Positions 1 through 64,000 of a stretch of 64,000 nucleotides of DNA are shown piece after piece; the first letter of the stretch is position 1; every line of letters begins with the position of its first letter. The notes below the pieces were generated by a model. It was not told where the DNA came from, did no database searches, and saw nothing but the letters and a program-made list of their open reading frames with translations. Made by a program: the position numbers and the translations under genes. This stretch comes from Yinghuangia seranimata (GTDB lineage: Bacteria > Actinomycetota > Actinomycetes > Streptomycetales > Streptomycetaceae): assembly GCF_029953285.1 (NCBI RefSeq), contig NZ_JASAOI010000077.1, positions 1 to 64,000 of the forward strand. The letters are read 5' to 3'.

Positions 1-275
1 AGCGCGCGGCCACCCCACACCACCGCGCGCGACAGCGCGCGGCCACCCCACACCGCCGCGCGCGACAGCGCGCGGCCACCCCACACCGCCGCGCGCGACA
101 GCGCGCGGCCACCCCACACCACCGCGCGCGACAGCGCGCGGCCACCCCACACCGCCGCGCGCGACAGCGCGCGGCCACCCCACACCGCCGCGCGCGACAG
201 CGCGCGGCCACCCCACACCGCCGCGCGCGACAGCGCGCGGCCACCCCACACCGCCGCGCGCGACAGCGCGCGGCC
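1..275. repeat. 33-bp minisatellite, 8 copies plus 11 nt
   Basis: Eight contiguous 33-bp units run from the window edge, followed by the first 11 nt of a ninth. Units 1 and 4 differ from the others by one base (accacc instead of accgcc). Each unit carries arms GCGCGCGG and CCGCGCGC that can pair as an 8-bp stem, and unit junctions give a second dyad, GCGCGC-GACA-GCGCGC. No frame contains a stop and 33 is a multiple of three, so a coding origin to the left cannot be excluded. I see no gene here. The array may extend beyond the window. Confidence 0.95.
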
Positions 276-553
276 GGGACCAGGGAGCGCAGAGGGCGAC
301 ACCGGCTCCCGGCTGCGGTCACTCGGTCGTGACCAACGCGTGGATGTTAGCCAGCAGCCCGCCTGCGTAGGCCCTTCGAAGAGGTGGGCGAGCCAGACGG
401 CTCGTGTCAGGCCGTTGATCGAGCGGGCGGCTCGCGCAACCGCGCACCGACCGTCCCTGCGTCGTCGCCGACTCGGAACGCGATCCGCTGCGCGGTCGGC
501 GCCTCGTCCGCCGAGCGCGCGGCCGCGGGCTTCGCAGGCGTGGCGGCGGCGGA
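276..553. other. Intergenic stretch, no gene seen
   Basis: This lies between the minisatellite and the 3' end of the PLP-lyase gene. The only structure noticed is a short dyad, GGTCAC-6 nt-GTGACC, at 317-334. Open frames here look like the usual high-GC shadows. Confidence 0.5.
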
Positions 554-2011
554 TCAGCCCCTCAGGTGGAACAGCCTGCCGATGACGTCGGGGAGGAGGC
601 GTTCGGCGAGGGGCGGCGGCATGGTTTCCATCAGGGCGAGGACGGGGGCCATGCGGTCCGGGAGGGCGCCGTCGGGGGTGAGGCCGGCGAGGTCGAGGAG
701 GCTGGCGACGTCGGTCGGGGTGAGGGTCGTCGGGTCGATGAGGGCGGCGGCTTCGGCCAGGGCGGGGTCCACGGTCGCGGGGCCGAGGCGGCGGGCCTCG
801 TCGGCGGCGTCGGTGAGGGCGGCGAGGAGGTCGGAGGCCTTGCCGTCGGCCGCGGCGGTGACGGTCAGGTGGATCGTGCGCGGGAGACCGCCGAAGCCGG
901 GCTGGGGCTGGACGTACCAGCCGTGCGCGCGCAGGCAGTCGGCGACGACGAAAACGTCGAGGTCCGGGTCCGTGCTCGCCACGGCCAGCAGGGATCCGGG
1001 TGGGTCGCCCAGGACGCTCAGGCCCGTTATTTTGGGCAGGCCTGAGCGGAGCTCCCGGGCCGTGCGCAGCGCGCGCCGCGCGAGGTCCAGGTACCCCTCG
1101 TCGCCGATCCCCCGCAGCACCGCCCATGCCGCGGCCAGCGGACCCGCCGACTTGGTCCCCTGAAGCGTCGCGTTCACCACCGGATAGCCCGGCCACGACG
1201 CACACGCGAAGTAGCCGTGGCGTCGCATTTCGTGATCGCGGAACAAGACTACGGACACACCCTTCGGCGTGTACGCGTATTTGTGAAGATCGACGGAAAG
1301 GGACGTGACGCCGGCGACGGCGAGGTCGAACGCCGGCAGCTCCGCGCCCACTTCCGGCAGCCGCCGCAGGTACGGAAGCAGCCAGCCCCCGATGCACGCG
1401 TCGACGTGGCACAGCACGCCGCGCTCGGCCGCGGCCGCCGCGACCTCGGCGACCGGGTCTACGACGCCGTGCGCGTACGACGGCGCGGAGACGACCACGA
1501 GCGCGGTCCGGTCGGTGATCGCCGCCGCCATCGCCCGGGGGTCGGGAGTGAAGGTCTCGCCGTCGACCGGTACCGCGACGACCTCCAGGCCGAACAGGTG
1601 CGCCGCCTTGTGGAACGCCGCGTGCGCCGTCACCGGAAGCACCAGCTGCGGCGCCGTCACCCCGCGGGTGGCGCGGGCGTGTTCGCGCGCGGTGAGGACC
1701 GCCATGAGGCAGCTCTCGGTGCCACCGGAGGTGACCGTGCCGACGGTGTCCGGACCGCCGCCGAGCAGCCGCGCCGCGGTGCCGACGACCTCGTTCTCCA
1801 GCGCGACCACGCTCGGGAAGGCCGTCATGTCCAGGCCGTTGACGCCGGCCATCGCGGCGTAGGCGTCCTCGGCGAGCCGGACGGTCTCGGGGCCGAGGCC
1901 GGGGTCGTACACGTACGCGAGCGTGCGGCCGCCGTACACCGGCAGGTCCGCGGCGCGCAGTGCGGCGAGTTCGGCGAGGACGGCCGCGGGCTGACGGGCG
2001 CTGTCGGTCAC
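554..2011 (-). CDS. PLP-dependent decarboxylase / sphingosine-phosphate-lyase-like enzyme
   Basis: A 485-aa fold-type I PLP enzyme of the group II decarboxylase / sphingosine-1-phosphate lyase type. Visible landmarks are TSGGTES (residues 94-100, phosphate-binding), HVDAC (202-206, Asp that contacts the PLP pyridine nitrogen) and SVDLHKY (239-245), whose Lys244 should form the Schiff base. The start is a GTG sharing four bases (GTGA) with the stop of the upstream transporter gene, so the two are translationally coupled. The much longer frame reading upstream is an out-of-frame shadow of the transporter. The C-terminal ~70 residues form a helical tail ending LFHLRG. The substrate is not readable from the sequence; an amino acid or a phosphorylated long-chain base are both possible. 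Family is secure, specificity is not. Confidence 0.85.
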   Translation of the reverse strand: MTDSARQPAAVLAELAALRAADLPVYGGRTLAYVYDPGLGPETVRLAEDAYAAMAGVNGLDMTAFPSVVALENEVVGTAARLLGGGPDTVGTVTSGGTESCLMAVLTAREHARATRGVTAPQLVLPVTAHAAFHKAAHLFGLEVVAVPVDGETFTPDPRAMAAAITDRTALVVVSAPSYAHGVVDPVAEVAAAAAERGVLCHVDACIGGWLLPYLRRLPEVGAELPAFDLAVAGVTSLSVDLHKYAYTPKGVSVVLFRDHEMRRHGYFACASWPGYPVVNATLQGTKSAGPLAAAWAVLRGIGDEGYLDLARRALRTARELRSGLPKITGLSVLGDPPGSLLAVASTDPDLDVFVVADCLRAHGWYVQPQPGFGGLPRTIHLTVTAAADGKASDLLAALTDAADEARRLGPATVDPALAEAAALIDPTTLTPTDVASLLDLAGLTPDGALPDRMAPVLALMETMPPPLAERLLPDVIGRLFHLRG

Positions 2012-3504
2012 CGGGACTCCTTCTCGAGGTTCTCCAGGTCGAAAGGGGACGGCATGTCGGCCTCCTCCGGGTCCGGCTCCGCGGCGTTCCCGGCGGGTGC
2101 GGCCTTGTGCCGGTCCAGGAGGGCGGCGAGCTTGGCCTCGGTGAGGTCGTAGCGCAGGATGAACGGCATGCTGACGACGAGCAGTACGGCCGGCAGCAGC
2201 GTGAAGCCGAGCAGAACGCCGGTCAGCGCCGAGTCGGGCTGCGGGACGCGGTGGTCGGCGTCCGACGCGACGAAACCCGTGACCTGGAGGACGGCCGCGA
2301 ACACGCCCGCGCCGAGCGCGAGTCCGAGCATCTCGGCGGCGGTCCACACGCCGGTGAAGACACCCGCGCGGCGTTCGCCGGTGATCATGGCGTCGACCGC
2401 CACGGCGTCGCCGATCATCGACATCGGCAGCATCTGCATGCCGGCGTAGCCGATGCCCGCGATGCCGGTGAACACATAGACGGCACCCGCCGGGACGTGT
2501 TCGGCGGAGGTCATCAGCAGCGCGGCGACAAGGAAGCAGCACGAGGCGGCGAAGGCCGCGTTGCGCTTGCCGTACCGCAGCGCGGCGCGCGACCAGCCGG
2601 GCATGGCCACGATCGACGGCAGGACGAGCGCCGCGAACAGCCATGTGGTGGCGGACGAGTCGTCGAGCACATAGGTGGCGAAGTACTGCACTCCCGCGAG
2701 CATCGCCCCGGCGCCGATCGCCTGGACGACGTACATGCCCAGCAGGTTCATGAAGGAACGATTTGTCCTTGCGATGGCGAGCTGCTTGAGGATCGACTTC
2801 TCCCCCGCCGTCGCCCGCACGACCGTGGTGGCGCGCGCCGTGGTGAAGAAAGCGGCGAGCATGCCGGCCATCAGCATCGCGCCGAGCACCAGGCCCATGA
2901 CGCGGTAGCCGTTCATCGTCCCGGGGTCGTCGTTGCCGGAGTGTCCCGCGATGATCGGCGCGAGGCCGCCCGACAGCATGATCGCGACGCTCAGGAACGC
3001 GACCCGCCACGACATCATGCGCGTGCGCTCGTGGTGGTCCGTGGTGATCTCGGACGGCATCGCTATGTACGGCACCTGGAAGGCGGCGAACGCGGTGGCC
3101 GCCAGCAGGTACATCACGCCGACGTAGAGCGCCGCCCACTCGCCGTCCAGCGGCGGTCCCGCGAACATCGCGGCGAACAGGAACGGGAGGGTCAGCGCGC
3201 CGCCGAGCATCCACGGCCGGCGCGGGCCCCAGCGGTGCTCGGTGCGGTCGGACAGCGTGCCGGCGTACGGGTTGGCGACGGCGTCCCACGCCTTCGGCAG
3301 GAACACGACGACGCCGGCGAGCAGCGGGGCGACGCCGAGCACGTCGGTCAGGTAGTACAGCAGCAACAGGCCTGGTACGGCGCCGAATATGCCGGTGCCG
3401 AACGAGCCGAGCCCGTAGCCGATGCGCACTATTCCGGGAAGCGGCGAGGTGTCGGGGCCCGTCGGGTCGACGGATTCTGGGCCCACGGCGGAAACCATGG
3501 TCAT
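2008..3504 (-). CDS. GPH/MelB-type MFS transporter
   Basis: A 498-aa polytopic membrane protein of the glycoside-pentoside-hexuronide:cation symporter family. The signature loop after helix 2, SDRTEHRWGPRRPW, matches the DRTxxxxGRRRPW pattern of this family, followed by about ten hydrophobic segments and a charged C-terminal tail. I chose the ATG at 3504 (MTMVSAVG); a second ATG lies two codons on, at 3498, and the longer frame upstream lacks hydrophobic or conserved sequence. No strong Shine-Dalgarno is visible. The stop overlaps the start of the PLP-lyase gene, suggesting import of a compound that the lyase then cleaves. The substrate is unknown; some members carry molecules other than sugars. 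Confidence 0.85.
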   Translation of the reverse strand: MTMVSAVGPESVDPTGPDTSPLPGIVRIGYGLGSFGTGIFGAVPGLLLLYYLTDVLGVAPLLAGVVVFLPKAWDAVANPYAGTLSDRTEHRWGPRRPWMLGGALTLPFLFAAMFAGPPLDGEWAALYVGVMYLLAATAFAAFQVPYIAMPSEITTDHHERTRMMSWRVAFLSVAIMLSGGLAPIIAGHSGNDDPGTMNGYRVMGLVLGAMLMAGMLAAFFTTARATTVVRATAGEKSILKQLAIARTNRSFMNLLGMYVVQAIGAGAMLAGVQYFATYVLDDSSATTWLFAALVLPSIVAMPGWSRAALRYGKRNAAFAASCCFLVAALLMTSAEHVPAGAVYVFTGIAGIGYAGMQMLPMSMIGDAVAVDAMITGERRAGVFTGVWTAAEMLGLALGAGVFAAVLQVTGFVASDADHRVPQPDSALTGVLLGFTLLPAVLLVVSMPFILRYDLTEAKLAALLDRHKAAPAGNAAEPDPEEADMPSPFDLENLEKESR

Positions 3505-3657
3505 GAACGTAGGCCCTGCCGGGGCCTGCCACCAGCATTCCCAGGTGGACCAGACCAATTTGCCCGGGCCCTGTTCATCACACGAACACCGCACTGTGCC
3601 CGGTTCGTTGATGTTTCGTCAGGTTCGACCGGGATCGCGGGGTGCCCGGAAAACCAC

Positions 3658-3689
3658 GACGCCCGCGAAGCGGAGGCTTCGCGGGCGTC
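3658..3689 (-). terminator. Intrinsic terminator hairpin after nusB
   Basis: Perfect 14-bp stem (GACGCCCGCGAAGC and its complement) with a GGAG loop, 20 bp beyond the nusB stop. There is no T tract, as is common in high-GC actinobacteria. It sits between the tail of nusB and the promoter side of the transporter gene. Confidence 0.85.
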
Positions 3690-3709
3690 ACGGTGACGAC
3701 GGAGTGCGC

Positions 3710-4138
3710 CTAGCGCAGCAGGGTCGGCTTCAGGTCCTTCAGACGGGCCAGCAGACCGTTCACGAACTGCGGCGAGTCGTCGGTCGAGAACTCCTTGGCG
3801 AGCTCGACCGCCTCGTCGATGGCGACGGCGTCCGGGACGTCGTCCTCCCACAGCAGCTCGTACACGCCGAGCCGCAGCACGTTGCGGTCGACGGTCGGCA
3901 TGCGGTCCATCGTCCAGCCCACCGCGTAGGTCGCGATCAGGTCGTCGATGCGCGTGCGGTGCGCCTGGACGCCCTCGACCAGCTGCATGGTGTACTCCGC
4001 GACCGGCGGCATGTCCGGGTCGGTGCGCGAGCGCCCCACCCAGTCCGCGAGCACGGTCACCGGATCGCCGTTGCGCTGGTCGGCCTCGAAGAGGATCTGC
4101 AGCGCGCGGCGACGGGTCTTGGTGCGGGCACCAGCCAC
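3710..4138 (-). CDS. nusB: Transcription antitermination factor NusB
   Basis: A 142-aa all-helical NusB. The N-terminus ARTKTRRRALQILFEAD is the arginine-rich boxA RNA-binding helix. The central segment PTVDRNVLRLGVYELL and the end segment IDEAVELAKEFSTDDSPQFVNGLL are family hallmarks. With NusE (S10) it binds boxA and supports antitermination in rRNA operons. The GTG start shares one base with the TAG stop of efp (TAGTG), so it is read from the same message, and a strong terminator follows. Length is typical. Confidence 0.97.
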   Translation of the reverse strand: MAGARTKTRRRALQILFEADQRNGDPVTVLADWVGRSRTDPDMPPVAEYTMQLVEGVQAHRTRIDDLIATYAVGWTMDRMPTVDRNVLRLGVYELLWEDDVPDAVAIDEAVELAKEFSTDDSPQFVNGLLARLKDLKPTLLR

Positions 4139-4704
4139 TAGTTGTTCACGCGGCCCAGGTAGTCACCGGAACGGGTGTCGACCTTGACCTTCTCACCGGT
4201 GGTGATGAACAGCGGGACGCCGATCTCGTAGCCGGTCTCCAGCTTCGCCGGCTTGGTGCCGCCGGTGGAGCGGTCGCCCTGGACGCCCGGCTCGGTGTAC
4301 TCGATGAGGAGCTCGACCGAGGCCGGCAGCTCGACGTACAGCGGCGCGCCCTCGTAGATCGCCACGGTCGCCTCGAAGCCCTCGAGGAGGAAGTTCGCGG
4401 CGTCGCCGACGGTCTCCGGGCTGATGTGCAGCTGCTCGTAGGTCTCCGTGTCCATGAACACGAAGTCCGCGCCGTCCTTGTAGGAGAACTGCATGCCGCG
4501 GCGGTCGACGCTGGCCGTCTCGATCTTGATGCCCGCGTTGAACGTCTTGTCGACAGTCTTGCCGGACATCACGCTCTTGAGCTTGGTGCGGACGAAGGCG
4601 GGGCCCTTGCCCGGCTTGACGTGCTGGAACTCCACGACGGACCAGAGCTGTCCACCGTCGAGCTTGAGCACCATGCCGTTCTTCAGGTCGTTGGTCGTGG
4701 CCAC
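4138..4704 (-). CDS. efp: Elongation factor P
   Basis: A 188-aa three-domain EF-P, which binds between the ribosomal P and E sites and relieves stalling at polyproline stretches. Domain I carries the tip loop VKPGKGPAF with Lys33 at the tip. Domain III ends with the conserved block [20 protein letters not shown] followed by SGDYLGR. I chose the GTG at 4704, preceded by a GGAG ribosome site; the longer frame upstream is arginine-rich and lacks homology. It lies 61 bp after the proline peptidase gene and overlaps nusB, the usual actinobacterial order. Confidence 0.97.
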
Positions 4705-4765
4705 GGGTGCGGGATCTCCTGCGTTGCTTCGGACCGGCCGCCTGCCCCTGCGTGCGCTCGGCGCG

Positions 4766-5881
4766 CTACAGGACGAGCAGCTCCTTGGTCGTGATGGTGA
4801 GTAGCTCGGGCCCGCCTTCCTCAAGGGGACGGACCACGAGGGTGTCTTCGATGCGGACCCCGCCGCGCCCCGGGAGGTAGATCCCCGGCTCGACGGTGAC
4901 CGGCATGCAAGCGTCCAGCTTACCGTCCGAGCCGGGACCGATGCGCGGGTCCTCGTGGATCTCCAGTCCCACGCCGTGTCCGAGCCCGTGCGGAAAGTAC
5001 TCGCCGTAGCCGGCGGCGTCGATCACCGCCTTGGCGGCGTGGTGGACGGTGGCGGTCTCGGTGCCGGGCGCGAGGGCCTCGCGGCCCGCCTTCTGCGCCG
5101 CGAAGACCACGTCGTACACCTCGACCTGCCACTCCGCCGGCTCGTTGCCGATGACGAAGGTGCGGGTCATGTCGGCGTGGTAACCGCGGTAGCAGGCACC
5201 GAAGTCGATCTTGAGGAAGTCGCCGTCCTCGACCCTGCGGTCCCCCGGGCTGTGGTGCGGGATCGCCGAGTGCGGGCCGGACGCCACGATGGTCGGGAAC
5301 GCCGGACGGTCCGCGCCGTGGTCGGCCATCCGCCGCTCCAGCTCCAGCGCGATGTGCCGCTCGGTGCGGCCGACCAGGATCGACTCGATCATCTCGGCGA
5401 TCGCCTGGTCGCCGATCTCACACGCGATGCGCAGCGTCGCCAGCTCGTCGGCGTCCTTGACGCGGCGCAGCTCCTCGACGGCACGGCCCAGGTCGACGCG
5501 GTCGACGCCGTCGGCGGCCTCGCCGAGGGCGCGGTACAGCTCGACGGTGACGGCGTGCTCCTCGACGGCGAGGCGGCGGGCCTTGTCCGTCGCGGCCCGC
5601 CGGGCCAGGGCGGGGGCGCAGGCGCGCTCGTCGAGCAGCTCGATGTCGGGCGCCTGATCGGCGGCCTGGGCGAGGTAGCGGCCGTCGGTGGACAGCACCG
5701 CGGAGGCGCGGCCCTCGGCCCCGTCGGCGACGCCCGCGTACACCAGCAGCGCGGCGTTCGACCCGGTGAAGCCGGTCAGGTAGCGCACGTTGACGAGGTT
5801 GGTGATCAGCGCCGCGTCGGCGCCGGTCGCGGCCACACGGGCACGCAGGCGGTCACGGCGGGCGGCGTGGGCCTCGGGCAT
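4766..5881 (-). CDS. pepQ: Xaa-Pro peptidase (M24 family)
   Basis: A 371-aa M24B metallopeptidase that cleaves Xaa-Pro bonds in the cytoplasm. An N-terminal creatinase-like domain ([13 protein letters not shown]) is followed by the pita-bread catalytic domain. Metal ligands are visible in [18 protein letters not shown] (two Asp), [13 protein letters not shown] (His, then Glu) and the later [10 protein letters not shown] and GVRIEDT glutamates. The start is the ATG at 5881 ([10 protein letters not shown]), because upstream sequence is Arg/Pro-rich and unlike the family. Its position before efp is conserved in streptomycetes. Aminopeptidase P versus prolidase specificity cannot be decided here. 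Confidence 0.92.
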
Positions 5882-6208
5882 GCGCTCAGCGTAACCCCGC
5901 GGGGGCCGACCGGCCTGGTACGCGGCGCCGGTCGGCGCGGCTGGGTGAGCGGGCCCGCCGCGGCGCGGGGAACGGGTTGGCTTTCGCACAGTCGTGTGGC
6001 CGGAACCGCGTGCGGGGCCGGTGTGTCGGCGGGGCTTCGCGCGACGCCGGATTCGAGTGCTTGTTCGATTTATGCGGGCCGTGATGCCCGGATTCGTCCA
6101 CCGTTCGAGGGACTTTCCCGGAGGTCGGCCCATTCCGGGTCCCCGGGCGGTTCGCCGGTCCTACGCTTTTCGCAGGGGTCGAAATCCACGCATCGGGGGG
6201 TGGTTCGG
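5882..6208. other. Divergent intergenic region
   Basis: This holds the promoter regions of the leftward peptidase operon and the rightward protease-hydrolase gene. A perfect 10-bp inverted repeat, GCCGACCGGC / GCCGGTCGGC (5905-5914 and 5927-5936), lies 24 bp upstream of the peptidase start and may be a 5' UTR hairpin or an operator. No convincing -10/-35 pair was found. Confidence 0.5.
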
Positions 6209-8254
6209 ATGCACATCGGCGACCGTTTCAACGGCGTTGCCGATCCGGCGCTGAGCGAGCGGCTGGTCCGCCAGACGGAGGCCGCGGGGGCGCGCCATCG
6301 GGCGGCCGAGGCGCAGCGGGAGGAGATCGCGCGCAGGCGCGCGGCGGGCATGCGTTTCCCGGACGAGCCGGAGCGGCTCGCACGGCGCGCACGGCGGCTG
6401 GTCGAGGCGGGGGCGGTGCCGGGCGAGGCGCTGCTGGCGATCCCGCCGGACGCGGAGCGGCTGCGGACCGACGAGCGGATCATCGGCGATTCCAACGACC
6501 TGCAGTCCTCGGCGTTCCTGCCGCGCGGGGTGCGGGCCGCGGCGACGGTGGGCCGCATCTGGTCGACGGCGGGCGGGGTCACGCAGCCGATGGCGACGGG
6601 GTTCCTGGTCAGCCCACGGCTGCTGCTGACCAATCACCACGTGTTCCCGGACGCGGCGGCGCCCGACGACGCGTTCGTCGAGTTCGGCGCGGACGTGGGG
6701 ATGGACGGCATGCCGGCGCCGACCGTGCGCTTCACGTTCGCTCCGGCGGTGTTCTTCGCCGCCGACGAGAACCTCGACTACGCGCTGGTCGCGGTCGCGC
6801 CCGGGCTCGACGGCCGGCGCGCCGGCGACACGTTCGGGTGGAACCGGCTCGACGGGTCGGAGGGCAAGCTCGTCATCGGCGACTCGGTGAACATCGTCGG
6901 CCACCCCTCGGGGCGGCTGAAGGAGATCTGCATCCGGGGCAACGAACTCTTAGTCCGGCTGGACGAGTTCATCCACTACACGACCGACACCGAGCCGGGG
7001 AACTCGGGCTCGCCCGTGTTCAACGACCAGTGGGAGGTCGTGGCCCTGCACCACCGCGGCGTGCCCAAGACGGACGACAAGGGCCAGACCCTGAACGTCG
7101 ACGGCGGGGTGTGGACCGCGGACCAGGGCGACGGCGCGGTGGCGTGGATCGCCAACGAGGGCGCGCGGATCAGCGTGGTGATGCGGCACCTGGCGGCGAC
7201 GGTGGCGCCGGCGTCCCGGGAGGCGCTGACCGAGCTGGGCGCGGCGGCGATGCCGGCGGCCGAGTCGCTGCCGGGCGCCGCGGCGGCGGTGACCGTGCCG
7301 GGGCCGCGCACAGCCGAGTCGGTGCCGGTGCTGACCGGTGTGACCGGGCGGTCGGAGGCGTTCGGCACGACGCGGCAGCTGGTGTTCCTGCACGGCCGCA
7401 GTCAGGAGGGGCACGCGCCCGAGGACCTGCGGCGGTCGTGGGTCAACGGGCTCAACGCGGGCTTCGCGCGGCTGGGGTTCCCGCCGATCGACGCCGCGGA
7501 CGTGTTCTTCCCGTACTACGGGGACCGGCTCGCGGGCGCGCTGCGGCCGCAGGAGGCGCTGCCGACGAGCTTCGACGCGGTGGCGCGGGACCCGGAGGCG
7601 GCGGCCGCGCCGGTCTCGGCGTCCGCCCGGTCGCTGTACCAGCGGCTGCTGCGCCAGGCCGCCGCCGAGGCAGGTATGCCCGAGGGCGACGACGTCGCGG
7701 CCGATGAGGGCTTCGGGCTCGGCAACGTGGTCAAGCTGACCCGCAAGCCGCTGGACTGGCTGGCCCGGCACTCCGGTATGGACCGGCTCGTGATCGCGGC
7801 GGCGTTCCGGGACGTGGCGCTGTACCTGGACGACGGGCGGGTGCGCGACCAGGTGCTGGGGTGCGTGCGTGAGACGGTGCCGTCGTCGGGCGGCATCGTG
7901 CTGGTGGCGCACAGCCTCGGCACGGTCGTCGCGATGGACCTGCTGGCGGGCGGCGTCGGCCCGGACGTCACGGCGCTGGTCACGGTCGGCGCGCCGCTCG
8001 GGATGGACACCGTCTACGACCGGCTGCTGACCCACGGGCCGCACTGCCCGGCGCGGGTGGCGATGTGGTTCAACGGCTGGGCCCCGGCGGACGGCGTCGC
8101 GATCGGGTGCCCGCTGCGCGGCACGTGGTCGGGTCTGACGGGCGAGTCGTCGGTGGACAACCCGCGCGACCGCGCGCACGACATCGACGAGTACCTGTCG
8201 AACCCGGCGGTGGCCGGTGTCATCGGGACGCAGCTGGGGCTGGTCAGGCGCTGA
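6209..8254 (+). CDS. Trypsin-like protease fused to an alpha/beta hydrolase
   Basis: A 681-aa two-enzyme protein. Residues 1-115 form an Arg/Glu-rich helical region of unknown role. Residues ~118-335 are a trypsin-like serine protease: GFLVSPRLLLTNHHVF (catalytic His at 143 or 144), ENLDYALVAV (Asp190) and TEPGNSGSPVF (Ser266). After an Ala/Pro linker (~335-385), residues ~388-681 look like an alpha/beta hydrolase: strand LVFLHGRSQEG, nucleophile elbow VAHSLGTVVA (Ser569) and DRAHDIDEYL (candidate His657). There is no signal peptide or membrane helix, so it is probably cytoplasmic. The ATG follows a run of six G as ribosome site; the open frame further upstream is shadow. It is a monocistronic insertion in an otherwise conserved housekeeping order. 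No function is assigned. Confidence 0.85.
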   Translation: MHIGDRFNGVADPALSERLVRQTEAAGARHRAAEAQREEIARRRAAGMRFPDEPERLARRARRLVEAGAVPGEALLAIPPDAERLRTDERIIGDSNDLQSSAFLPRGVRAAATVGRIWSTAGGVTQPMATGFLVSPRLLLTNHHVFPDAAAPDDAFVEFGADVGMDGMPAPTVRFTFAPAVFFAADENLDYALVAVAPGLDGRRAGDTFGWNRLDGSEGKLVIGDSVNIVGHPSGRLKEICIRGNELLVRLDEFIHYTTDTEPGNSGSPVFNDQWEVVALHHRGVPKTDDKGQTLNVDGGVWTADQGDGAVAWIANEGARISVVMRHLAATVAPASREALTELGAAAMPAAESLPGAAAAVTVPGPRTAESVPVLTGVTGRSEAFGTTRQLVFLHGRSQEGHAPEDLRRSWVNGLNAGFARLGFPPIDAADVFFPYYGDRLAGALRPQEALPTSFDAVARDPEAAAAPVSASARSLYQRLLRQAAAEAGMPEGDDVAADEGFGLGNVVKLTRKPLDWLARHSGMDRLVIAAAFRDVALYLDDGRVRDQVLGCVRETVPSSGGIVLVAHSLGTVVAMDLLAGGVGPDVTALVTVGAPLGMDTVYDRLLTHGPHCPARVAMWFNGWAPADGVAIGCPLRGTWSGLTGESSVDNPRDRAHDIDEYLSNPAVAGVIGTQLGLVRR

Positions 8255-8277
8255 GCGGCGGGCCCGGAAACACGCGC

Positions 8278-8312
8278 GGGTGGCGCCCGTTCGCGGAGAA
8301 CGGGCACCACCC
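8278..8312. terminator. Bidirectional terminator hairpin
   Basis: A 15-bp stem with one mismatch (GGGTGGCGCCCGTTC against its near complement) and a 5-nt loop, between the convergent protease-hydrolase and cbtA genes. Confidence 0.8.
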
Positions 8313-8343
8313 GAAGCGCCTGAGGCCGGAGGTCTCCCGGCGG

Positions 8344-9117
8344 TCAGGCCGCCAGTGCGACGTCGCGCGGGCGTTCGACGACCTTGGCCGCCACCACGCC
8401 GAACAACAGGCCGAACGTTGACCAGATGACCGCCTGGACCCCGAGGGAGGCGATGCGGAACCGCCACAGGACGGTCGCGTCGAAGCCTTCGGGGACGGTC
8501 TCCGGCGAGGGCAGCGCCAGAGCGATGAGTGCCATCACCACGATGTAGCCGCCGACCGACGCCAGGATGGCGTTGGCCGTCCCGAGGCGCGGCACCAGCC
8601 GCCGCGCCACGACCGCCGCGGCGACCGCCGCGACGATGCTGACCGCGATGAGCCCGAAGTACTGCACGGTCCGCTCGGTGATGGTGTCGGGATCGCCGAC
8701 CGCCGGGGGCTGTGCGGGGTACTTCAGGAAGGGGACGAGCACGACGGCGACGAAGCCGACGAGCCCCAGCACGCCCGCCGTCGCGCGGGCGCCCAGCGGG
8801 CCGAGGCGCCCGTACGCGAGCGCGAACACGAGGGCGAACAGCCCTCCGATCGCGATCCCGTACACGCCGACACCGGTGAGGAGGCCCACCGTGCTCTGCA
8901 CGCCGCGGCTGACGGGTTCGGACTCGTCGCCGTGGTCGTGCCCGCCCATGTCCATGCCCGGCATGGCCGCCGGGTTGTGGTCGTGGGCGGAGTGGGCCTC
9001 TTCGAAGGTGATGGCGTGGCGGACCTCGGGCTCACCGAACACCCAGGCGAACGCCCAGGCCAGTAGACCGGCCACGACACCGACGAGCATGCCGCGGACC
9101 AGGAGGTTGCGCATCAT
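8344..9117 (-). CDS. cbtA: Cobalt transporter subunit CbtA
   Basis: A 257-aa CbtA membrane protein with five or six predicted helices, proposed to take up cobalt for cobalamin synthesis. After the first helix comes a His/Met/Asp-rich stretch (about 42-63, containing AMPGMDMGGHDHGD) that probably gathers metal. It starts 19 bp after cbtB ends, in the standard cbtB-cbtA order. The riboswitch upstream of cbtB indicates B12-dependent repression of both. Confidence 0.93.
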   Translation of the reverse strand: MMRNLLVRGMLVGVVAGLLAWAFAWVFGEPEVRHAITFEEAHSAHDHNPAAMPGMDMGGHDHGDESEPVSRGVQSTVGLLTGVGVYGIAIGGLFALVFALAYGRLGPLGARATAGVLGLVGFVAVVLVPFLKYPAQPPAVGDPDTITERTVQYFGLIAVSIVAAVAAAVVARRLVPRLGTANAILASVGGYIVVMALIALALPSPETVPEGFDATVLWRFRIASLGVQAVIWSTFGLLFGVVAAKVVERPRDVALAA

Positions 9118-9136
9118 GGCGTTGGTCCCCGCCCGC

Positions 9137-9361
9137 TCAGTGGCAGGGGAACGCGAGCAGGTGGCGTCCGTCGTGCACGAACTCGTGCACGCCGTTGCCG
9201 GAGAAGATCGCGAAAGCGCCCTGCTCAGCGCCCACGAAGTAGATCAGGAACAGCGCCAGGAACCCCATGAAGGCGGCCCAGGGCAGCACTTCGCGCACCG
9301 GAATGGCGACCGGAACCGGTGCAGAGGTGGGGGTGGGAACAGCAGCCGTAGCCACGGTCAT
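9137..9361 (-). CDS. cbtB: Cobalt transporter accessory subunit CbtB
   Basis: A 74-aa protein with an Ala/Pro/Val-rich N-terminus, one transmembrane helix (WAAFMGFLALFLIYFVG) and the diagnostic histidine-rich end HEFVHDGRHLLAFPCH, thought to bind cobalt. I chose the ATG at 9361 with AAGGAGG immediately upstream; the longer frame runs back through the riboswitch. It is co-transcribed with cbtA. Confidence 0.93.
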   Translation of the reverse strand: MTVATAAVPTPTSAPVPVAIPVREVLPWAAFMGFLALFLIYFVGAEQGAFAIFSGNGVHEFVHDGRHLLAFPCH

Positions 9362-9394
9362 TCCTCCTTCGGGGCACGCGCCCGCTCGGTGGTG

Positions 9395-9520
9395 TACGAC
9401 GTGGAGGGTCTGACTGACGGCTGCCGCGATGCCCCAAGGGTGCCTTGGCGCGACGGAACCGATCACAGTGGCGCGTCCGCGCCGGATTCCCACCGGCTTC
9501 CCCACAGCATCGCAATGTCG
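9395..9520 (-). promoter_or_regulatory. Cobalamin riboswitch upstream of cbtBA
   Basis: On the minus strand the leader contains the conserved core GGAAGCCGGTGGGAATCCGG (fwd 9482-9501), directly followed by GCGCGGACGCGCCACTGTGA, and about 55 nt later AGTCAGACC, equivalent to the family's AGCCAGGAGACC end block. Together these form the B12-box pattern. It lies between a promoter and the cbtB ribosome site, so adenosylcobalamin binding would be expected to lower cbtBA expression. Outer boundaries are approximate. Confidence 0.92.
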
Positions 9521-9525
9521 TTCGA

Positions 9526-9555
9526 AACGTAGGGGTTCCGGTACGGCCGCGTCAA
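9526..9555 (-). promoter_or_regulatory. Probable sigma-70-type promoter for riboswitch-cbtBA
   Basis: Minus-strand TTGACG (fwd 9550-9555), 18-nt spacer, TACGTT (fwd 9526-9531), just upstream of the riboswitch core. An imperfect dyad with arms GTCGGAC / GTCCGAC (9569-9575 and 9592-9598) lies behind it and could be an operator. Confidence 0.6.
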
Positions 9556-9613
9556 TCCGTGCACACATGTCGGACACGTCACGTGTAAAGCGTCCGACGC
9601 ACCAAGAGGAGCG

Positions 9614-9642
9614 CCTCGGGCGGGAGTTCACCCCGCCCGAGG
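9614..9642 (-). terminator. Terminator of the aro operon
   Basis: A perfect 11-bp stem (CCTCGGGCGGG and complement) with a 7-nt loop, about 40 bp past the aroQ stop and before the cbtBA promoter. Confidence 0.85.
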
Positions 9643-9652
9643 GCCGATTGCC

Positions 9653-9683
9653 TTGCCCGTCAGCCCGTCAGCCCGTCAGCCCG

Positions 9684-9692
<9 letters not shown>
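9653..9692 (-). repeat. 8-bp tandem repeat carrying the aroQ stop codon
   Basis: Read on the minus strand, the aroQ stop TGA is the first of four TGAs spaced exactly 8 bp apart in the unit TGACGGGC (TGA at fwd 9684-9686, 9676-9678, 9668-9670, 9660-9662). Because 8 is not a multiple of three, the array supplies a stop in every frame. Confidence 0.95.
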
Positions 9693-11790
<2,098 letters not shown>

Positions 11791-11846
11791 CGGGAACTCC
11801 CCTGCTGTGTCCCTCGGGTCCCCGGGCTCCCGGGGTGTGACGGCGC

Positions 11847-13031
11847 CTACTTGACCGCGAGCGAGTCCAGGTAGGCGGTGAGGTTGCGGCGCGTCTCGGG
11901 CACCGAGTCGCCGCCGAACTTCTCCACCACGGCGTCGGCCAGGACGAGCGCGACCATCGCCTCCGCGACGATGCCCGCGGCGGGGACCGCGGCCACGTCG
12001 GAACGCTGGTGGTGCGCCTGCGCGGGCTCGCCGGTACGCACGTCGAACGTCGCCAGCGCGCGCGGGACGGTCGCGATGGGCTTCATCGCGGCGCGCACCC
12101 GCAGCACCTCGCCGGTCGACATGCCGCCCTCGGTGCCGCCGGAGCGGCCGGTCGTGCGGCGCACGCCCTGCTCCGTCAGCACGATCTCGTCGTGCGCCTG
12201 CGAGCCGCGCACGCGCGCCAGCTCGAAGCCGTCGCCGAGCTCGACGCCCTTGATCGCCTGGATGCCCATGAGCGCGGCGGCCAGCCGCGCGTCCAGCCGG
12301 CGGTCCCAGTGGACGTGGGTGCCGAGGCCCGGCGGCAGGCCGTACGCGAGGACCTCGACGACGCCGCCGAGCGTGTCGCCGGCCTCGTGCGCGGCGTCGA
12401 CCTCGGCGACCATCGCGGCACTCGCCTCGGGGTCGAGGCAGCGCACCGGGTCGGCGTCGAGGCGCGGGGTGTCCTCGGGGACCGGGACGACGCCGCTGGG
12501 CGCCTTCGCGGCACCGAACTCGACGACGTGGCTCACGATCCGGATGCCGGCCGCGGCCTCCAGGAAGGCGCTCGCCACCGCGCCGAGCGCGACCCGCGCG
12601 GCGGTCTCGCGGGCACTCGCCCGCTCCAGGATCGGGCGGGCCTCGTCGAAGCCGTACTTCTGCATGCCGGCGAGGTCGGCGTGCCCGGGGCGGGGCCGGG
12701 TCAGCGGCGCGTTGCGGGCCAGCTCGGCGAGCACGTCGGGGTCGACCGGATCGGCCGACATGACGGTCTCCCACTTGGGCCACTCGGTGTTGCCGACCAT
12801 GATCGCGACCGGGCTGCCGAGCGTGCTGCCGTGCCGGACGCCGCCGAGGAAGGTCACCTCGTCCCGTTCGAACTTCATGCGCGCGCCGCGCCCGTGCCCG
12901 AGCCGGCGCCGCGCGAGCGCGTCGGCCACCGCGTCCGTGGTGACGGGGACTCCGGCCGGGAGCCCCTCAAGGGTCGCGACGAGGGCGGGCCCGTGCGATT
13001 CGCCCGCGGTCAGCCAGCGCAAGTTACCCAA
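11847..13031 (-). CDS. aroC: Chorismate synthase
   Basis: A 394-aa FMNH2-dependent enzyme producing chorismate. Signatures are [54 protein letters not shown] and [12 protein letters not shown]. The start is a rare TTG at 13031, supported by GGAGGA seven bases upstream and by the alignment of [14 protein letters not shown] with the family N-terminus. It heads the operon aroC-aroK-aroB-aroQ. Confidence 0.97.
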
Positions 13032-13730
13032 GGGTGTTCCTCCAGTGCGGCCCGGCGAGCGCCGGGGACCCCGCTTCGGCGGCGGGGATGACCTTTCCCG
13101 ATCCTTTCATGCCCGCACGCGCACGCCGCGCAGGCGTCCGAGTACTGGACCCCGACGCGGCTGCCGAGCCCAGGCCCCGCGAAACCACCGCCGCGAGCCG
13201 ACGAGGGACCCGCGCAGGGCAACGCGGCAGGCGAACCGCCCGGCCGGACAACTGAGCGCACGCGGGGCAGCGGGGCAGCGGGGCTGGGAGGCCGCGAGGC
13301 CGCGAGGCCGCGAGGCCGCGAGGCCGCGAGGCCAGCCTGTCATGTGTGCCAGGCGGGCCGCGGGGCAGCCGGGCAGGCGTGCGAGCACTGGACCCCGACC
13401 TATGAGCCGCCGAGACCCGGCCTCGGGAGACCGCCTCCGCAAGCCGACGACGGGCACGCGCGGGGTGACGCGGCAGGCGGAGCCAGCCATCGGACCGGGC
13501 GCGGGTGGGCGCACGCGGGAAGGCGTGGCAGCACGGCGGCGGACGGCAGGCGACGGGCGGCGGACGGCGGACTGCAGGCGACGGACTGCAGGCGACGGAC
13601 GGCAGGCGACGGGCGGCGGGCGAGCTTGTGGCCTGCGTGCCAGACGAGCCGCACGGAGACAGGCCGCACCGAGGCAGGCCGCGGCGGGCCGGGGGGGTGT
13701 CCCCCGGTTCGCCGCGGCCTGTGGGGGCGG
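13032..13730. repeat. Repeat-rich intergenic region upstream of aroC
   Basis: No supported gene. It contains (a) a diverged direct duplication of about 115 bp: 13131-13250 resembles 13375-13490, both starting near GCAGGCGT and sharing ACTGGACCCCGAC and GCGGCAGGCG; (b) 5.5 copies of the 8-mer GAGGCCGC at 13288-13334; (c) degenerate 13-14-bp repeats around GCAGGCGACGGAC at about 13545-13620. Open frames in all directions reflect composition. The aroC promoter must lie near its right-strand start but was not identified. Confidence 0.8.
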
Positions 13731-15437
13731 CTACTCGACGTTCAGGCTCACCAGCGCGGTGGTGACGACCGTGCCGGACGTGTCGCGTCCTGTCAGGAGC
13801 ACGGCGTAGTCACCGGTCGGGGCGCCGTCGGCGTGGCCGGTGACGGCGATGCCGGTCGCGCCTCCGGCGGGGATGGTCACCGGTGCGGCGGAGACGGTCG
13901 CGAGTCCGGCGGGGGCGGGGGCGCCCTGCAGGGTGACGGCGGTCGCGGTGAAGGTCAGCGTCACCGGCTGGGTCCCGCCGTTGGCGACCATGGTGGTGCT
14001 CGCAGCGGTCTGCCCCGGGCTGTGCGGTGCCGGGAGCGTGAGCAGCGGGGAGATGCAGGGCAGGACGGCCTGCTGCGTCGCCGCGCCGACGTCGACCAGT
14101 CCGAGGCCCTGGTCAAACACGGTCGCTCCGACGAGCGGTGTCGCGCTCGCGGTCAGCGCGGCCTTCACGTACAGGCCGGGCCACGTCGGGTGCTGCTGCA
14201 GGATCAGGGCCGCGGCACCGGCCACCTGCGGCGTCGCCATCGACGTGCCGGTGAGCCGCTGGTAGTACGTGCCGACCGGGTACTGGGGCGTCACGTTCGC
14301 CGCCAGCGCCCCGACGATGCCGACGCCCGGGGCGACGATCTCGGGCTTGACCAGGTGGTCGAACACCGGACCGCGGCTCGAGCCCTGCCACACGCCGGAC
14401 ATCCCCTGCGTCGCGCCGACGGTCAGCGCGGCCGCCGCTCCGCCGGGCGAGCCGACGGTCCCCGGTCCGCTGTTGCCTGCACCGACGACGAACAGTGCGC
14501 CCCACAGCGAGTAGGTGTTCACCATGTCGATGATCGGCTGACTCGCGGGGGACATCGGGAAGCGCAGGCTCATGGTGACGATTTGCGCATGGGCTGGCTC
14601 GATCGCCCACCGGCTGCCGTCGATGGTGTCCGACTCCCGGCACCACACGCCGACGCACACCTTGCCCACGACGACGTCGGCGTCCGGCGCGACGCCCTTG
14701 TACTGGCCGCCGGACGCGGCCCCGGAACCGGCCAGCGTCGACAGGACGTGCGTGCCGTGGCCTTCCTCGTCCACGGTGGCGCTCGTCGGCAGCGGGACGA
14801 AGTTCTTCGCGTCCACGACGACGCCCTGCAGGTCGGGGTGCGTGGCGTCGTACCCGGTGTCGAGCACCGCGACGCGGACGCCGGCCCCCGTGTAGCCGGA
14901 CTGCCAGGCCGGCGCCATGTTGATCTGGCCGTTGCTGACGTCGTCGACGACGGTGGGTCCGCACGCTGCCCCACGGCGTCGCGGCCTCGGCCGACAGCCC
15001 GGGGCGGCGCTTCGACAGCTTCGGGATGTCCGGCGTGTGGGCGTCGTCGTACTCCCCCGCGATGAGGCTCGTCACGTCGAAGAACAGCGGGTCGATCCTG
15101 CCGGATCGCAGCACCGGCAGGGCGTCGGCGGGGACCACCGCGATGCCGGCGTCCGTGGTGACGACGGTGACGGGTATCCGTTCGCGCCCCTTCGCGGGCT
15201 TCACCGTCACGGTCGAACGGCCTTGCACGGTACGGACGGTCACCTTGTCGCCGGTGATGAGCGTGACGGTGCCCTCGCGCTGGGCGCCGCGAACCGCCGC
15301 CGGACCGGCGTCGGGGATGCCCAGCGCGGTGATCTGCGCGGCGGTGGGCGCGGCGGGCAGCCCGTCGCCCCCGGGTCCGCGGCGGCGGGCGGCGTGGTCG
15401 CAAGGAGTCCGGCGAGTGCGGCGCCGAGACCGGGTAT
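13731..15437 (-). pseudogene. Frameshifted secreted S8 subtilase
   Basis: The catalytic part reads intact in one frame (14918 to 13731, 395 aa): VAVLDTGYD (Asp), EEGHGTHVLS (His), VVGAGNSGPG (oxyanion Asn) and GTSMATPQVAGAAA (Ser), then an Ig-like tail. The propeptide (VTLITGDKVTVRTV, PLFFDVTSLI, PWGSVR) lies in a different frame, with the switch near 14956 at a CCC run. A leader-like segment, GLGAALAGLLATTPPAAA, lies in yet another frame, switching near 15370 at a five-base C run. Its frame has no ATG, GTG or TTG start; an ATA at 15437 sits where a start would be expected. Two frameshifts and no start codon argue for a dead gene; sequencing error at homopolymers is the alternative. Intact it would be about 565 aa. 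Confidence 0.8.
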
Positions 15438-15604
15438 TCGCGTGTGCGTCCTTCCGGGGTCTACCGCTCGGGGCGCACGCGAAAAGGCACCGCCGGGCAG
15501 GGAGGCGTGTCACAGGCGGTGCGGGAGTGGCGCGTTGACGCGCCAGCAACCTGACACACAATCAGAAGAATGACAGTGCGCACTGGTTGGTTTCCGTGGT
15601 CGGC

Positions 15605-16294
15605 TCACCACCCCGCATAGGCGGACATCAGCTGGTCGCCGTACAGGACGCCGCCGAGGGCGCCCAGCAGCATCCAGGGCCCGAACGGCAGAGCGGTGTC
15701 CAGACGCGCGCGGCGCGTGAGCAGCAGGACGGCGGCGGCGAGGCCCGCGCCGGCGAAGGACAGGAACGCGCCCGCGAACAGGTTGTCCCACCCCAGCCAC
15801 GACAGGTGCAGGCCGAGCACGGCGGCCAGCTTCACGTCGCCCAGGCCGAGGGCACCGCACCGGAACACCGCGAGCGCGAGGTGGTACCCGGCCAGCAGCA
15901 GCGCGCCGGCGAGGGCCCGGGCATAGGCCGTGGGATCGCCGACGGCGAGCGACTCCATGCCGAGCAGCGCGAGACCGGCCAGGAGCATCGCGCCGGTGAC
16001 CGCGTCGGGCAGCCGCAACGTACGGAGGTCGACGAGCGCGAGGACCACACCGCACGCCGCGAGGACCAGGAAGGCCAGCAGGTCGAGGCCGGGGCCGAGG
16101 CGCCAGGCCAACGACGCGAACACGGCCGCGGTCAGGCCCGCGAGGCTCAGCGTTCCCGGCGGACGGGTACGCACGAGCGCGGCGGGTGGGGCGGGGACGG
16201 GCGCGGCCGCGACCAACCGCTCGACGGGCAGCCGCAGGACCAGTCCCGCGGCGAACCCGAGGGCTGCGCAGACGAGAGGAGATCCAATGAACAC
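15605..16294 (-). CDS. Prepilin peptidase (A24 family)
   Basis: A 229-aa polytopic aspartic peptidase that trims type IV-like prepilins. The two catalytic aspartates are in ALVDLRTLRLPD and GALGLGDVKLAA (the GxGD motif). It has about seven helices. The N-terminal methylase domain found in proteobacterial PilD is absent, as in TadV/CpaA-type and actinobacterial enzymes. The start is GTG at 16294. No pilin or assembly gene lies in the window, so its substrate is elsewhere. A similar gene sits between aroC and aroE in related genomes. Confidence 0.88.
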   Translation of the reverse strand: MFIGSPLVCAALGFAAGLVLRLPVERLVAAAPVPAPPAALVRTRPPGTLSLAGLTAAVFASLAWRLGPGLDLLAFLVLAACGVVLALVDLRTLRLPDAVTGAMLLAGLALLGMESLAVGDPTAYARALAGALLLAGYHLALAVFRCGALGLGDVKLAAVLGLHLSWLGWDNLFAGAFLSFAGAGLAAAVLLLTRRARLDTALPFGPWMLLGALGGVLYGDQLMSAYAGW

Positions 16295-16395
16295 ACGGCA
16301 GAGACTACGGTGGATTACCGAACAGACACGCTGAGCGATCCACAGGCGCGCCGTTAAGTCCGATGATCCGACCGGGCGTTCGACGGTACGGCCGG

Positions 16396-16911
16396 CTAGC
16401 AGGTCGGCGAACCGTCCCCGGGCGTGGGGCCCGTGGGCGGCGGCACCACAAAGCCGAGGGCTGGCGCAGCGGGGTTATCCACCGCCGGCACGGCGAAGCC
16501 CAGTCCAGGCGAGGCGAGTTGCCCACCGGGCGGCTGAACCGGCGGAGGCGGAACGGGCCGCGCGACGGGCGGAGGCGGTACGGGCCGCCCCACGGGCCGA
16601 GGCGGCACAGGCGGAGCGGCAGCCACGGCGTACCCCGCCCGCGATTGCCCGACCGGCGCCGAAACCTGCCGACGAAGGCTTGCGCGGATCGCAGCCACGA
16701 GAAGCGCGATCAGCAGCAGCACGACGATGAAGAGCAGGAACTCCTCCCACGACCAGGACCCCCCGCCCCCCGACGAGTTCCCGACATGCCCGCCGCCACC
16801 GATGCCCCGCCCACCGGTCGTCCCGTGCCCGCCACCCGACCCGTGCCCGCCACCACTGCCGTGCCCGCCACCCGACCCGTGGCCCCCACCGCTACTCGAC
16901 ACCAGCGTCAC
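16396..16911 (-). CDS. Gly/His-rich single-pass membrane protein with Pro-rich tail
   Basis: A 171-aa protein, not matched to a named family. The N-terminus has four tandem GGGHGS-type repeats and more glycine, then one transmembrane helix (EEFLLFIVVLLLIALLVAAI), a basic juxtamembrane RASLRR, and a Pro-rich C-terminal half with repeated RPVPPPPV units. I chose the GTG at 16911, with a GGGGGGA ribosome site; upstream frames run into the tandem array. It may be co-transcribed with the prepilin peptidase 101 bp downstream. The repetitive code raises the chance that it varies in length between strains. Confidence 0.6.
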   Translation of the reverse strand: MTLVSSSGGGHGSGGGHGSGGGHGSGGGHGTTGGRGIGGGGHVGNSSGGGGSWSWEEFLLFIVVLLLIALLVAAIRASLRRQVSAPVGQSRAGYAVAAAPPVPPRPVGRPVPPPPVARPVPPPPVQPPGGQLASPGLGFAVPAVDNPAAPALGFVVPPPTGPTPGDGSPTC

Positions 16912-16959
16912 CCCGTCCCCCCAACCGGTCAGCCGTTCACCGACGACCCTACCGGCGCG

Positions 16960-18105
16960 ACTCCCCAACCACGCCCGGGAGTTCCCTCGCGGACGAGGAA
17001 TCCGCCCGACAGCAAACGCAACGCCCAACGCACGCCCCACCGCCACCGCGCGGAGGTGGTCCAACGCACGACCGAGGTCGGGGGCGCGGGAGGAGTTGGG
17101 TGAGTGACGAACCGCCGCGCAGGCGAGAAGGCCGACGGGCCAGGGCCGACAACGACGCGGCGCCGGCGCCGGCGCGTGACCGTCGTCAGGGCGCGGGAGG
17201 AGATGGGTGGGTGGGGTGGGGGCGCCTGAGGGCGTGACCGAGGCCGAGTCCCGATGCCCCGCCGCACACGTCCGCACGGTCGCGAACCTGCCGGACTCCC
17301 CGAGCACGCCGAGGAGTTGCCGTGCGCGCGGGCTTCCCGAACGAGCAAACGCACGATCAACGCACGCCCCACCGCGATCGCGCGGAGGTCCAACGCACGG
17401 CCGAGGTCGGGGGCACGGGAGGAGGTGGGTGGGCGACGAACCGCCGCGCAGGCGAGAAGGCCGACGAGCCAGGGCCGACAAGGACGCGGCGCCGGACGCT
17501 GGCGTGCGACCCACGTCAGGGTGTGGCAGGAGTTGGGTGGTGATGGGGGCTCCTGGCGGCGAGACCGAGGCCGAGTCCCGGTGCCCCGCCGCACGGTCGC
17601 GAACCTGCCGGACTCCCTGAGCACGCCGAGGAGTTGCCGTGCGCGTGGGCTTCCCGAACGAGCAAACGCACGATCAACGCACGGCCCACCGCGATCGCGC
17701 GGAGGTCCGACGCACGACCGAGGTCAGGGGCGCGGGAGGAGGTGGGTGGGCGACGAACCGCCGCGCAGGCGAGAGGGCCGACGAGCCAGGGCCGACAAGG
17801 ACGCGGCACCGGCGCCGGCGCGTGACCGCCGTCAGGGCGCGGGAGGAGGTGGGTGGGTGGGTGGGTGGGGTGGGAGCGCCTGAGGGCGTGACCGAGGCCG
17901 AGTCCCGGTGCCCCGCCGCACGCGTCCGCACGGTCGCGAACCTGCCGGACTCCCCGAGCACGCCGAGGAGTTGCCGTGCGCGCGGGCTTCCCGGACGAAC
18001 AAACGCACGATCAACGCACGGCCCACCGCGATCGCGCGCGGAGGTCCGACGCATGGCCGAGGCCGAGTCCCGTTGCCGCGCCGCGCGTCCGCATGGCCGC
18101 GAGCC
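16960..18105. repeat. Tandem array of about 330-bp units, 3.5 copies
   Basis: Four direct copies, ending or starting at GTCGCGAACCTGCCGGACTC: A about 16960-17279 (most diverged on its left side), B 17280-17596, C 17597-17933, D 17934-18105 (truncated). Each full copy holds, in order, a GAGGAGTTGCCGTGCGCG block, AAACGCACGATCAACGCACG, the palindrome CGCGATCGCG (changed to CGCCACCGCG in copy A), a GGGAGGAG(G/T)TGGGTG block, GAACCGCCGCGCAGGCGAGA, and GACCGAGGCCGAGTCCCG. Copies differ by indels that are not multiples of three, so no reading frame is preserved through the array. No transposase or known RNA motif was recognised. Confidence 0.88.
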
Positions 18106-18594
18106 GTCTACGCGCGAGTGCCCTGTGGCCAGCCCGATCCCCGACTGGGCAAGAGGCCAGGGTCGTGTGCGGGGGCTGCCGGGGAGGCGGGGTTGGACGG
18201 GTCGGAAACGCGGGCAGAGCGCGAGGGCGAGGGTGCGCGGCGCCGTGTCCGTCGTGACACGTCGGCGCGCCGCGCGTCAGCTCAGCGGGCTCGGGGATCC
18301 GGCTTTCGGGCGAGCCCTCAGCCCGTCGTCATCTCCGCAGCGCTGGGCGTGGGCGAAGCGGACCGCAGAGTGCGAGGGCGCGCGTGACCGGAGTCGTGTG
18401 CGTCGTGCCGCGCGTGTGAGCGCGGTCGCGCCCGGCAAGCGGGCCGGCTCAGCCTGCCGTCGCATCGCTGCCCTGGGCCCGGGAACCGCGTTGGCCCCGC
18501 TCGGCCGTTGGGGCGGAGCGGGGCCGACGAATGCTGCTCGAGCGTTCCGGAGGGGCGATCCCGCGTCGGCATCGCACCTCGCGTCGGGGGCGGG
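18106..18594. other. Intergenic, no gene seen
   Basis: This lies between the tandem array and the 3' end of aroE. All frames are open because of composition; none carries recognisable domains or a good ribosome site. Confidence 0.5.
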
Positions 18595-19428
18595 TCAGCG
18601 GTTGGCCAGGGCTGCTTCGCCGGCGGATCGCATGGCGGCCAGGGGGCCTGGGTGGCCGGTCATGAGTTCTACCTGGAGGACGGCTTGGTGGACGAGGAGG
18701 TCCAGGCCGCCGACTACTGTGGCGCCGGTTTTGGTCCAGGTGGCGGCCAGGGGGGTGGGCCAGGGGTCGTAGACGACGTCGAAGAGGACGCCGGGGGTGG
18801 CCGGGACCCGGTCGGCCAGGTGGTCGTTGGCGCCCTTCGGGGTCGTGGCGATGACGAGGGGGTAGTCGAGGGCCTTGTGGGCGTCTTCCCACGGCCGGAC
18901 CTGGATCTCGACGCCGAGGCGTTCGCCGGCCTCGAACATCTCGTGGGCGCGCAGCGCGCCGCGGACGTAGGCGCGGACCGGGCCGTCGCACACGCCGCGC
19001 AGGGCCGCCATCGCCGAGGTGGCGGTGGCGCCCGCGCCGAGGATGGCCGCGGACTCGACGCGCGTGACGCCGCGTTCGCGCAGCGCGGCGGCCAGGCCCG
19101 GCACGTCCGTGTTGTCGCCGAGGCGCCGCCCCTCGGGGTCGAGGACGACGGTGTTGACCGCCTCGACCTCCGTGGCGGTGACCGACACCTCGTCGAGCAG
19201 CGGGAGGATCGCCCGCTTGAGGGGCATGGTCAGGGACAGTCCGGCCCACGACGCGTCGAGGCCCGCCACGAAGCCGGGCAAGCCGGCCTCGTCGACCTCG
19301 AACGCGTCGTACCGCCAGCCGTCGAGCCCGAGCGCCTCGTACGCGGCCCGGTGCAGCACCGGGGACAACGAGTGGGCGATCGGCGAGCCGAGTACCGCCG
19401 CGCGGTGGTTTTCCATGGGTGCCGTCAC
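18595..19428 (-). CDS. aroE: Shikimate dehydrogenase
   Basis: A 277-aa NADP-dependent enzyme reducing 3-dehydroshikimate. Substrate-site motifs are AAVLGSPIAHSLSPVLHRAAY, SLTMPLKR (catalytic Lys) and NTVV...GDNTD. The nucleotide loop is AAILGAGATATSA. The family C-terminal block GLDLLVHQAVLQ is present. I prefer the GTG at 19428, which overlaps the mltG stop (GTGA); the ATG at 19416 four codons later is possible. It is not physically joined to the other aro genes but lies in the same core region. Confidence 0.95.
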   Translation of the reverse strand: MTAPMENHRAAVLGSPIAHSLSPVLHRAAYEALGLDGWRYDAFEVDEAGLPGFVAGLDASWAGLSLTMPLKRAILPLLDEVSVTATEVEAVNTVVLDPEGRRLGDNTDVPGLAAALRERGVTRVESAAILGAGATATSAMAALRGVCDGPVRAYVRGALRAHEMFEAGERLGVEIQVRPWEDAHKALDYPLVIATTPKGANDHLADRVPATPGVLFDVVYDPWPTPLAATWTKTGATVVGGLDLLVHQAVLQVELMTGHPGPLAAMRSAGEAALANR

Positions 19429-20570
19429 TTGCCCGGGTTGTCCTTGTGCCACTTCTGGAGTTCGTTGCTGTACTGCTGGAACTGGGTGTAGCTGTCGGTG
19501 AACTTCGTCTCGCCCGTCTCCGGGTTGGTCGTCACGAAGTAGACGAAGTTCCCCTGCGGCGGCGCGAGCGCGGCGTTGATGGCCGGCACTCCCGGGTTGC
19601 CGATGGGAGTCGGCGGCAGCCCCTTCTTGATGCGCGTGTTGTAGGGGCTGTCGACCTTGAGGTCGTCGGTGGTCAGCTGCAGCGAGCTCTTGTTCAGCGC
19701 GTAGTTGACGGTCGAGTCGAGGCCGAGCGTCATGTCCTTGCCGAGCCGGTTGTAGATGACCTGGGAGACCTTGCCGAAGTCCTCGGTGCGGCGCACCTCC
19801 GCCTGGACCATGCTCGCGATGGTCAGGATCTGGTACGGCGTCTTGCCCGCGGCCTGCGCCTTCTGCTCCAGCTGCATCGCGGTGTACTTGTTCTTCGCCG
19901 TGGTGACCATGTCGCGCAGCACGTCGACCGGCTTCATGCCGGGCGCGGCCGCGTACTGGCCCGGGAACAGGAAGCCCTCGATGTTGTTGTTGGCCCACGC
20001 GGGCAGGCCGAGCGACGGGTCCTTGGAGGCGGCCTCGACCTCGGCGGGCGGGACGCCCAGCTTCTTGGCGATGACCTCGTAGACCTTGGTGGCGCGCAGG
20101 CCCTCGCCCGGGTTGATGTTCTGCCGGTTGTTGCGGTCGACCATGAACTCGAACGCCGACTTCGCCGACTGGTGCTTCTTCATCACGTAGGCGCTGGCCT
20201 CGATGTTCCGCTGCTGCTTGTCGCCGGTGTACGCCTTGGTGAAGGCGTCCACGCTCTTGACGACACCGACGCGCTTGAGCTCGTTGCCGATGTTCGACGC
20301 GACCCAGCCCGGCTTCACGACGACGACGATCGTGTCGCTCGCGTTGCCGGCGCCGCTGTAGTCCGGCGGCGGGCCGAAACGGTCCTTCACGAAGCCGTAG
20401 GCGTACCAGCCGCCGGCGCCGAGGAGACCGATGACGATCGCGAAGGCGATGAAGACCGCACAGCCACTGCGGCCCTTGCTCTCCTTCTTGCGCCCGCGCG
20501 AGGAGCCGTTCTTGCCTTTGCGCCGACTGGTGCGCGGCTCCGAGTCCGGGAACAGTCCGAGGTCACTCAT
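19425..20570 (-). CDS. mltG: Endolytic murein transglycosylase MltG
   Basis: A 381-aa type II membrane protein: basic cytoplasmic tail, one helix (CAVFIAFAIVIGLLGAGGW, from about residue 37), then an extracellular LysM-like and YceG/MltG domain. The catalytic Glu lies in IASMVQAEVRR, and the conserved block SPYNTRIKKGLPPTPIGNPG follows. It cuts nascent peptidoglycan strands near the membrane. It overlaps ruvX upstream by 8 bp and aroE downstream by 4 bp. Confidence 0.96.
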   Translation of the reverse strand: MSDLGLFPDSEPRTSRRKGKNGSSRGRKKESKGRSGCAVFIAFAIVIGLLGAGGWYAYGFVKDRFGPPPDYSGAGNASDTIVVVVKPGWVASNIGNELKRVGVVKSVDAFTKAYTGDKQQRNIEASAYVMKKHQSAKSAFEFMVDRNNRQNINPGEGLRATKVYEVIAKKLGVPPAEVEAASKDPSLGLPAWANNNIEGFLFPGQYAAAPGMKPVDVLRDMVTTAKNKYTAMQLEQKAQAAGKTPYQILTIASMVQAEVRRTEDFGKVSQVIYNRLGKDMTLGLDSTVNYALNKSSLQLTTDDLKVDSPYNTRIKKGLPPTPIGNPGVPAINAALAPPQGNFVYFVTTNPETGETKFTDSYTQFQQYSNELQKWHKDNPGK

Positions 20571-21135
20571 CTGGGGTGGTCTCCGCCTGGGTCGGGGCTG
20601 GGGCCGCGGGTGGAAGGGCTGTCTGTGGAGTCGTGCCGTCGGCGGTTTCGGTTCCCGCCCCGGTTCCCGAGTCCTTCGGGGCCGGAGCCTTCACCGCCTG
20701 CCCGGGCGGCCGCCCGGAGGCCCGCTCGGTCTCGAGCGCGTTCTGCAGGATGACGACGGCCGCCGCCTGGTCGACGACGGTACGCGCCTTCTTGCCGCGG
20801 ACGCCGGAGGCCCGCAGGTCGCGGGTCGCCGTCACGGTCGTGAGCCGCTCGTCGACGAGCCGCACGCCGACCGGCGCCACGAGCCCGGCGAGCCGGGTCG
20901 CGAACGCGCGCGCCTTTCCGGCCGCGGGGCCCTCCTTGCCGGAGAGCGACCGCGGCAGGCCGACGATCACCTCGACGGCGTCGCGCTCGGCGACGATGTC
21001 GGTGATGCGCCGGGCGTCACCGCGGCCCGCCTTCACGGTCTCGACCGGCGACGCGACCAGACCGTCCGGGTCGCACGCGGCGACCCCGATCCGGACGTCG
21101 CCGACGTCGACCGCCACACGTACGCCGCGCCTCAT
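20563..21135 (-). CDS. ruvX: YqgF/RuvX-type nuclease
   Basis: A 190-aa RNase H-fold protein of the Holliday-junction resolvase-like / pre-16S rRNA nuclease family. Motifs are VAVDVGDVRIGVA (first Asp), VEVIVGLPRSLSG, VRLVDERLTTV and the terminal VDQAAAVVILQNAL (last Asp). About 50 extra residues of Pro/Ala/Thr at the C-terminus are unusual next to the ~140-aa family core. The ATG at 21135 has GGGAGG upstream. It sits in the alaS-ruvX-mltG-aroE operon. Confidence 0.94.
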   Translation of the reverse strand: MRRGVRVAVDVGDVRIGVAACDPDGLVASPVETVKAGRGDARRITDIVAERDAVEVIVGLPRSLSGKEGPAAGKARAFATRLAGLVAPVGVRLVDERLTTVTATRDLRASGVRGKKARTVVDQAAAVVILQNALETERASGRPPGQAVKAPAPKDSGTGAGTETADGTTPQTALPPAAPAPTQAETTPDE

Positions 21136-21212
21136 CGATGCCTCCCCACAGGCACCTCGGTTCGGGGGTGCCACACCGCACTGTGGCATTCCCGGACCCG
21201 CGTTCCCAAGCC

Positions 21213-23882
21213 TCAGGCCGTCCGCTCGGCGACGGTGCGGGTGACGGCGGCGAGCGCGTCCTCGACGGCGGCCGCGTTGGCGCCACCGCCCTGGGCCACG
21301 TCGTCCTTGCCGCCACCGCCGCCGCCGAGGGTCTGCGCTGCCACGCGGACCAGCTCGCCGGCCTTGACGCCGCGCTCGCGCGCCGCCTCGTTGGTGGCCA
21401 CCACCACCATGGGCTTGTTGTTGACGACCGACACGACCGCGACGACGGCGGGGCGGGCGTTGAGCCGCTGCCGCACGTCGAGCGCGAGCTTGCGCAGGTC
21501 GTCGGTGGAGGTGCCGTCGGCGACGCGGTGCGCGACGAGCGCGGTCCCGTTGACGTCGGCGGCCTGTTCGGCGAGCGCGCCGGACGCCTGCAGCACCTGC
21601 GCGGCGCGCATCCGGTCGATCTCCTTCTCGGCCTCGCGCAGCTTGGCGACGATGCCGGAGACGCGCTCGGGCAGCTCCTCCGGGCGGCCCTTCACCACGT
21701 CGGTGAGCTGGTTGACGATGGTGTGCTCGCGCGCCAGGAAGCGGTACGCGTCCACGCCGACCAGCGCCTCGACGCGGCGCACGCCGGCGCCGATGGACGA
21801 CTCGCCGAGCAGCTTGACCAGGCCGAGCTGCGCGGTGTTGTGCACGTGGGTGCCGCCGCACAGCTCCTTGGAGTAGTCGCCGATCGTGACGACGCGCACC
21901 CGGTCGCCGTACTTCTCGCCGAACATGGCGGTCGCGCCCTGCTTGCGGGCCTCGTCCATGCTCATGACCTCGGCGACGACGTCGAGGTCGCGGGCCAGCA
22001 CCTCGTTGATCTTCTGCTCGACGTCCGTGAGGACGCCGCCGGGCACCGCGGACGGCGCGCCGAAGTCGAAGCGGAAGCGGCCCGGCGCGTTCTCCGAGCC
22101 GGCCTGCGCCGCCGTCGGGCCGAGCGCGTCGCGCAGCGCCTGGTGGGTGAGGTGGGTGGCGCTGTGCGCGCGGGCGATCGCCCGGCGCCGGTCCAGATCG
22201 ATCGAGGCGTACGCGGACGCGCCGACGACGACCTCGCCGACCTGCACGGTGCCGCGGTGCACGGTGACGCCCGGGACCGGCTGCTGCACGTCGCGGACCT
22301 CGACGACCGCGCCGCTGTCGACGCGGATCCGGCCGGTGTCGGCGAGCTGGCCGCCGCCCTCGGCGTAGAACGGCGTGCGGTCGAGCACGACCTCGACCTC
22401 GTCGCCTTCGTTGGCGGCCGGGGCCGGGACGCCGTCGACGAGCAGGCCCACGATCGTGGCCTCGCCGTCGTTGAGCGTGTAGCCGGTGAACTCGGTGGCG
22501 CCGGTGGTGTCGGCGACCTCGCGGTACGCGGACAGGTCGGCGTGGCCGTGCTTCTTGGCGCGGGCGTCTTCCTTGGCGCGCTGCTTCTGCTCGGCCATCA
22601 GGCGGCGGAAGCCGTCCTCGTCGACGGCCAGGCCCTGCTCGGCGGCCATCTCGAGGGTGAGGTCGATCGGGAAGCCGTGCGTGTCGTGCAGCGCGAACGC
22701 GGCGCTGCCCGGGAGGACGTCGCTGCCGGACGCCTTGGTCTTGCCGATCTCGGCGTCGAGGATCGACGTGCCGGTGACGATCTTGTCGAGGAAGCGGGCC
22801 TCCTCGGCGGTCGCCACGGAGTCGATCCGCTTGGCGTCCTCGACCAGCTCGGGGTACTGCGGGCCCATCGCGTCGATGGTGACCTCGACCAGCTCGCGGA
22901 TGGTCGGGCCCTGCGCGCCGAGGAGGCGCATGTTGCGGATCGCGCGGCGCATCATGCGGCGCAGCACGTAGCCGCGGCCCTCGTTGCCGGGCACGACGCC
23001 GTCGCCGATGAGCATGACGGCGGTGCGGATGTGGTCGGCGATGACGCGCAGCGACACGTCGGACCTGAGGTCGCCGCCGTAGGTGTGGCCGGTGAGCTCG
23101 GCGGCGCGGTCGAGGATCATCCGCGACGTGTCGATCTCGTACAGGTTGTCGACGCCCTGCAGGATCGTGGCGAGGCGCTCCAGGCCGAGGCCGGTGTCGA
23201 CGCTCTTGGCGGGCAGGTCGCCGAGGATCTCGAAGTCGTCCTTGCCGATGCCCGCGCCGCGGACGAACTGCATGAAGACCAGGTTCCAGATCTCCAGGTA
23301 GCGCTCGCCGTTGACGGCCGGGCCGCCCTCCTCGCCGTACGCGGGGCCGCGGTCGTAGTTGATCTCCGAGCACGGGCCGCACGGGCCGGGGACGCCCATC
23401 GACCAGAAGTTGTCCTTCTTGCCGAGCCGCTGGATGCGCTCGGCGGGCACGCCGACCTTCTCGCGCCAGATCGTCTCGGCCTCGTCGTCGTCGAGGTAGA
23501 CGGTGATCCACAGCTTCTCGGGCTCGAGCCCGTAGCCGCCGTCGGCGATCGGCGTGGTCAGCAGCTCCCAGGCGAGCGTGATCGCCCGCTCCTTGAAGTA
23601 GTCGCCGAAGGAGAAGTTGCCGCACATCTGGAAGAACGACCCGTGGCGGGTCGTCTTGCCGACCTCGTCGATGTCGAGCGTGCGGACGCACTTCTGGACG
23701 CTGGTCGCGCGCGGGTACGGCGGCTTGACCTCGCCGAGGAAGTACGGCTTGAACGGAACCATGCCGGCGTTGACCAGCAGCAGCGTCGGGTCGTCGGCGA
23801 CCAGGGACGCCGAGGGCACGACGGTGTGCCCGCGCTCCTCGAAGAAGCGCAGCCAGCGGCTCCGGATCTCTGCGGAATCCAT
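21213..23882 (-). CDS. alaS: Alanyl-tRNA synthetase
   Basis: A full-length 889-aa class II synthetase. The N-terminal catalytic domain begins [19 protein letters not shown]. The editing domain has [11 protein letters not shown] (metal-binding HxxxH) and [13 protein letters not shown]. The C-terminal DHHA1-type domain contains [15 protein letters not shown]. Its ATG and the stop of the preceding DUF6167 gene share one base (TGATG). Long open frames opposite it are shadows. Confidence 0.98.
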
Positions 23883-24409
23883 CAGCGTCGTCGGTCCTTC
23901 CGGTCATACCTCGCGCCGCGGTCGCGGCGGTCGTGCGGCTGCGGTGCGGGCGCTGGCTCGGGGATGCCGAGGCGGAAGCCCTGCTGGTTCTCGTGCCTGT
24001 CGTAAGTGTCGCGCGTGTCGCGGCGGTCGTACGGCTCGTCGCCCGCGCGGCCTTCGTAGTACGCGTCGTAGCGGTCGTACGGGTCGTACGCGTCCCGGCC
24101 GCCGCGCGCGGGGTACGGAGCGCGCGCCGCGGGCAGCGCGCGGTGGTCGCGCCCGGTCAGCATCGGCGGGGGCGGCAGCGGCGGCGCGGCCGCGGCGGTG
24201 ACGTCGGCGCCGATCGCGCGGTACAGCTCGGCCTCGCGCTCGGCCATGCCGGCGCGCACCTCGTCCGCGAAGTAGCGGATGGCGTCCCCTATGCCGGTGA
24301 CGTTGTCCGCGACGCCCTCGGGCGTGTACTTCTGCGCCTTGTCCTTGACCTTGCGCGCGGCCCACATGCCGGCGCCGGCGCCGACCGCCATCCAGAACAG
24401 CCGGGCCAT
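23882..24409 (-). CDS. DUF6167-like small protein
   Basis: A 175-aa protein with a short hydrophobic N-terminus ([18 protein letters not shown]), then a conserved block [14 protein letters not shown], and a low-complexity tail rich in Tyr, Asp and Arg ([15 protein letters not shown] and [12 protein letters not shown]). Function unknown. It is consistently found between the DUF948 gene and alaS in streptomycetes. It is joined to alaS by a one-base stop/start overlap and starts directly after the DUF948 gene. Confidence 0.8.
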
Positions 24410-24410
24410 G

Positions 24411-24839
24411 TCAGGACCTCCCCCGGGCGGCGCGCTGGCGCGCGATCCGCTCGGCCTTGGCGGTGGCGCGCACCCGCTTGGCCATCTCGGCGCGCTGCTG
24501 CCCGGACAGGGCGCGGCGGACGCCGTACGAGAAGGCCGCGGTCTTGACCAGCGGGCCGCCGAGCGTGGCGGCGACGGTCGAGGAGAGCGCGGTGGCGTTG
24601 CCGGACATCGTCTGCACGTTGCCGGCGATCTGGTCGACGCGCGCGAGCTGGGCGTTGGTGGCGCGCACCGCGTCGGTCATCTCGTCGAGCAGCTGGGGGG
24701 TCCGGTCCGCCATGTCGGAGACCAGGCGGGTGGCCTCCCTGAGCACCGAGACCAGCTTGACCAGCACCACCGCGAGGAAGGCGACGAGGATCGCCCAGAA
24801 CGTCGCGATGATCATCAGCGCGACTTCTCCACCCGACAC
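24411..24839 (-). CDS. DUF948 membrane protein
   Basis: A 142-aa protein with one N-terminal helix (ALMIIATFWAILVAFLAVVL), then a long amphipathic helical region typical of DUF948 (LREATRLVSDMADRTPQLLDE), and a basic C-terminus. It may organise something at the membrane; no enzymatic motif is present. It is the first gene of the alaS operon and starts with ATG at 24839. Confidence 0.85.
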   Translation of the reverse strand: MSGGEVALMIIATFWAILVAFLAVVLVKLVSVLREATRLVSDMADRTPQLLDEMTDAVRATNAQLARVDQIAGNVQTMSGNATALSSTVAATLGGPLVKTAAFSYGVRRALSGQQRAEMAKRVRATAKAERIARQRAARGRS

Positions 24840-25068
24840 GTTCGATGCGCTCCTTCAGCGGCCGAAATGCAACGGCTGTCGACAAAGTGAGAGGGCGTCA
24901 CCTGGGACACAGCCGCACGGGCGACCCCGGGACCCCGACCCTACCGCGCCGTAGCGGGAGAGTCGCCTGACACTACCGGCCATGCGGGGTGGTGTGCACG
25001 GACCGGGCGTGACCTTGTCGGGAGAGCGTCGTTATGGGTACTGAGGGTTGCCCTGTGGCACAGGGCAC
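24840..25068. other. Upstream region of the DUF948-alaS operon
   Basis: It must hold the leftward promoter of the DUF948-DUF6167-alaS-ruvX-mltG-aroE operon. I did not find a clear -10/-35 pair, nor a T-box leader. Confidence 0.4.
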
Positions 25069-25102
25069 GAGGGCCCTGCTCCGCAGTCGGAGCAGGGCCC
25101 TC
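25069..25102. terminator. Strong terminator hairpin downstream of rpsD
   Basis: A perfect 15-bp stem (GAGGGCCCTGCTCCG and complement) with a CAGT loop, 91 bp past the rpsD stop. On the plus strand it is followed by ACCTTTTC, so it could work in both directions, but only rpsD reads towards it. Confidence 0.9.
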
Positions 25103-25150
25103 ACCTTTTCGGTACATATTCGGCCGCGCGGCACGTGCTGCGCGTCGCGC

Positions 25151-25200
25151 GGGTCGGCGCGGGTCAGCGCGGGTCAGCGCGGGTCAGCGCGGGTCAGCGC
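25151..25200 (-). repeat. 10-bp tandem repeat carrying the rpsD stop codon
   Basis: On the minus strand the last rpsD codons are followed by four perfect copies of GCGCTGACCC and one variant (GCGCCGACCC). The stop TGA is repeated every 10 bp (fwd 25194-25196, 25184-25186, 25174-25176, 25164-25166), giving a stop in each frame. The last Arg codon is part of the first unit. Confidence 0.95.
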
Positions 25201-25802
25201 GAGTAGTACTCGACGACGAGCTGCTCGTCGCAGACCACCGGGATCTCGCGGCGCAGCGGCAGCCGGTCGAGGCGGGCGGCGAGCGCGCCGAGGTTGACCT
25301 CGATGTACTTGGGCGTGGTCTCGGCCGCGAAGCCGCCGGCGCGGACGACCTCGAACAGCGCCTTGCCGCGGCTGCGCTCGCGCACCGTGACGACGTCCTC
25401 GGGGCGCAGCCGGTAGCTGGGGCGGTCGACCTTGCCGCCGTTGACCTCGAAGTGGCCGTGGCCGACCATCTGGCGGGCCTGGTAGACGGTGCGCGCGAAG
25501 CCGGCGCGCAGGACGAACGCGTCGAGGCGGCGCTCGAGGGAGACGACCATCTCCTCGCCGGTCTTGCCCTGGTGCTTGTGGGCGGCGTCGAAGGCGGCGC
25601 GCATCTGGGTCTCGTTGATGTCGTACTGCGCGCGGAGCTTCTGCTTCTCCAGCAGGCGCACCTTGTAGTCCGACGCCTGCTTGCGGCCGCGGCCGTGCTC
25701 GCCCGGCGGGTAGGGGCGGTTCTCGAGGTACTTCTGGGCCTTGGGCGTCAGGGCGATGCCGAGCGCACGGCTGCGCTTGACCTTGGGGCGGGCCTGGTTC
25801 AA
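25194..25802 (-). CDS. rpsD: 30S ribosomal protein S4
   Basis: A 202-aa S4, a primary 16S rRNA-binding protein of the 5' domain. PYPPGEHGRGRKQASDYKVR, LLEKQKLRAQYDINETQ and the S4 RNA-binding domain (LERRLDAFVLRAGFARTVYQ, GHGHFEVNGGKVDRPSYRL) are clear. It lacks cysteines in the N-terminal region, so it is the zinc-free form. The start is TTG at 25802 with GGAGGA five bases upstream; no ATG gives the family N-terminus. Its promoter region is shared with the divergent DUF2470 gene. Confidence 0.97.
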   Translation of the reverse strand: MNQARPKVKRSRALGIALTPKAQKYLENRPYPPGEHGRGRKQASDYKVRLLEKQKLRAQYDINETQMRAAFDAAHKHQGKTGEEMVVSLERRLDAFVLRAGFARTVYQARQMVGHGHFEVNGGKVDRPSYRLRPEDVVTVRERSRGKALFEVVRAGGFAAETTPKYIEVNLGALAARLDRLPLRREIPVVCDEQLVVEYYSR

Positions 25803-25826
25803 CGGGTCCTCCGGATCGGTGGGTAC

Positions 25827-25863
25827 TTGCCAGCCGCGGCCTTCTTAGGTAAGCCTAACCTTA
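25827..25863 (+). promoter_or_regulatory. Iron box (DmdR/IdeR type) over a probable promoter
   Basis: TTAGGTAAGCCTAACCTTA at 25845-25863 matches the DtxR-family consensus TTAGGTTAGGCTAACCTAA at 16 of 19 positions. It overlaps the -10 of a plausible rightward promoter: TTGCCA (25827-25832), 17-nt spacer, TAAGCC (25850-25855). Iron-loaded regulator would block RNA polymerase and repress the DUF2470 gene when iron is plentiful. The box is also 43 bp from the rpsD start. Confidence 0.85.
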
Positions 25864-25925
25864 TCGCCACGGCGCCTCGGGAGGGAAGTCCGCCCCGGGC
25901 CGTCCCCTCGCACCAGGAGGCCCGC

Positions 25926-26753
25926 ATGCCACGCCCCACGCCGCACTCCCCCGCCGCCTCCCCGCAGCACGACCCGTGCGCGGCCCGGCGGGCGCGGGGC
26001 TCGCGCCCGGCCGCCGCGACCCGCGCGCGGACGCTGGCCGGCCACGCCGCGTCCGCGGTCGTCGAGCTGCCCGGTGCGCTCGGTGAGGGGCAGGTGGTGC
26101 CGGCCGCGCGCGCCGTCGAGCCCGACGGTTCCGTGCTCCTGCTCCTCCCGCCGGAGGTCGGCGCCGCGGTGCTGACCGCGCGGGACGACGTCGCGGCGGT
26201 GCTGCACCTGGTGGACGTCGCGCCGGTGGCGGTCCCGCAGCGGGTCCGCGCGCACTGCTGGATCGCCGGGTGGCTGTCCGCCCCGACCGGGGCCGAGCTC
26301 GCCGAGGCCACCGCGCGGCTCGCGGCGGCGGGCCGTGAGCCCGCGCTGCTGACCCGCGCGGGACAGCGCTCGGGTGCGGTGGTGCGGTTGGAGCCGGGCG
26401 AGGTGCTGGTCGACGACCTGTGGGGCGCCGAGCACGTCGAGCCGGACGAGTACGCCGACGCCGCGCCCGATCCGCTGGCAGAGGACGAGGCCGAGCTGCT
26501 CCAGCACCTGTCCGCCGGGCACGGCGCCGAGCTGGAGCGGGTGTGCCGGCTGGCCGGGGCGGCCGTGCCGGGCGACCGCGTCGTCCCGGTGGTGCTGGAC
26601 CGGCACGGGCTGCGGCTGCGCTGCGTCGGCGCCGACCGCACGGTCGACGTCCGGTTCGAGTTCGACGCCCCGGTGTCCGATGCGGCGGAGCTCGGCGAGG
26701 CGCTGCGGACGCTGTTCCACGGCCCGGCCGTGACCGAATCCGACCGCACCTAG
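25926..26753 (+). CDS. DUF2470-domain protein, probably iron-regulated
   Basis: A 275-aa soluble protein. The C-terminal ~80 residues (DEAELLQHLSAGHGAELERV ... GDRVVPVVLDRHGLRLRCVG ... VRFEFDAPVSDAAELGEAL) form a DUF2470 domain, the module found at the end of HugZ-type haem-degrading and related flavin-binding proteins. The N-terminal part has a split-barrel-like look but no sure family. ATG at 25926 has AGGAGG upstream. The iron box suggests a role in haem or iron handling; this is inference. Confidence 0.8.
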   Translation: MPRPTPHSPAASPQHDPCAARRARGSRPAAATRARTLAGHAASAVVELPGALGEGQVVPAARAVEPDGSVLLLLPPEVGAAVLTARDDVAAVLHLVDVAPVAVPQRVRAHCWIAGWLSAPTGAELAEATARLAAAGREPALLTRAGQRSGAVVRLEPGEVLVDDLWGAEHVEPDEYADAAPDPLAEDEAELLQHLSAGHGAELERVCRLAGAAVPGDRVVPVVLDRHGLRLRCVGADRTVDVRFEFDAPVSDAAELGEALRTLFHGPAVTESDRT

Positions 26754-26917
26754 CGGTTGATGCCTGTTCGCTTCACGTATTTCGCGGTCTTTCGTCCGCT
26801 GTCTGATCGACCTCCGACACCTTGTTTTCGGCGCGCCATGCCGTTCCGATTGAAGGGTTACCGCGTTCATAGGGCACTGTGGAGGGGCCCCAGCGATCAG
26901 AAGGAAGGACGGCGACG

Positions 26918-28417
26918 GTGTTCGAGCGCCCCGGGCGACCCGACACCACCGGGAACGGTGACGGGGACCAGGCCGCGGCGGCGGACGCCGCCGAGGTCGA
27001 GCGCGTCGAGACGACGGGCACCCGGCTGCCGTGGCATCCGCCGCCGCTGTCGGCGCTCCCGTGGCAGGACCGCATGCGCACCCGGCTGCGGTTCAGCGGC
27101 TCGACCGCCCTTCCGCCGCCGGACAAGACCGAGCCGTCCAACGTCGCGCCGCGCGTGCTCGACCTCGCGCTGCGCACCGGCGAGCTGCTGCTCGCGAGCG
27201 GCGAGGGCGGCGAGGACGTCGAGGCGGCGATGCTGGGCATCACCGACGCGTACGGTCTGGAGCGCTGCACGCCGAACGTCACGTTCACCGTGCTCACGCT
27301 GTCCTACCAGCCGTCGCTGGTGGACGTGCCGATCACCGCGGAGCGCGTGGTGCGCCGCCGGGCCACCGACTTCACCCGGCTCGCCGAGGCGCACCGGATG
27401 GTCGAGGACATCACCACCGGCGAGGTGACGCTGGAGGACGCCTACCACCGGCTGGTCGAGATCCGCCGCAACCGGCACCCGTACCCGAGGCGGCTGGTGC
27501 TGGTCGCGACCGGCGGCATCGCGGCGACCGCGAGTGTGCTGGTCGGCGGTGGGCCGGTGGTGGCGTGTGCGGCGTTCGTCGCGGCGGTCATCGGCGACCA
27601 GCTGGCGCAGGGGCTGGCCAAGCGCGGCGTGCCGGAGTTCTACCAGTTCGTGCTGGCGGCGATGCCGGCCGCGGCGATCGCGGTGGGGCTGATCAAGGCG
27701 GACATCGGGATCCTGCCCTACGCGGTGGTCACCGGTGGCCTGTTCGCGCTGCTGCCGGGACGAGCACTGGTCGCGGCGGTGCAGGACGGCCTGACCGGCT
27801 TCTACATCACCGCGTCGGCACGGCTGATGGAAGTCTTCTACCTGATCATCGGCATCATCTGCGGTGTCGCGATCGTGCTGTACGGCGGCAACCAGCTCGG
27901 CGTCGAGCTGAGCGTCGAGGGCTCGTTCTACCCGGCGTCGCGGCCGCCGGTGCAGTTGCTGGCCGCCGCGGGCGTGTCGCTCACGTTCGCGGTGCTCGTG
28001 CAGGTGCGGCCGCGTGCGCTGCCGATCGCGGCGGCGGGCGGCGCGTCGAGCTGGGCGATCTTCGAGGTGCTGCGCATCGCGGGCGCCTCGCCGATCCTGG
28101 CGACCGTGGTGGCGACCGGAGTCGTGGGCCTGTTGGGGCAGTTGCTGGCCCGCGCCGGGCGTACGTCTGCGCTGCCGTACGTGATCCCCGCGATCGGGCC
28201 GCTGCTGCCCGGTAGCGCGATGTACCAGGGAATGCTGGGTCTCGCGCTCGGGCACACCGACCGCGGCTGGCTGGGGCTGGTGAACGCGGCGGGGCTGGCG
28301 CTGGCACTGGCCGTCGGGGTGAACCTGGGGAGCGAGGTGGCGCGGTTCGTGCTCCCCGCGCCGCAGCGCGGCGGCCGCGAGAAGCGGGCCGCGGCGAAGC
28401 GGACCCGCGGGTTCTGA
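26918..28417 (+). CDS. Threonine/serine exporter (ThrE family)
   Basis: A 499-aa membrane protein joining both ThrE halves in one chain. After a soluble N-terminus comes the ThrE domain (LDLALRTGELLLASGEGGED, RCTPNVTFTVLTLSY, then five helices), followed by a ThrB-like second set of five helices (SFYPASRPPVQLLAAAGVSL, YVIPAIGPLLPGSAMYQGML). It exports Thr/Ser and small peptides by proton antiport. I chose GTG at 26918, which has AGAAGGAAGG upstream, over a GTG at 26879 without one. Confidence 0.88.
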   Translation: MFERPGRPDTTGNGDGDQAAAADAAEVERVETTGTRLPWHPPPLSALPWQDRMRTRLRFSGSTALPPPDKTEPSNVAPRVLDLALRTGELLLASGEGGEDVEAAMLGITDAYGLERCTPNVTFTVLTLSYQPSLVDVPITAERVVRRRATDFTRLAEAHRMVEDITTGEVTLEDAYHRLVEIRRNRHPYPRRLVLVATGGIAATASVLVGGGPVVACAAFVAAVIGDQLAQGLAKRGVPEFYQFVLAAMPAAAIAVGLIKADIGILPYAVVTGGLFALLPGRALVAAVQDGLTGFYITASARLMEVFYLIIGIICGVAIVLYGGNQLGVELSVEGSFYPASRPPVQLLAAAGVSLTFAVLVQVRPRALPIAAAGGASSWAIFEVLRIAGASPILATVVATGVVGLLGQLLARAGRTSALPYVIPAIGPLLPGSAMYQGMLGLALGHTDRGWLGLVNAAGLALALAVGVNLGSEVARFVLPAPQRGGREKRAAAKRTRGF

Positions 28418-28666
28418 CCGGACCGCGGCGGATCGCCGTAAAGCAGCGCCGGCCGGGGCGGTTCGGGTCGGGCGCCGTACGCCACCGGCCGTCCCCTGGA
28501 AGATCCTTGAGCGGAAGCGGACGGCGCCCGGTGCTTGATTTGTACCGCGCGCCAACGCTTTGTTTCAACCCCTGTGTTCAAGCAGTCGCCTGAGTGAGAG
28601 TGTGTGCCCCTGCGGCCTGTTCGGCAGGTCGGTGGCGGACTTTCGCACCTTCGGAGGTTTTCGGTC

Positions 28667-29533
28667 ATGGCGACGTGGCGGGTGGGTTCGGCAACGGTGC
28701 ACAAGGTCGTCGAGGTGGAGTTCCCCCTCCCGGTGGCGGGGGCGCTCCGCACCTCGGACGAAGGGCTTCTGGACCGCTACCCGTGGCTCGCGCCGCATTA
28801 TGCCTCTCCCGGCGGGCTTTTCACGATGTCCTTTCACGCCTTGCTCGTCGACACCGGCGACCGGCGGATCCTGATCGACACGTGCATCGGCAACGACCGC
28901 ACCCACCCGATCGTCCCGCCGCTGCAGACGGGATGGCTCGACGTGCTCAAGGACACCGGCTACCCGCCCGAGACGATCGACACCGTCGTGTGCACGCACC
29001 TGCACTTCGACCACGTCGGCTGGAACACCCGCCTGGTGGACGGCGCGTGGGTGCCGACGTTCCCGAACGCCCGCTACCTGATCCCGCGCGCCGAGTGGGA
29101 GTTCTGGCGGACCGGGGCGGAGTCCGACGGTCGCGCCGAACTCGCCGACACCGTCGACCCGTTGCTCGCCGCCGACCTCGTCGACTTCGTCGAACCGGGG
29201 CACCGGGTCGCGGACGGCATCACCCTGGAGGCCGCGCCGGGGCACACCCCCGGACAGGTCGCCGTGCTCATCGAGTCAGCGGGCCCGGCGGGCGTCGAAC
29301 GCGCCGTCGTCACCGGCGACCTGGTGCACCACGCAGTGCAGTTCGTCGCGCCCGAGGTGGGCAGCCCGTCCGACGAGGACCCCGCCCAGGCCACCGCGAC
29401 CCGCCGGGCGTTCGTCGAACGCTACGCCGACACCGGGACGTTGGTGCTCGGCACGCACTTCCCCGACCCGTCGGCGGGCTACCTGACCCGGGCCGACGGC
29501 GAACTGCGGTTCGTCGTCGCTCAGGACGGCTGA
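28667..29533 (+). CDS. MBL-fold metallo-hydrolase
   Basis: A 288-aa metallo-beta-lactamase-fold hydrolase. The metal motif [10 protein letters not shown] (HxHxDH) is at about 108-117. A later His lies in [13 protein letters not shown], an Asp in VVTGDLVHH and a His in VLGTHFPDP, completing a dinuclear site. The N-terminal [20 protein letters not shown] resembles the quorum-quenching lactonase / phosphodiesterase-like subgroup, but the substrate is unknown. ATG at 28667 has GGAGG nine bases upstream. Its 3' end overlaps the convergent rarA by 13 bp. Confidence 0.88.
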
Positions 29534-30906
29534 GCCGCGCCGCCCGCCTCGGGGCCCGAGCCCTCGCGGCCGAGCTTGCCGCGCAGCCACTCGGCGATGT
29601 TCGCGTAGCGGTCCTCGTTGCCGTGGCGGGTCGGCTGGTAGTAGCGCCTGCCGTGGACGGCGTCCGGCGCGTACTGCTGCGCGGCGACGCCGCCGGGGAC
29701 GTCGTGCGGGTACACGTACCCCTTCGCGTGGCCGAGCTTGGCGGCGCCCTTGTAGTGCCCGTCGCGCAGGTGCGCCGGCACCGGGCCGGCCAGGCCGGCG
29801 CGCACGTCAGCGAGGGCGGCCTCGATCGCGAGCGTCACCGCGTTCGACTTGGGGGCGAGCGCCAGCGCGATCGCGGCGTGCGCGAGGGTCAGCTTCGCCT
29901 CGGGGAAGCCGATCAGAGCGACCGCCTGTGCGGCGGCGACGGCGGTCTGGAGCGCCGTCGGGTCGGCCATGCCGATGTCCTCGGACGCGGAGATCATCAG
30001 GCGGCGCGCGATGAAGCGCGGGTCCTCGCCGGCGTCGATCATGCGCGCGAGGTAGTGCAACGTCGCGTCGACGTCCGAGCCGCGGATCGACTTGATGAGC
30101 GCGCTGGCGACGTCGTAGTGCTGGTCGCCGTCGCGGTCGTAGCGCACCGCGGCGCGGTCGACGGCCGCCTCCAGGGTCGCCAGCGCGACGGTCTTCTCGC
30201 CGCGGTCCACCGCGGAGCCGGCGCCGGCCTCCAGGGCGGTGAGCACGCGCCGCGCGTCGCCGCCCGCGATGCGCACGAGGTGGTCCTCGGCGTCGGGGTC
30301 GAGCGTCACCGCGCCGTTCAACCCGCGCTCGTCCTCGACGGCGCGGCGCACCAGCGCGCGGATGTCGTCCTCGGTGAGCGGTTCGAGGGTCAGCAGCAGC
30401 GACCGGGACAGCAGGGGGCTGATCACGGAGAAGAAGGGGTTCTCGGTGGTGGCGGCGATCAGCGTGACCCAGCGGTTCTCGACCGCAGGCAGCAGCGAGT
30501 CCTGCTGCGCCTTGGAGAAGCGGTGGATCTCGTCGAGGAACAGCACCGTCTCGCGGCCGTGCGCGCCGGCCTCGCGGCGTGCCGCGTCGATGACCGTGCG
30601 GACCTCCTTGACGCCCGCGGTGATCGCCGACAGCTCGACGAAGCGGCGCTTGGTGGCGTGGCTGACCACGTACGCGAGCGTGGTCTTGCCGGTGCCGGGC
30701 GGCCCCCACAGGATCACGGAGGAAGGCGCCGTGACGCCGTTGCCGGCCCGCACCAGGCGGCGCAGCGGGGACCCGTCGCCCAGCAGGTGCCCCTGCCCCA
30801 CCACCTCGTCGAGGTCGCGCGGGCGCATCCGCACGGCGAGCGGCGCGAGCGCGGGCTCCCTGCTCTGGCGCTCTTCGGCGGCGGCGATGAAAAGGTCCGG
30901 TTCCAC
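29521..30906 (-). CDS. rarA: Replication-associated recombination protein A (RarA/MgsA)
   Basis: A 461-aa AAA+ ATPase acting at stalled forks. Walker A is [15 protein letters not shown], Walker B is [15 protein letters not shown], sensor 1 is [10 protein letters not shown]. The C-terminal tetramerisation part has [20 protein letters not shown] and [18 protein letters not shown] chose GTG at 30906 ([13 protein letters not shown]) because the family begins here; the 24 upstream residues are non-homologous. The ribosome site is weak. It is convergent with the MBL gene, which overlaps it by 13 bp. Confidence 0.95.
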
Positions 30907-30990
30907 GGGTACCGAGCCTAACCGGCGCCGCCGACAAACCGTCCGGGTGTGTACGGCGTCATAGGCGGGCCGCGGCACGCCCGACGCGGG

Positions 30991-31803
30991 CTACCGCAGG
31001 ACGCCGGCCCGGCGGGCGGACTGCAGCCACTCCGGGAACTCGATCATGAGCTGGTCGTAGAGCGTCTCGTCGCTCATCCGGCGCGGGTCGGGACCGGCTT
31101 CGAAGAACCCGGCGTTGTCGACGACCCGGTAGCGCGGCGCGGGCAGCTCGTCGAGCCGGTGCAGGAACTTGAAGTCGTCCTTGCCGAAGCCGACGAACTG
31201 CCAGAAGATCGGCAGCCCGGCCGCCTTGCAGAGCACCTTCTCGGCGTGCTTGGCGTTGTTCGGGGCGCCGTCGGTCTGGAAGACGACGTACGCGGGATCG
31301 GTCGCGCCGCAGTCCTCGTAGTGGTTGATGACCGCCTCCATCGCGGCCACGTAGTTCGTCGTGCCCATGTGCCCGAGGGACTGGTGCAGCTTGCCGATCC
31401 GGCCCTGGTAGTCGCTGAGCGAGATCTCCTGGACCTTGTGCGCCTTGCTGTCGAAGAACACCACCGGCACGACGCCGTCGTCGTCGAAGTGCGCGGCGGC
31501 GGCGAGCACGCGTTCGGCGAGCGACTGGACGCTGCCGTCGCGGTAGAAGCTGGTCATGCTGCCCGAGCGGTCCAGGACGAGGTAGACCGCCGCGCGCACG
31601 CCCGCGAGCCGGTGCTTCTCCAGGCTGACGCCCGCCGCCTTGTAGAGGCTGACCAGGCCCGGTGCCTCGCGCTCGATCTTGTCGAGGCTGACCGCGGAGC
31701 CGCTTCCGGTGCGTACCGTCGCGCGCGGCACAGACGGGGGCGCCGGGGGTGCGGCGGGTGCGGACGTGTTCCGCCTGCGCCGCTTGAACAGCGAGAACGG
31801 CAT
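30991..31803 (-). CDS. VWA-domain protein (TerF-like)
   Basis: A 270-aa protein: a basic N-terminus (MPFSLFKRRRRN), a Pro/Ala spacer, then SLEKHRLAGVRAAVYLVLDRSGSM, which leads into a von Willebrand A domain with MIDAS motif DRSGSM (about 100), MGTTNY and FQTDGAPNN. Such proteins accompany tellurite/stress TerD systems and bind Ca or Mg; no ter gene is in the window. ATG at 31803 has AAGGAGG upstream. It ends 84 bp above rarA and may be co-transcribed with it. Confidence 0.85.
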   Translation of the reverse strand: MPFSLFKRRRRNTSAPAAPPAPPSVPRATVRTGSGSAVSLDKIEREAPGLVSLYKAAGVSLEKHRLAGVRAAVYLVLDRSGSMTSFYRDGSVQSLAERVLAAAAHFDDDGVVPVVFFDSKAHKVQEISLSDYQGRIGKLHQSLGHMGTTNYVAAMEAVINHYEDCGATDPAYVVFQTDGAPNNAKHAEKVLCKAAGLPIFWQFVGFGKDDFKFLHRLDELPAPRYRVVDNAGFFEAGPDPRRMSDETLYDQLMIEFPEWLQSARRAGVLR

Positions 31804-32019
31804 GGGTGCCTCCTTGTCGCGGACGGCGGACAAGCCGACCGCTTCCACGCTGTCAGAGACGGTGCCGCCGCGCTGCGGGTTTCTCCCTCACACGAGGGCA
31901 ACTCCCGGGTTCGGCGACGGAATCGGCCACGTCGATGACCTGGTGGAACCATCCCGCACGGTGGCTACGGTGGCCGGGCGCCGGCGGCCGCGCCGGATCC
32001 GCGCGCTCCGGGGGGTCCC

Positions 32020-33207
32020 ATGCAGCGTCCGCCGTCCGCCGCACCCGCACGTGACCCGTCGAGCCCCGCCCCGGCGCGGGACGGCGGCCTGGACCGGCTC
32101 GACCAATGCCTCGTCGACGCGCTCCAGATCCGGCCGCGCGCCCCGTGGACCGAACTCGCGCCGGTGCTCGGGGCCGACGCGGTCGCGCTCGCCCGGCGCT
32201 GGCGGCGCCTGGTCTCCGACGGACGCGCGTGGGTCACCGCCCATCCGCACCCGGAGTTCGTGTGCGCCGCCAACGGCGGCATCGCGCTCGTCGAGATCAC
32301 CGCCGAACGCCGTGCGGCCGAGGGGCTCGCGGCGCGGCTGGCCCACGACGCGGCCGCGGTGTCCGTCGACGTCGCCACCGGCGGACGCGACCTCCTGGTG
32401 ACGGTGATGACGGCGCGCCTGGAGGAGCTGCTGCACTACGTCCAGCACCGGTTCGCCGCGCTGCCCGGCGTCGTGTCGACGCGGACCCACGTGGTCACCG
32501 CGGTGTACGCGGACGGCGGCGGCTGGCGGTTGCGGGCCCTCGACGCCACGCAGCGCGGCCGGCTCACGGCGTCCGCCCCGACACAGCCGGTCTCCCAACC
32601 CGTGCCGTACGGCCAGGCGCGGGTGGCCGAACCGGGCCCGGGCGACGCCGACCTGGTCCGCGCGCTCGGCGTGGACGGCCGCGCCACGCACACCGACCTC
32701 GCGGCCCGCACGGGGACGTCGGCGACGACGGTGGCGCGGCGGATGCAGCGGCTGGTGGCGTCGGGCACGGTGCGGCTGCGATGCGAGGTGGCACAGCCCG
32801 AGTCGGGCCGGCCGGTCGGCGTGACACTGTGGCTGCGCGTCCCACCCGCGCGTCTCGCGTCGGTCGCCCGGGAGTTGGCCGTGCATCCGGACGTGCGGAT
32901 GTGCGCCGCGGTCGCGGGTACCGCCAACCTCGTGCTCCGGCTGTGGCTGCCGGGGGTCGCGGAAATCCCCGCGTTCGAGGCGGAACTCCTCGACCGGTTC
33001 CGGGGCGTCGACGTGGTCGAGCGCGCGCTGACGCTGCGGCCGGTCAAACGGCTGGGCCGCCTCCTGGACGGTCGGGGCCGCGCCGAGGCGGCGGTCCCGA
33101 TGGACCTGTGGGGTGGCGCGGAGCCGGGCACCCCGCCGGACGTGTGGGGTGCGCGCGTGCCCCGCGGACCGGGTCCCCACTCCCCCGCGCCGCCGCTGGG
33201 CGGCTGA
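32020..33207 (+). CDS. Double-length Lrp/AsnC-family regulator 1
   Basis: A 395-aa protein made of two AsnC-type halves. HTH 1 is near LDRLDQCLVDALQIRPRAPW, HTH 2 near DADLVRALGVDGRATHTDLA. Each is followed by a RAM-like sensor (GRDLLVTVMTARLEELLHYV, and HPDVRMCAAVAGTANLVLRL). The Pro-rich C-terminus is not conserved. It precedes the peptide-type ABC operon on the same strand (302-bp gap) and is its likeliest local regulator. ATG at 32020 with GGGGGT upstream. Confidence 0.88.
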   Translation: MQRPPSAAPARDPSSPAPARDGGLDRLDQCLVDALQIRPRAPWTELAPVLGADAVALARRWRRLVSDGRAWVTAHPHPEFVCAANGGIALVEITAERRAAEGLAARLAHDAAAVSVDVATGGRDLLVTVMTARLEELLHYVQHRFAALPGVVSTRTHVVTAVYADGGGWRLRALDATQRGRLTASAPTQPVSQPVPYGQARVAEPGPGDADLVRALGVDGRATHTDLAARTGTSATTVARRMQRLVASGTVRLRCEVAQPESGRPVGVTLWLRVPPARLASVARELAVHPDVRMCAAVAGTANLVLRLWLPGVAEIPAFEAELLDRFRGVDVVERALTLRPVKRLGRLLDGRGRAEAAVPMDLWGGAEPGTPPDVWGARVPRGPGPHSPAPPLGG

Positions 33208-33269
33208 CCCGTCGCGCGGCGGTCCCCGACGTCGCGGTCCGGATTCCCCCACGCCCGCGGCGGGCCGCT

Positions 33270-33304
33270 GACCTGCGAGGTCAACACGGTTGGAACACCC
33301 GTGT
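33270..33304. promoter_or_regulatory. Candidate operator before the ABC importer
   Basis: Two adjacent dyads: GACCT-GCG-AGGTC (33270-33282) and ACACGG-9 nt-CCGTGT (33284-33304). They lie midway in the 302-bp gap between the Lrp-type gene and the binding-protein gene, the position expected for a regulator site. The factor is unknown. Apart from this, the gap 33208-33509 holds no gene that I can support. Confidence 0.45.
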
Positions 33305-33509
33305 GACCCGGATGGCACGCGGCGAGGGCGCGGGCGGCGGGCCCCGTGGCGAAAACCGCGCTCGGGCCCGTCTGTTCGGGGGTTTCCGGCGCACCCGGCG
33401 GCCGGTCGCGCGGCGCGGCGAGTGTGGGGGAACTGCGAGCGACCACGTCCGCGGCACCCGCTGCGGGCCGCGGACGGGTACCTGTGTGGCCCTGTGTGGA
33501 GGGAAGCCG

Positions 33510-35084
33510 ATGAGACGTGTCAGCCGGAAATGGTCGGCGGGAGCGGGGGTGGCCGCGGCGTTCGCGCTGGTGGCCGCGTGCACGACCGGCGGGACCGGGA
33601 GTGGGTCGGGGTCCGGCGGGGCGTCGGGCAGCGGCGGCGGTGACGCGGTGGTGCGCACCGCGTTCACCTCGGACCCGAAGAGCTTCGACCCGGCCAAGGG
33701 CGACAACCTCAACGACTACCTGTCGGCGCGGCTGCTGTACGACACGCTGGTGCGCCGCGACGACGGCGGTGTGCTCGTCCCGGGTCTGGCGACCTCGTGG
33801 TCGTCGACCGCGACGTCGGTCGACCTGACGGTGCGCGGCGACGCGAAGTGTTCGGACGGCACGCCGCTGACGGCATCCGTGGTCGCCCGCTCGCTGACCT
33901 ACTTCTCCGCGCCGGAGACCAAGGCGCCCGCCGCCAAGCAGGTGTTCGGCACCGGCAAGGTGGCGGTGACCGGCGACGACGCGGCCGCCAAGGTCCACAT
34001 CGAGCTCGACCACCCGTGGGCGGACGTGCTCTTCGGGCTGGCGATGCCGCAGACCGGGATCGTCTGCGACGCGGGCCTGAAGGACCCCGCGGGGATGGCC
34101 GCCGGGAAGGCGCCCGGCACCGGGCCGTTCACGCTGCAGGACGCCAAGCGGGGCGCGTCGTACACCTTCGCGCGCCGCGCCGACTACACGTGGGGCCCGC
34201 GGTTCGCGGTCATGCCGCAGGGCAAGCCGCCCGCGTCGCTGGTCGCGTCCGTGGTCGGCAACGAGAGCACGGCGGCCAACGAGCTGCAGACCGGCGCGCT
34301 CGACCACGCCGCGCTCACCGGCCCGGACCTGGACCGGTTCGGCTCCGACTGGGCCAGTACCACGCTGTCCAGCTCGAACCAGTTCGTGGTCTACAACGAG
34401 CGCGAGGGGCATCCCGGCGCGGACCCGCAGGTGCGGCAGGCGGTCGCGGCGCTGATCGACCGCACCGCGTACAACAACGCCTCGACGCGCGGCAAGGGCG
34501 CGCTGCTGACCAGCATCAGCGACGAGACCAGCCCGTGCGTGCTCAAGCAGCCCTACAAGTACGAGGGCATGGACGCGGCGACCGCCAAGAGCGTACTGAA
34601 CGGCCGCAAGATCCGCGTCCTCGGCCTGAACGTCATCTCGAACGGCGCGGGCACGGCCTACCTCCAGGCGATCCTGAAGGACGCGGGCGCGGACGTCGAA
34701 CTGCGCAACGTCGACCTGGCCACGTGGGCGAGCGAGTTCATCGGCAACCAGGGCCAGTGGGACCTGGGCGTGATGGTCAACATCAACCTGTCGGCGACGA
34801 TGACCACGCCGGGCAGCTTCATGACCGGCGACAGCCCGCCCAAGGGCCGCAACATCGGCGGGACCGGAAACGCGGACTACGACCGCGAGTTCCTCGCCGC
34901 GCTCGGCACCACCGACCCGGCGCAGCACTGCGCGCACTGGGAGGCCGCCCAGACGGCGCTGATCAAGCGGTACGACACGGTGCCGCTGTCGACGGTCCCG
35001 CAGAAGAACGTGTACGCCAAGCGCATCTCGGCGGTGACCCCGGGCGGCTACTCCGACCTGGCGCTGCTGTGGGTGAAGGGCTGA
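33510..35084 (+). CDS. Family 5 substrate-binding lipoprotein of a peptide-type ABC importer
   Basis: A 524-aa lipoprotein. The signal peptide VAAAFALVAAC has the lipobox LVAAC (Cys at 24), followed by a Gly/Ser-rich linker. The SBP_bac_5 fold is indicated by TAFTSDPKSFDPAKGDNLND, GLATSWSSTATSVDLTVRGD and DPQVRQAVAALIDR. It delivers oligopeptide, nickel chelate or a similar solute to the permeases encoded immediately downstream. ATG at 33510 has GGAGGGAA upstream. First gene of a four-gene operon. Confidence 0.92.
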   Translation: MRRVSRKWSAGAGVAAAFALVAACTTGGTGSGSGSGGASGSGGGDAVVRTAFTSDPKSFDPAKGDNLNDYLSARLLYDTLVRRDDGGVLVPGLATSWSSTATSVDLTVRGDAKCSDGTPLTASVVARSLTYFSAPETKAPAAKQVFGTGKVAVTGDDAAAKVHIELDHPWADVLFGLAMPQTGIVCDAGLKDPAGMAAGKAPGTGPFTLQDAKRGASYTFARRADYTWGPRFAVMPQGKPPASLVASVVGNESTAANELQTGALDHAALTGPDLDRFGSDWASTTLSSSNQFVVYNEREGHPGADPQVRQAVAALIDRTAYNNASTRGKGALLTSISDETSPCVLKQPYKYEGMDAATAKSVLNGRKIRVLGLNVISNGAGTAYLQAILKDAGADVELRNVDLATWASEFIGNQGQWDLGVMVNINLSATMTTPGSFMTGDSPPKGRNIGGTGNADYDREFLAALGTTDPAQHCAHWEAAQTALIKRYDTVPLSTVPQKNVYAKRISAVTPGGYSDLALLWVKG

Positions 35085-35089
35085 GCGCG

Positions 35090-36064
35090 ATGGCCGTGCT
35101 CGACGAGGCGCCGCCGTGGCTCGGGTTCGCCGCGCGGCGGCTGGGCGGCGTGCTGCTGGTCCTCACCGCGCTGGTGGTGATCACGTTCGCGATCGTCCAG
35201 CTGATGCCGGGTGATCCGGCGCGCGTGGCGGCGGGCGCGAACGCGACGCCGGACCAGATCACGCGGATGCGCCACGACCTGGGGCTCGACCGGTCGGTGC
35301 CCGCGCAGTTCGTCGACTACGTGGGGAACCTGCTGCACGGCGATCTGGGCCGCAGCTTCCACACGCAGGAGAACGTCGCGGACATCGTGGCCGACCGGCT
35401 GCCGTACACGGCGGAGCTCGCGCTGCTGGGCATCGTGGTGATCCTGGTGGTCGCGATCCCGTTGGGGATGCTGGTCGCGGTGCTGTGCCAGAACGGCCGC
35501 CGACGGCGGCTGGACGGCGCGTTCACGTTCGTCACCGGATTCGTCGGGTCGACGCCGGAGTACGTGCTCGGCACGCTGCTGGTGTACGTGGTCGGCATCA
35601 AGCTCGGCTGGCTCCCGGTGGCCGGTGCCGCGACGGTGGACGCGCTGGTGCTGCCGGTCGTGGCGATCTCGCTCGGGCCGGTGTGCACGATCGCACGCAT
35701 CGTGCGGCGGGAGACCGCCGTGGTGCTCGGCCAGGACTACTTCAGGACCGCGCGCGGGCGGCGGCTGCCGGCCCGCCGGCTCTACCTGCGGCACGCGCTG
35801 CCGAACCTGCTGACCAGCACGCTCACACTCGCGGGCCTGCTGCTGGCCGGGCTGCTGGGCGGCACGGTGATCGCGGAGAGCGTGTTCGCGTGGCCCGGTC
35901 TCGGCACGCGCGTCGTCGAGGCGATCACGCAGCGCGACCTGCCGGTCGTCCAGGGCGTCGTGCTGGTCCTGGGGTCGCTGGCGTGCCTGATCAACCTGCT
36001 CATCGACGTCGTGCTCGGGTTGCTCGACCCGCGCACCCTGTCCGGGAAGGCGGCCGGCTCATGA
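35090..36064 (+). CDS. ABC permease (DppB type)
   Basis: A 324-aa inner-membrane permease with six helices. The N-terminal block FAIVQLMPGDPARVAAG and the EAA loop before ...LPNLLTSTLTLAGLLLAG are typical of DppB/OppB. It starts 5 bp after the binding-protein stop and overlaps the next gene by 4 bp (ATGA). Confidence 0.93.
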   Translation: MAVLDEAPPWLGFAARRLGGVLLVLTALVVITFAIVQLMPGDPARVAAGANATPDQITRMRHDLGLDRSVPAQFVDYVGNLLHGDLGRSFHTQENVADIVADRLPYTAELALLGIVVILVVAIPLGMLVAVLCQNGRRRRLDGAFTFVTGFVGSTPEYVLGTLLVYVVGIKLGWLPVAGAATVDALVLPVVAISLGPVCTIARIVRRETAVVLGQDYFRTARGRRLPARRLYLRHALPNLLTSTLTLAGLLLAGLLGGTVIAESVFAWPGLGTRVVEAITQRDLPVVQGVVLVLGSLACLINLLIDVVLGLLDPRTLSGKAAGS

Positions 36065-38055
36065 CCGCGACCCGCGTGCGCAAGCGCGCACGACCCAACG
36101 CCATGCTGGTGACCGGACTCGTGGGCCTGACCGCGCTGTTCGTGCTCGCCGTGGTGGCGCCCTGGATCTGGGGCGACCGCGCCGACGAGCTGGGGCCGAG
36201 CGTGCACCTGGGTTCGTCGGGCGAACACTGGCTCGGCACCGACGCGTTGGGGCGCGACCTGTTCGCCCGCACCCTGGTGGCGACCCGGCTGACGCTCGAA
36301 CTCGCCGCGCTGGCCACGGCCATCGCGTCGATCGCGGGGACCGTGCTGGGGACGCTGATCTGGGTGAGCGGCCCGCGCGTCCGCGCCGTCGGGCTGCGCG
36401 TGGTCGACGTGATGATCTCGTACCCGGCGGTCATCCTCGCGCTGACCATCGCCGCGATCCTGGACCCGGGCCCGAAGGCGTGCGTCATCGCGATCGGCGT
36501 GGCGGGCTGCCCGTCGTTCGCCCGGCTGACGGCCAACCTGGCGGCGTCGGTCGCGGGACGGGACTTCGTGGCGACGGCACGGCTGCTCGGCGTGCCGTCC
36601 CTGCGGCTGATGCGCCGGCACATCCTGCCGAACATCGCCGAACCGCTGCTGGTCCTGGTGTCGGTGTCGTTCGCGCACTCGCTGATGGCGCTGTCCGGAC
36701 TGTCGTTCCTGGGCCTCGGCGTGCAACTGCCGGACTACGACTGGGGGCAGCTGCTCAGCACCGGCCTGCAGAGCCTGTACACGAACCCGGCCGAGGCGGT
36801 CGGCCCGGCGGTCGCGATCGTGCTGGCGGGGCTGAGCGCGGGGTTCGTCGGCGACGGGCTCGCCGCGCGGGCGGCGTCGACCTCGGGCAACTCGGCTGCG
36901 GTCAAGCCCGGTTCCCGTAAGGCGTCCGCGTCGGCGCCGGTTGCGACGGGCACCGACCACTCCGTGCCGGACGACGCCGTGCTGGTCGTGTCCGACCTGC
37001 GCGTCCGGCGGCCGGACGGGACCGCGCTGGTCGACGGTGTGACGTTCCACATCGGCGCGGCCGAAATCGTCGGCGTGGTCGGCGAGTCCGGGTCCGGCAA
37101 GAGCCTCACCGCGATGGCCGCGGCACGGCTCCTGCCCGGCGGGCTGCGGGCCGAGGCGCACGCCCTCGAGCTGCGGAACCCCGGCGCGGAGCCGCTCGCC
37201 CTGGCCGCCCCCGGACGGGACGGCGCGGCGGTGCGGCGCAGGCTCGCCACCGAGATCGGGATCGTCTACCAGGACCCGTCGGCGTCGTTCAATCCGGCGC
37301 TGCGGCTCGGCGGCCAGCTGACCGAGACGCTGCGGGTGCACCTGGGGGTGTCCCGCCGCGAGGCGCGGGAACGCGCGGTCGAGCAGCTGGAGTTCGTACG
37401 GATCGTCGACCCGGAGGCACGGCTGCGGGCGTATCCGCACGAGCTGTCGGGCGGCATGCGCCAGCGCGCGATGATCGCGTCCGCCCTGCTGACCCGGCCC
37501 CGGCTGATCATCGCCGACGAGCCGACCACCGCGCTGGACGTGACGGTGCAGGCCGAGGTGCTCGCCCTGCTGCGGGCGGCGAACCGGCGGGACGGCACGG
37601 CGATGCTGTTCATCTCGCACGACATCGGCGTCGTGACGGACCTGTGCGACCGCGTGCTGGTGATGTACGCGGGCCGGCTGGTCGAGGAACTGACCGCGGC
37701 GGAACTGCGGGACGGCCACGCGCGGCACCCGTACACGAAGGCACTGCTGGCCGCGACCCCGCGCCTGGAGCCGGACGGGGAGGCGGACGGGAAGCTGGAC
37801 GCCGAGACCGGGGACGGCCTGCTCGCGGCGATCCCCGGGCGGCCCCCGCAGCCCGACGAGCGCCCGGCGGGCTGTGCGTTCGCCGACCGGTGCGCGGCGG
37901 TGCTGCCGGTGTGCCGGGACACCCCGCCGCCGGTGCGGGTGCTCGCGCCGGGGCGCACGGTCGCGTGCCACCTCCCGGAGACCGGCGCCCCCGTCCCGGT
38001 GCAGGCCGGCCCGAAGGCCGGCCGGCACGACGCGGCCGTCGAGGCGGTCGGTTGA
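36061..38055 (+). CDS. Fused ABC permease (DppC) and ATPase (DppD)
   Basis: A 664-aa fusion. Residues 1-~280 are a DppC-type permease (LGTDALGRDLFARTLVATRL, SLMALSGLSFLGLGVQLPDY). A Ser/Ala/Lys-rich linker (~280-305) leads to a DppD ATPase with Walker A GESGSGKSLT (about 341), Q-loop VYQDPSASFNP, signature LSGGMRQR, Walker B LIIADEPTTALD, H-loop ISHD, and the C-terminal block PAGCAFADRC with paired Cys. Such joins occur in actinobacteria; the effect is to fix one permease to one nucleotide-binding subunit. It overlaps the upstream permease gene. Confidence 0.93.
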   Translation: MTATRVRKRARPNAMLVTGLVGLTALFVLAVVAPWIWGDRADELGPSVHLGSSGEHWLGTDALGRDLFARTLVATRLTLELAALATAIASIAGTVLGTLIWVSGPRVRAVGLRVVDVMISYPAVILALTIAAILDPGPKACVIAIGVAGCPSFARLTANLAASVAGRDFVATARLLGVPSLRLMRRHILPNIAEPLLVLVSVSFAHSLMALSGLSFLGLGVQLPDYDWGQLLSTGLQSLYTNPAEAVGPAVAIVLAGLSAGFVGDGLAARAASTSGNSAAVKPGSRKASASAPVATGTDHSVPDDAVLVVSDLRVRRPDGTALVDGVTFHIGAAEIVGVVGESGSGKSLTAMAAARLLPGGLRAEAHALELRNPGAEPLALAAPGRDGAAVRRRLATEIGIVYQDPSASFNPALRLGGQLTETLRVHLGVSRREARERAVEQLEFVRIVDPEARLRAYPHELSGGMRQRAMIASALLTRPRLIIADEPTTALDVTVQAEVLALLRAANRRDGTAMLFISHDIGVVTDLCDRVLVMYAGRLVEELTAAELRDGHARHPYTKALLAATPRLEPDGEADGKLDAETGDGLLAAIPGRPPQPDERPAGCAFADRCAAVLPVCRDTPPPVRVLAPGRTVACHLPETGAPVPVQAGPKAGRHDAAVEAVG

Positions 38056-38167
38056 CGCGCCGGCCGCGCGAGCGGCGTTCCGCCCCGGCGGAAGCCGCTC
38101 GCGCCTTGCGACTCGGGCAACCCGCCGCCTCCCGGCCGGAAGGCCGCCATCCCCACGGAGGTATCCG

Positions 38168-39010
38168 ATGAACACCACTCCGACCGGCACGGCCCGGAGT
38201 GCACCCGAAAGGAACGCGGTGGAGACAGCCGAGCCGGCCGAGGTGCTGCGCGCCGAGGGGGTGACCGTCGCGTTCGGGCGGGGCGCCCGCCGGAAGACCG
38301 TGCTGCACGGGGTCGACCTGTCGCTGCGGCAGGGGCACACCGTCGGGCTGGTCGGCGAGTCCGGGTCGGGCAAGTCGACGCTCGCCAAGGTGATCGTCGG
38401 GCTGGTCCGGCCGGTCTCCGGGCACGTCGCCCTCGACGGCGAGGACGTCACCGGGCCGCGCGGCCGGGCCGCCACGCTCGCGCTGCGCCGTCGCGTCCAG
38501 CTCGTGCCGCAGGACCCGTACGCGTCGCTGAACCCGCGGATGACGGTGGGCGAGGCCATCGCCGAGGCGATCGACCCGCGGCGCGGCGGACTGGCCCGGC
38601 ACCGGGCGGCGGTCGAGGCGCGGCTGGCGCAGGTGGCGTTGGACCCGGAGGCCGCCGACCGATACCCCGCGCAGTTCTCCGGCGGCCAGCGGCAGCGCAT
38701 CGCGATCGCGCGGGCGCTCGCCGTCGAGCCGGAAGTGGTCATCGCGGACGAGGTCACCTCCGCACTGGACAGCTCGGTGCAGGCCGAGGTGCTGAACCTG
38801 CTGACCGGGCTGCGCCGTTCGCTGTCCCTGACGATGCTGTTCATCTCGCACGACCTGGCGGTGGTGCGGCACGTCAGCGACGAGGTGGCGGTGCTGCGGC
38901 ACGGGCGGCTGGTCGAACACGGCCCGTGCGCCGAGGTGTTCGGCGCGCCGCGCGAGCCGTACACGAAGGTCCTGTTGGCGAGCGTCCCGGGGCGCGGCGG
39001 ATCGGCGTAG
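38168..39010 (+). CDS. ABC transporter ATPase (DppF type)
   Basis: A 280-aa ATPase: Walker A GESGSGKST (63-71), Q-loop LVPQDPYASLNPRM, signature FSGGQRQRIAIARALA, Walker B VVIADEVTSALD, H-loop FISHDLAVV. Walker B has Val in place of the usual Pro after Glu (ADEVTS for ADEPTS), a common DppF variant. It lacks the longer C-terminal zinc-type extension of DppD. ATG at 38168 has GGAGG upstream, 112 bp after the fusion gene. Last gene of the operon. Confidence 0.92.
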   Translation: MNTTPTGTARSAPERNAVETAEPAEVLRAEGVTVAFGRGARRKTVLHGVDLSLRQGHTVGLVGESGSGKSTLAKVIVGLVRPVSGHVALDGEDVTGPRGRAATLALRRRVQLVPQDPYASLNPRMTVGEAIAEAIDPRRGGLARHRAAVEARLAQVALDPEAADRYPAQFSGGQRQRIAIARALAVEPEVVIADEVTSALDSSVQAEVLNLLTGLRRSLSLTMLFISHDLAVVRHVSDEVAVLRHGRLVEHGPCAEVFGAPREPYTKVLLASVPGRGGSA

Positions 39011-39019
39011 GCCCGCGAC

Positions 39020-39200
39020 GTGGCCGCGGCACTTTCCCTGGCGCGCGTCCTCGACCTGTACGCGGGCTCGGGCGCCGTCGGCCTGGAAGCGCTGTCGCGA
39101 GGCGCCGCGCACACGCTGCTGGTCGGGACGCGGTGGCCGGCACGACGGTGCGCGCCGACATCAAGGCGGTCGCGCTGCCCGGACGGGCAGCCATGCGGTG
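39020..39200 (+). pseudogene. rsmD fragment (16S rRNA m2G966 methyltransferase)
   Basis: Translation of 39020-39125 gives VLDLYAGSGAVGLEALSRGA, then AHTLLV, the SAM-binding motif I region of RsmD. The next family block continues in another frame as TTVRADIKAVALPG (about 39133-39175). The N-terminal ~45 residues, the catalytic DPPY motif and the C-terminus are not found. A short, frameshifted internal piece cannot be functional. An intact copy is presumably elsewhere. Confidence 0.75.
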
Positions 39201-39856
39201 GGCGCGGCGTCGGATCACCCGTGGGACCGGTCCGGGAGGTCTTGTCGGTGACGGGCGCGGAGCAAGCCCGACGTGCGGTGCCCGAGCCGCGGCCCGCGCA
39301 GGATCCTCTGGACGGCCCTGGCCGGGGCGGGTCTCACGTCGCGCCGGGTCCTTCCGGCCCTCCCTCGGGCCGTGCGTCGCAAGGCGCAGGGGTGGGGAGG
39401 GCCGGACGGACCCGGCTGCTCGTACTCGGTCGTGCTCGCGAGGTCCCGCAACGCGGCGAGGCGCCAGGCGGCGCGGCGTCGGCGAGGGCGGTGGGGGTTC
39501 CGGACACATGCTGCGTGCGCGGTGGGACGGCCTTGGACTGCACCCGGGTTCTGCCGCCGTGCCATCGCAAGGCTCCCCCGGCTTCGGCCGGAGAGCGCGG
39601 CGACAAGGGCCGCCGGGCCCGGAGCTGCCCGTGGTTGCGCGCCGGCCCTGAGACACGAGGCGCCGGTCCCGCGCGCCGCGCCGCGCCCCCCCTCGCGGGG
39701 GTGGTCGACACCGGACCCGTAGCGCCGGGGCGCCAACGCGTCACCGCCGCAGCTCAACGAGGAGGCGACCGGGACGGGCGCAAACGCGGCGAGAATCCGT
39801 GGCCGACCCGCGTGTGGTTCCAGGCAGCGCGGCGTCGGCAGGATTCCGGACGGGTG
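39201..39856. other. Intergenic, no supported gene
   Basis: Long overlapping open frames exist on both strands (for example 39273-39722 plus and 39215-39757 minus) but all are Arg/Ala/Pro-rich without domains or good ribosome sites. The stretch may be the rest of whatever brought in or eroded the rsmD piece. Confidence 0.45.
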
Positions 39857-40948
39857 CTAAGCCCGGACACGGGGGCGGGGGTCGGTGGGTGCGTCGGTCC
39901 AGAGGTCCGGAGGGACGTGGCCGACGGCGCGTCCCGCCGGGTCCAGGATGCGGCCGACGCGTTTGACCACGCGTAGCGCCAGGGCGCGGTCCACGACGGT
40001 GGCCTTCGGGAACTGGCGGACGATGGCCGCCTCCAGCCGCTGGACCTCCTCGACGCGGTGCAGCCACAGGGTGACCGTCAGGTTCGCCGCGCCGACCGTT
40101 GAGGAGCACATGCGGGTGCGGCTGAACGACGCGAGGGCGCGCGCGGTGTCGGCGGCCTGGTCGGTGGGGACCGACAGCCACAGGTGGGCCTGGATGGGCC
40201 AGCCGAGCAGGCTGTGCGCCGCGTCGCCGCGCAGGACGGCGGTTCCGGAGTCGAGGAGCCGGCGCACGCGGGCGCGCACCGTGCTCTGCGGCTGCCCGGT
40301 GCGGACGCTGAGCTCGGCGTAGCTCATCCGGCCGTCCTCGGCGAGGTGCGCGAGGAGTTCGCGGTCGAAGCCGACGACCGACACGGGGGCGGCGCGGGCG
40401 GGTTCGTGGGCGCGGAGGGCGGCTCGCTGGGAGCGGTCGAGCGCGTCGGGGCGCCAGTGGCCGGTGTCGCGGTGGACCCGGACGACCGGGGTGGTGCGGA
40501 CGGCGCGGACACCGTCGACGGCGGGGATCCGGTCGAGGACGTACTCGGTGAGCGCGGTGCCCTGGGGGGCGGCGGCGGTGACCAGGATGTCGCGGTCGCC
40601 GGTGAGCAGTTCGACGGTGACGGCCTGCGGGTCGCGGGCGAGGGTGTCGGCGACGCGGGCCACGCTGCCCGCGTGGCAGTCGAGTTCGACCAGCGCGACG
40701 CCGGCCGGTGTCGGGGTGCTGCCGCCCGGGTGGCAGGTCACCCAGGCGGCGCCTTCGGCGGAGAGCCGGGCCCACCGCCGCGACAGCGTCGCGGGGTCGA
40801 CGTCGAGGATCGGGGCGAGGGCCGCCCACGAGGCACGCGGGCTGATCAGGACGGCGTCGACCAGCGCGAGGTCCAGTTCGTCGAGGACGGCGGGGGCGGC
40901 CGCGCCCGCGAAGCCGGTCGCGGCACGTGCCGTGGCGGTGGATGTCAT
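39857..40948 (-). CDS. Double-length Lrp/AsnC-family regulator 2
   Basis: A 363-aa protein with two AsnC-type halves: HTH near LDLALVDAVLISPRASWAAL and near DRELLAHLAEDGRMSYAELS, and sensor segments GDRDILVTAAAPQGTALTEY and SRTRMCSSTVGAANLTVTLW. It closely resembles regulator 1 in architecture and ending (DLWTDAP and DLWGGAE). The ATG lies 13 bp after the matB stop, so it is probably the second gene of a matB-lrp operon. Confidence 0.88.
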   Translation of the reverse strand: MTSTATARAATGFAGAAAPAVLDELDLALVDAVLISPRASWAALAPILDVDPATLSRRWARLSAEGAAWVTCHPGGSTPTPAGVALVELDCHAGSVARVADTLARDPQAVTVELLTGDRDILVTAAAPQGTALTEYVLDRIPAVDGVRAVRTTPVVRVHRDTGHWRPDALDRSQRAALRAHEPARAAPVSVVGFDRELLAHLAEDGRMSYAELSVRTGQPQSTVRARVRRLLDSGTAVLRGDAAHSLLGWPIQAHLWLSVPTDQAADTARALASFSRTRMCSSTVGAANLTVTLWLHRVEEVQRLEAAIVRQFPKATVVDRALALRVVKRVGRILDPAGRAVGHVPPDLWTDAPTDPRPRVRA

Positions 40949-40961
40949 CGGGCCTCCGGGC

Positions 40962-42452
40962 TCACGCGTCCGTGCTGAGCTGCTTCTTCTGGACCTTGCC
41001 GAGCGCGTTGCGCGGCAGCGCGTCGACGCGGACCACGCGGCGCGGCCGCTTGTGCACGGACAGCCCGGCCGCCACGAAGTCGGTCAGCTCGCGGTCGGTG
41101 ACCGCCGGCTCGGCGACGACGAACGCGACGATCTCCTGGCCGAGGTCGGCGTGCGGCACGCCCACGACGGCGGCCTCGCGGACCGCGGGATGGGAGAGCA
41201 GCGCGTCCTCGACCTCGCCGGCGCCGATCCGGAAGCCGCCGCTCTTGATCAGGTCGGTGGCGGCGCGGCCGACGATGCGGTGCCGGCCGTCGGGGTCGAC
41301 GGTGGCGAGGTCGCCGGTGCGGAACCAGCCGTCGGGGGTGAGCGCGGCGGCGGTGGCGTCCGGCCGGTTCAGGTAGCCGGCGAACAGCGTCGGCCCGCTG
41401 ACCTGGAGTTCGCCGATCGTGCGGCCGTCGGCGGGGACGGGCGTGCCGTCCTCGGCGGCCAGGCGCGTGGTGATGCCGTCGAGCGGGTGCCCGACGGTGC
41501 CGGGCGGGCGCTCGCCGTCGGCGCGGGTGCTGACGGTGATGAGCGTCTCCGTCATGCCGTAGCGCTCGACGGGGTGGTGGCCGGTCAGCTCGGCGACGCG
41601 GGCGAACACCGGTGCGGGGAGCGGCGCGCTGCCGGAGACCAGCAGGCGTGCGCCGCGCAGGGCCCGTGCGGCGGCGGGCTCGTCGGCGATGCGGGACCAC
41701 ACGGTCGGCACGCCGAAGAACAGGCTTCCGCCGTGCTGTTCGGCGGCCGCGGCGTAGCGCTCGGCGGTGGGGCGGCCGGTGTGGACGAGGCGCGATCCGG
41801 TGCGCAGCGCGCCGAGGACGCCGAGGACGAGGCCGTGGATGTGGAACAGCGGGAGTCCGTGCACGAGGACGTCGTCCGCGCTCCAGTCCCACGCGGTGGC
41901 GAGCGCGTCCAGGTCGGCGGCGACGGCCCCATGGGTGGTGAGAACGCCCTTGGGGGCGCCGGTGGTTCCGCTGGTGTACAGGATCAGGGCGACGGTGTCG
42001 GACGCCGGCGCGGGGAAGGACGTGCCGGCCTGACGGGCCAGGTCGATCGGGAGCGTGGGCACGCCGGTGTCGGCCCAGGCCCCGGGGGTGGCGGGGCCGA
42101 AGCCCGGGTCGAGCAGCGCGGCGGCGCCGGAGTCGCGCAGGATGTGCGCGCGCTCGAGCGGGCCGGAGTCCGGCGGCACGGGGACGACGGGCACGCCGGC
42201 CTGCAGTCCGCCGAGCACGGCGGCGACCGTCTCCAGCGACGCGGTCGCGCGGACGGCGACGGCGGGCAGGCCGCGGACGTCCTGGGCGACGGCGGCGGCC
42301 GCGGCGAGCAGCGCCGCGCGGTCGGTGGCCCGGCCGTCGACGACCAGCGCGTCGGGGTGGTCGGGCAGCCCTTCCGGCGTGGCGGCACAAAGAGGGGCGG
42401 GCGCGAAGCGCGCTGTGGGCGGCGACGGGTGGTCTGGCGCGGGTGTCGGCAT
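40962..42452 (-). CDS. matB: Malonyl-CoA/methylmalonyl-CoA synthetase (MatB-like)
   Basis: A 496-aa ANL-superfamily ligase turning (methyl)malonate, CoA and ATP into the CoA ester. AMP-binding motifs: LILYTSGTTGAPKG (P-loop), GLPLFHIHGLVLGVLGALR, RYGMTET, GWFRTGDLATV, GRAATDLIKSGGFRIGAGE and RNALGKVQKKQL (C-terminal Lys). The HGLPLFHIHGLVLG block and overall length agree closely with Streptomyces MatB. It supplies extender units or uses free malonate. It heads an operon with an Lrp-type regulator. Confidence 0.85.
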   Translation of the reverse strand: MPTPAPDHPSPPTARFAPAPLCAATPEGLPDHPDALVVDGRATDRAALLAAAAAVAQDVRGLPAVAVRATASLETVAAVLGGLQAGVPVVPVPPDSGPLERAHILRDSGAAALLDPGFGPATPGAWADTGVPTLPIDLARQAGTSFPAPASDTVALILYTSGTTGAPKGVLTTHGAVAADLDALATAWDWSADDVLVHGLPLFHIHGLVLGVLGALRTGSRLVHTGRPTAERYAAAAEQHGGSLFFGVPTVWSRIADEPAAARALRGARLLVSGSAPLPAPVFARVAELTGHHPVERYGMTETLITVSTRADGERPPGTVGHPLDGITTRLAAEDGTPVPADGRTIGELQVSGPTLFAGYLNRPDATAAALTPDGWFRTGDLATVDPDGRHRIVGRAATDLIKSGGFRIGAGEVEDALLSHPAVREAAVVGVPHADLGQEIVAFVVAEPAVTDRELTDFVAAGLSVHKRPRRVVRVDALPRNALGKVQKKQLSTDA

Positions 42453-42567
42453 GGCGGTGTCTCCCGGGCGGGTCAGGGCCCGGCGGCAGGTCGGATCCGC
42501 CGGGCCGCTGCCATGGTGCGTCCTGCTTGCGAAGATCGCCTACTGCTGGTTCCGGATTGACGGAAAC

Positions 42568-42583
42568 CGCCATTTCGATGGCG
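42568..42583. promoter_or_regulatory. Candidate operator before matB
   Basis: A perfect dyad CGCCAT-TTCG-ATGGCG, 116 bp upstream of the matB ATG in the 185-bp gap behind the third Lrp-type gene. It is AT-richer than its surroundings. A binding site for one of the neighbouring Lrp-type regulators is a reasonable guess. Confidence 0.4.
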
Positions 42584-42637
42584 TGATCCGCCACGATCGG
42601 ACGGCCTGACGCACCATCGGCGCCCTGGTCGGGAGGC

Positions 42638-43603
42638 TCAGTCCGCCCGGTGGTCGAGGATGCCGCTGCGCTTGAGCGCGCGGACGACGAGCGACGTCTC
42701 CACGTTCTCGGCGTGCCGCACCCACGGGGCCTCGGTGACGAAGGCGTACAGGGCGGCGCGGTCGGCGACGGTGACGTCCGCGACGACCTGGTGCTCTCCC
42801 ATGACCGCCGCGGCGTACCGCACGTTCGGCGACAGCAGGAGTGCGTCGCCGAGCTGCGGGACCCGGGTGGGGGCGGCCTTGATCCACAGGATGGCCTCGA
42901 CGGGCAGGCCGAGCGCGGCCGGGTCGACGACGGCGCGGAAGTGCACGTGCCCCTCGCGGCGCAGGTAGTCCACGCGGCGGCGCACGGTCGGCTCGGACAG
43001 CCCGACCAGGCGCGCGATCTCGTCGTGCGTCCGGCGTCCGTCGGTGGCGAGCGCGCGCAGGATCTGCCGCTCCTCGCGCGACAGCGACGCGATGCGCTGG
43101 TCGCTGGGCACCGGTGTGATCGCCGGGTAGCCGCGCACGGCCTCGGCCTCGGCGGGGGTGACCAGGCCGGGCTGCCACTCGTGCACGGTGCGGAAGTAGC
43201 GCAGGATCGGCAGCGACGTGAACTGGGTCAGGCCCGGGATGCCGGGGATCTCGTCGAGCAGCAGCTCGCCGAGCCGGCCCGCCGGGCACATGATCTCGGC
43301 GACGCAGTCGGCGGATCCGGTGAGCATGTACGTGAAGGTCACCCCGTCCCGACGCGCGAGCGACGCGGCGGCGACCCGGGTCGCGGCCTGCATGCAGGCC
43401 GCGCGCAGGAGCGAGGCCTCGCCGTGGATCGACAGCCCGGTCACGACGACGGTCCGGTCGGCCAGGAGGCGGGTGCCGTGCCGGGCGACGGTGCGTTCGG
43501 GCTCGCCGAGTGCGGCGGCGATGCGGCGCCACGAGGCCCGGCCGTCCACCTGCAGGCAGCCGATGATGCGGCGGTCGAGTTCTCCGACGGTTGGTGTCTG
43601 CAT
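42638..43603 (-). CDS. Double-length Lrp/AsnC-family regulator 3
   Basis: A 321-aa two-half AsnC-type regulator. HTH 1 near LDRRIIGCLQVDGRASWRRI, HTH 2 near ERQILRALATDGRRTHDEIA. Sensor halves include FTYMLTGSADCVAEIMCPAG and RYAAAVMGEHQVVADVTVAD. It is divergent from the amidase gene (116-bp gap) and upstream of matB, and may act on either. ATG at 43603. Confidence 0.9.
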   Translation of the reverse strand: MQTPTVGELDRRIIGCLQVDGRASWRRIAAALGEPERTVARHGTRLLADRTVVVTGLSIHGEASLLRAACMQAATRVAAASLARRDGVTFTYMLTGSADCVAEIMCPAGRLGELLLDEIPGIPGLTQFTSLPILRYFRTVHEWQPGLVTPAEAEAVRGYPAITPVPSDQRIASLSREERQILRALATDGRRTHDEIARLVGLSEPTVRRRVDYLRREGHVHFRAVVDPAALGLPVEAILWIKAAPTRVPQLGDALLLSPNVRYAAAVMGEHQVVADVTVADRAALYAFVTEAPWVRHAENVETSLVVRALKRSGILDHRAD

Positions 43604-43719
43604 CCGTCAAGTATGCGTCTGTTTTCGTCATCCTGAAGCGGGGTCTGTCCACAAACCCCTCGGCTCGGCGAAAGTGGGCGCACTGTCCGGCCAGGGCATG
43701 TCGAAGCGAAGAGGGTTCG

Positions 43720-45261
43720 ATGACCGATATGGCGTCCGCCGCCCAGCCCGTCCCCGCCGTCCCCCCCCGCCCGTCGCCCCCCACCACCCATATTCGAGGG
43801 CGCTCCGCGCCCGCCCCCCTTGTTGCGTCGCCCCCCGCCGCCGCGCCGGGTGGCCTGTGCGACATGACCGCGCGCGACCTCGCGGCCCTGCTGCGCTCGG
43901 GCGCGGTGTCCGCGCGCGAGGTGCTGGACGCGCACCTGACCCGTATCGAGCGCACCAACCCCGACGTCAACGCGATCGTGACGCTCGTGCCGGACGCCGC
44001 GTGGGAGTACGCCGCGGCGGCCGACGCGCGGTACGCCCGCGGCGAAGCGCTCGGCCCGCTACACGGGCTGCCGATCGCCCACAAGGACACCCACGACACG
44101 GCCGGCGTCCGCACCACGTACGGCAGCCCGCTGCTGGCCGACAACGTGCCCGAGCGCGACGAGCTGGTCGTCGAGCGCATGCGCGCGGCCGGCGCGGTGC
44201 CGCTCGGCAAGACCAACGTGCCGGAGTTCGCGGCGGGTTCGCACACGGTCAACACCGTCTTCGGTGCGACCCGCAACCCGTACGACCTGACCCGCTCGGC
44301 GGGCGGCAGCAGCGGAGGCGCGGCGGCGGCGCTCGCGTGCGGCATGCACCCGCTCGCGGACGGCAGTGACATGGGCGGCTCGCTGCGCAACCCGGCGTCG
44401 TTCTGCAACGTGGTCGGGTTCCGCCCGTCGCCGGGGCGGGTGCCGACGTGGCCCGACGCGACGCCGTGGGCGACCATGGCCGTGCAGGGGCCCATGGCGC
44501 GGACGGTCGCGGACACGGGGCTGCTGCTGTCGGTGCTCGCCGGGCCCGACGCGCGCTCCCCCATCGCGCTGGACGAGCCGGGCACGTCGTTCGCGGAGCC
44601 GCTGGACCGGGACATGGCCGGGCTGCGCGTCGCGTGGTCGCCCAACCTCGGCGGGCGGGTGCCGGTCGAGCCGGAGGTCGCCGCGGTGGTCGCCGACGCG
44701 GCGGCGGTGTTCGAGCGCATGGGCTGCGCGGTCACGGAGGACTGCCCCGACCTGTCCGGCGCCGAGGAGGTCTTCCGGACGCTGCGGGCCTGGCAGTTCG
44801 CGTCGCTGATCGGGCCGTGGCTGGACGCCTTCCCGGAGCGCGTCAACGCGTCGCTCACCTGGAACGTCCTGGCCGGGCGCGGGCTGCGTGGCGAGGACGT
44901 CGCGCGGGCGGAGCGGCTGCACGGCGAACTGTTCCACCGTGTACGGCTGTTCTTCGACCGCTACGACGTGCTGGTGCTGCCGGTCAGCCAGCTCGCGCCG
45001 TTCCCGGTCGAGTGGGACTTCCCGCACGAGGTCGCGGGCACCGAGATGACGACGTACCTGGACTGGATGCGCTCCGCCTACCTGGTCTCGGCGACCGGCT
45101 CCCCCGCGCTGGCGGTGCCGGCCGGGTTCACGCCGGGCGGACTGCCGGTCGGCGTCCAACTGGTGGGGCCGCACCGCGCGGACTTCGCGGTGCTGCAGTA
45201 CGGGCACGCGTTCGAGCAGGCGACCGGATACGGCGCCCGCCGCCCGACGCTGCTGGGCTGA
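43720..45261 (+). CDS. Amidase (amidase-signature family)
   Basis: A 513-aa AS-family hydrolase with the Ser-cisSer-Lys triad: Lys in LPIAHKDTHD, the glycine-rich SAGGSSGGAAAALACG, and GSDMGGSLRNPASFCNVVGF. Family members usually begin at the LCDMTARDLAALLR equivalent; here about 47 extra residues precede it, part of which (PRPSPPTTHIRGRSAPAPLV) is encoded by a dispersed repeat. The ATG at 43720 is preceded by GAGGG; an internal start cannot be excluded. Substrate unknown. Confidence 0.88.
   Translation: MTDMASAAQPVPAVPPRPSPPTTHIRGRSAPAPLVASPPAAAPGGLCDMTARDLAALLRSGAVSAREVLDAHLTRIERTNPDVNAIVTLVPDAAWEYAAAADARYARGEALGPLHGLPIAHKDTHDTAGVRTTYGSPLLADNVPERDELVVERMRAAGAVPLGKTNVPEFAAGSHTVNTVFGATRNPYDLTRSAGGSSGGAAAALACGMHPLADGSDMGGSLRNPASFCNVVGFRPSPGRVPTWPDATPWATMAVQGPMARTVADTGLLLSVLAGPDARSPIALDEPGTSFAEPLDRDMAGLRVAWSPNLGGRVPVEPEVAAVVADAAAVFERMGCAVTEDCPDLSGAEEVFRTLRAWQFASLIGPWLDAFPERVNASLTWNVLAGRGLRGEDVARAERLHGELFHRVRLFFDRYDVLVLPVSQLAPFPVEWDFPHEVAGTEMTTYLDWMRSAYLVSATGSPALAVPAGFTPGGLPVGVQLVGPHRADFAVLQYGHAFEQATGYGARRPTLLG
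43767..43826. repeat. Dispersed repeat copy 1, inside the amidase N-terminus
   Basis: It shares CCGCCCGTCG at the left end, a C-rich tract, CCCATATTCGAGG and a pyrimidine-rich right part with 47376-47443. The CATATTCGAG core is conspicuously AT-rich here. The right inverted-repeat arm of copy 2 is not present. It is read in frame as coding sequence. Confidence 0.75.
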
Positions 45262-45350
45262 CGGCGGAACCGTGCACGCCGCCGGGCGCGCTGAAGCGAT
45301 GCGTGCGGGTTAACCGGCCGCGCACCGGCGCTGCGGACCCTCCCTACAAC

Positions 45351-45373
45351 ACCCGGAAGTACCGCTTCCGGGT
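45351..45373. terminator. Hairpin between amidase and esterase genes
   Basis: A perfect 9-bp stem, ACCCGGAAG-TACCG-CTTCCGGGT, 90 bp after the amidase stop and 26 bp before the esterase GTG. It may end amidase transcription or be an operator or leader hairpin of the esterase. Confidence 0.55.
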
Positions 45374-45399
45374 TGGGGTTTCGAGAACCTGGAGGTCCC

Positions 45400-46431
45400 G
45401 TGATCAGTCGTCGCGGCTTGTTCGCACCGATGGCGGCGCTGCCGCTCGCCGCCGTCCTGCCCGGGTCGGCGGCCGCCGCGCCGTCGGGCGTGCCTGCGGC
45501 ACCCGCCGTGCCCGCCGCACCGCCCCGGCACATCCGGGTGACGGAAGAGCGGCGTGACGGCCGCGTCCTGGACCTGACCGTCGAGTCGCCGTCGCTCGGC
45601 GGCTCGGCCGTGGTGCGCCTGCTCCTCCCCCAGGGCTGGCGCGCCGGCTCGGGCCACCGCTGGCCGGTGCTGTACCTGCTGCACGGCGCGACCGGCGACC
45701 ACCGCATGTGGAGCGAGCACTCCGACGTCGCGGCGCTCACCGAGGACCTCGGCGTGCTGGTCGTGATCCCGGACGGCGGCCCCTACAGCTACTACTCGAA
45801 CTGGTGGAACCACGGGAAGTTCGGCGCCCCGGCGTGGGAGGCGTTCCACCTCGACGAGCTGCGGACGCTCCTCGAGGCGCGCTACGGCGCGGGGCACCGG
45901 CGCGCGGTGGCCGGACTGTCGATGGGCGGCCAGGGCGCGTTCAAGTACGCGGCGGCGCGGCCGGGGATGTTCCTGGCGGCCGCGTCGTACAGCGGTGTGC
46001 TGAACACGACGTCGCCTCGCAGGGTCACGCTGGGACCGTACGGCGACGTGGACTTCGCGGCCGGGCAGGCGGCGTTCATCCGGGGGTACGGCGCCGATCC
46101 GCTCGCACTGTGGGGTGACCGCGACGCGCAGGCGGCGATCTGGGCGGCCAACAACCCGACGGATCTGGCGTACCGGCTGCGCGGCATCCCGCTCTACATC
46201 TCGGCGGGCGACGGCACGCCCGGGCCGCTGGACCCTCCCGGGACCGCGTGGGATCCGAACGAGGCGCTGTTCGGGCCGATGTCGAACGACTTCGCGGCCG
46301 CGGGGCGCCGGTTCCGGCTGCGGATGACCCTGGCGCTCGGCAAGGGCACGCACACGATGCCGTACTGGCAGCACCACCTGCACGAGTCGCTGCCGATGCT
46401 TATGGGCGCCCTCGGGGTCGACCACCGCTGA
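45400..46431 (+). CDS. Tat-exported esterase (antigen 85 / esterase D-like)
   Basis: A 343-aa alpha/beta hydrolase. The N-terminus SRRGLFAPMAALPLAAVLPG has a twin-arginine motif and an AAAAP cleavage region, so export by Tat is likely. The catalytic Ser is in AGLSMGGQGAFKYAAARPG; the acid and His come late (GDGTPGP, GTHTMPYWQHHLHESL). It belongs to the putative esterase family that includes mycolyltransferases and formylglutathione hydrolase. Start GTG at 45400 with GGAGG five bases upstream. Confidence 0.88.
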   Translation: MISRRGLFAPMAALPLAAVLPGSAAAAPSGVPAAPAVPAAPPRHIRVTEERRDGRVLDLTVESPSLGGSAVVRLLLPQGWRAGSGHRWPVLYLLHGATGDHRMWSEHSDVAALTEDLGVLVVIPDGGPYSYYSNWWNHGKFGAPAWEAFHLDELRTLLEARYGAGHRRAVAGLSMGGQGAFKYAAARPGMFLAAASYSGVLNTTSPRRVTLGPYGDVDFAAGQAAFIRGYGADPLALWGDRDAQAAIWAANNPTDLAYRLRGIPLYISAGDGTPGPLDPPGTAWDPNEALFGPMSNDFAAAGRRFRLRMTLALGKGTHTMPYWQHHLHESLPMLMGALGVDHR

Positions 46432-46437
46432 CCGCGC

Positions 46438-46911
46438 TCAGTCTTCACCGCCGCGGGTGTCGCCCGCGGCGGTGAAGACGCGCAGCAGCAGCGCGTGCAG
46501 TTGGGCCCGCTCGTCGGGGCCGAGTGGGGCGAGGAGTTCGTCCTGGACGGCGGCGGCCTCGTCGAGCAGCCCGCGCAACGCGGCGCGGCCGGCCGGGGTG
46601 ACGGTCACGACGACGCGCCGCCGGTCAGCCGTGTCGCGGGCGCGCGACACCTGGCCGGCGGCCTCGAGCTGGTCGACGACCTTGGTGATGTCGCTGGGGT
46701 CGACGCCGAGCCGGTCGGACAGCGCGCGCTGCGCCTGCGCACCGAAGTCGGCGAGCGCGGCCAGGACGGCGAAGTGCCAGAGCCGCAGGCCGCGTTCGCC
46801 AAGCCGCGCGGCGAGTCGACCGCGTGCCGTCTTGCCGGTGAGGGACAGCAGGTAGGTGCTGAGCCCGAGCAGGCTCGGCGGGGCGGCGGGGGTGGGCTCC
46901 ATGGCCCTCAT
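46438..46911 (-). CDS. MarR-family regulator 1
   Basis: A 157-aa winged-helix repressor: LRLWHFAVLAALADFGAQAQ, ALSDRLGVDPSDITKVVDQL (recognition helix), DTADRRRVVVTVTPAG (wing). Starts at ATG 46911 or 46902. It is divergent from a VOC-fold gene, and a perfect palindrome lies between them, so it probably represses both itself and that gene. Confidence 0.92.
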   Translation of the reverse strand: MRAMEPTPAAPPSLLGLSTYLLSLTGKTARGRLAARLGERGLRLWHFAVLAALADFGAQAQRALSDRLGVDPSDITKVVDQLEAAGQVSRARDTADRRRVVVTVTPAGRAALRGLLDEAAAVQDELLAPLGPDERAQLHALLLRVFTAAGDTRGGED

Positions 46912-46926
46912 TCTAGGTCTTCTCCT

Positions 46927-46948
46927 ATAGTGGGTGCACACCCACTAT
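46927..46948. promoter_or_regulatory. Palindromic MarR operator
   Basis: A perfect 22-bp palindrome, arms ATAGTGGGTG and CACCCACTAT around CA, centred between the MarR gene and the divergent VOC-protein gene, 16 bp from each start region. It is much more AT-rich than the surroundings. Confidence 0.9.
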
Positions 46949-46963
46949 TTTTGGAGTGAGGCC

Positions 46964-47371
46964 ATGGACGCACTGCACCCCCGCCTGCTCGTCGACGACT
47001 TCGCCGCGTGCTTCGGGTTCTACTCGGCCGTCCTGCCGGCACTCGCCGGCGCGCACCTGGTCAAGGGCGCCGCGGCGGGCCCGTACGCGAACTGGGACGT
47101 CGACGACGAGGCCCTGCTGGTGCTGTTCGACCGGGGCGCGATGTCGGCCGTGGCCGGCACCGGCGACCTGCCGCGCACCGCGCCGCCGGCGCAGGACCGC
47201 ACCATGTTCGTGCTGCGCGTCACCGACGTCGACGACGCGGTCGAGACCTGCCTGAAGAACGGCGGCACCCTCGCCGTCGCCGCGACCGACCGGCCCGACT
47301 GGGGCCCGAACCTGCGCACCGCGCACGTCCGCGACCCTGAGGGCACCCTGCTCGAACTCCAGTCGTACTGA
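46964..47371 (+). CDS. VOC-fold (glyoxalase/dioxygenase superfamily) protein
   Basis: A 135-aa vicinal-oxygen-chelate protein: HPRLLVDDFAACFGFYSAVL in the first beta-alpha-beta-beta-beta module, and VRDPEGTLLELQSY in the second, with its metal-position Glu. The first metal position His is kept in LHPRLLV. Could be a lyase, dioxygenase or binding protein. ATG at 46964 with GGAG upstream. Target of the neighbouring MarR. Confidence 0.88.
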   Translation: MDALHPRLLVDDFAACFGFYSAVLPALAGAHLVKGAAAGPYANWDVDDEALLVLFDRGAMSAVAGTGDLPRTAPPAQDRTMFVLRVTDVDDAVETCLKNGGTLAVAATDRPDWGPNLRTAHVRDPEGTLLELQSY

Positions 47372-47375
47372 CCGC

Positions 47376-47443
47376 CCGCCCGTCGCCCCCGCCGCCCATA
47401 TTCGAGGTCGCTTCGCTTCCGTTCCTCCCTTGCCGACGGGCGG
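47376..47443. repeat. Dispersed repeat copy 2 with 10-bp terminal inverted repeats
   Basis: Ends are CCGCCCGTCG and CGACGGGCGG, perfect complements, enclosing 48 bp that include CCCATATTCGAGG and several TTCGCTTCC/TTCC tracts. It fills the gap between the convergent VOC and DUF5134 genes and could also terminate both. Copy 1 is in the amidase gene. Confidence 0.8.
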
Positions 47444-47444
47444 C

Positions 47445-47915
47445 TCACATGCCGTGGACCATCAGGGCCATCGCCGCGGACATGCCGGCTGTGCAGGCGA
47501 GTTCGGCGGTACGGGTCCGTCTCCGCGGCCCCTCCCCCGGGTCGACGCGCACAGGGCGCAGCGCCAGGCCCGCCGCGCAGCCGCCCCACAGCACGAGCAG
47601 CGCCAGGTACGGCCCGTGCCACCACCCGGCGTCGTGCCCGGCGTGGCCCGCCGGGTGCGCCGCCGGGGCGACGAGCGTGAGCACAGCCATCGCGTACAGG
47701 TCGAGCGCCGTACCGGGGCGTCCCGCCCGCGCGCCCGGGCGGCCGAGCGCCCAGGCGGCGGCGAGGCCCAGGACGACCGTCCAGCCTCCGGGGCCCAGCG
47801 GATCGCGGTCGGGCGCCGCCATGGCGGCCATGGCGGCGCCCATCAGCGCGTACGGCAGGACCCCGCGCACCCGTCCGCGCCGGTGGGCGGCGGCCCCGAC
47901 CAGGGCCGCCGCCAC
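47445..47915 (-). CDS. DUF5134-like small membrane protein
   Basis: A polytopic protein of about 156 aa: four or five hydrophobic segments, a His-rich loop AHPAGHAGHDAGWWHGPYLA, then the end MSAAMALMVHGM. The start is uncertain: GTG at 47915 is the first plausible codon, and the family normally has one more N-terminal helix; sequence upstream in this frame lies inside the amine oxidase gene and lacks a start. It may be shortened. Confidence 0.6.
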   Translation of the reverse strand: MAAALVGAAAHRRGRVRGVLPYALMGAAMAAMAAPDRDPLGPGGWTVVLGLAAAWALGRPGARAGRPGTALDLYAMAVLTLVAPAAHPAGHAGHDAGWWHGPYLALLVLWGGCAAGLALRPVRVDPGEGPRRRTRTAELACTAGMSAAMALMVHGM

Positions 47916-47938
47916 ACCGAGCGCGGTGGCGAACGGGG

Positions 47939-49939
47939 TCAGTGGCAGCCGCCCGACGTACCGGCGTCCGGCCCGGGGGCGGGCGCGGCGCAGTGCGCGG
48001 AACGCGTCGGCGGCACGTCCAGCGTCGGGTTGCGGTCGAAGAACCCGACCGGCTTGAGCGTGAAGCCGGCGTAGTCGACCGGCATGACCGGCCAGTCCTC
48101 GGGGCGCGGGAAGTGCGTCAGGCCGAACGTGTGCCACAGCACGACGTCCTGCCCCTCCAGCTCGCGGTCCGCCGCGGTCCACGCCGGCAGCCCGGCGCCG
48201 CCCGGGTGCTGGTTGACGAGGTCTCCGGCCGGGAACCGCTCGGCCGGGTCGTACCGGGTCACCCACAGGTGCTTCGTCGCGAACGTGGCGCGGTCGCGGA
48301 TCACCGAGGACTCGTCGGCGAGCAGCACCGGCAGGCCCTCGGGGTGCAGCGCGTATCCGACGGGCTGCCCAAGGCGGTTGAGGACCTCGGGGTTGACCAC
48401 GTGCCACACGCGGCCCGTCGCGCCGTCGGCGAGCCGCGCCGCCTCGGACTCGCGGGTCAGCGGGGTACGGCGGGCCAGGAAGCCGTTGCCGTGCGGGTTG
48501 CGGGCGTCGACCGGGGCCGGGACCGCGTCGACCTCCTCGACGGTGTTGGCGACGCCGTCCACGGTCATGTCGAGGCGCACCGAGAACAGGTGCTGGTGGT
48601 ACGGCGCCCCGAGGCCCGGCGCGATCTCGGTCGCGAAGTCGCTCGGCCCGTCGGGCAGGGACGACGTGAACACGACGCCGGTCGCCTTCGACTCCAGCTG
48701 GATCGTGCCGTCGAGGTACAGGTACCAGTAGAAGCCGTAGTCGTAGTTGCCGATCGTGGTGAAGAACGAGATCACCAGGCGGCGCTGGCGGCGCACTTCG
48801 TGCGAGCCGGTGAACAGGTCGGAGTGCTTCCACAGCACCCCGTAGTCCTCCTCGTGCATGCATATGCCGTTGCGGACCGTGCGCGGCTCGCCGAGCTCGT
48901 CGGGCACGACCGCGTCGAAGTAGTGGATCTCGCCGAGGCAGTCGCAGCCCAGCTCCAGGGAGTTGGTGTAGCGGCCGAACATGTACTCGCCGGTGTCGAA
49001 GTAGTTCTGCCAGTAGCGCACCGGGGACGGGTCGGCGTACGGCACCACCATCTCGGCGATCGACGCGCGGTAGACCACCGGCCGGTCGCGGCCGCCGTCC
49101 CGGAACGCGACCTGGTGCAGGGTCAGGCCCTCGCGCATGTTGAAGCCGACGCGCAGGCTCCAGTTCTCCCAGCGCACCAGGTTGCCCTCGACCGTGAAGC
49201 TCGGCCCCTCGGGCTGGGTGATCTCGATCGGCTTGAGGGTGGTGCGCTGCGGGCCGACGTAGGCCGGGTCCTGGAAGTTGCCGGGCTCGGCGGGGACCGG
49301 CAGGTCGGCGGCGTCGACGATGCGCGTGACGCGGCGGTCGGTCAGGTCGAGGTACGCGACCAGCCCGTCGACGGGGTGCGCCCACGGGTGGTCGTCGGCG
49401 TGCTCCTGGACGAACCCGAGCGAGCGGACGATGCGGCGGCCGACCTCGTCCTCGTGCCCGTAGACGCCCGCGGACAGCGGGACGGCGCGCACCTTCGCGA
49501 CGTCCAGGCCGCGCTTGGCGAGCGCCGCGACCCAGCCGTCGTCGACGGCGAGGATCTCCTCGACCGATCCGAACTCCTCGTCGAGGATGGGGACCTGGCC
49601 GTCGACGGCCGGGTCGATCGGGGTGACCGCGTCGACGGCGCCCCGGGTCACGGAGACGACCACGGACTTCTGCGCGCCCGTGGCCAGGTCGAGCAGCAGC
49701 GCCTCCACGCGGCGGTCCGGGACGTCGCCGGGGAGGAACGCGAGGACGTCGGCCTTCACCGGCTCCAACGGGCCGAGGTACGCGAAGCGGACGGTGTCGC
49801 CGAGCAGTCCGGCGTCGGCCAGGATCCCCCGGGCGGCGCGGATCTCGTCGGCGGTCAGGGCCTCCAGCGGATGCGCGGCGGGGGCGGGGGCGGGCGGCGG
49901 CGTTTCGACGGCGACGGGGGGCGGGGCGGTCAGGGACAT
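47939..49939 (-). CDS. Copper-containing primary-amine oxidase
   Basis: A 666-aa quinoprotein oxidising primary amines to aldehyde, NH3 and H2O2. The topaquinone precursor is Tyr399 in [12 protein letters not shown]; the catalytic base is Asp315 in [10 protein letters not shown]; copper His are in [11 protein letters not shown] (448, 450) and in [20 protein letters not shown]. The end is Ser/Gly/Cys-rich (GTSGGCH). ATG at 49939 with GGAG upstream. It follows an APC permease on the same strand, pointing to amine uptake then oxidation. Which amine is not readable. Confidence 0.96.
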
Positions 49940-50088
49940 GCGTGCTCCAGGGTGTCGTTCCGAGGTTCGGGGTGGATTCGGGTCCCGGGCCCGAACCGAG
50001 CCCGCGGCCCGGGTACGGGTTTCCGGGCCCGGGCCCGGCTCGTGCTCGGGCCCGGGCTCAGGCTCGGGCTCAGGGATCGCGGTGCGGC
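49940..50088. repeat. Low-complexity GGGCCC/GGGCTC tract
   Basis: The gap between the APC permease and the amine oxidase is made of alternating CCGGGCCCGG and GGGCTCAGGCTC-type units, self-complementary over short distances. Part may act as a hairpin. No gene. Confidence 0.7.
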
Positions 50089-51600
50089 TCAGGTCGCCGA
50101 CACGGCTGCGGCGGACGCCGGGGTCGCGGTGCCTGGCAGTCGGGACAGCACCGCACCCAGCAGGCACGAGCCCGCCACGAGGGCTTCCAGGCCGTACGCC
50201 AGCCGCTCCGAACCGCCTATCAGCGTCGGGAAGTTCGCCATCACGAGGGCGAGGCAGCCGGCCAGGCCGGCGAGCCCCAGCAGCGGGGCCGCGAGGGTGT
50301 GCCACACACGGGTGTCGGCGCGTGTGCGGCGGAAGAACACGACCACCGCGGCGCAGGTCGCGACCATCAGCACGAGCACGCCGAGGGTGGCGAGGCCGCT
50401 CATCCAGGAGAAGACCTCCAGCACCGGATCGAGGTCGGCCAGCGCGAACACCGCCACCAGCACGGCGGCGCTGCCGGTCTGCACGAGCGACGCCACGTGC
50501 GGCGAACCGTGGCGGGGGTGGCGACGGCCGCACGCGCCGGGCACCACGCCCGTTCCCCCGAGCGCGAACAGGTAGCGCGCGACCACGTTGTGGAAGGCCA
50601 GGATCGCCGCGAACAGGCTCGACACCAGCAGGACCTGGACGGCGTCCGCGGCGCCGGACCCCAGGTAGCGGTCGGCGGTGTCGCCGATGAGCGCGTCCGG
50701 CGCGGCACCGGCGCGCTCGACGACCCTGGTGTCACCCCACGCGCTGACGATCGCCCACGCGGACACGGTGTAGAACACGCCGATGAGCACGAGGGACAGG
50801 TAGGTGGCGCGAGGCACCGTGCGCTCCGGGTCGCGCGCCTCGTCGCGGAACACCGCGGTCGCCTCGAAGCCGATGAACCCGGCGACGGCGAACATCACGC
50901 CGATGCCCGGCGAGCCGTCGGTGAACGCGCTCGGATGGAACATCGCCGTCGACAGGCCGCCGTCGCCGCCCTTGACCGCGACCGCCACGTCGAGCGCCAG
51001 CACGATCCCGGCCTCGCACAGCAGCAGGACGCCGAGCACGCGCCCGCTCAGCTCGATGTGCCGGAACCCGAGCGTCGCTACGGCCGCCAGCATCACCGAC
51101 GACCAGAGCCACCACGGGAGTTCGGGGCCGCCGTGGTCGGCGACGAGGGCCCGCAGCGCGGCCCCTCCGTAGCCGTACACGGCAGCCTGGACGGCGGTGT
51201 ACGTCACCAGCGCGAGCATCGCCGCACCGAGGCCCGCGGCGCGGCCGAACCCGCGCTCGACATAGGCGTAGAACGCACCGGCGTCCGGCACATGCCGCGA
51301 CATCGCGGAGAAGCCGACGGCGAACAGCAGCAGCACCACGCAGCAGACGGCGAACGCGGCGGGGAAGGCGGCGCCGTTGCCGAGCGCGATCCCGAGCGGG
51401 ACGCTCCCGCCCACGACGGTGAGCGGGGCGGCCGCGGCGACGACCATGAACACGACGGCGCCGGGGCCGAGCGTGCCGGTCAGGCGGGCCGTACCCCCGA
51501 CGGGGGACGTGGCGGTGACGGCTGCGGGACCGGCCGCGGCCTGGCGGTCGGTGCGGGCGGCCGGTCTGGACTGCGGGGACACGGGCGAGGAACGGGGCAC
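50089..51600 (-). CDS. APC-superfamily amino acid/amine permease 1
   Basis: A 503-aa transporter with 12 to 13 helices. The first helix has [21 protein letters not shown], the typical unwound glycine region. [24 protein letters not shown] is the family's helix 6-loop motif. Start GTG at 51600 with GGAGA upstream. It probably brings in the amine or amino acid used by the oxidase encoded next on the same strand. Confidence 0.93.
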
Positions 51601-52147
51601 GGCGGTCTCCGGTGGTTGCGGGACGGCGTCACTTGGCAGGGAGTGTGGGCCGCCGGGGTTTCGACGCCGTCACACCGCCGTGACCCGCGGCGGCTTCACG
51701 AGCGGGAATCGCACAACGCGGATTCCGGTTTGCGACGCGCCCCGACGCAATGCGGGCGCAATACACCGGCAACGCGCTGCGGTTAGCCTCACGGGCCCTG
51801 ACAGCCGACGCCGCGCGAGGGAGGCAGGCCATCGACGGACGAACCAGCGACGCGGGGCCGGGGTCACCGAACGCGCCACTGCGCACGCCGACAGCCGGCC
51901 GCAGAAGGCAACCGCGCACCGCGCCGACCGCGCGACCGGGGTGCCGCGCAGGGTCACCGGGCGCTGTGATGGACGCACCCGCAAGGCGTCGCGTATGGCA
52001 ACCGGAAGCGGCGTCGGCGGCGCACGCGGAGGAGCATCGGCGGCAGTCGGGCTCTGTCCGGGCCACGCCCGCAGGACGCCGGGCGGCCGGCCTCGCCGTC
52101 CGTGTGCAGGGTGTCGAAGCCGTACGTCCACACCGGTACCGCATGCC
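51601..52147. other. Divergent control region between the two APC permeases
   Basis: No gene supported. Two CGCAAT hexamers 11 bp apart (51746-51751, 51757-51762) lie in an AT-richer patch with nearby GCACAACGC, a plausible regulator site. The right half (about 51800-52140) is Arg-rich shadow sequence. Confidence 0.4.
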
Positions 52148-53611
52148 ATGAACGTCTCGTCGGTGCTGCGGCGCAGGTCGCCGCTTGCGGGGTTGGCTCG
52201 TCGGGAGCTGCCTCGGGCGCATGTGGTCGCGCAGTCTGTTTCGGCGGTCGCGCCGTCGGCGGCTATGGCGACGACGCCCGCGCTCGTCGCGGCTTCCGCG
52301 GGGCGGGGGGCGCCGGTGTCCGTGGCGATCGCGGCCGTCGTGGCGTTGCTCGTCGCGTCCGGCATTACGGCGTTCACGCGTCGGATGGCCGCGCCCGGGT
52401 CGCTCTATACGTTCACGGCCAAGGGGCTCGGCCCGCTTGCGGCGCTCGTGTGCGCGGTCGCGCTGCTGATCGGATACGCGTTTCTCGCGATGGCGGCGCT
52501 CGTCGGATTCGCCCAGTACGCCCATGCGTTGGCCGTGCGTGTCGGCTGGTCCGCGCTTCCGGCGGCGCCTGCGGTCGCGGGACTGGTGGCGGTCGGCTCG
52601 TTGGGCGTGGCGTCGTGCGTCGCCGTCGGGGCGCGGGTGTCGGCGCGGGTCACTCTGGCCCTCGAGGCCGTGTCGATCGCCTTGGTCGCGGGGGTGCTGG
52701 TGGTCGTCCTCGGGCACGGCGGCGGCCTTCCCGGCGCGGCGCCGCTCGGGCTCGACGGGGGCGGCCCGGCGGGGATCGTGGCGGGGGTGGTGCCCGCGTT
52801 GGCGGCGTTCATCGGGTTCGAGAGCGCCGCCGCGCTCGGGCCCGAGGCGAGGCGGCCGTTCCGCACCGTGTCGCGCGCGATCCTCGGCACGGTCGGCGTC
52901 GCGACGGCGCTGTACCTGTTCGCGACATACGCGCAGGTCCGCCACCCCGGCGGGGGTCGGGCGGACGCGGCCCGCGGGTGGGCGGCGGCACTCGACGCGG
53001 GGCTCGCGACGTCGTTCCTCGCGTGCGCGCTCGCGGCCACGACGGCGCTCACCCGTCTGCTGTTCGTGCTCGGGCGTGAGGGCGTGGCGCCGACCGCGCT
53101 CGGACGCACGCATCCGGCCCGCAGTACGCCGCACGTGGCGGCGCTGTGCGCGGCCCCGGTCGTCGCCGCGGTGCCGTGCGGCCTGCTCGCGCTGGGCCGT
53201 GATCCCGCGCAGGTGTTCGCGTGGGTCATGGGCATGCTCACGTACGGGCACATGACCGCCTACCTGCTGGTGTCGGTCGCCGCTCCCGTGTTCCTGCGCC
53301 GTATCGGCGAGTTGACCGTCCCGGCGGTCGCGACCGCGGCCGTCGTGGTGCCGGTGCTGGTCGTGGTCTCGGCCACGTATTCGGGCTCGGGGGCGCCGGG
53401 GGCCGACGGGTGGGTGCCGGTCACCTTCGCGGGGCTGCTCGCCGCGGGGCTCGCGGGTGTCCACTGGCTGCGTACGCGGGCGCCGCACCGGCTGGCGGCG
53501 GTCGGGCTGTACGACGAGACGACCGTCGAGGACCTGTGTGCCGCTGCGGAATCGGGTGGCGCGACGACGGGTGTGGCCGTGACCGCGTCGGCCGCGCGCG
53601 GGAACGGCTGA
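52148..53611 (+). CDS. APC-superfamily permease 2
   Basis: A 487-aa transporter with about 12 helices. The motif FIGFESAAALGPEARRPFRTVS matches the helix 6-loop signature. It ends with a soluble tail (LYDETTVEDLCAAAES). ATG at 52148; the ribosome site is poor. It is followed 4 bp later by an IclR gene and faces permease 1 across a shared control region. Substrate unknown. Confidence 0.9.
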   Translation: MNVSSVLRRRSPLAGLARRELPRAHVVAQSVSAVAPSAAMATTPALVAASAGRGAPVSVAIAAVVALLVASGITAFTRRMAAPGSLYTFTAKGLGPLAALVCAVALLIGYAFLAMAALVGFAQYAHALAVRVGWSALPAAPAVAGLVAVGSLGVASCVAVGARVSARVTLALEAVSIALVAGVLVVVLGHGGGLPGAAPLGLDGGGPAGIVAGVVPALAAFIGFESAAALGPEARRPFRTVSRAILGTVGVATALYLFATYAQVRHPGGGRADAARGWAAALDAGLATSFLACALAATTALTRLLFVLGREGVAPTALGRTHPARSTPHVAALCAAPVVAAVPCGLLALGRDPAQVFAWVMGMLTYGHMTAYLLVSVAAPVFLRRIGELTVPAVATAAVVVPVLVVVSATYSGSGAPGADGWVPVTFAGLLAAGLAGVHWLRTRAPHRLAAVGLYDETTVEDLCAAAESGGATTGVAVTASAARGNG

Positions 53612-53615
53612 GCGC

Positions 53616-54350
53616 GTGGCGTCCCCCAACGTGCCCGCCCCGGGGCGGCTCGCTCCGCCGCCCGCGCTCTCCCTGACCGGCCGTCAGCCACGTGCGGTGC
53701 GTGCCGCGTTGGCGGTTCTGGAGGCGGTCGCGCAGGCCGGGCCCGGCGTGACGGCGCGGCAGATCGCGACCACGCTCGACCTGGCGCCGGCCACCGCGTA
53801 CCGCATCGTGAACCTGCTGGTCGCCGACGAGTACCTGGTGCGTCTGCCCGACCTCAAGGGCTTCGCCCTCGGCCGACGCATGGAGGGGCTGGCCCACGCC
53901 GCGCTGCCACCGCACGTCCCGACGGCGGCACGTGAGGCGGTCGCCCGGCTGCGCACCAGGACCCGCTGGGGAGTACACCTCGCGCTCTACTCCGGAGCCC
54001 GCATCGTGCTCGTCGACCCCGACCCGGACCACCCGCCGTCGGCCGACTCGCTGCTCAGCGCGCGGCCGAACGCGAGCGCGCTCGGGAAGCTCCTGCTGGC
54101 CGCGACGGCCGATCCGCGCCTGTCCGGCCTCGAACGGGACCGCATCATCGCCGACGGACACGCCGCCCAACGCGGCGAACTGCGGGCCGGGCACGCGTGC
54201 CTGGCCGTCCCGGTCCGCGGCCCGGCGGACGGCGCCCTCGTTGCGGGACTCGCCCTGTCGACGACCCCAGAGCGCCTCGACACGCTGACGTCGGGCGAAC
54301 TGACCGCCCTGCACCGGTTCTCGACGGAACTGGCCCCGCTGTTGGCGTGA
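53616..54350 (+). CDS. IclR-family regulator
   Basis: A 244-aa regulator: winged HTH (RAALAVLEAVAQAGPGVTAR, TTLDLAPATAYRIVNLL) and a GAF-like effector domain (WGVHLALYSGARIVLVDPDP, NASALGKLLLA, AGHACLAVPVRGPADG). Start GTG four bases after the permease stop, so it is in the same transcript. Probable local controller of one or both APC genes and the amine oxidase. Confidence 0.9.
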   Translation: MASPNVPAPGRLAPPPALSLTGRQPRAVRAALAVLEAVAQAGPGVTARQIATTLDLAPATAYRIVNLLVADEYLVRLPDLKGFALGRRMEGLAHAALPPHVPTAAREAVARLRTRTRWGVHLALYSGARIVLVDPDPDHPPSADSLLSARPNASALGKLLLAATADPRLSGLERDRIIADGHAAQRGELRAGHACLAVPVRGPADGALVAGLALSTTPERLDTLTSGELTALHRFSTELAPLLA

Positions 54351-54464
54351 CGCATACTCCGCGAGGCGGAACGCAACAGCGGCGCGATACAGAGGAGTTC
54401 ACCGACCACGCCGACGCTGCCCACGGACGACGCAGCGGGTGCCACGTCCTGTCCGGCGGACCGG

Positions 54465-54806
54465 TCACCACTCGCGAGGGGCGACCAGTTCCTCGATGTC
54501 GGCGTCTTCGAAGCCGTAGGCCCTCGCGATGAACCAGAAGTCCATCGAGACGGCGTCGCGCGCCATGGTCTCGATCTCGCTGTCGGCGGCGTCGAAGTCC
54601 TGTTCGAGCCGGTTGAACTCCTCGGTCGCCGCGTGCGTCAGCACGTACAGCGCGGCCAGGTCGGCCGGCTGCCGCTCCTCGATGCGCTCGCACAGTCGGA
54701 CGAGGATCAGCGCGCCTCGGTCGACCAGGGGCTCCGGGTAGAAGTCGTCGCCGCGCGTCTCGTCGAGGAACACGTGGTTCTCGAACTGCGGATTCGTGAT
54801 CGGCAT
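54465..54806 (-). CDS. DUF5713 family protein
   Basis: A 113-aa soluble acidic protein starting MPITNPQFENHVFL, with the family blocks YPEPLVDRGALILVRLCERI, DLAALYVLTHAATEEFNRLE and DSEIETMARDAVSMDFWFIA. Function unknown. ATG at 54806 has GGGAGG upstream. Convergent with the IclR gene. Confidence 0.85.
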   Translation of the reverse strand: MPITNPQFENHVFLDETRGDDFYPEPLVDRGALILVRLCERIEERQPADLAALYVLTHAATEEFNRLEQDFDAADSEIETMARDAVSMDFWFIARAYGFEDADIEELVAPREW

Positions 54807-54883
54807 GACGGCCCTCCCGGTGGCCCGGTCGGGCGACCGGTCACGCCGAATCATGCGTCATCAGGCCGACACCGCGGGCCGGT

Positions 54884-55408
54884 TCAGACGACGCCGAACG
54901 GCTCGGGGTAGAGCGGGCGGCCGCGCACGGCGCTGTCGTACGCCGGGAGGGCGAGGGCCTGGAACACCTCGGACGGCACGTCGAACGGCGACTCGACGCC
55001 GAGGTCGGCCGCCGGGCCGAAGCCGAAGCGGCCGTAGTAGGCCGGCTCGCCGAGGACGACGACCAGGTGCTCGCCCGCCGTCGCGGCGGCGTCGAGCGCG
55101 GCGCGCACGAGCCGGGCTCCGACGCCTCGGCCCTGGTGTTCGGGGGCGACCGCCACGGGGGCCAGTGCGAGCGCGTCGCCGCGGTGCTCGCCGTCCTCGC
55201 CGACGATCGGCAGGCGGGTCAGCAGCACGTGGCCGACGACCGCGTCGCCGTCGGTCGCGACGAACGACAGCGGGGCGATCCACGCGGCGTCCTCGCGCAG
55301 CGCGTCGACGAGCTCGGCCTCGTCCGGCGTGGGGAACGCGGCGGCGTTCACGGCGTACACGGCGCCCTGATCGGCGTCGGCCTCGACGCGGACGCGGTAG
55401 TCGCTCAT
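54884..55408 (-). CDS. GNAT-family N-acetyltransferase (YhbS-like)
   Basis: A 174-aa acetyltransferase. Acetyl-CoA motif A is LAPVAVAPEHQGRGVGARLV; VVVLGEPAYYGRFGFGPA follows, typical of YhbS-like proteins. Substrate unknown. ATG at 55408 with GGGAGGA upstream. It ends 77 bp before the DUF5713 gene and may be co-transcribed with it. Confidence 0.92.
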   Translation of the reverse strand: MSDYRVRVEADADQGAVYAVNAAAFPTPDEAELVDALREDAAWIAPLSFVATDGDAVVGHVLLTRLPIVGEDGEHRGDALALAPVAVAPEHQGRGVGARLVRAALDAAATAGEHLVVVLGEPAYYGRFGFGPAADLGVESPFDVPSEVFQALALPAYDSAVRGRPLYPEPFGVV

Positions 55409-55550
55409 GCGGGGAAATCCTCCCAGTCGTGCGGGGCAGTATCTTCGCATCCGCCCCATTGACCGGGCTTGTTCGCCACGCGTACCCCAACTGTCCGGAC
55501 GCGGACGTGGGTTGACCCGACCGTGATCGCTGGTGGCACAATCACCCGCC

Positions 55551-56099
55551 ATGACGACGCTGACCCCGGCGATAGCCGGGCTGTCCGGAGCGGGAATCGG
55601 CTCTGCGGCCACGATCCTCGGTGTGTGGGTCTCGCAGGGCCTGTCCGCTCGCCGCGAGCGCTCACACCGCACGTGGGAACGGCGGGCCGCCGCCTACGAG
55701 GACATCCTGGTCTCGATGGCCCGGCTGCGCGGCGAACGCCGCGAGGCCACCAGCACCGGCGAGCTCCGCCTCGCCCGACTGGCCAACCCCGACGCCGAGG
55801 ACGCCGCCCGCCTCGCCGCCCAGGCCGGGCTGTACGGCTCCGTGGAACTGCGCACCGCGCAGAAGACCGCGTTCGACGCGCTGACGAAGTGGCTGATGGC
55901 GCTGATGGCGTGGCGCTCGTACCACAAGACCTACGGGACGCTCCCGGACAGCCCGCCGCAGCGCGGCTCCGACGCCCTGTGGGACGCCGTCCTCGAAGCC
56001 GGCGACGCCGCCGACAAGGCCGACCTGGCCCTGACCGCCCAGGTCCGCGCGGACGCGCTGGGCGAACGCCCGAAGCGTTTCCTCCGCAGCGCCCGCTGA
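55551..56099 (+). CDS. Hypothetical membrane-anchored helical protein
   Basis: A 182-aa protein with one N-terminal hydrophobic helix (IAGLSGAGIGSAATILGVWV) and a charged, alpha-helical remainder (RSHRTWERRAAAYEDILVSM, ALTKWLMALMAW). Not recognised. I chose ATG at 55551, with a GTG six codons earlier as an alternative; the ribosome site is weak. Confidence 0.6.
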   Translation: MTTLTPAIAGLSGAGIGSAATILGVWVSQGLSARRERSHRTWERRAAAYEDILVSMARLRGERREATSTGELRLARLANPDAEDAARLAAQAGLYGSVELRTAQKTAFDALTKWLMALMAWRSYHKTYGTLPDSPPQRGSDALWDAVLEAGDAADKADLALTAQVRADALGERPKRFLRSAR

Positions 56100-56216
56100 C
56101 GCACAGCCGACGGTCACGCCCCCTCCGACCGGCCCCACGCCCGCCCGGAGGGGGCGTGTCGCATCCGGGGAAAATCCACGCGACACGGGACGGGCCTCGT
56201 CGCGAGACTGCTCGGT

Positions 56217-56732
56217 ATGGCCCTGACGCAACAGCTCGCCCGGGTGACTCCGGCCTACCTCGAGCGTTGCCGCGCGACGGCGGCGAACTCGCCGACCGCC
56301 GCGCCGGGCTGGGACCCTCCGCTGGAGGACACCCTGGACCTCGACTGGGCGATCTGGGGCCTGGCCCGGATGCTCCGGCGATCGGGCCACGATCCCGCCG
56401 TGCTGCGGATGATCGACCAGGCCATCGCGACCGAGGGCGGGGCCGCGCTGGACTACCTCGTCCACGACGACGTCTACGACGGCTTCGACGGGCCGCCGAT
56501 GCTCGTGGAGCCGGCCGCCGTCAGCGCGCTCGCCGGCGCGCTCGCCGCCATGGATGTCGACGCCGCGTTGGACCGGCTTCCCTCGGACGCCGACGAGGCC
56601 GCGCGCGTCTGCGGCTTCGGCTGGTTCCGTGGCGACCTCCGCGCGTATCTGCGCGGGCATGTCGAGGCGCTGCGCGCGTTCTACGTCGAGGCCGCCTCGC
56701 GTGGACTCGCGGTCGTCGCGTGGGTGGACTGA
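56217..56732 (+). CDS. DUF1877-like protein
   Basis: A 171-aa soluble protein resembling YfbM/DUF1877 in length and layout: an N-terminal LDLDWAIWGLARML, the middle VHDDVYDGFDGPPMLVEPAAV, and a C-terminal YVEAASRGLAVVAWVD strand. No catalytic motif. ATG at 56217. The assignment is by pattern only. Confidence 0.65.
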   Translation: MALTQQLARVTPAYLERCRATAANSPTAAPGWDPPLEDTLDLDWAIWGLARMLRRSGHDPAVLRMIDQAIATEGGAALDYLVHDDVYDGFDGPPMLVEPAAVSALAGALAAMDVDAALDRLPSDADEAARVCGFGWFRGDLRAYLRGHVEALRAFYVEAASRGLAVVAWVD

Positions 56733-56739
56733 TCCGGCG

Positions 56740-57207
56740 TCAGTTCACGTCCACGTTGGCGAACAGATCCAGCATGTGGCCGAGCACCTTCACGCACGCC
56801 GTCACCTCCGCGTCGGTGAGGTCGCCGCCGACCTCGCGGAGCAACGCGCCTTCGCGGGTGGTCACGGCGGTGATGGTCGCGTCGCCCTTGGGTGTGAGGC
56901 GGATCAGCGACGAGCGCTGGTGCTCGGGGTTGGGGGTGACCTCGACCATGCCGTGCTCGGCCGCGTCGTTGACCATCCGCTGGACGAACTGGCGGCTCAG
57001 TGCCTGGGCGCGGCCCATCTGCGGCACGGTCATCGGGCCGTTCTCGCGCAGCAGGTCCAGGACCGCGCGCACGCCGACGGACACGCCCTCGATCGGCGCG
57101 TTCTGTTCGACCTTGCGCTGGACGCGCCGGTAGAGCGGTCCGACCAGGGCGAACACTTCGGTGAGCCGGAGGGCGAGTTCGTCCGGCGCGAGGGGTTTCT
57201 CGGTCAC
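56740..57207 (-). CDS. MarR-family regulator 2
   Basis: A 155-aa winged-helix protein: SVGVRAVLDLLRENGPMTVP, MGRAQALSRQFVQRMVNDAA (recognition helix), NPEHQRSSLIRLTPKG (wing). Start GTG at 57207. Divergent from an alpha/beta hydrolase gene with a dyad operator between them. It converges on the DUF1877 gene with only 7 bp between the stops. Confidence 0.92.
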   Translation of the reverse strand: MTEKPLAPDELALRLTEVFALVGPLYRRVQRKVEQNAPIEGVSVGVRAVLDLLRENGPMTVPQMGRAQALSRQFVQRMVNDAAEHGMVEVTPNPEHQRSSLIRLTPKGDATITAVTTREGALLREVGGDLTDAEVTACVKVLGHMLDLFANVDVN

Positions 57208-57213
57208 CCCACC

Positions 57214-57269
57214 ATCATGACACCTCGGTTGCCATGTTCGTCGAACAATGGCACCTTGGTTGTCATGAT
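57214..57269. promoter_or_regulatory. Extended dyad operator of the second MarR divergon
   Basis: Outer arms ATCATGACA and TGTCATGAT are exact complements. Inside, GTTGCCATGTTCG faces CGAACAATGGCAC with small differences. The same stretch also reads as a direct repeat, CACCTCGGTTGCCATG and CACCTTGGTTGTCATG. It fills the entire gap between the two divergent starts and includes the hydrolase ATG. Confidence 0.8.
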
Positions 57270-58110
57270 CTCCGACGCCGTCACCGGCCTGCCCGTCTCC
57301 GACCTGTCCGTCATCGCCGTCGCCGACGGCCACCTCGCCTTCCGCGACGTCGGCGACGGACCGGCCGTCGTGCTGCTCCACGCCGGGTTCGTCGACCACC
57401 GGATGTGGGACGAGCAGGTCGCCTTCCTCTCCGAGCGCTTCCGCGTCATCGCCGCGGACGCCCGCGGGCACGGCGGATCCGCCAACGCCTCACGGCCGTT
57501 CCGCCAGTGCGACGACGTCGCCGACCTGCTGCGGGCGCTCGGCCTCGGCCCGGTGGTCCTCGTCGGCGTGTCGATGGGCGGCGCGATCGCCGTCGAGACG
57601 GCCGTGGAGCACCCCGACCTCGTCCGCGCCCTGGTCGTCAGCGGCGCCGGCATCAGCGAGCCCGGCCGCGTCGACCGGTGGAGCGCCGCGGTCACCGAGG
57701 AGCAGGGCCGGGCACTGGCCGCGGGCGACACCCAGGGCTGGGTGCACGCGTGGCTGAAGGGCGTCGCGGGCCCCGAGCGCACGCTCGACGACGTCGACCC
57801 CGACATCGTGCGCAGGATCGGCGAGATGATCGCCCACACCGCGAGCAAGCACACCGTCGACGAGCCCGACCGGACCACGCGCGTGGCGATCACCCCGGAA
57901 CGCGCGGCCGCCATCCAGGTGCCGGTGCTGGCGGTCCACGGCGGCATCGACGCCGAGACCCACATCGCCGCAGGCGAACTCCTCGTGAGCACCGTCACCG
58001 ACGGCCGCTCCACGACGATCGACGGCGTCGGCCACTACCCGAACCTGGAGCGGCCGGACGAGTTCAACGCGATTCTCGAGGAGTTCCTGGCCGCGCTACC
58101 CCGGCAGTAG
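57265..58110 (+). CDS. Alpha/beta hydrolase
   Basis: A 281-aa hydrolase: oxyanion strand VVLLHAGFVDHRMWDEQ, nucleophile VLVGVSMGGAIAVETA, acid near VHGGIDAET, His in IDGVGHYPNLERPDEF. Resembles 3-oxoadipate enol-lactonase-like and haloperoxidase-like enzymes. Likely repressed by the divergent MarR. Its last 47 bp overlap the convergent MFS gene. Confidence 0.92.
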   Translation: MISDAVTGLPVSDLSVIAVADGHLAFRDVGDGPAVVLLHAGFVDHRMWDEQVAFLSERFRVIAADARGHGGSANASRPFRQCDDVADLLRALGLGPVVLVGVSMGGAIAVETAVEHPDLVRALVVSGAGISEPGRVDRWSAAVTEEQGRALAAGDTQGWVHAWLKGVAGPERTLDDVDPDIVRRIGEMIAHTASKHTVDEPDRTTRVAITPERAAAIQVPVLAVHGGIDAETHIAAGELLVSTVTDGRSTTIDGVGHYPNLERPDEFNAILEEFLAALPRQ

Positions 58111-59329
58111 TCGCCGCGCCGCGCCGCACGGCCCGCCACAGCGCCAGGCCGGTGCCGGCGGTCGCCGCCAGACCGCCGGCACCGGCCGCGACGAACACCG
58201 CACGGGGGCCGACGGCGTCCAGCAGCAGACCACCGCACACGTACGACAGCGCGGCAGCGACACCGATGGCGCCGTACATCGCCCCGAAGACACGGCCGAG
58301 CATGCCGGGTGGAACCGTGCGCTGGATCAGGGTGTTCGCGGCGACATCCATCGCGGCGATGCCAAGGCCGCGCACGGCCTGTACCGTGAACGCCGCCCCC
58401 ACCCCCCACGCCAGGCCGGTCAGCAGATTGCCCGCGCTGCTGACCGCGAAGCCGATGACGAGCAGTACCCCCAGCGGCACCAGCCCCGAGACTCGCACCA
58501 GCAGCAGGTAGCCGGCGAAGAGCCCGATGCCGACGGCGGCGAGCAGCACCGCCACCTCCACAGATCCGCCGCCGAGCGGACCGGTGGCCAGGAAAACCAA
58601 CGCGACGTCGTCGACACCGTTGCAGGCGACCACCGCAAAGAACCCGAGCGTGACCACCCGCACGACCGGAGCGGCGGCGATGTACCGCAGCCCTTGCCAC
58701 GTGTCGGTCAGCAGCGCCGACGGCTCCTCGTCCGCCGCACCCGCCCCGCTCGGCAGACCCCGGAGCAGCAGTGCCGACACGGCGAACGTCGCTGCGTCCA
58801 CGAACAGCACCCCGCGCACCCCGACCCACGGCAGGAGCACCGCCGCCGCCAGCGGACCGAGCGCCTCGCCGCCGTTGGTGCCGAACCCGACAGCGGCGTT
58901 CGCGTCCTCCAGCCGCTCGTCCGGCACCAGCGCCGGAACGATCGCCCGGGACGCGGGCTGGAAGACCTGCCCGGCGATCGCACGGCACGCGACGAGGGCC
59001 AGCAGCCACGGCAACGCCGGCAGCCACACCGCGACGACCACCAGCACGCCGCCCTGGACGAGTTCGCACACGACCATGACGCGGCGGTGGTCGAAGCGGT
59101 CGCTGAGCGCCCCGGTGAGCGGCCCCAGCAACGCCGGTGCGAAGTCCCCGACCAGCAGCAGCAAGGCGACCGCCAGCGCCTCGCCGGACGACTCTGCGAT
59201 GTACAGCATCAGCGCGACCAGGCTCAGCGAGTCACCGAGGAAGGAGATCGCCCGCGCCGACCACAGTCTCCGGAAGGGCGCGTTCGCCCGCAGCAGGCCG
59301 AGCCTGCCCGCCTCTCCCACAGTCGCCAT
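58064..59329 (-). CDS. MFS transporter (MFS_3 / exporter type)
   Basis: A 421-aa 12-helix transporter. It begins LLRANAPFRRLWSARAISFL, with the motif GPLTGALSDRFDHRRVMV after helix 2, typical of the enterobactin-exporter-like MFS_3 group. Likely drug or metabolite efflux. ATG at 59329. It overlaps the convergent hydrolase gene by 47 bp. Confidence 0.9.
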   Translation of the reverse strand: MATVGEAGRLGLLRANAPFRRLWSARAISFLGDSLSLVALMLYIAESSGEALAVALLLLVGDFAPALLGPLTGALSDRFDHRRVMVVCELVQGGVLVVVAVWLPALPWLLALVACRAIAGQVFQPASRAIVPALVPDERLEDANAAVGFGTNGGEALGPLAAAVLLPWVGVRGVLFVDAATFAVSALLLRGLPSGAGAADEEPSALLTDTWQGLRYIAAAPVVRVVTLGFFAVVACNGVDDVALVFLATGPLGGGSVEVAVLLAAVGIGLFAGYLLLVRVSGLVPLGVLLVIGFAVSSAGNLLTGLAWGVGAAFTVQAVRGLGIAAMDVAANTLIQRTVPPGMLGRVFGAMYGAIGVAAALSYVCGGLLLDAVGPRAVFVAAGAGGLAATAGTGLALWRAVRRGAATTAGVARPGTPRESR

Positions 59330-59417
59330 GCGCCCGATGGTGACGCATCGAATGTCCGGACGGCGACGTCATATTCACCGCCCCGCCCGCGGCCCAGCGG
59401 TCAGCGCACCGCGACGC

Positions 59418-59903
59418 TCATGCCCGCTCCCAGCGGGTGCGGACCTCGGCGACGGTCGCGCCCGGGTGGACGACCATGACGTCCGCGAGGCCGTCGTCCC
59501 ACACCACCTGGGGGCCGAACGCCTCGGCGAGGGCGGCCGCGGCGCGGGCTATCGCCTCCGGCTGCGGGGCGCGGCAGGTCAGGCCCGTGACCGCGACGTG
59601 GCCCGGTATCCGGTCGTCGTTTCCGCCGACGGAGAGGCTCAGTTCGCCGAGGGACACCGCGTCGGGGCCCGGCCGCGCCTCAAGCGCGTCGGCCCCCTCG
59701 TCGTCCAGGGTGAACCAGCACTCGGCGCCGACGCTGGCCGCGCGCAGCGTGCCGACCAGCCGCGCGGCGTCCGGGTACGCCACCGTGCGGGCGGCCTCGA
59801 CCGCGTCGTCGTCGAGCGGGTCGCCGAACGACCTGAGGAACTCCGCACCTCCTTGGTTCTCCACGAACCAGCGCAGCGAATTGACGTGCACGGTCAGGCT
59901 CAT
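59418..59903 (-). CDS. Hypothetical protein
   Basis: A 161-aa soluble acidic protein beginning MSLTVHVNSLRWFVENQGGA. Not recognised. Alternating strands and helices (GAECWFTLDDEGADALEARP, IPGHVAVTGLTCRAPQPEAI) suggest a compact alpha/beta fold. ATG at 59903 has GGAGGA upstream. It stands alone, 88 bp before the MFS start. Confidence 0.7.
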   Translation of the reverse strand: MSLTVHVNSLRWFVENQGGAEFLRSFGDPLDDDAVEAARTVAYPDAARLVGTLRAASVGAECWFTLDDEGADALEARPGPDAVSLGELSLSVGGNDDRIPGHVAVTGLTCRAPQPEAIARAAAALAEAFGPQVVWDDGLADVMVVHPGATVAEVRTRWERA

Positions 59904-59982
59904 GCGTCCTCCGTCCCGAGTCTCCGCAACCCATGATCGGTCATGGGGCGGACATTGACGCTCCATCAGTGGTCACGTGCGA

Positions 59983-60492
59983 TCAACGCCCGGCGGACCG
60001 GCCGCCGGACGCACCGGTCCGCGGTCTCCCCCGCGCCCCGTTCCGACGCTGCTCGGACTCCGCCCGCCAGGCGAGCCATTCCTCGGTCGCCTCGACGCCC
60101 TCGACCCGCGCGAGGTCGAACAGCCGCATGGGGTGCGCACTGCGGAACACCGGGTTCGGCGCCTGCGCGTCCGCCACTCCCAGGAACCGCCCGATGCCGG
60201 CCTCCGTCCAGCCCCGCCGCCGCAACGCCGCACGCGGGACGAGGAACGGGACGTACGCGGCGGGCGCCGGGCGCGGCTCCCGCCGTGCCGCCCCCGGCTT
60301 CGCCGTGGCAGGTTCCCTGACCCGCGCGAGGCCCGCCGAAGTGCGTGCGCCGACCGCCTTGCCGGGCTTCGCCGCCTTCGCCGCCTCGACGGGCTCCTCG
60401 CCCTCGACCGACCCACCCGCTCCCAGCCGTTCGACGGCCTTGGCCGACTTCCCCGCCTTGCGGACCTTCTCGCTCCTGTCTGCCTTGCTCAT
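59983..60492 (-). CDS. Hypothetical basic protein
   Basis: A 169-aa protein with a Lys/Ala-rich disordered N-terminal half (KADRSEKVRKAGKSAKAVER) and a folded C-terminal half (VPFLVPRAALRRRGWTEAGI, PNPVFRSAHPMRLFDLARVE, ATEEWLAWRAESE). Possibly nucleic-acid binding from its charge; otherwise unknown. ATG at 60492 has a strong GGGGGAGGAG upstream. Confidence 0.7.
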   Translation of the reverse strand: MSKADRSEKVRKAGKSAKAVERLGAGGSVEGEEPVEAAKAAKPGKAVGARTSAGLARVREPATAKPGAARREPRPAPAAYVPFLVPRAALRRRGWTEAGIGRFLGVADAQAPNPVFRSAHPMRLFDLARVEGVEATEEWLAWRAESEQRRNGARGRPRTGASGGRSAGR

Positions 60493-60901
60493 GCCGGGCT
60501 CCTCCCCCGTCGGACACACCGCCCGACGACGGTTCGCCGGGCACGCAGACCAAGCTACGGATCCGACGCGACGGGCACATCCGACGGAACGTCAGGCTGT
60601 GCAGAACCGGTTCGGCTACGGCGAGGCTGTGGACAACGAACGCCAGGAGCCGGGCACAGGCTGACAAGCGCCCGCGAGAGGCCGAGTCGGCACGAGACCG
60701 CGGGCACACCGGCGGGTACACCGGCAAGCACGCGTGCAAGCGGACGAGCGGCGAGCGAGCGAGGGCAAACGGCAAGCAGCGAGCGGCAAGCGAGCAAGCA
60801 GGCGGGCGAGCAGGCGGGCGAGCGGAGCGCGGGCGGGCGGAGCGCGGGCGGGCGGACGGGCGGAGCGCGGACGGGCGGAGCGCGGACGGGCGGACGCGGC
60901 A
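60493..60901. repeat. Intergenic region with short tandem repeats
   Basis: About 60780-60900 consists of degenerate repeats: a GAGCAAGCAGGCGGGC-like unit, then four to five 15-bp units GGAGCGCGGACGGGC / GGAGCGCGGGCGGGC with one insertion. The left part shows nothing. No gene supported. Confidence 0.8.
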
Positions 60902-60933
60902 AGGCCCGGCACCCGTCACCGGGTACCGGGCCT
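60902..60933 (-). terminator. Terminator of the hisS-aspS operon
   Basis: An extended hairpin, AGGCCCGG ... CCGGGCCT with an inner ACCCG/CGGGT stem and a 4-nt loop, 63 bp past the aspS stop. Confidence 0.85.
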
Positions 60934-60996
60934 GGCCCTCTGCTCACTCCGTCACATCGGCCGGCGGGGTCATCCGCCGCGCCGCACGGGCGAAGG

Positions 60997-62807
<1,811 letters not shown>

Positions 62808-62811
<4 letters not shown>

Positions 62812-64000
62812 TGGAGCTTCTCCTTCAGGGTGTCGACCACGGCGTCGAGCGCCACGGCCGTCTGGTCGCCGGTGGTGAGGTCCTTCAACTGCGCGACGCC
62901 CTCGGCGAGGTCGCGCTCGCCGACGATCACGGCGTAGCGGGCGCCCATCTGGTCGGCCGCCTTCATGGAGCCCTTGAGCTTCTTGTTGTCGAACGCCATG
63001 TCGGCCGGGATGTCGGCCAGCCGCAGCGCGGTGACCAGCTTGAACACCTCGCGGCGGGCCGACTCGCCGAGCGCGACGCCGTACACGTCGCAGTCGGCGG
63101 GGGTCTCGATCGCCTGGCCCTCCGCCTCCATGGCGAGCATGGTGCGGCCGATGCCGAGCGCCCAGCCGACCGAGGGCAGCTCGGGCCCGCCGAGCTCCTG
63201 CGCGAGGCCGTCGTAGCGGCCGCCGCCGCCGATCGCGGACTGCGCGCCGAGGCCGTCGTGGACGAACTCGAAGATGGTGCGGACGTAGTAGTCCAGACCG
63301 CGCACCAGCTTGGGGCTGTCCTCGTAGGCGATCTTCAGGTCGTCGAGCATCGACTTGACGAACGTGTGGTGCGCAGCGCACGCCTCGCACAGGTTGTCCG
63401 TGATCAGCGGCGCGTCGGTCAGCTGCGCCTGCACCTCGGGACGCTTGTCGTCGAGGACGCGCAGCGGGTTGATCTCGATGCGGCGCCGGGTGTCCTCGTC
63501 CAGGTCCAGTGCGCGCAGGAAGTCCTGCAGCTTGGCGCGGTAGACGGGGCGGCACTCCTTGCAGCCGAGCGAGTTCAGCAGCAGCCGGAAGTCCTTCAGG
63601 CCGAGCTTCTGGAAGCCCTCGACGGCGAGCGCGATCATCTCGACGTCGACCAGCGGGTCGGCACTGCCGATCGACTCGGCGCCGACCTGGTGGAACTGCC
63701 GGGTCCGGCCGGCCTGCGGCGCCTCGTACCGGAAGAAGGAGCCGAAGTACCACAGCTTCACCGGGAGGCGCTGGGCCTGCAGGTTGTGCTGCAGCACGGA
63801 CCGGACGACCGCCGCGGTGCCCTCGGGGCGCAGCGTCAGCGACCGGCCGGCGCGGTCGTCGAAGGTGTACATCTCCTTCGTGACGACGTCGGTCGACTCG
63901 CCGACGCCGCGCACGAACAGGCCCGTCTCCTCGAAGGCGGGGGTCTCGATGTACTGGTAGCCCGCGTCGCGCAGTTCGAGGCCGAACTGGATCCGGATCC
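62808..64000 (-). CDS. hisS: Histidyl-tRNA synthetase (3' part; start beyond window)
   Basis: An open frame enters from the right edge ([20 protein letters not shown]) and codes for 396 residues of HisRS. Motif 2 is [20 protein letters not shown], the HisA-type loop is [12 protein letters not shown], then [12 protein letters not shown], motif 3 [11 protein letters not shown], and the C-terminal anticodon domain ([20 protein letters not shown]). Only about the first 30-40 residues are missing. Co-transcribed with aspS. Confidence 0.97.

Follow-up and report, generated by a model that had tools for sequence, protein, structure and literature searches.

The rpsD gene for ribosomal protein S4 (202 amino acid residues, with a TTG start as listed; Pfam Ribosomal_S4 and S4) was located from the open reading frame list at 25194..25802 on the minus strand of the window, that is, the whole stretch of 64,000 nucleotides analysed in this study, which belongs to a genome of Yinghuangia (family Streptomycetaceae; 9.80 Mb in 113 contigs; referred to as G000) of high GC content (71.6-73.7% across sampled blocks). 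The 3' end of rpsD reads TAC TAC TCG CGC TGA on the minus strand, and its stop codon (25194..25196, placed from the list and the sequence) lies inside the first unit of a tandem array of GCGCTGACCC (25151..25200, minus strand), which is composed of four perfect units (25200-25161) and a variant fifth unit, GCGCCGACCC (25160-25151), before it decays. The program TRF described this array as 25147-25201, with a period of 10, 5.5 copies, 97% matches and a score of 103. Three extra TGA triplets (25186-25184, 25176-25174 and 25166-25164, within 25164..25186 of the minus strand) follow the rpsD stop, so that TGA stands at 0, +10, +20 and +30, in frames 0, +1, +2 and 0, respectively; in the fifth unit CGA replaces TGA and the stop is thus lost. 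The preliminary description of this DNA, made from the sequence alone, had reported four perfect decamers repeating the stop at 0, 10, 20 and 30 bp with TGA in all three frames, all of which is confirmed herewith, except that the array was placed as starting within the last Arg codon; the unit begins at the third base of TCG, the Ser codon before it.

An array of the same layout is present at the end of aroQ (type II dehydroquinase by gene call and Pfam; 9684..10127, minus strand). This 8-bp array of GGCTGACG (9655..9689, minus strand; period 8, 4.4 copies) starts inside the coding end and carries four TGA triplets starting at 9686, 9678, 9670 and 9662, the first being the aroQ stop, and a hairpin is located downstream (about 9616..9640, minus strand). 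Its unit is unrelated to the 10-bp unit of rpsD, as had been noted. Two longer repeats were also observed in the window: a 33-bp unit (8.3 copies, 98% matches) at 1-275, the very start of the contig, which contains GCGCGCGG and CCGCGCGC and may be the cause of a break in the assembly, and a 317-bp unit (3.2 copies) at 17011-18062, within a 2.3-kb stretch without called gene (16294-18595).

Hairpins and RNA folding downstream of the arrays

A terminator had been described to follow both arrays. A strong hairpin is indeed present after each, and that of rpsD, with a 15-bp stem, GAGGGCCCTGCTCC...GGAGCAGGGCCCTC (25069..25102, minus strand), is likely to be the terminator of this gene. A scan for terminators composed of a hairpin plus T run found none at rpsD, and the structure is accordingly a hairpin without T run; a second, small hairpin (25050..25066, minus strand) also lies 3' of rpsD. 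Two other genomes of the genus, G001 and G002, were compared (one genome per species), and in G001 a comparable hairpin, GGGCCCTGCTCC/GGAGCAGGGC, was found downstream of rpsD. Within G000, stems of at least 9 pairs follow 5 of the 11 genes with an array across the stop (see below) and 291 of 993 other genes (P = 0.32), and because of this lack of difference the presence of a terminator is not specific to the stop arrays; a hairpin-specific association was rejected on the same ground.

The 166-nt 3' region of rpsD folds better than its shuffled sequences (z -5.5), and so does the 3' region of aroQ (z -3.6). Such folding would be in line with a regulatory or binding role of the array, in which the 10-bp period aligns identical sites along the same side of the DNA helix, or the repeat RNA together with the hairpin protects or ends the rpsD transcript. 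In the centroid structure of the rpsD region, however, the array is unpaired, and much of the fold is supplied by the separate 15-bp hairpin. Nor does the unit recur throughout the genome: a pattern search of G000 for the double unit of GCGCTGACCC detected rpsD as the sole exact site, with one further site when up to 2 mismatches were allowed, and a dispersed binding site is thereby ruled out. As the other stop arrays have different units, with periods of 8 to 14, and the relatives carry no array at rpsD, we give a regulatory or binding role hardly any credence. A search of Rfam at gathering thresholds gave nothing at rpsD and a cobalamin riboswitch alone (RF00174; window 9542-9418, minus strand; 32.1 bits, barely above the cut-off of 31.5) near aroQ, upstream of two genes called on the minus strand (9298-9137 and 9117-8344).

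Absence of the arrays in related genomes

The rpsD gene of G001 (contig C88, 267,932 bases) is 93% identical to that of the window, and both G001 and G002 share with G000 the stop and the 15 coding bases before it (gagtactactcgcgcTGA). The preliminary description had looked to rpsD 3' ends of related genomes for variation in copy number; between species, we found the array to be absent from G001 and G002, where the DNA 3' of rpsD differs from that of G000. The aroQ array is likewise absent from both genomes, and with both window arrays missing in these relatives, they look young as judged from the sequences. In the examined parts of G001 and G002, no orthologue with a comparable 3' end was found for any of the nine remaining stop-array genes of G000 (one weak match of 32%). 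A repeat across the rpsD stop was detected in 2 of 103 rpsD 3' ends (all collected rpsD loci minus three distant paralogues, L009-L011), a set that includes Y. soli twice (L008 and L039) and reaches distant phyla and that hence does not consist entirely of close or independent genomes. One of the two is G000. The other (L016), from another genus of the family, has a 13-bp unit of different sequence in 2.2 copies, which includes the rpsD stop and is, to judge from this unit, an independent case of a similar sort.

Tandem arrays in the gene gaps of Yinghuangia

For a census of tandem arrays, we sampled 1.63 of the 9.80 Mb of G000, with 1,416 genes called by our own codon-model script rather than a published caller, and arrays called by an autocorrelation script. 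Contigs C73, C15 and C52 were picked as matches to a 141-base query holding the rpsD array and C108 via an rpsD paralogue, the remaining contigs being taken by number; samples of 400 kb each from G001, G002 and G075 (another genus of the same family) were used for comparison. The gene gaps of the G000 sample contain 115 arrays of at least 2.5 copies, as against 7, 7 and 13 in three dinucleotide shuffles, and 13 arrays of at least 3 copies with a score of at least 27, as against 0 in each shuffle. From the first of these comparisons it is clear that the gap arrays, taken together, are genuine and frequent, and chance is no explanation for them. The number of non-coding arrays per kb is 0.49 in G000, 0.46 in G001, 0.23 in G002 and 0.09 in G075, the density in G000 and G001 being about five times that in G075. 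NucS is the mismatch-repair nuclease of actinobacteria, and its loss was considered as a cause of the many arrays. This candidate was ruled out since PF01939 (NucS) was detected in 41 of 41 family genomes searched; with all three Yinghuangia genomes included among them, loss of NucS is not the cause of the differences in array density.

Within the gaps, array density is 0.85 per kb between convergent genes, 0.43-0.52 between tandem genes and 0.22 between divergent genes. Array coverage stays flat at 2.2-2.5% across 0-100 nt after stops and is 0-1.2% across the 100 nt before starts. None of the 115 gap arrays reaches over a start; an earlier count of a looser class (1.24 Mb) included one such array.

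Reading frame and the stop-spanning arrays

Arrays spanning a stop were found at 11 of the 1,416 sampled genes of G000, with units that differ from gene to gene and periods from 8 to 14. Stop-containing arrays thus recur at other genes of the genome, and their absence elsewhere, which the preliminary description had named as the observation that would speak against it, was not what we found; the idea of arrays centred on stops was not supported, the coverage being flat over 100 nt. The Pfam scan covered 10 of 12 stop-array proteins, the two outside it being that of G001 and one of 181 aa from C20. The ten G000 genes scanned, of the 11 in that genome, include one ribosomal protein gene and two without match, and among the others are an epimerase, a DUF305 protein, a ketosynthase, a GNAT protein and an Lrp/AsnC regulator. 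Judged from these Pfam identities, the stop-array genes seem not to form a highly expressed group, for which a test of enrichment had been suggested. Two further cases on contig C73 were observed outside the counted arrays. A 12-bp array at 31854-31936 starts inside the stop of the minus-strand gene 32864-31935, with TGA in the first copy and CGA thereafter, and was left out of the count because it abuts the stop without repeating it. At L003 (about 328833-328893), a less exact repeat of about 22 bp, in two copies and with another TGA, comes after the stop.

The presence of TGA in every frame suggests one possible function, namely that arrays with periods other than multiples of three are kept by selection as fail-safe stops, catching read-through and frameshifted ribosomes in a genome where chance stops are rare at high GC. 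The arrays of rpsD and aroQ do place stops in all three frames, and 7 of the 11 stop arrays have a period not divisible by three; an excess of arrays at stops under the stricter placement model described below also points in this direction. However, 7 of 11 is the two thirds that random periods give. The periods of the stop arrays modulo 3 (0/1/2) are distributed as 4/4/3, compared with 33/28/43 for the other gap arrays, and no bias of the stop arrays against multiples of three was found: the period is 9 in three arrays and 12 in another, and these four repeat the stop in a single frame. The period off multiples of three, which had been listed as part of the arrangement shared by rpsD (10) and aroQ (8), is therefore true of these two genes and is no rule for the stop arrays, 4 of the 11 being multiples. 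That the data are able to show a frame rule is evident from the arrays inside coding sequences, which served as the positive control, the period being a multiple of three in 92 of 101.

The stop triplets themselves led to the same view. Within 20 codons after 723 genes, we counted 178 stop triplets in frame, 151 in the +1 frame and 210 in the +2 frame (164, 136 and 191 when array-bearing ends were removed), which indicates no clear in-frame excess. Conservation of TGA was not observed across units or relatives, the fifth rpsD unit carrying CGA and the array being absent in G001 and G002, and among the substitutions between units of the 11 stop arrays, counted by eye, 2 of 6 strike TGA. The loss of TGA in the fifth unit and the lack of conservation of the arrays in relatives both stand against fail-safe selection. 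The likeness to the fail-safe additional stops treated by Ho and Hurst (2019; PMC6764699) lies in the extra stops after the primary stop; the published bacterial test was, however, negative, the available part of that report stating that bacteria under-use additional stops, more so at higher GC3, and G000 likewise is without clear in-frame enrichment. We consider selection for fail-safe stops very unlikely.

Placement of arrays relative to stops

The number of stop arrays was compared with random placement of the arrays that have at least 2.5 copies and lie at least half inside the gap between two called genes. Placement over all gaps predicts 3.0 stop arrays against 11 observed (P = 0.0001), or 2.7 against 9 without the discovery window (P = 0.0016), but this excess arises because arrays in general prefer the gaps after genes. 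With placement within the same gaps and a stricter model, in which the first unit may include at most period minus 3 coding bases, 11 were observed and 5.7 expected (P = 0.015), or 9 and 5.5 without the window (P = 0.071); for arrays of at least 3 copies the corresponding values are 8 and 3.0 (P = 0.008), and 6 and 2.9 (P = 0.062). The excess under this model is inflated, since 2 of the 11 arrays overreach its coding limit, one having the stop in its second unit. When only the arrays that fit the model are counted, 9 stand against 5.2 (P = 0.050), or 7 against 5.1 without the window (P = 0.21), and for at least 3 copies, 7 against 2.8 (P = 0.016), or 5 against 2.7 (P = 0.13). In a wider model that allows the 13-base overhang as seen, the count agrees with expectation, 11 against 10.4 (P = 0.47), or 9 against 10.1 without the window (P = 0.72). 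The presence of a small excess at stops thus depends on the placement model. Array edges per 1000 positions number 1.19 at -8 to -3, 1.55 at 0 to +5, 0.52-0.69 at +10 to +40 and 1.07 at +40 to +60, and the extra edge density at the stop is weak.

The preference of arrays for gene ends could reflect an event at the 3' end (termination, head-on replication or breakage) that favours the birth of arrays at gene ends, and at stops beyond other weakly constrained DNA. The first 100 nt after stops and the convergent gaps are rich in arrays and the divergent gaps poor in them, edge density is slightly raised right at the stop, and G000 without the window has stop arrays at 9 of 1,363 genes, compared with 1 of 1,086 in the three other genomes combined (P = 0.05). 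Against this, a weaker constraint at 3' ends than at promoters and starts accounts for the same gradient, coverage does not peak at the stop, and the wider model of random placement reproduces the count. The other genomes also have few stop arrays: in G001 one was found among 359 genes, and there was none among 351 genes of G002 or 376 of G075. We thus regard site-directed birth of the arrays as highly improbable. A broader proposal is that the 3' ends of genes in the Yinghuangia lineage are the target of a directed process, of mutation or of selection, by which arrays starting at or just before stops are built in dozens of genes; simple scaling of 11 per 1,416 sampled genes would give about 65 stop arrays genome-wide. 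This proposal is considered unlikely.

Proposed origin of the rpsD array

We consider it highly probable that the rpsD array is a young, species-level tandem repeat that replication slippage or a tandem duplication generated over the gene end, with the extra TGA triplets being copies rather than selected backups. Slippage as the cause, its seed and the neutrality of the product are inferred from the sequence. The rpsD end of G000 reads CGCGC TGACC CGCGC, a 5-bp direct repeat flanking the stop, and one slip over this CGCGC repeat would give rise to a 10-bp unit with the stop duplicated; further slips would lengthen the array. The array would sit in weakly constrained, non-coding 3' DNA, where gain or loss of copies should leave the S4 protein untouched and any remainder of the period modulo 3 should be tolerated, the extra units being silent for the protein because translation ends at the first stop. 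As such silence after stops differs from the situation of arrays inside genes or over starts, arrays of this origin may look stop-centred. For this reading of the data a stop-centred interpretation is not needed, and a stop-centred function is not supported.

Comparison with known repeats

The rpsD array fits the class of short tandem repeats known as long simple sequence repeats (LSSR) of prokaryotes, with units of 1-11 nt (Mrazek et al. 2007, as described in the available part of PMC4679880), of which those in coding sequences are mostly multiples of three and in which some Actinobacteria are rich. At rpsD a head-to-tail unit of this length is repeated (period 10, 5.5 copies, 97% matches), and arrays longer than statistically expected are represented in the gaps by the 13 against 0 in each of the three shuffles; the units of 10 and 8 bp in G000, longer than chance, and the multiples of three in its coding arrays resemble the LSSR. 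The difference is that the first unit of the rpsD array holds a stop codon, that of a gene for a ribosomal protein.

The TAACTGA heptamer repeats of marine Beggiatoaceae (MacGregor 2015; PMC4679880) are, as far as the available part of that paper tells, present in 169 sets, mostly just upstream of starts, and among the sets in or at coding regions 13 overlap the stop of the upstream gene. They share with the arrays of G000 short direct repeats, stops in all three frames and, in some cases, an overlap with gene ends, but they consist of one fixed, dispersed heptamer, whereas the units in G000 vary by gene and the arrays lie after genes; the same unit at many loci was not found in G000, where the double unit of GCGCTGACCC is at rpsD only. 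Of the published repeats found that carry stops and extend over the ends of genes, these come closest. The MIRU-VNTR of mycobacteria, which according to the available part of PMC2734929 occupy 41 places with a repeat length of about 100 bp, are likewise tandem repeats between genes of an actinobacterium, but differ from the single-locus 10-bp unit of rpsD in being long and dispersed. Among the literature matches listed (titles and openings of abstracts, with few subscription journals), none described arrays formed by slippage over stop codons in Actinobacteria.

The eye-catching pattern of four stops in three frames at the end of a ribosomal protein gene would thus be explained by slippage together with the relaxed constraint after the stop. 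The arrays of this genome also provide a clean control of the reading frame, since multiples of three are kept in the coding arrays and not in the stop-spanning arrays, and the non-coding arrays of Yinghuangia (G000 and G001) may suit strain typing.
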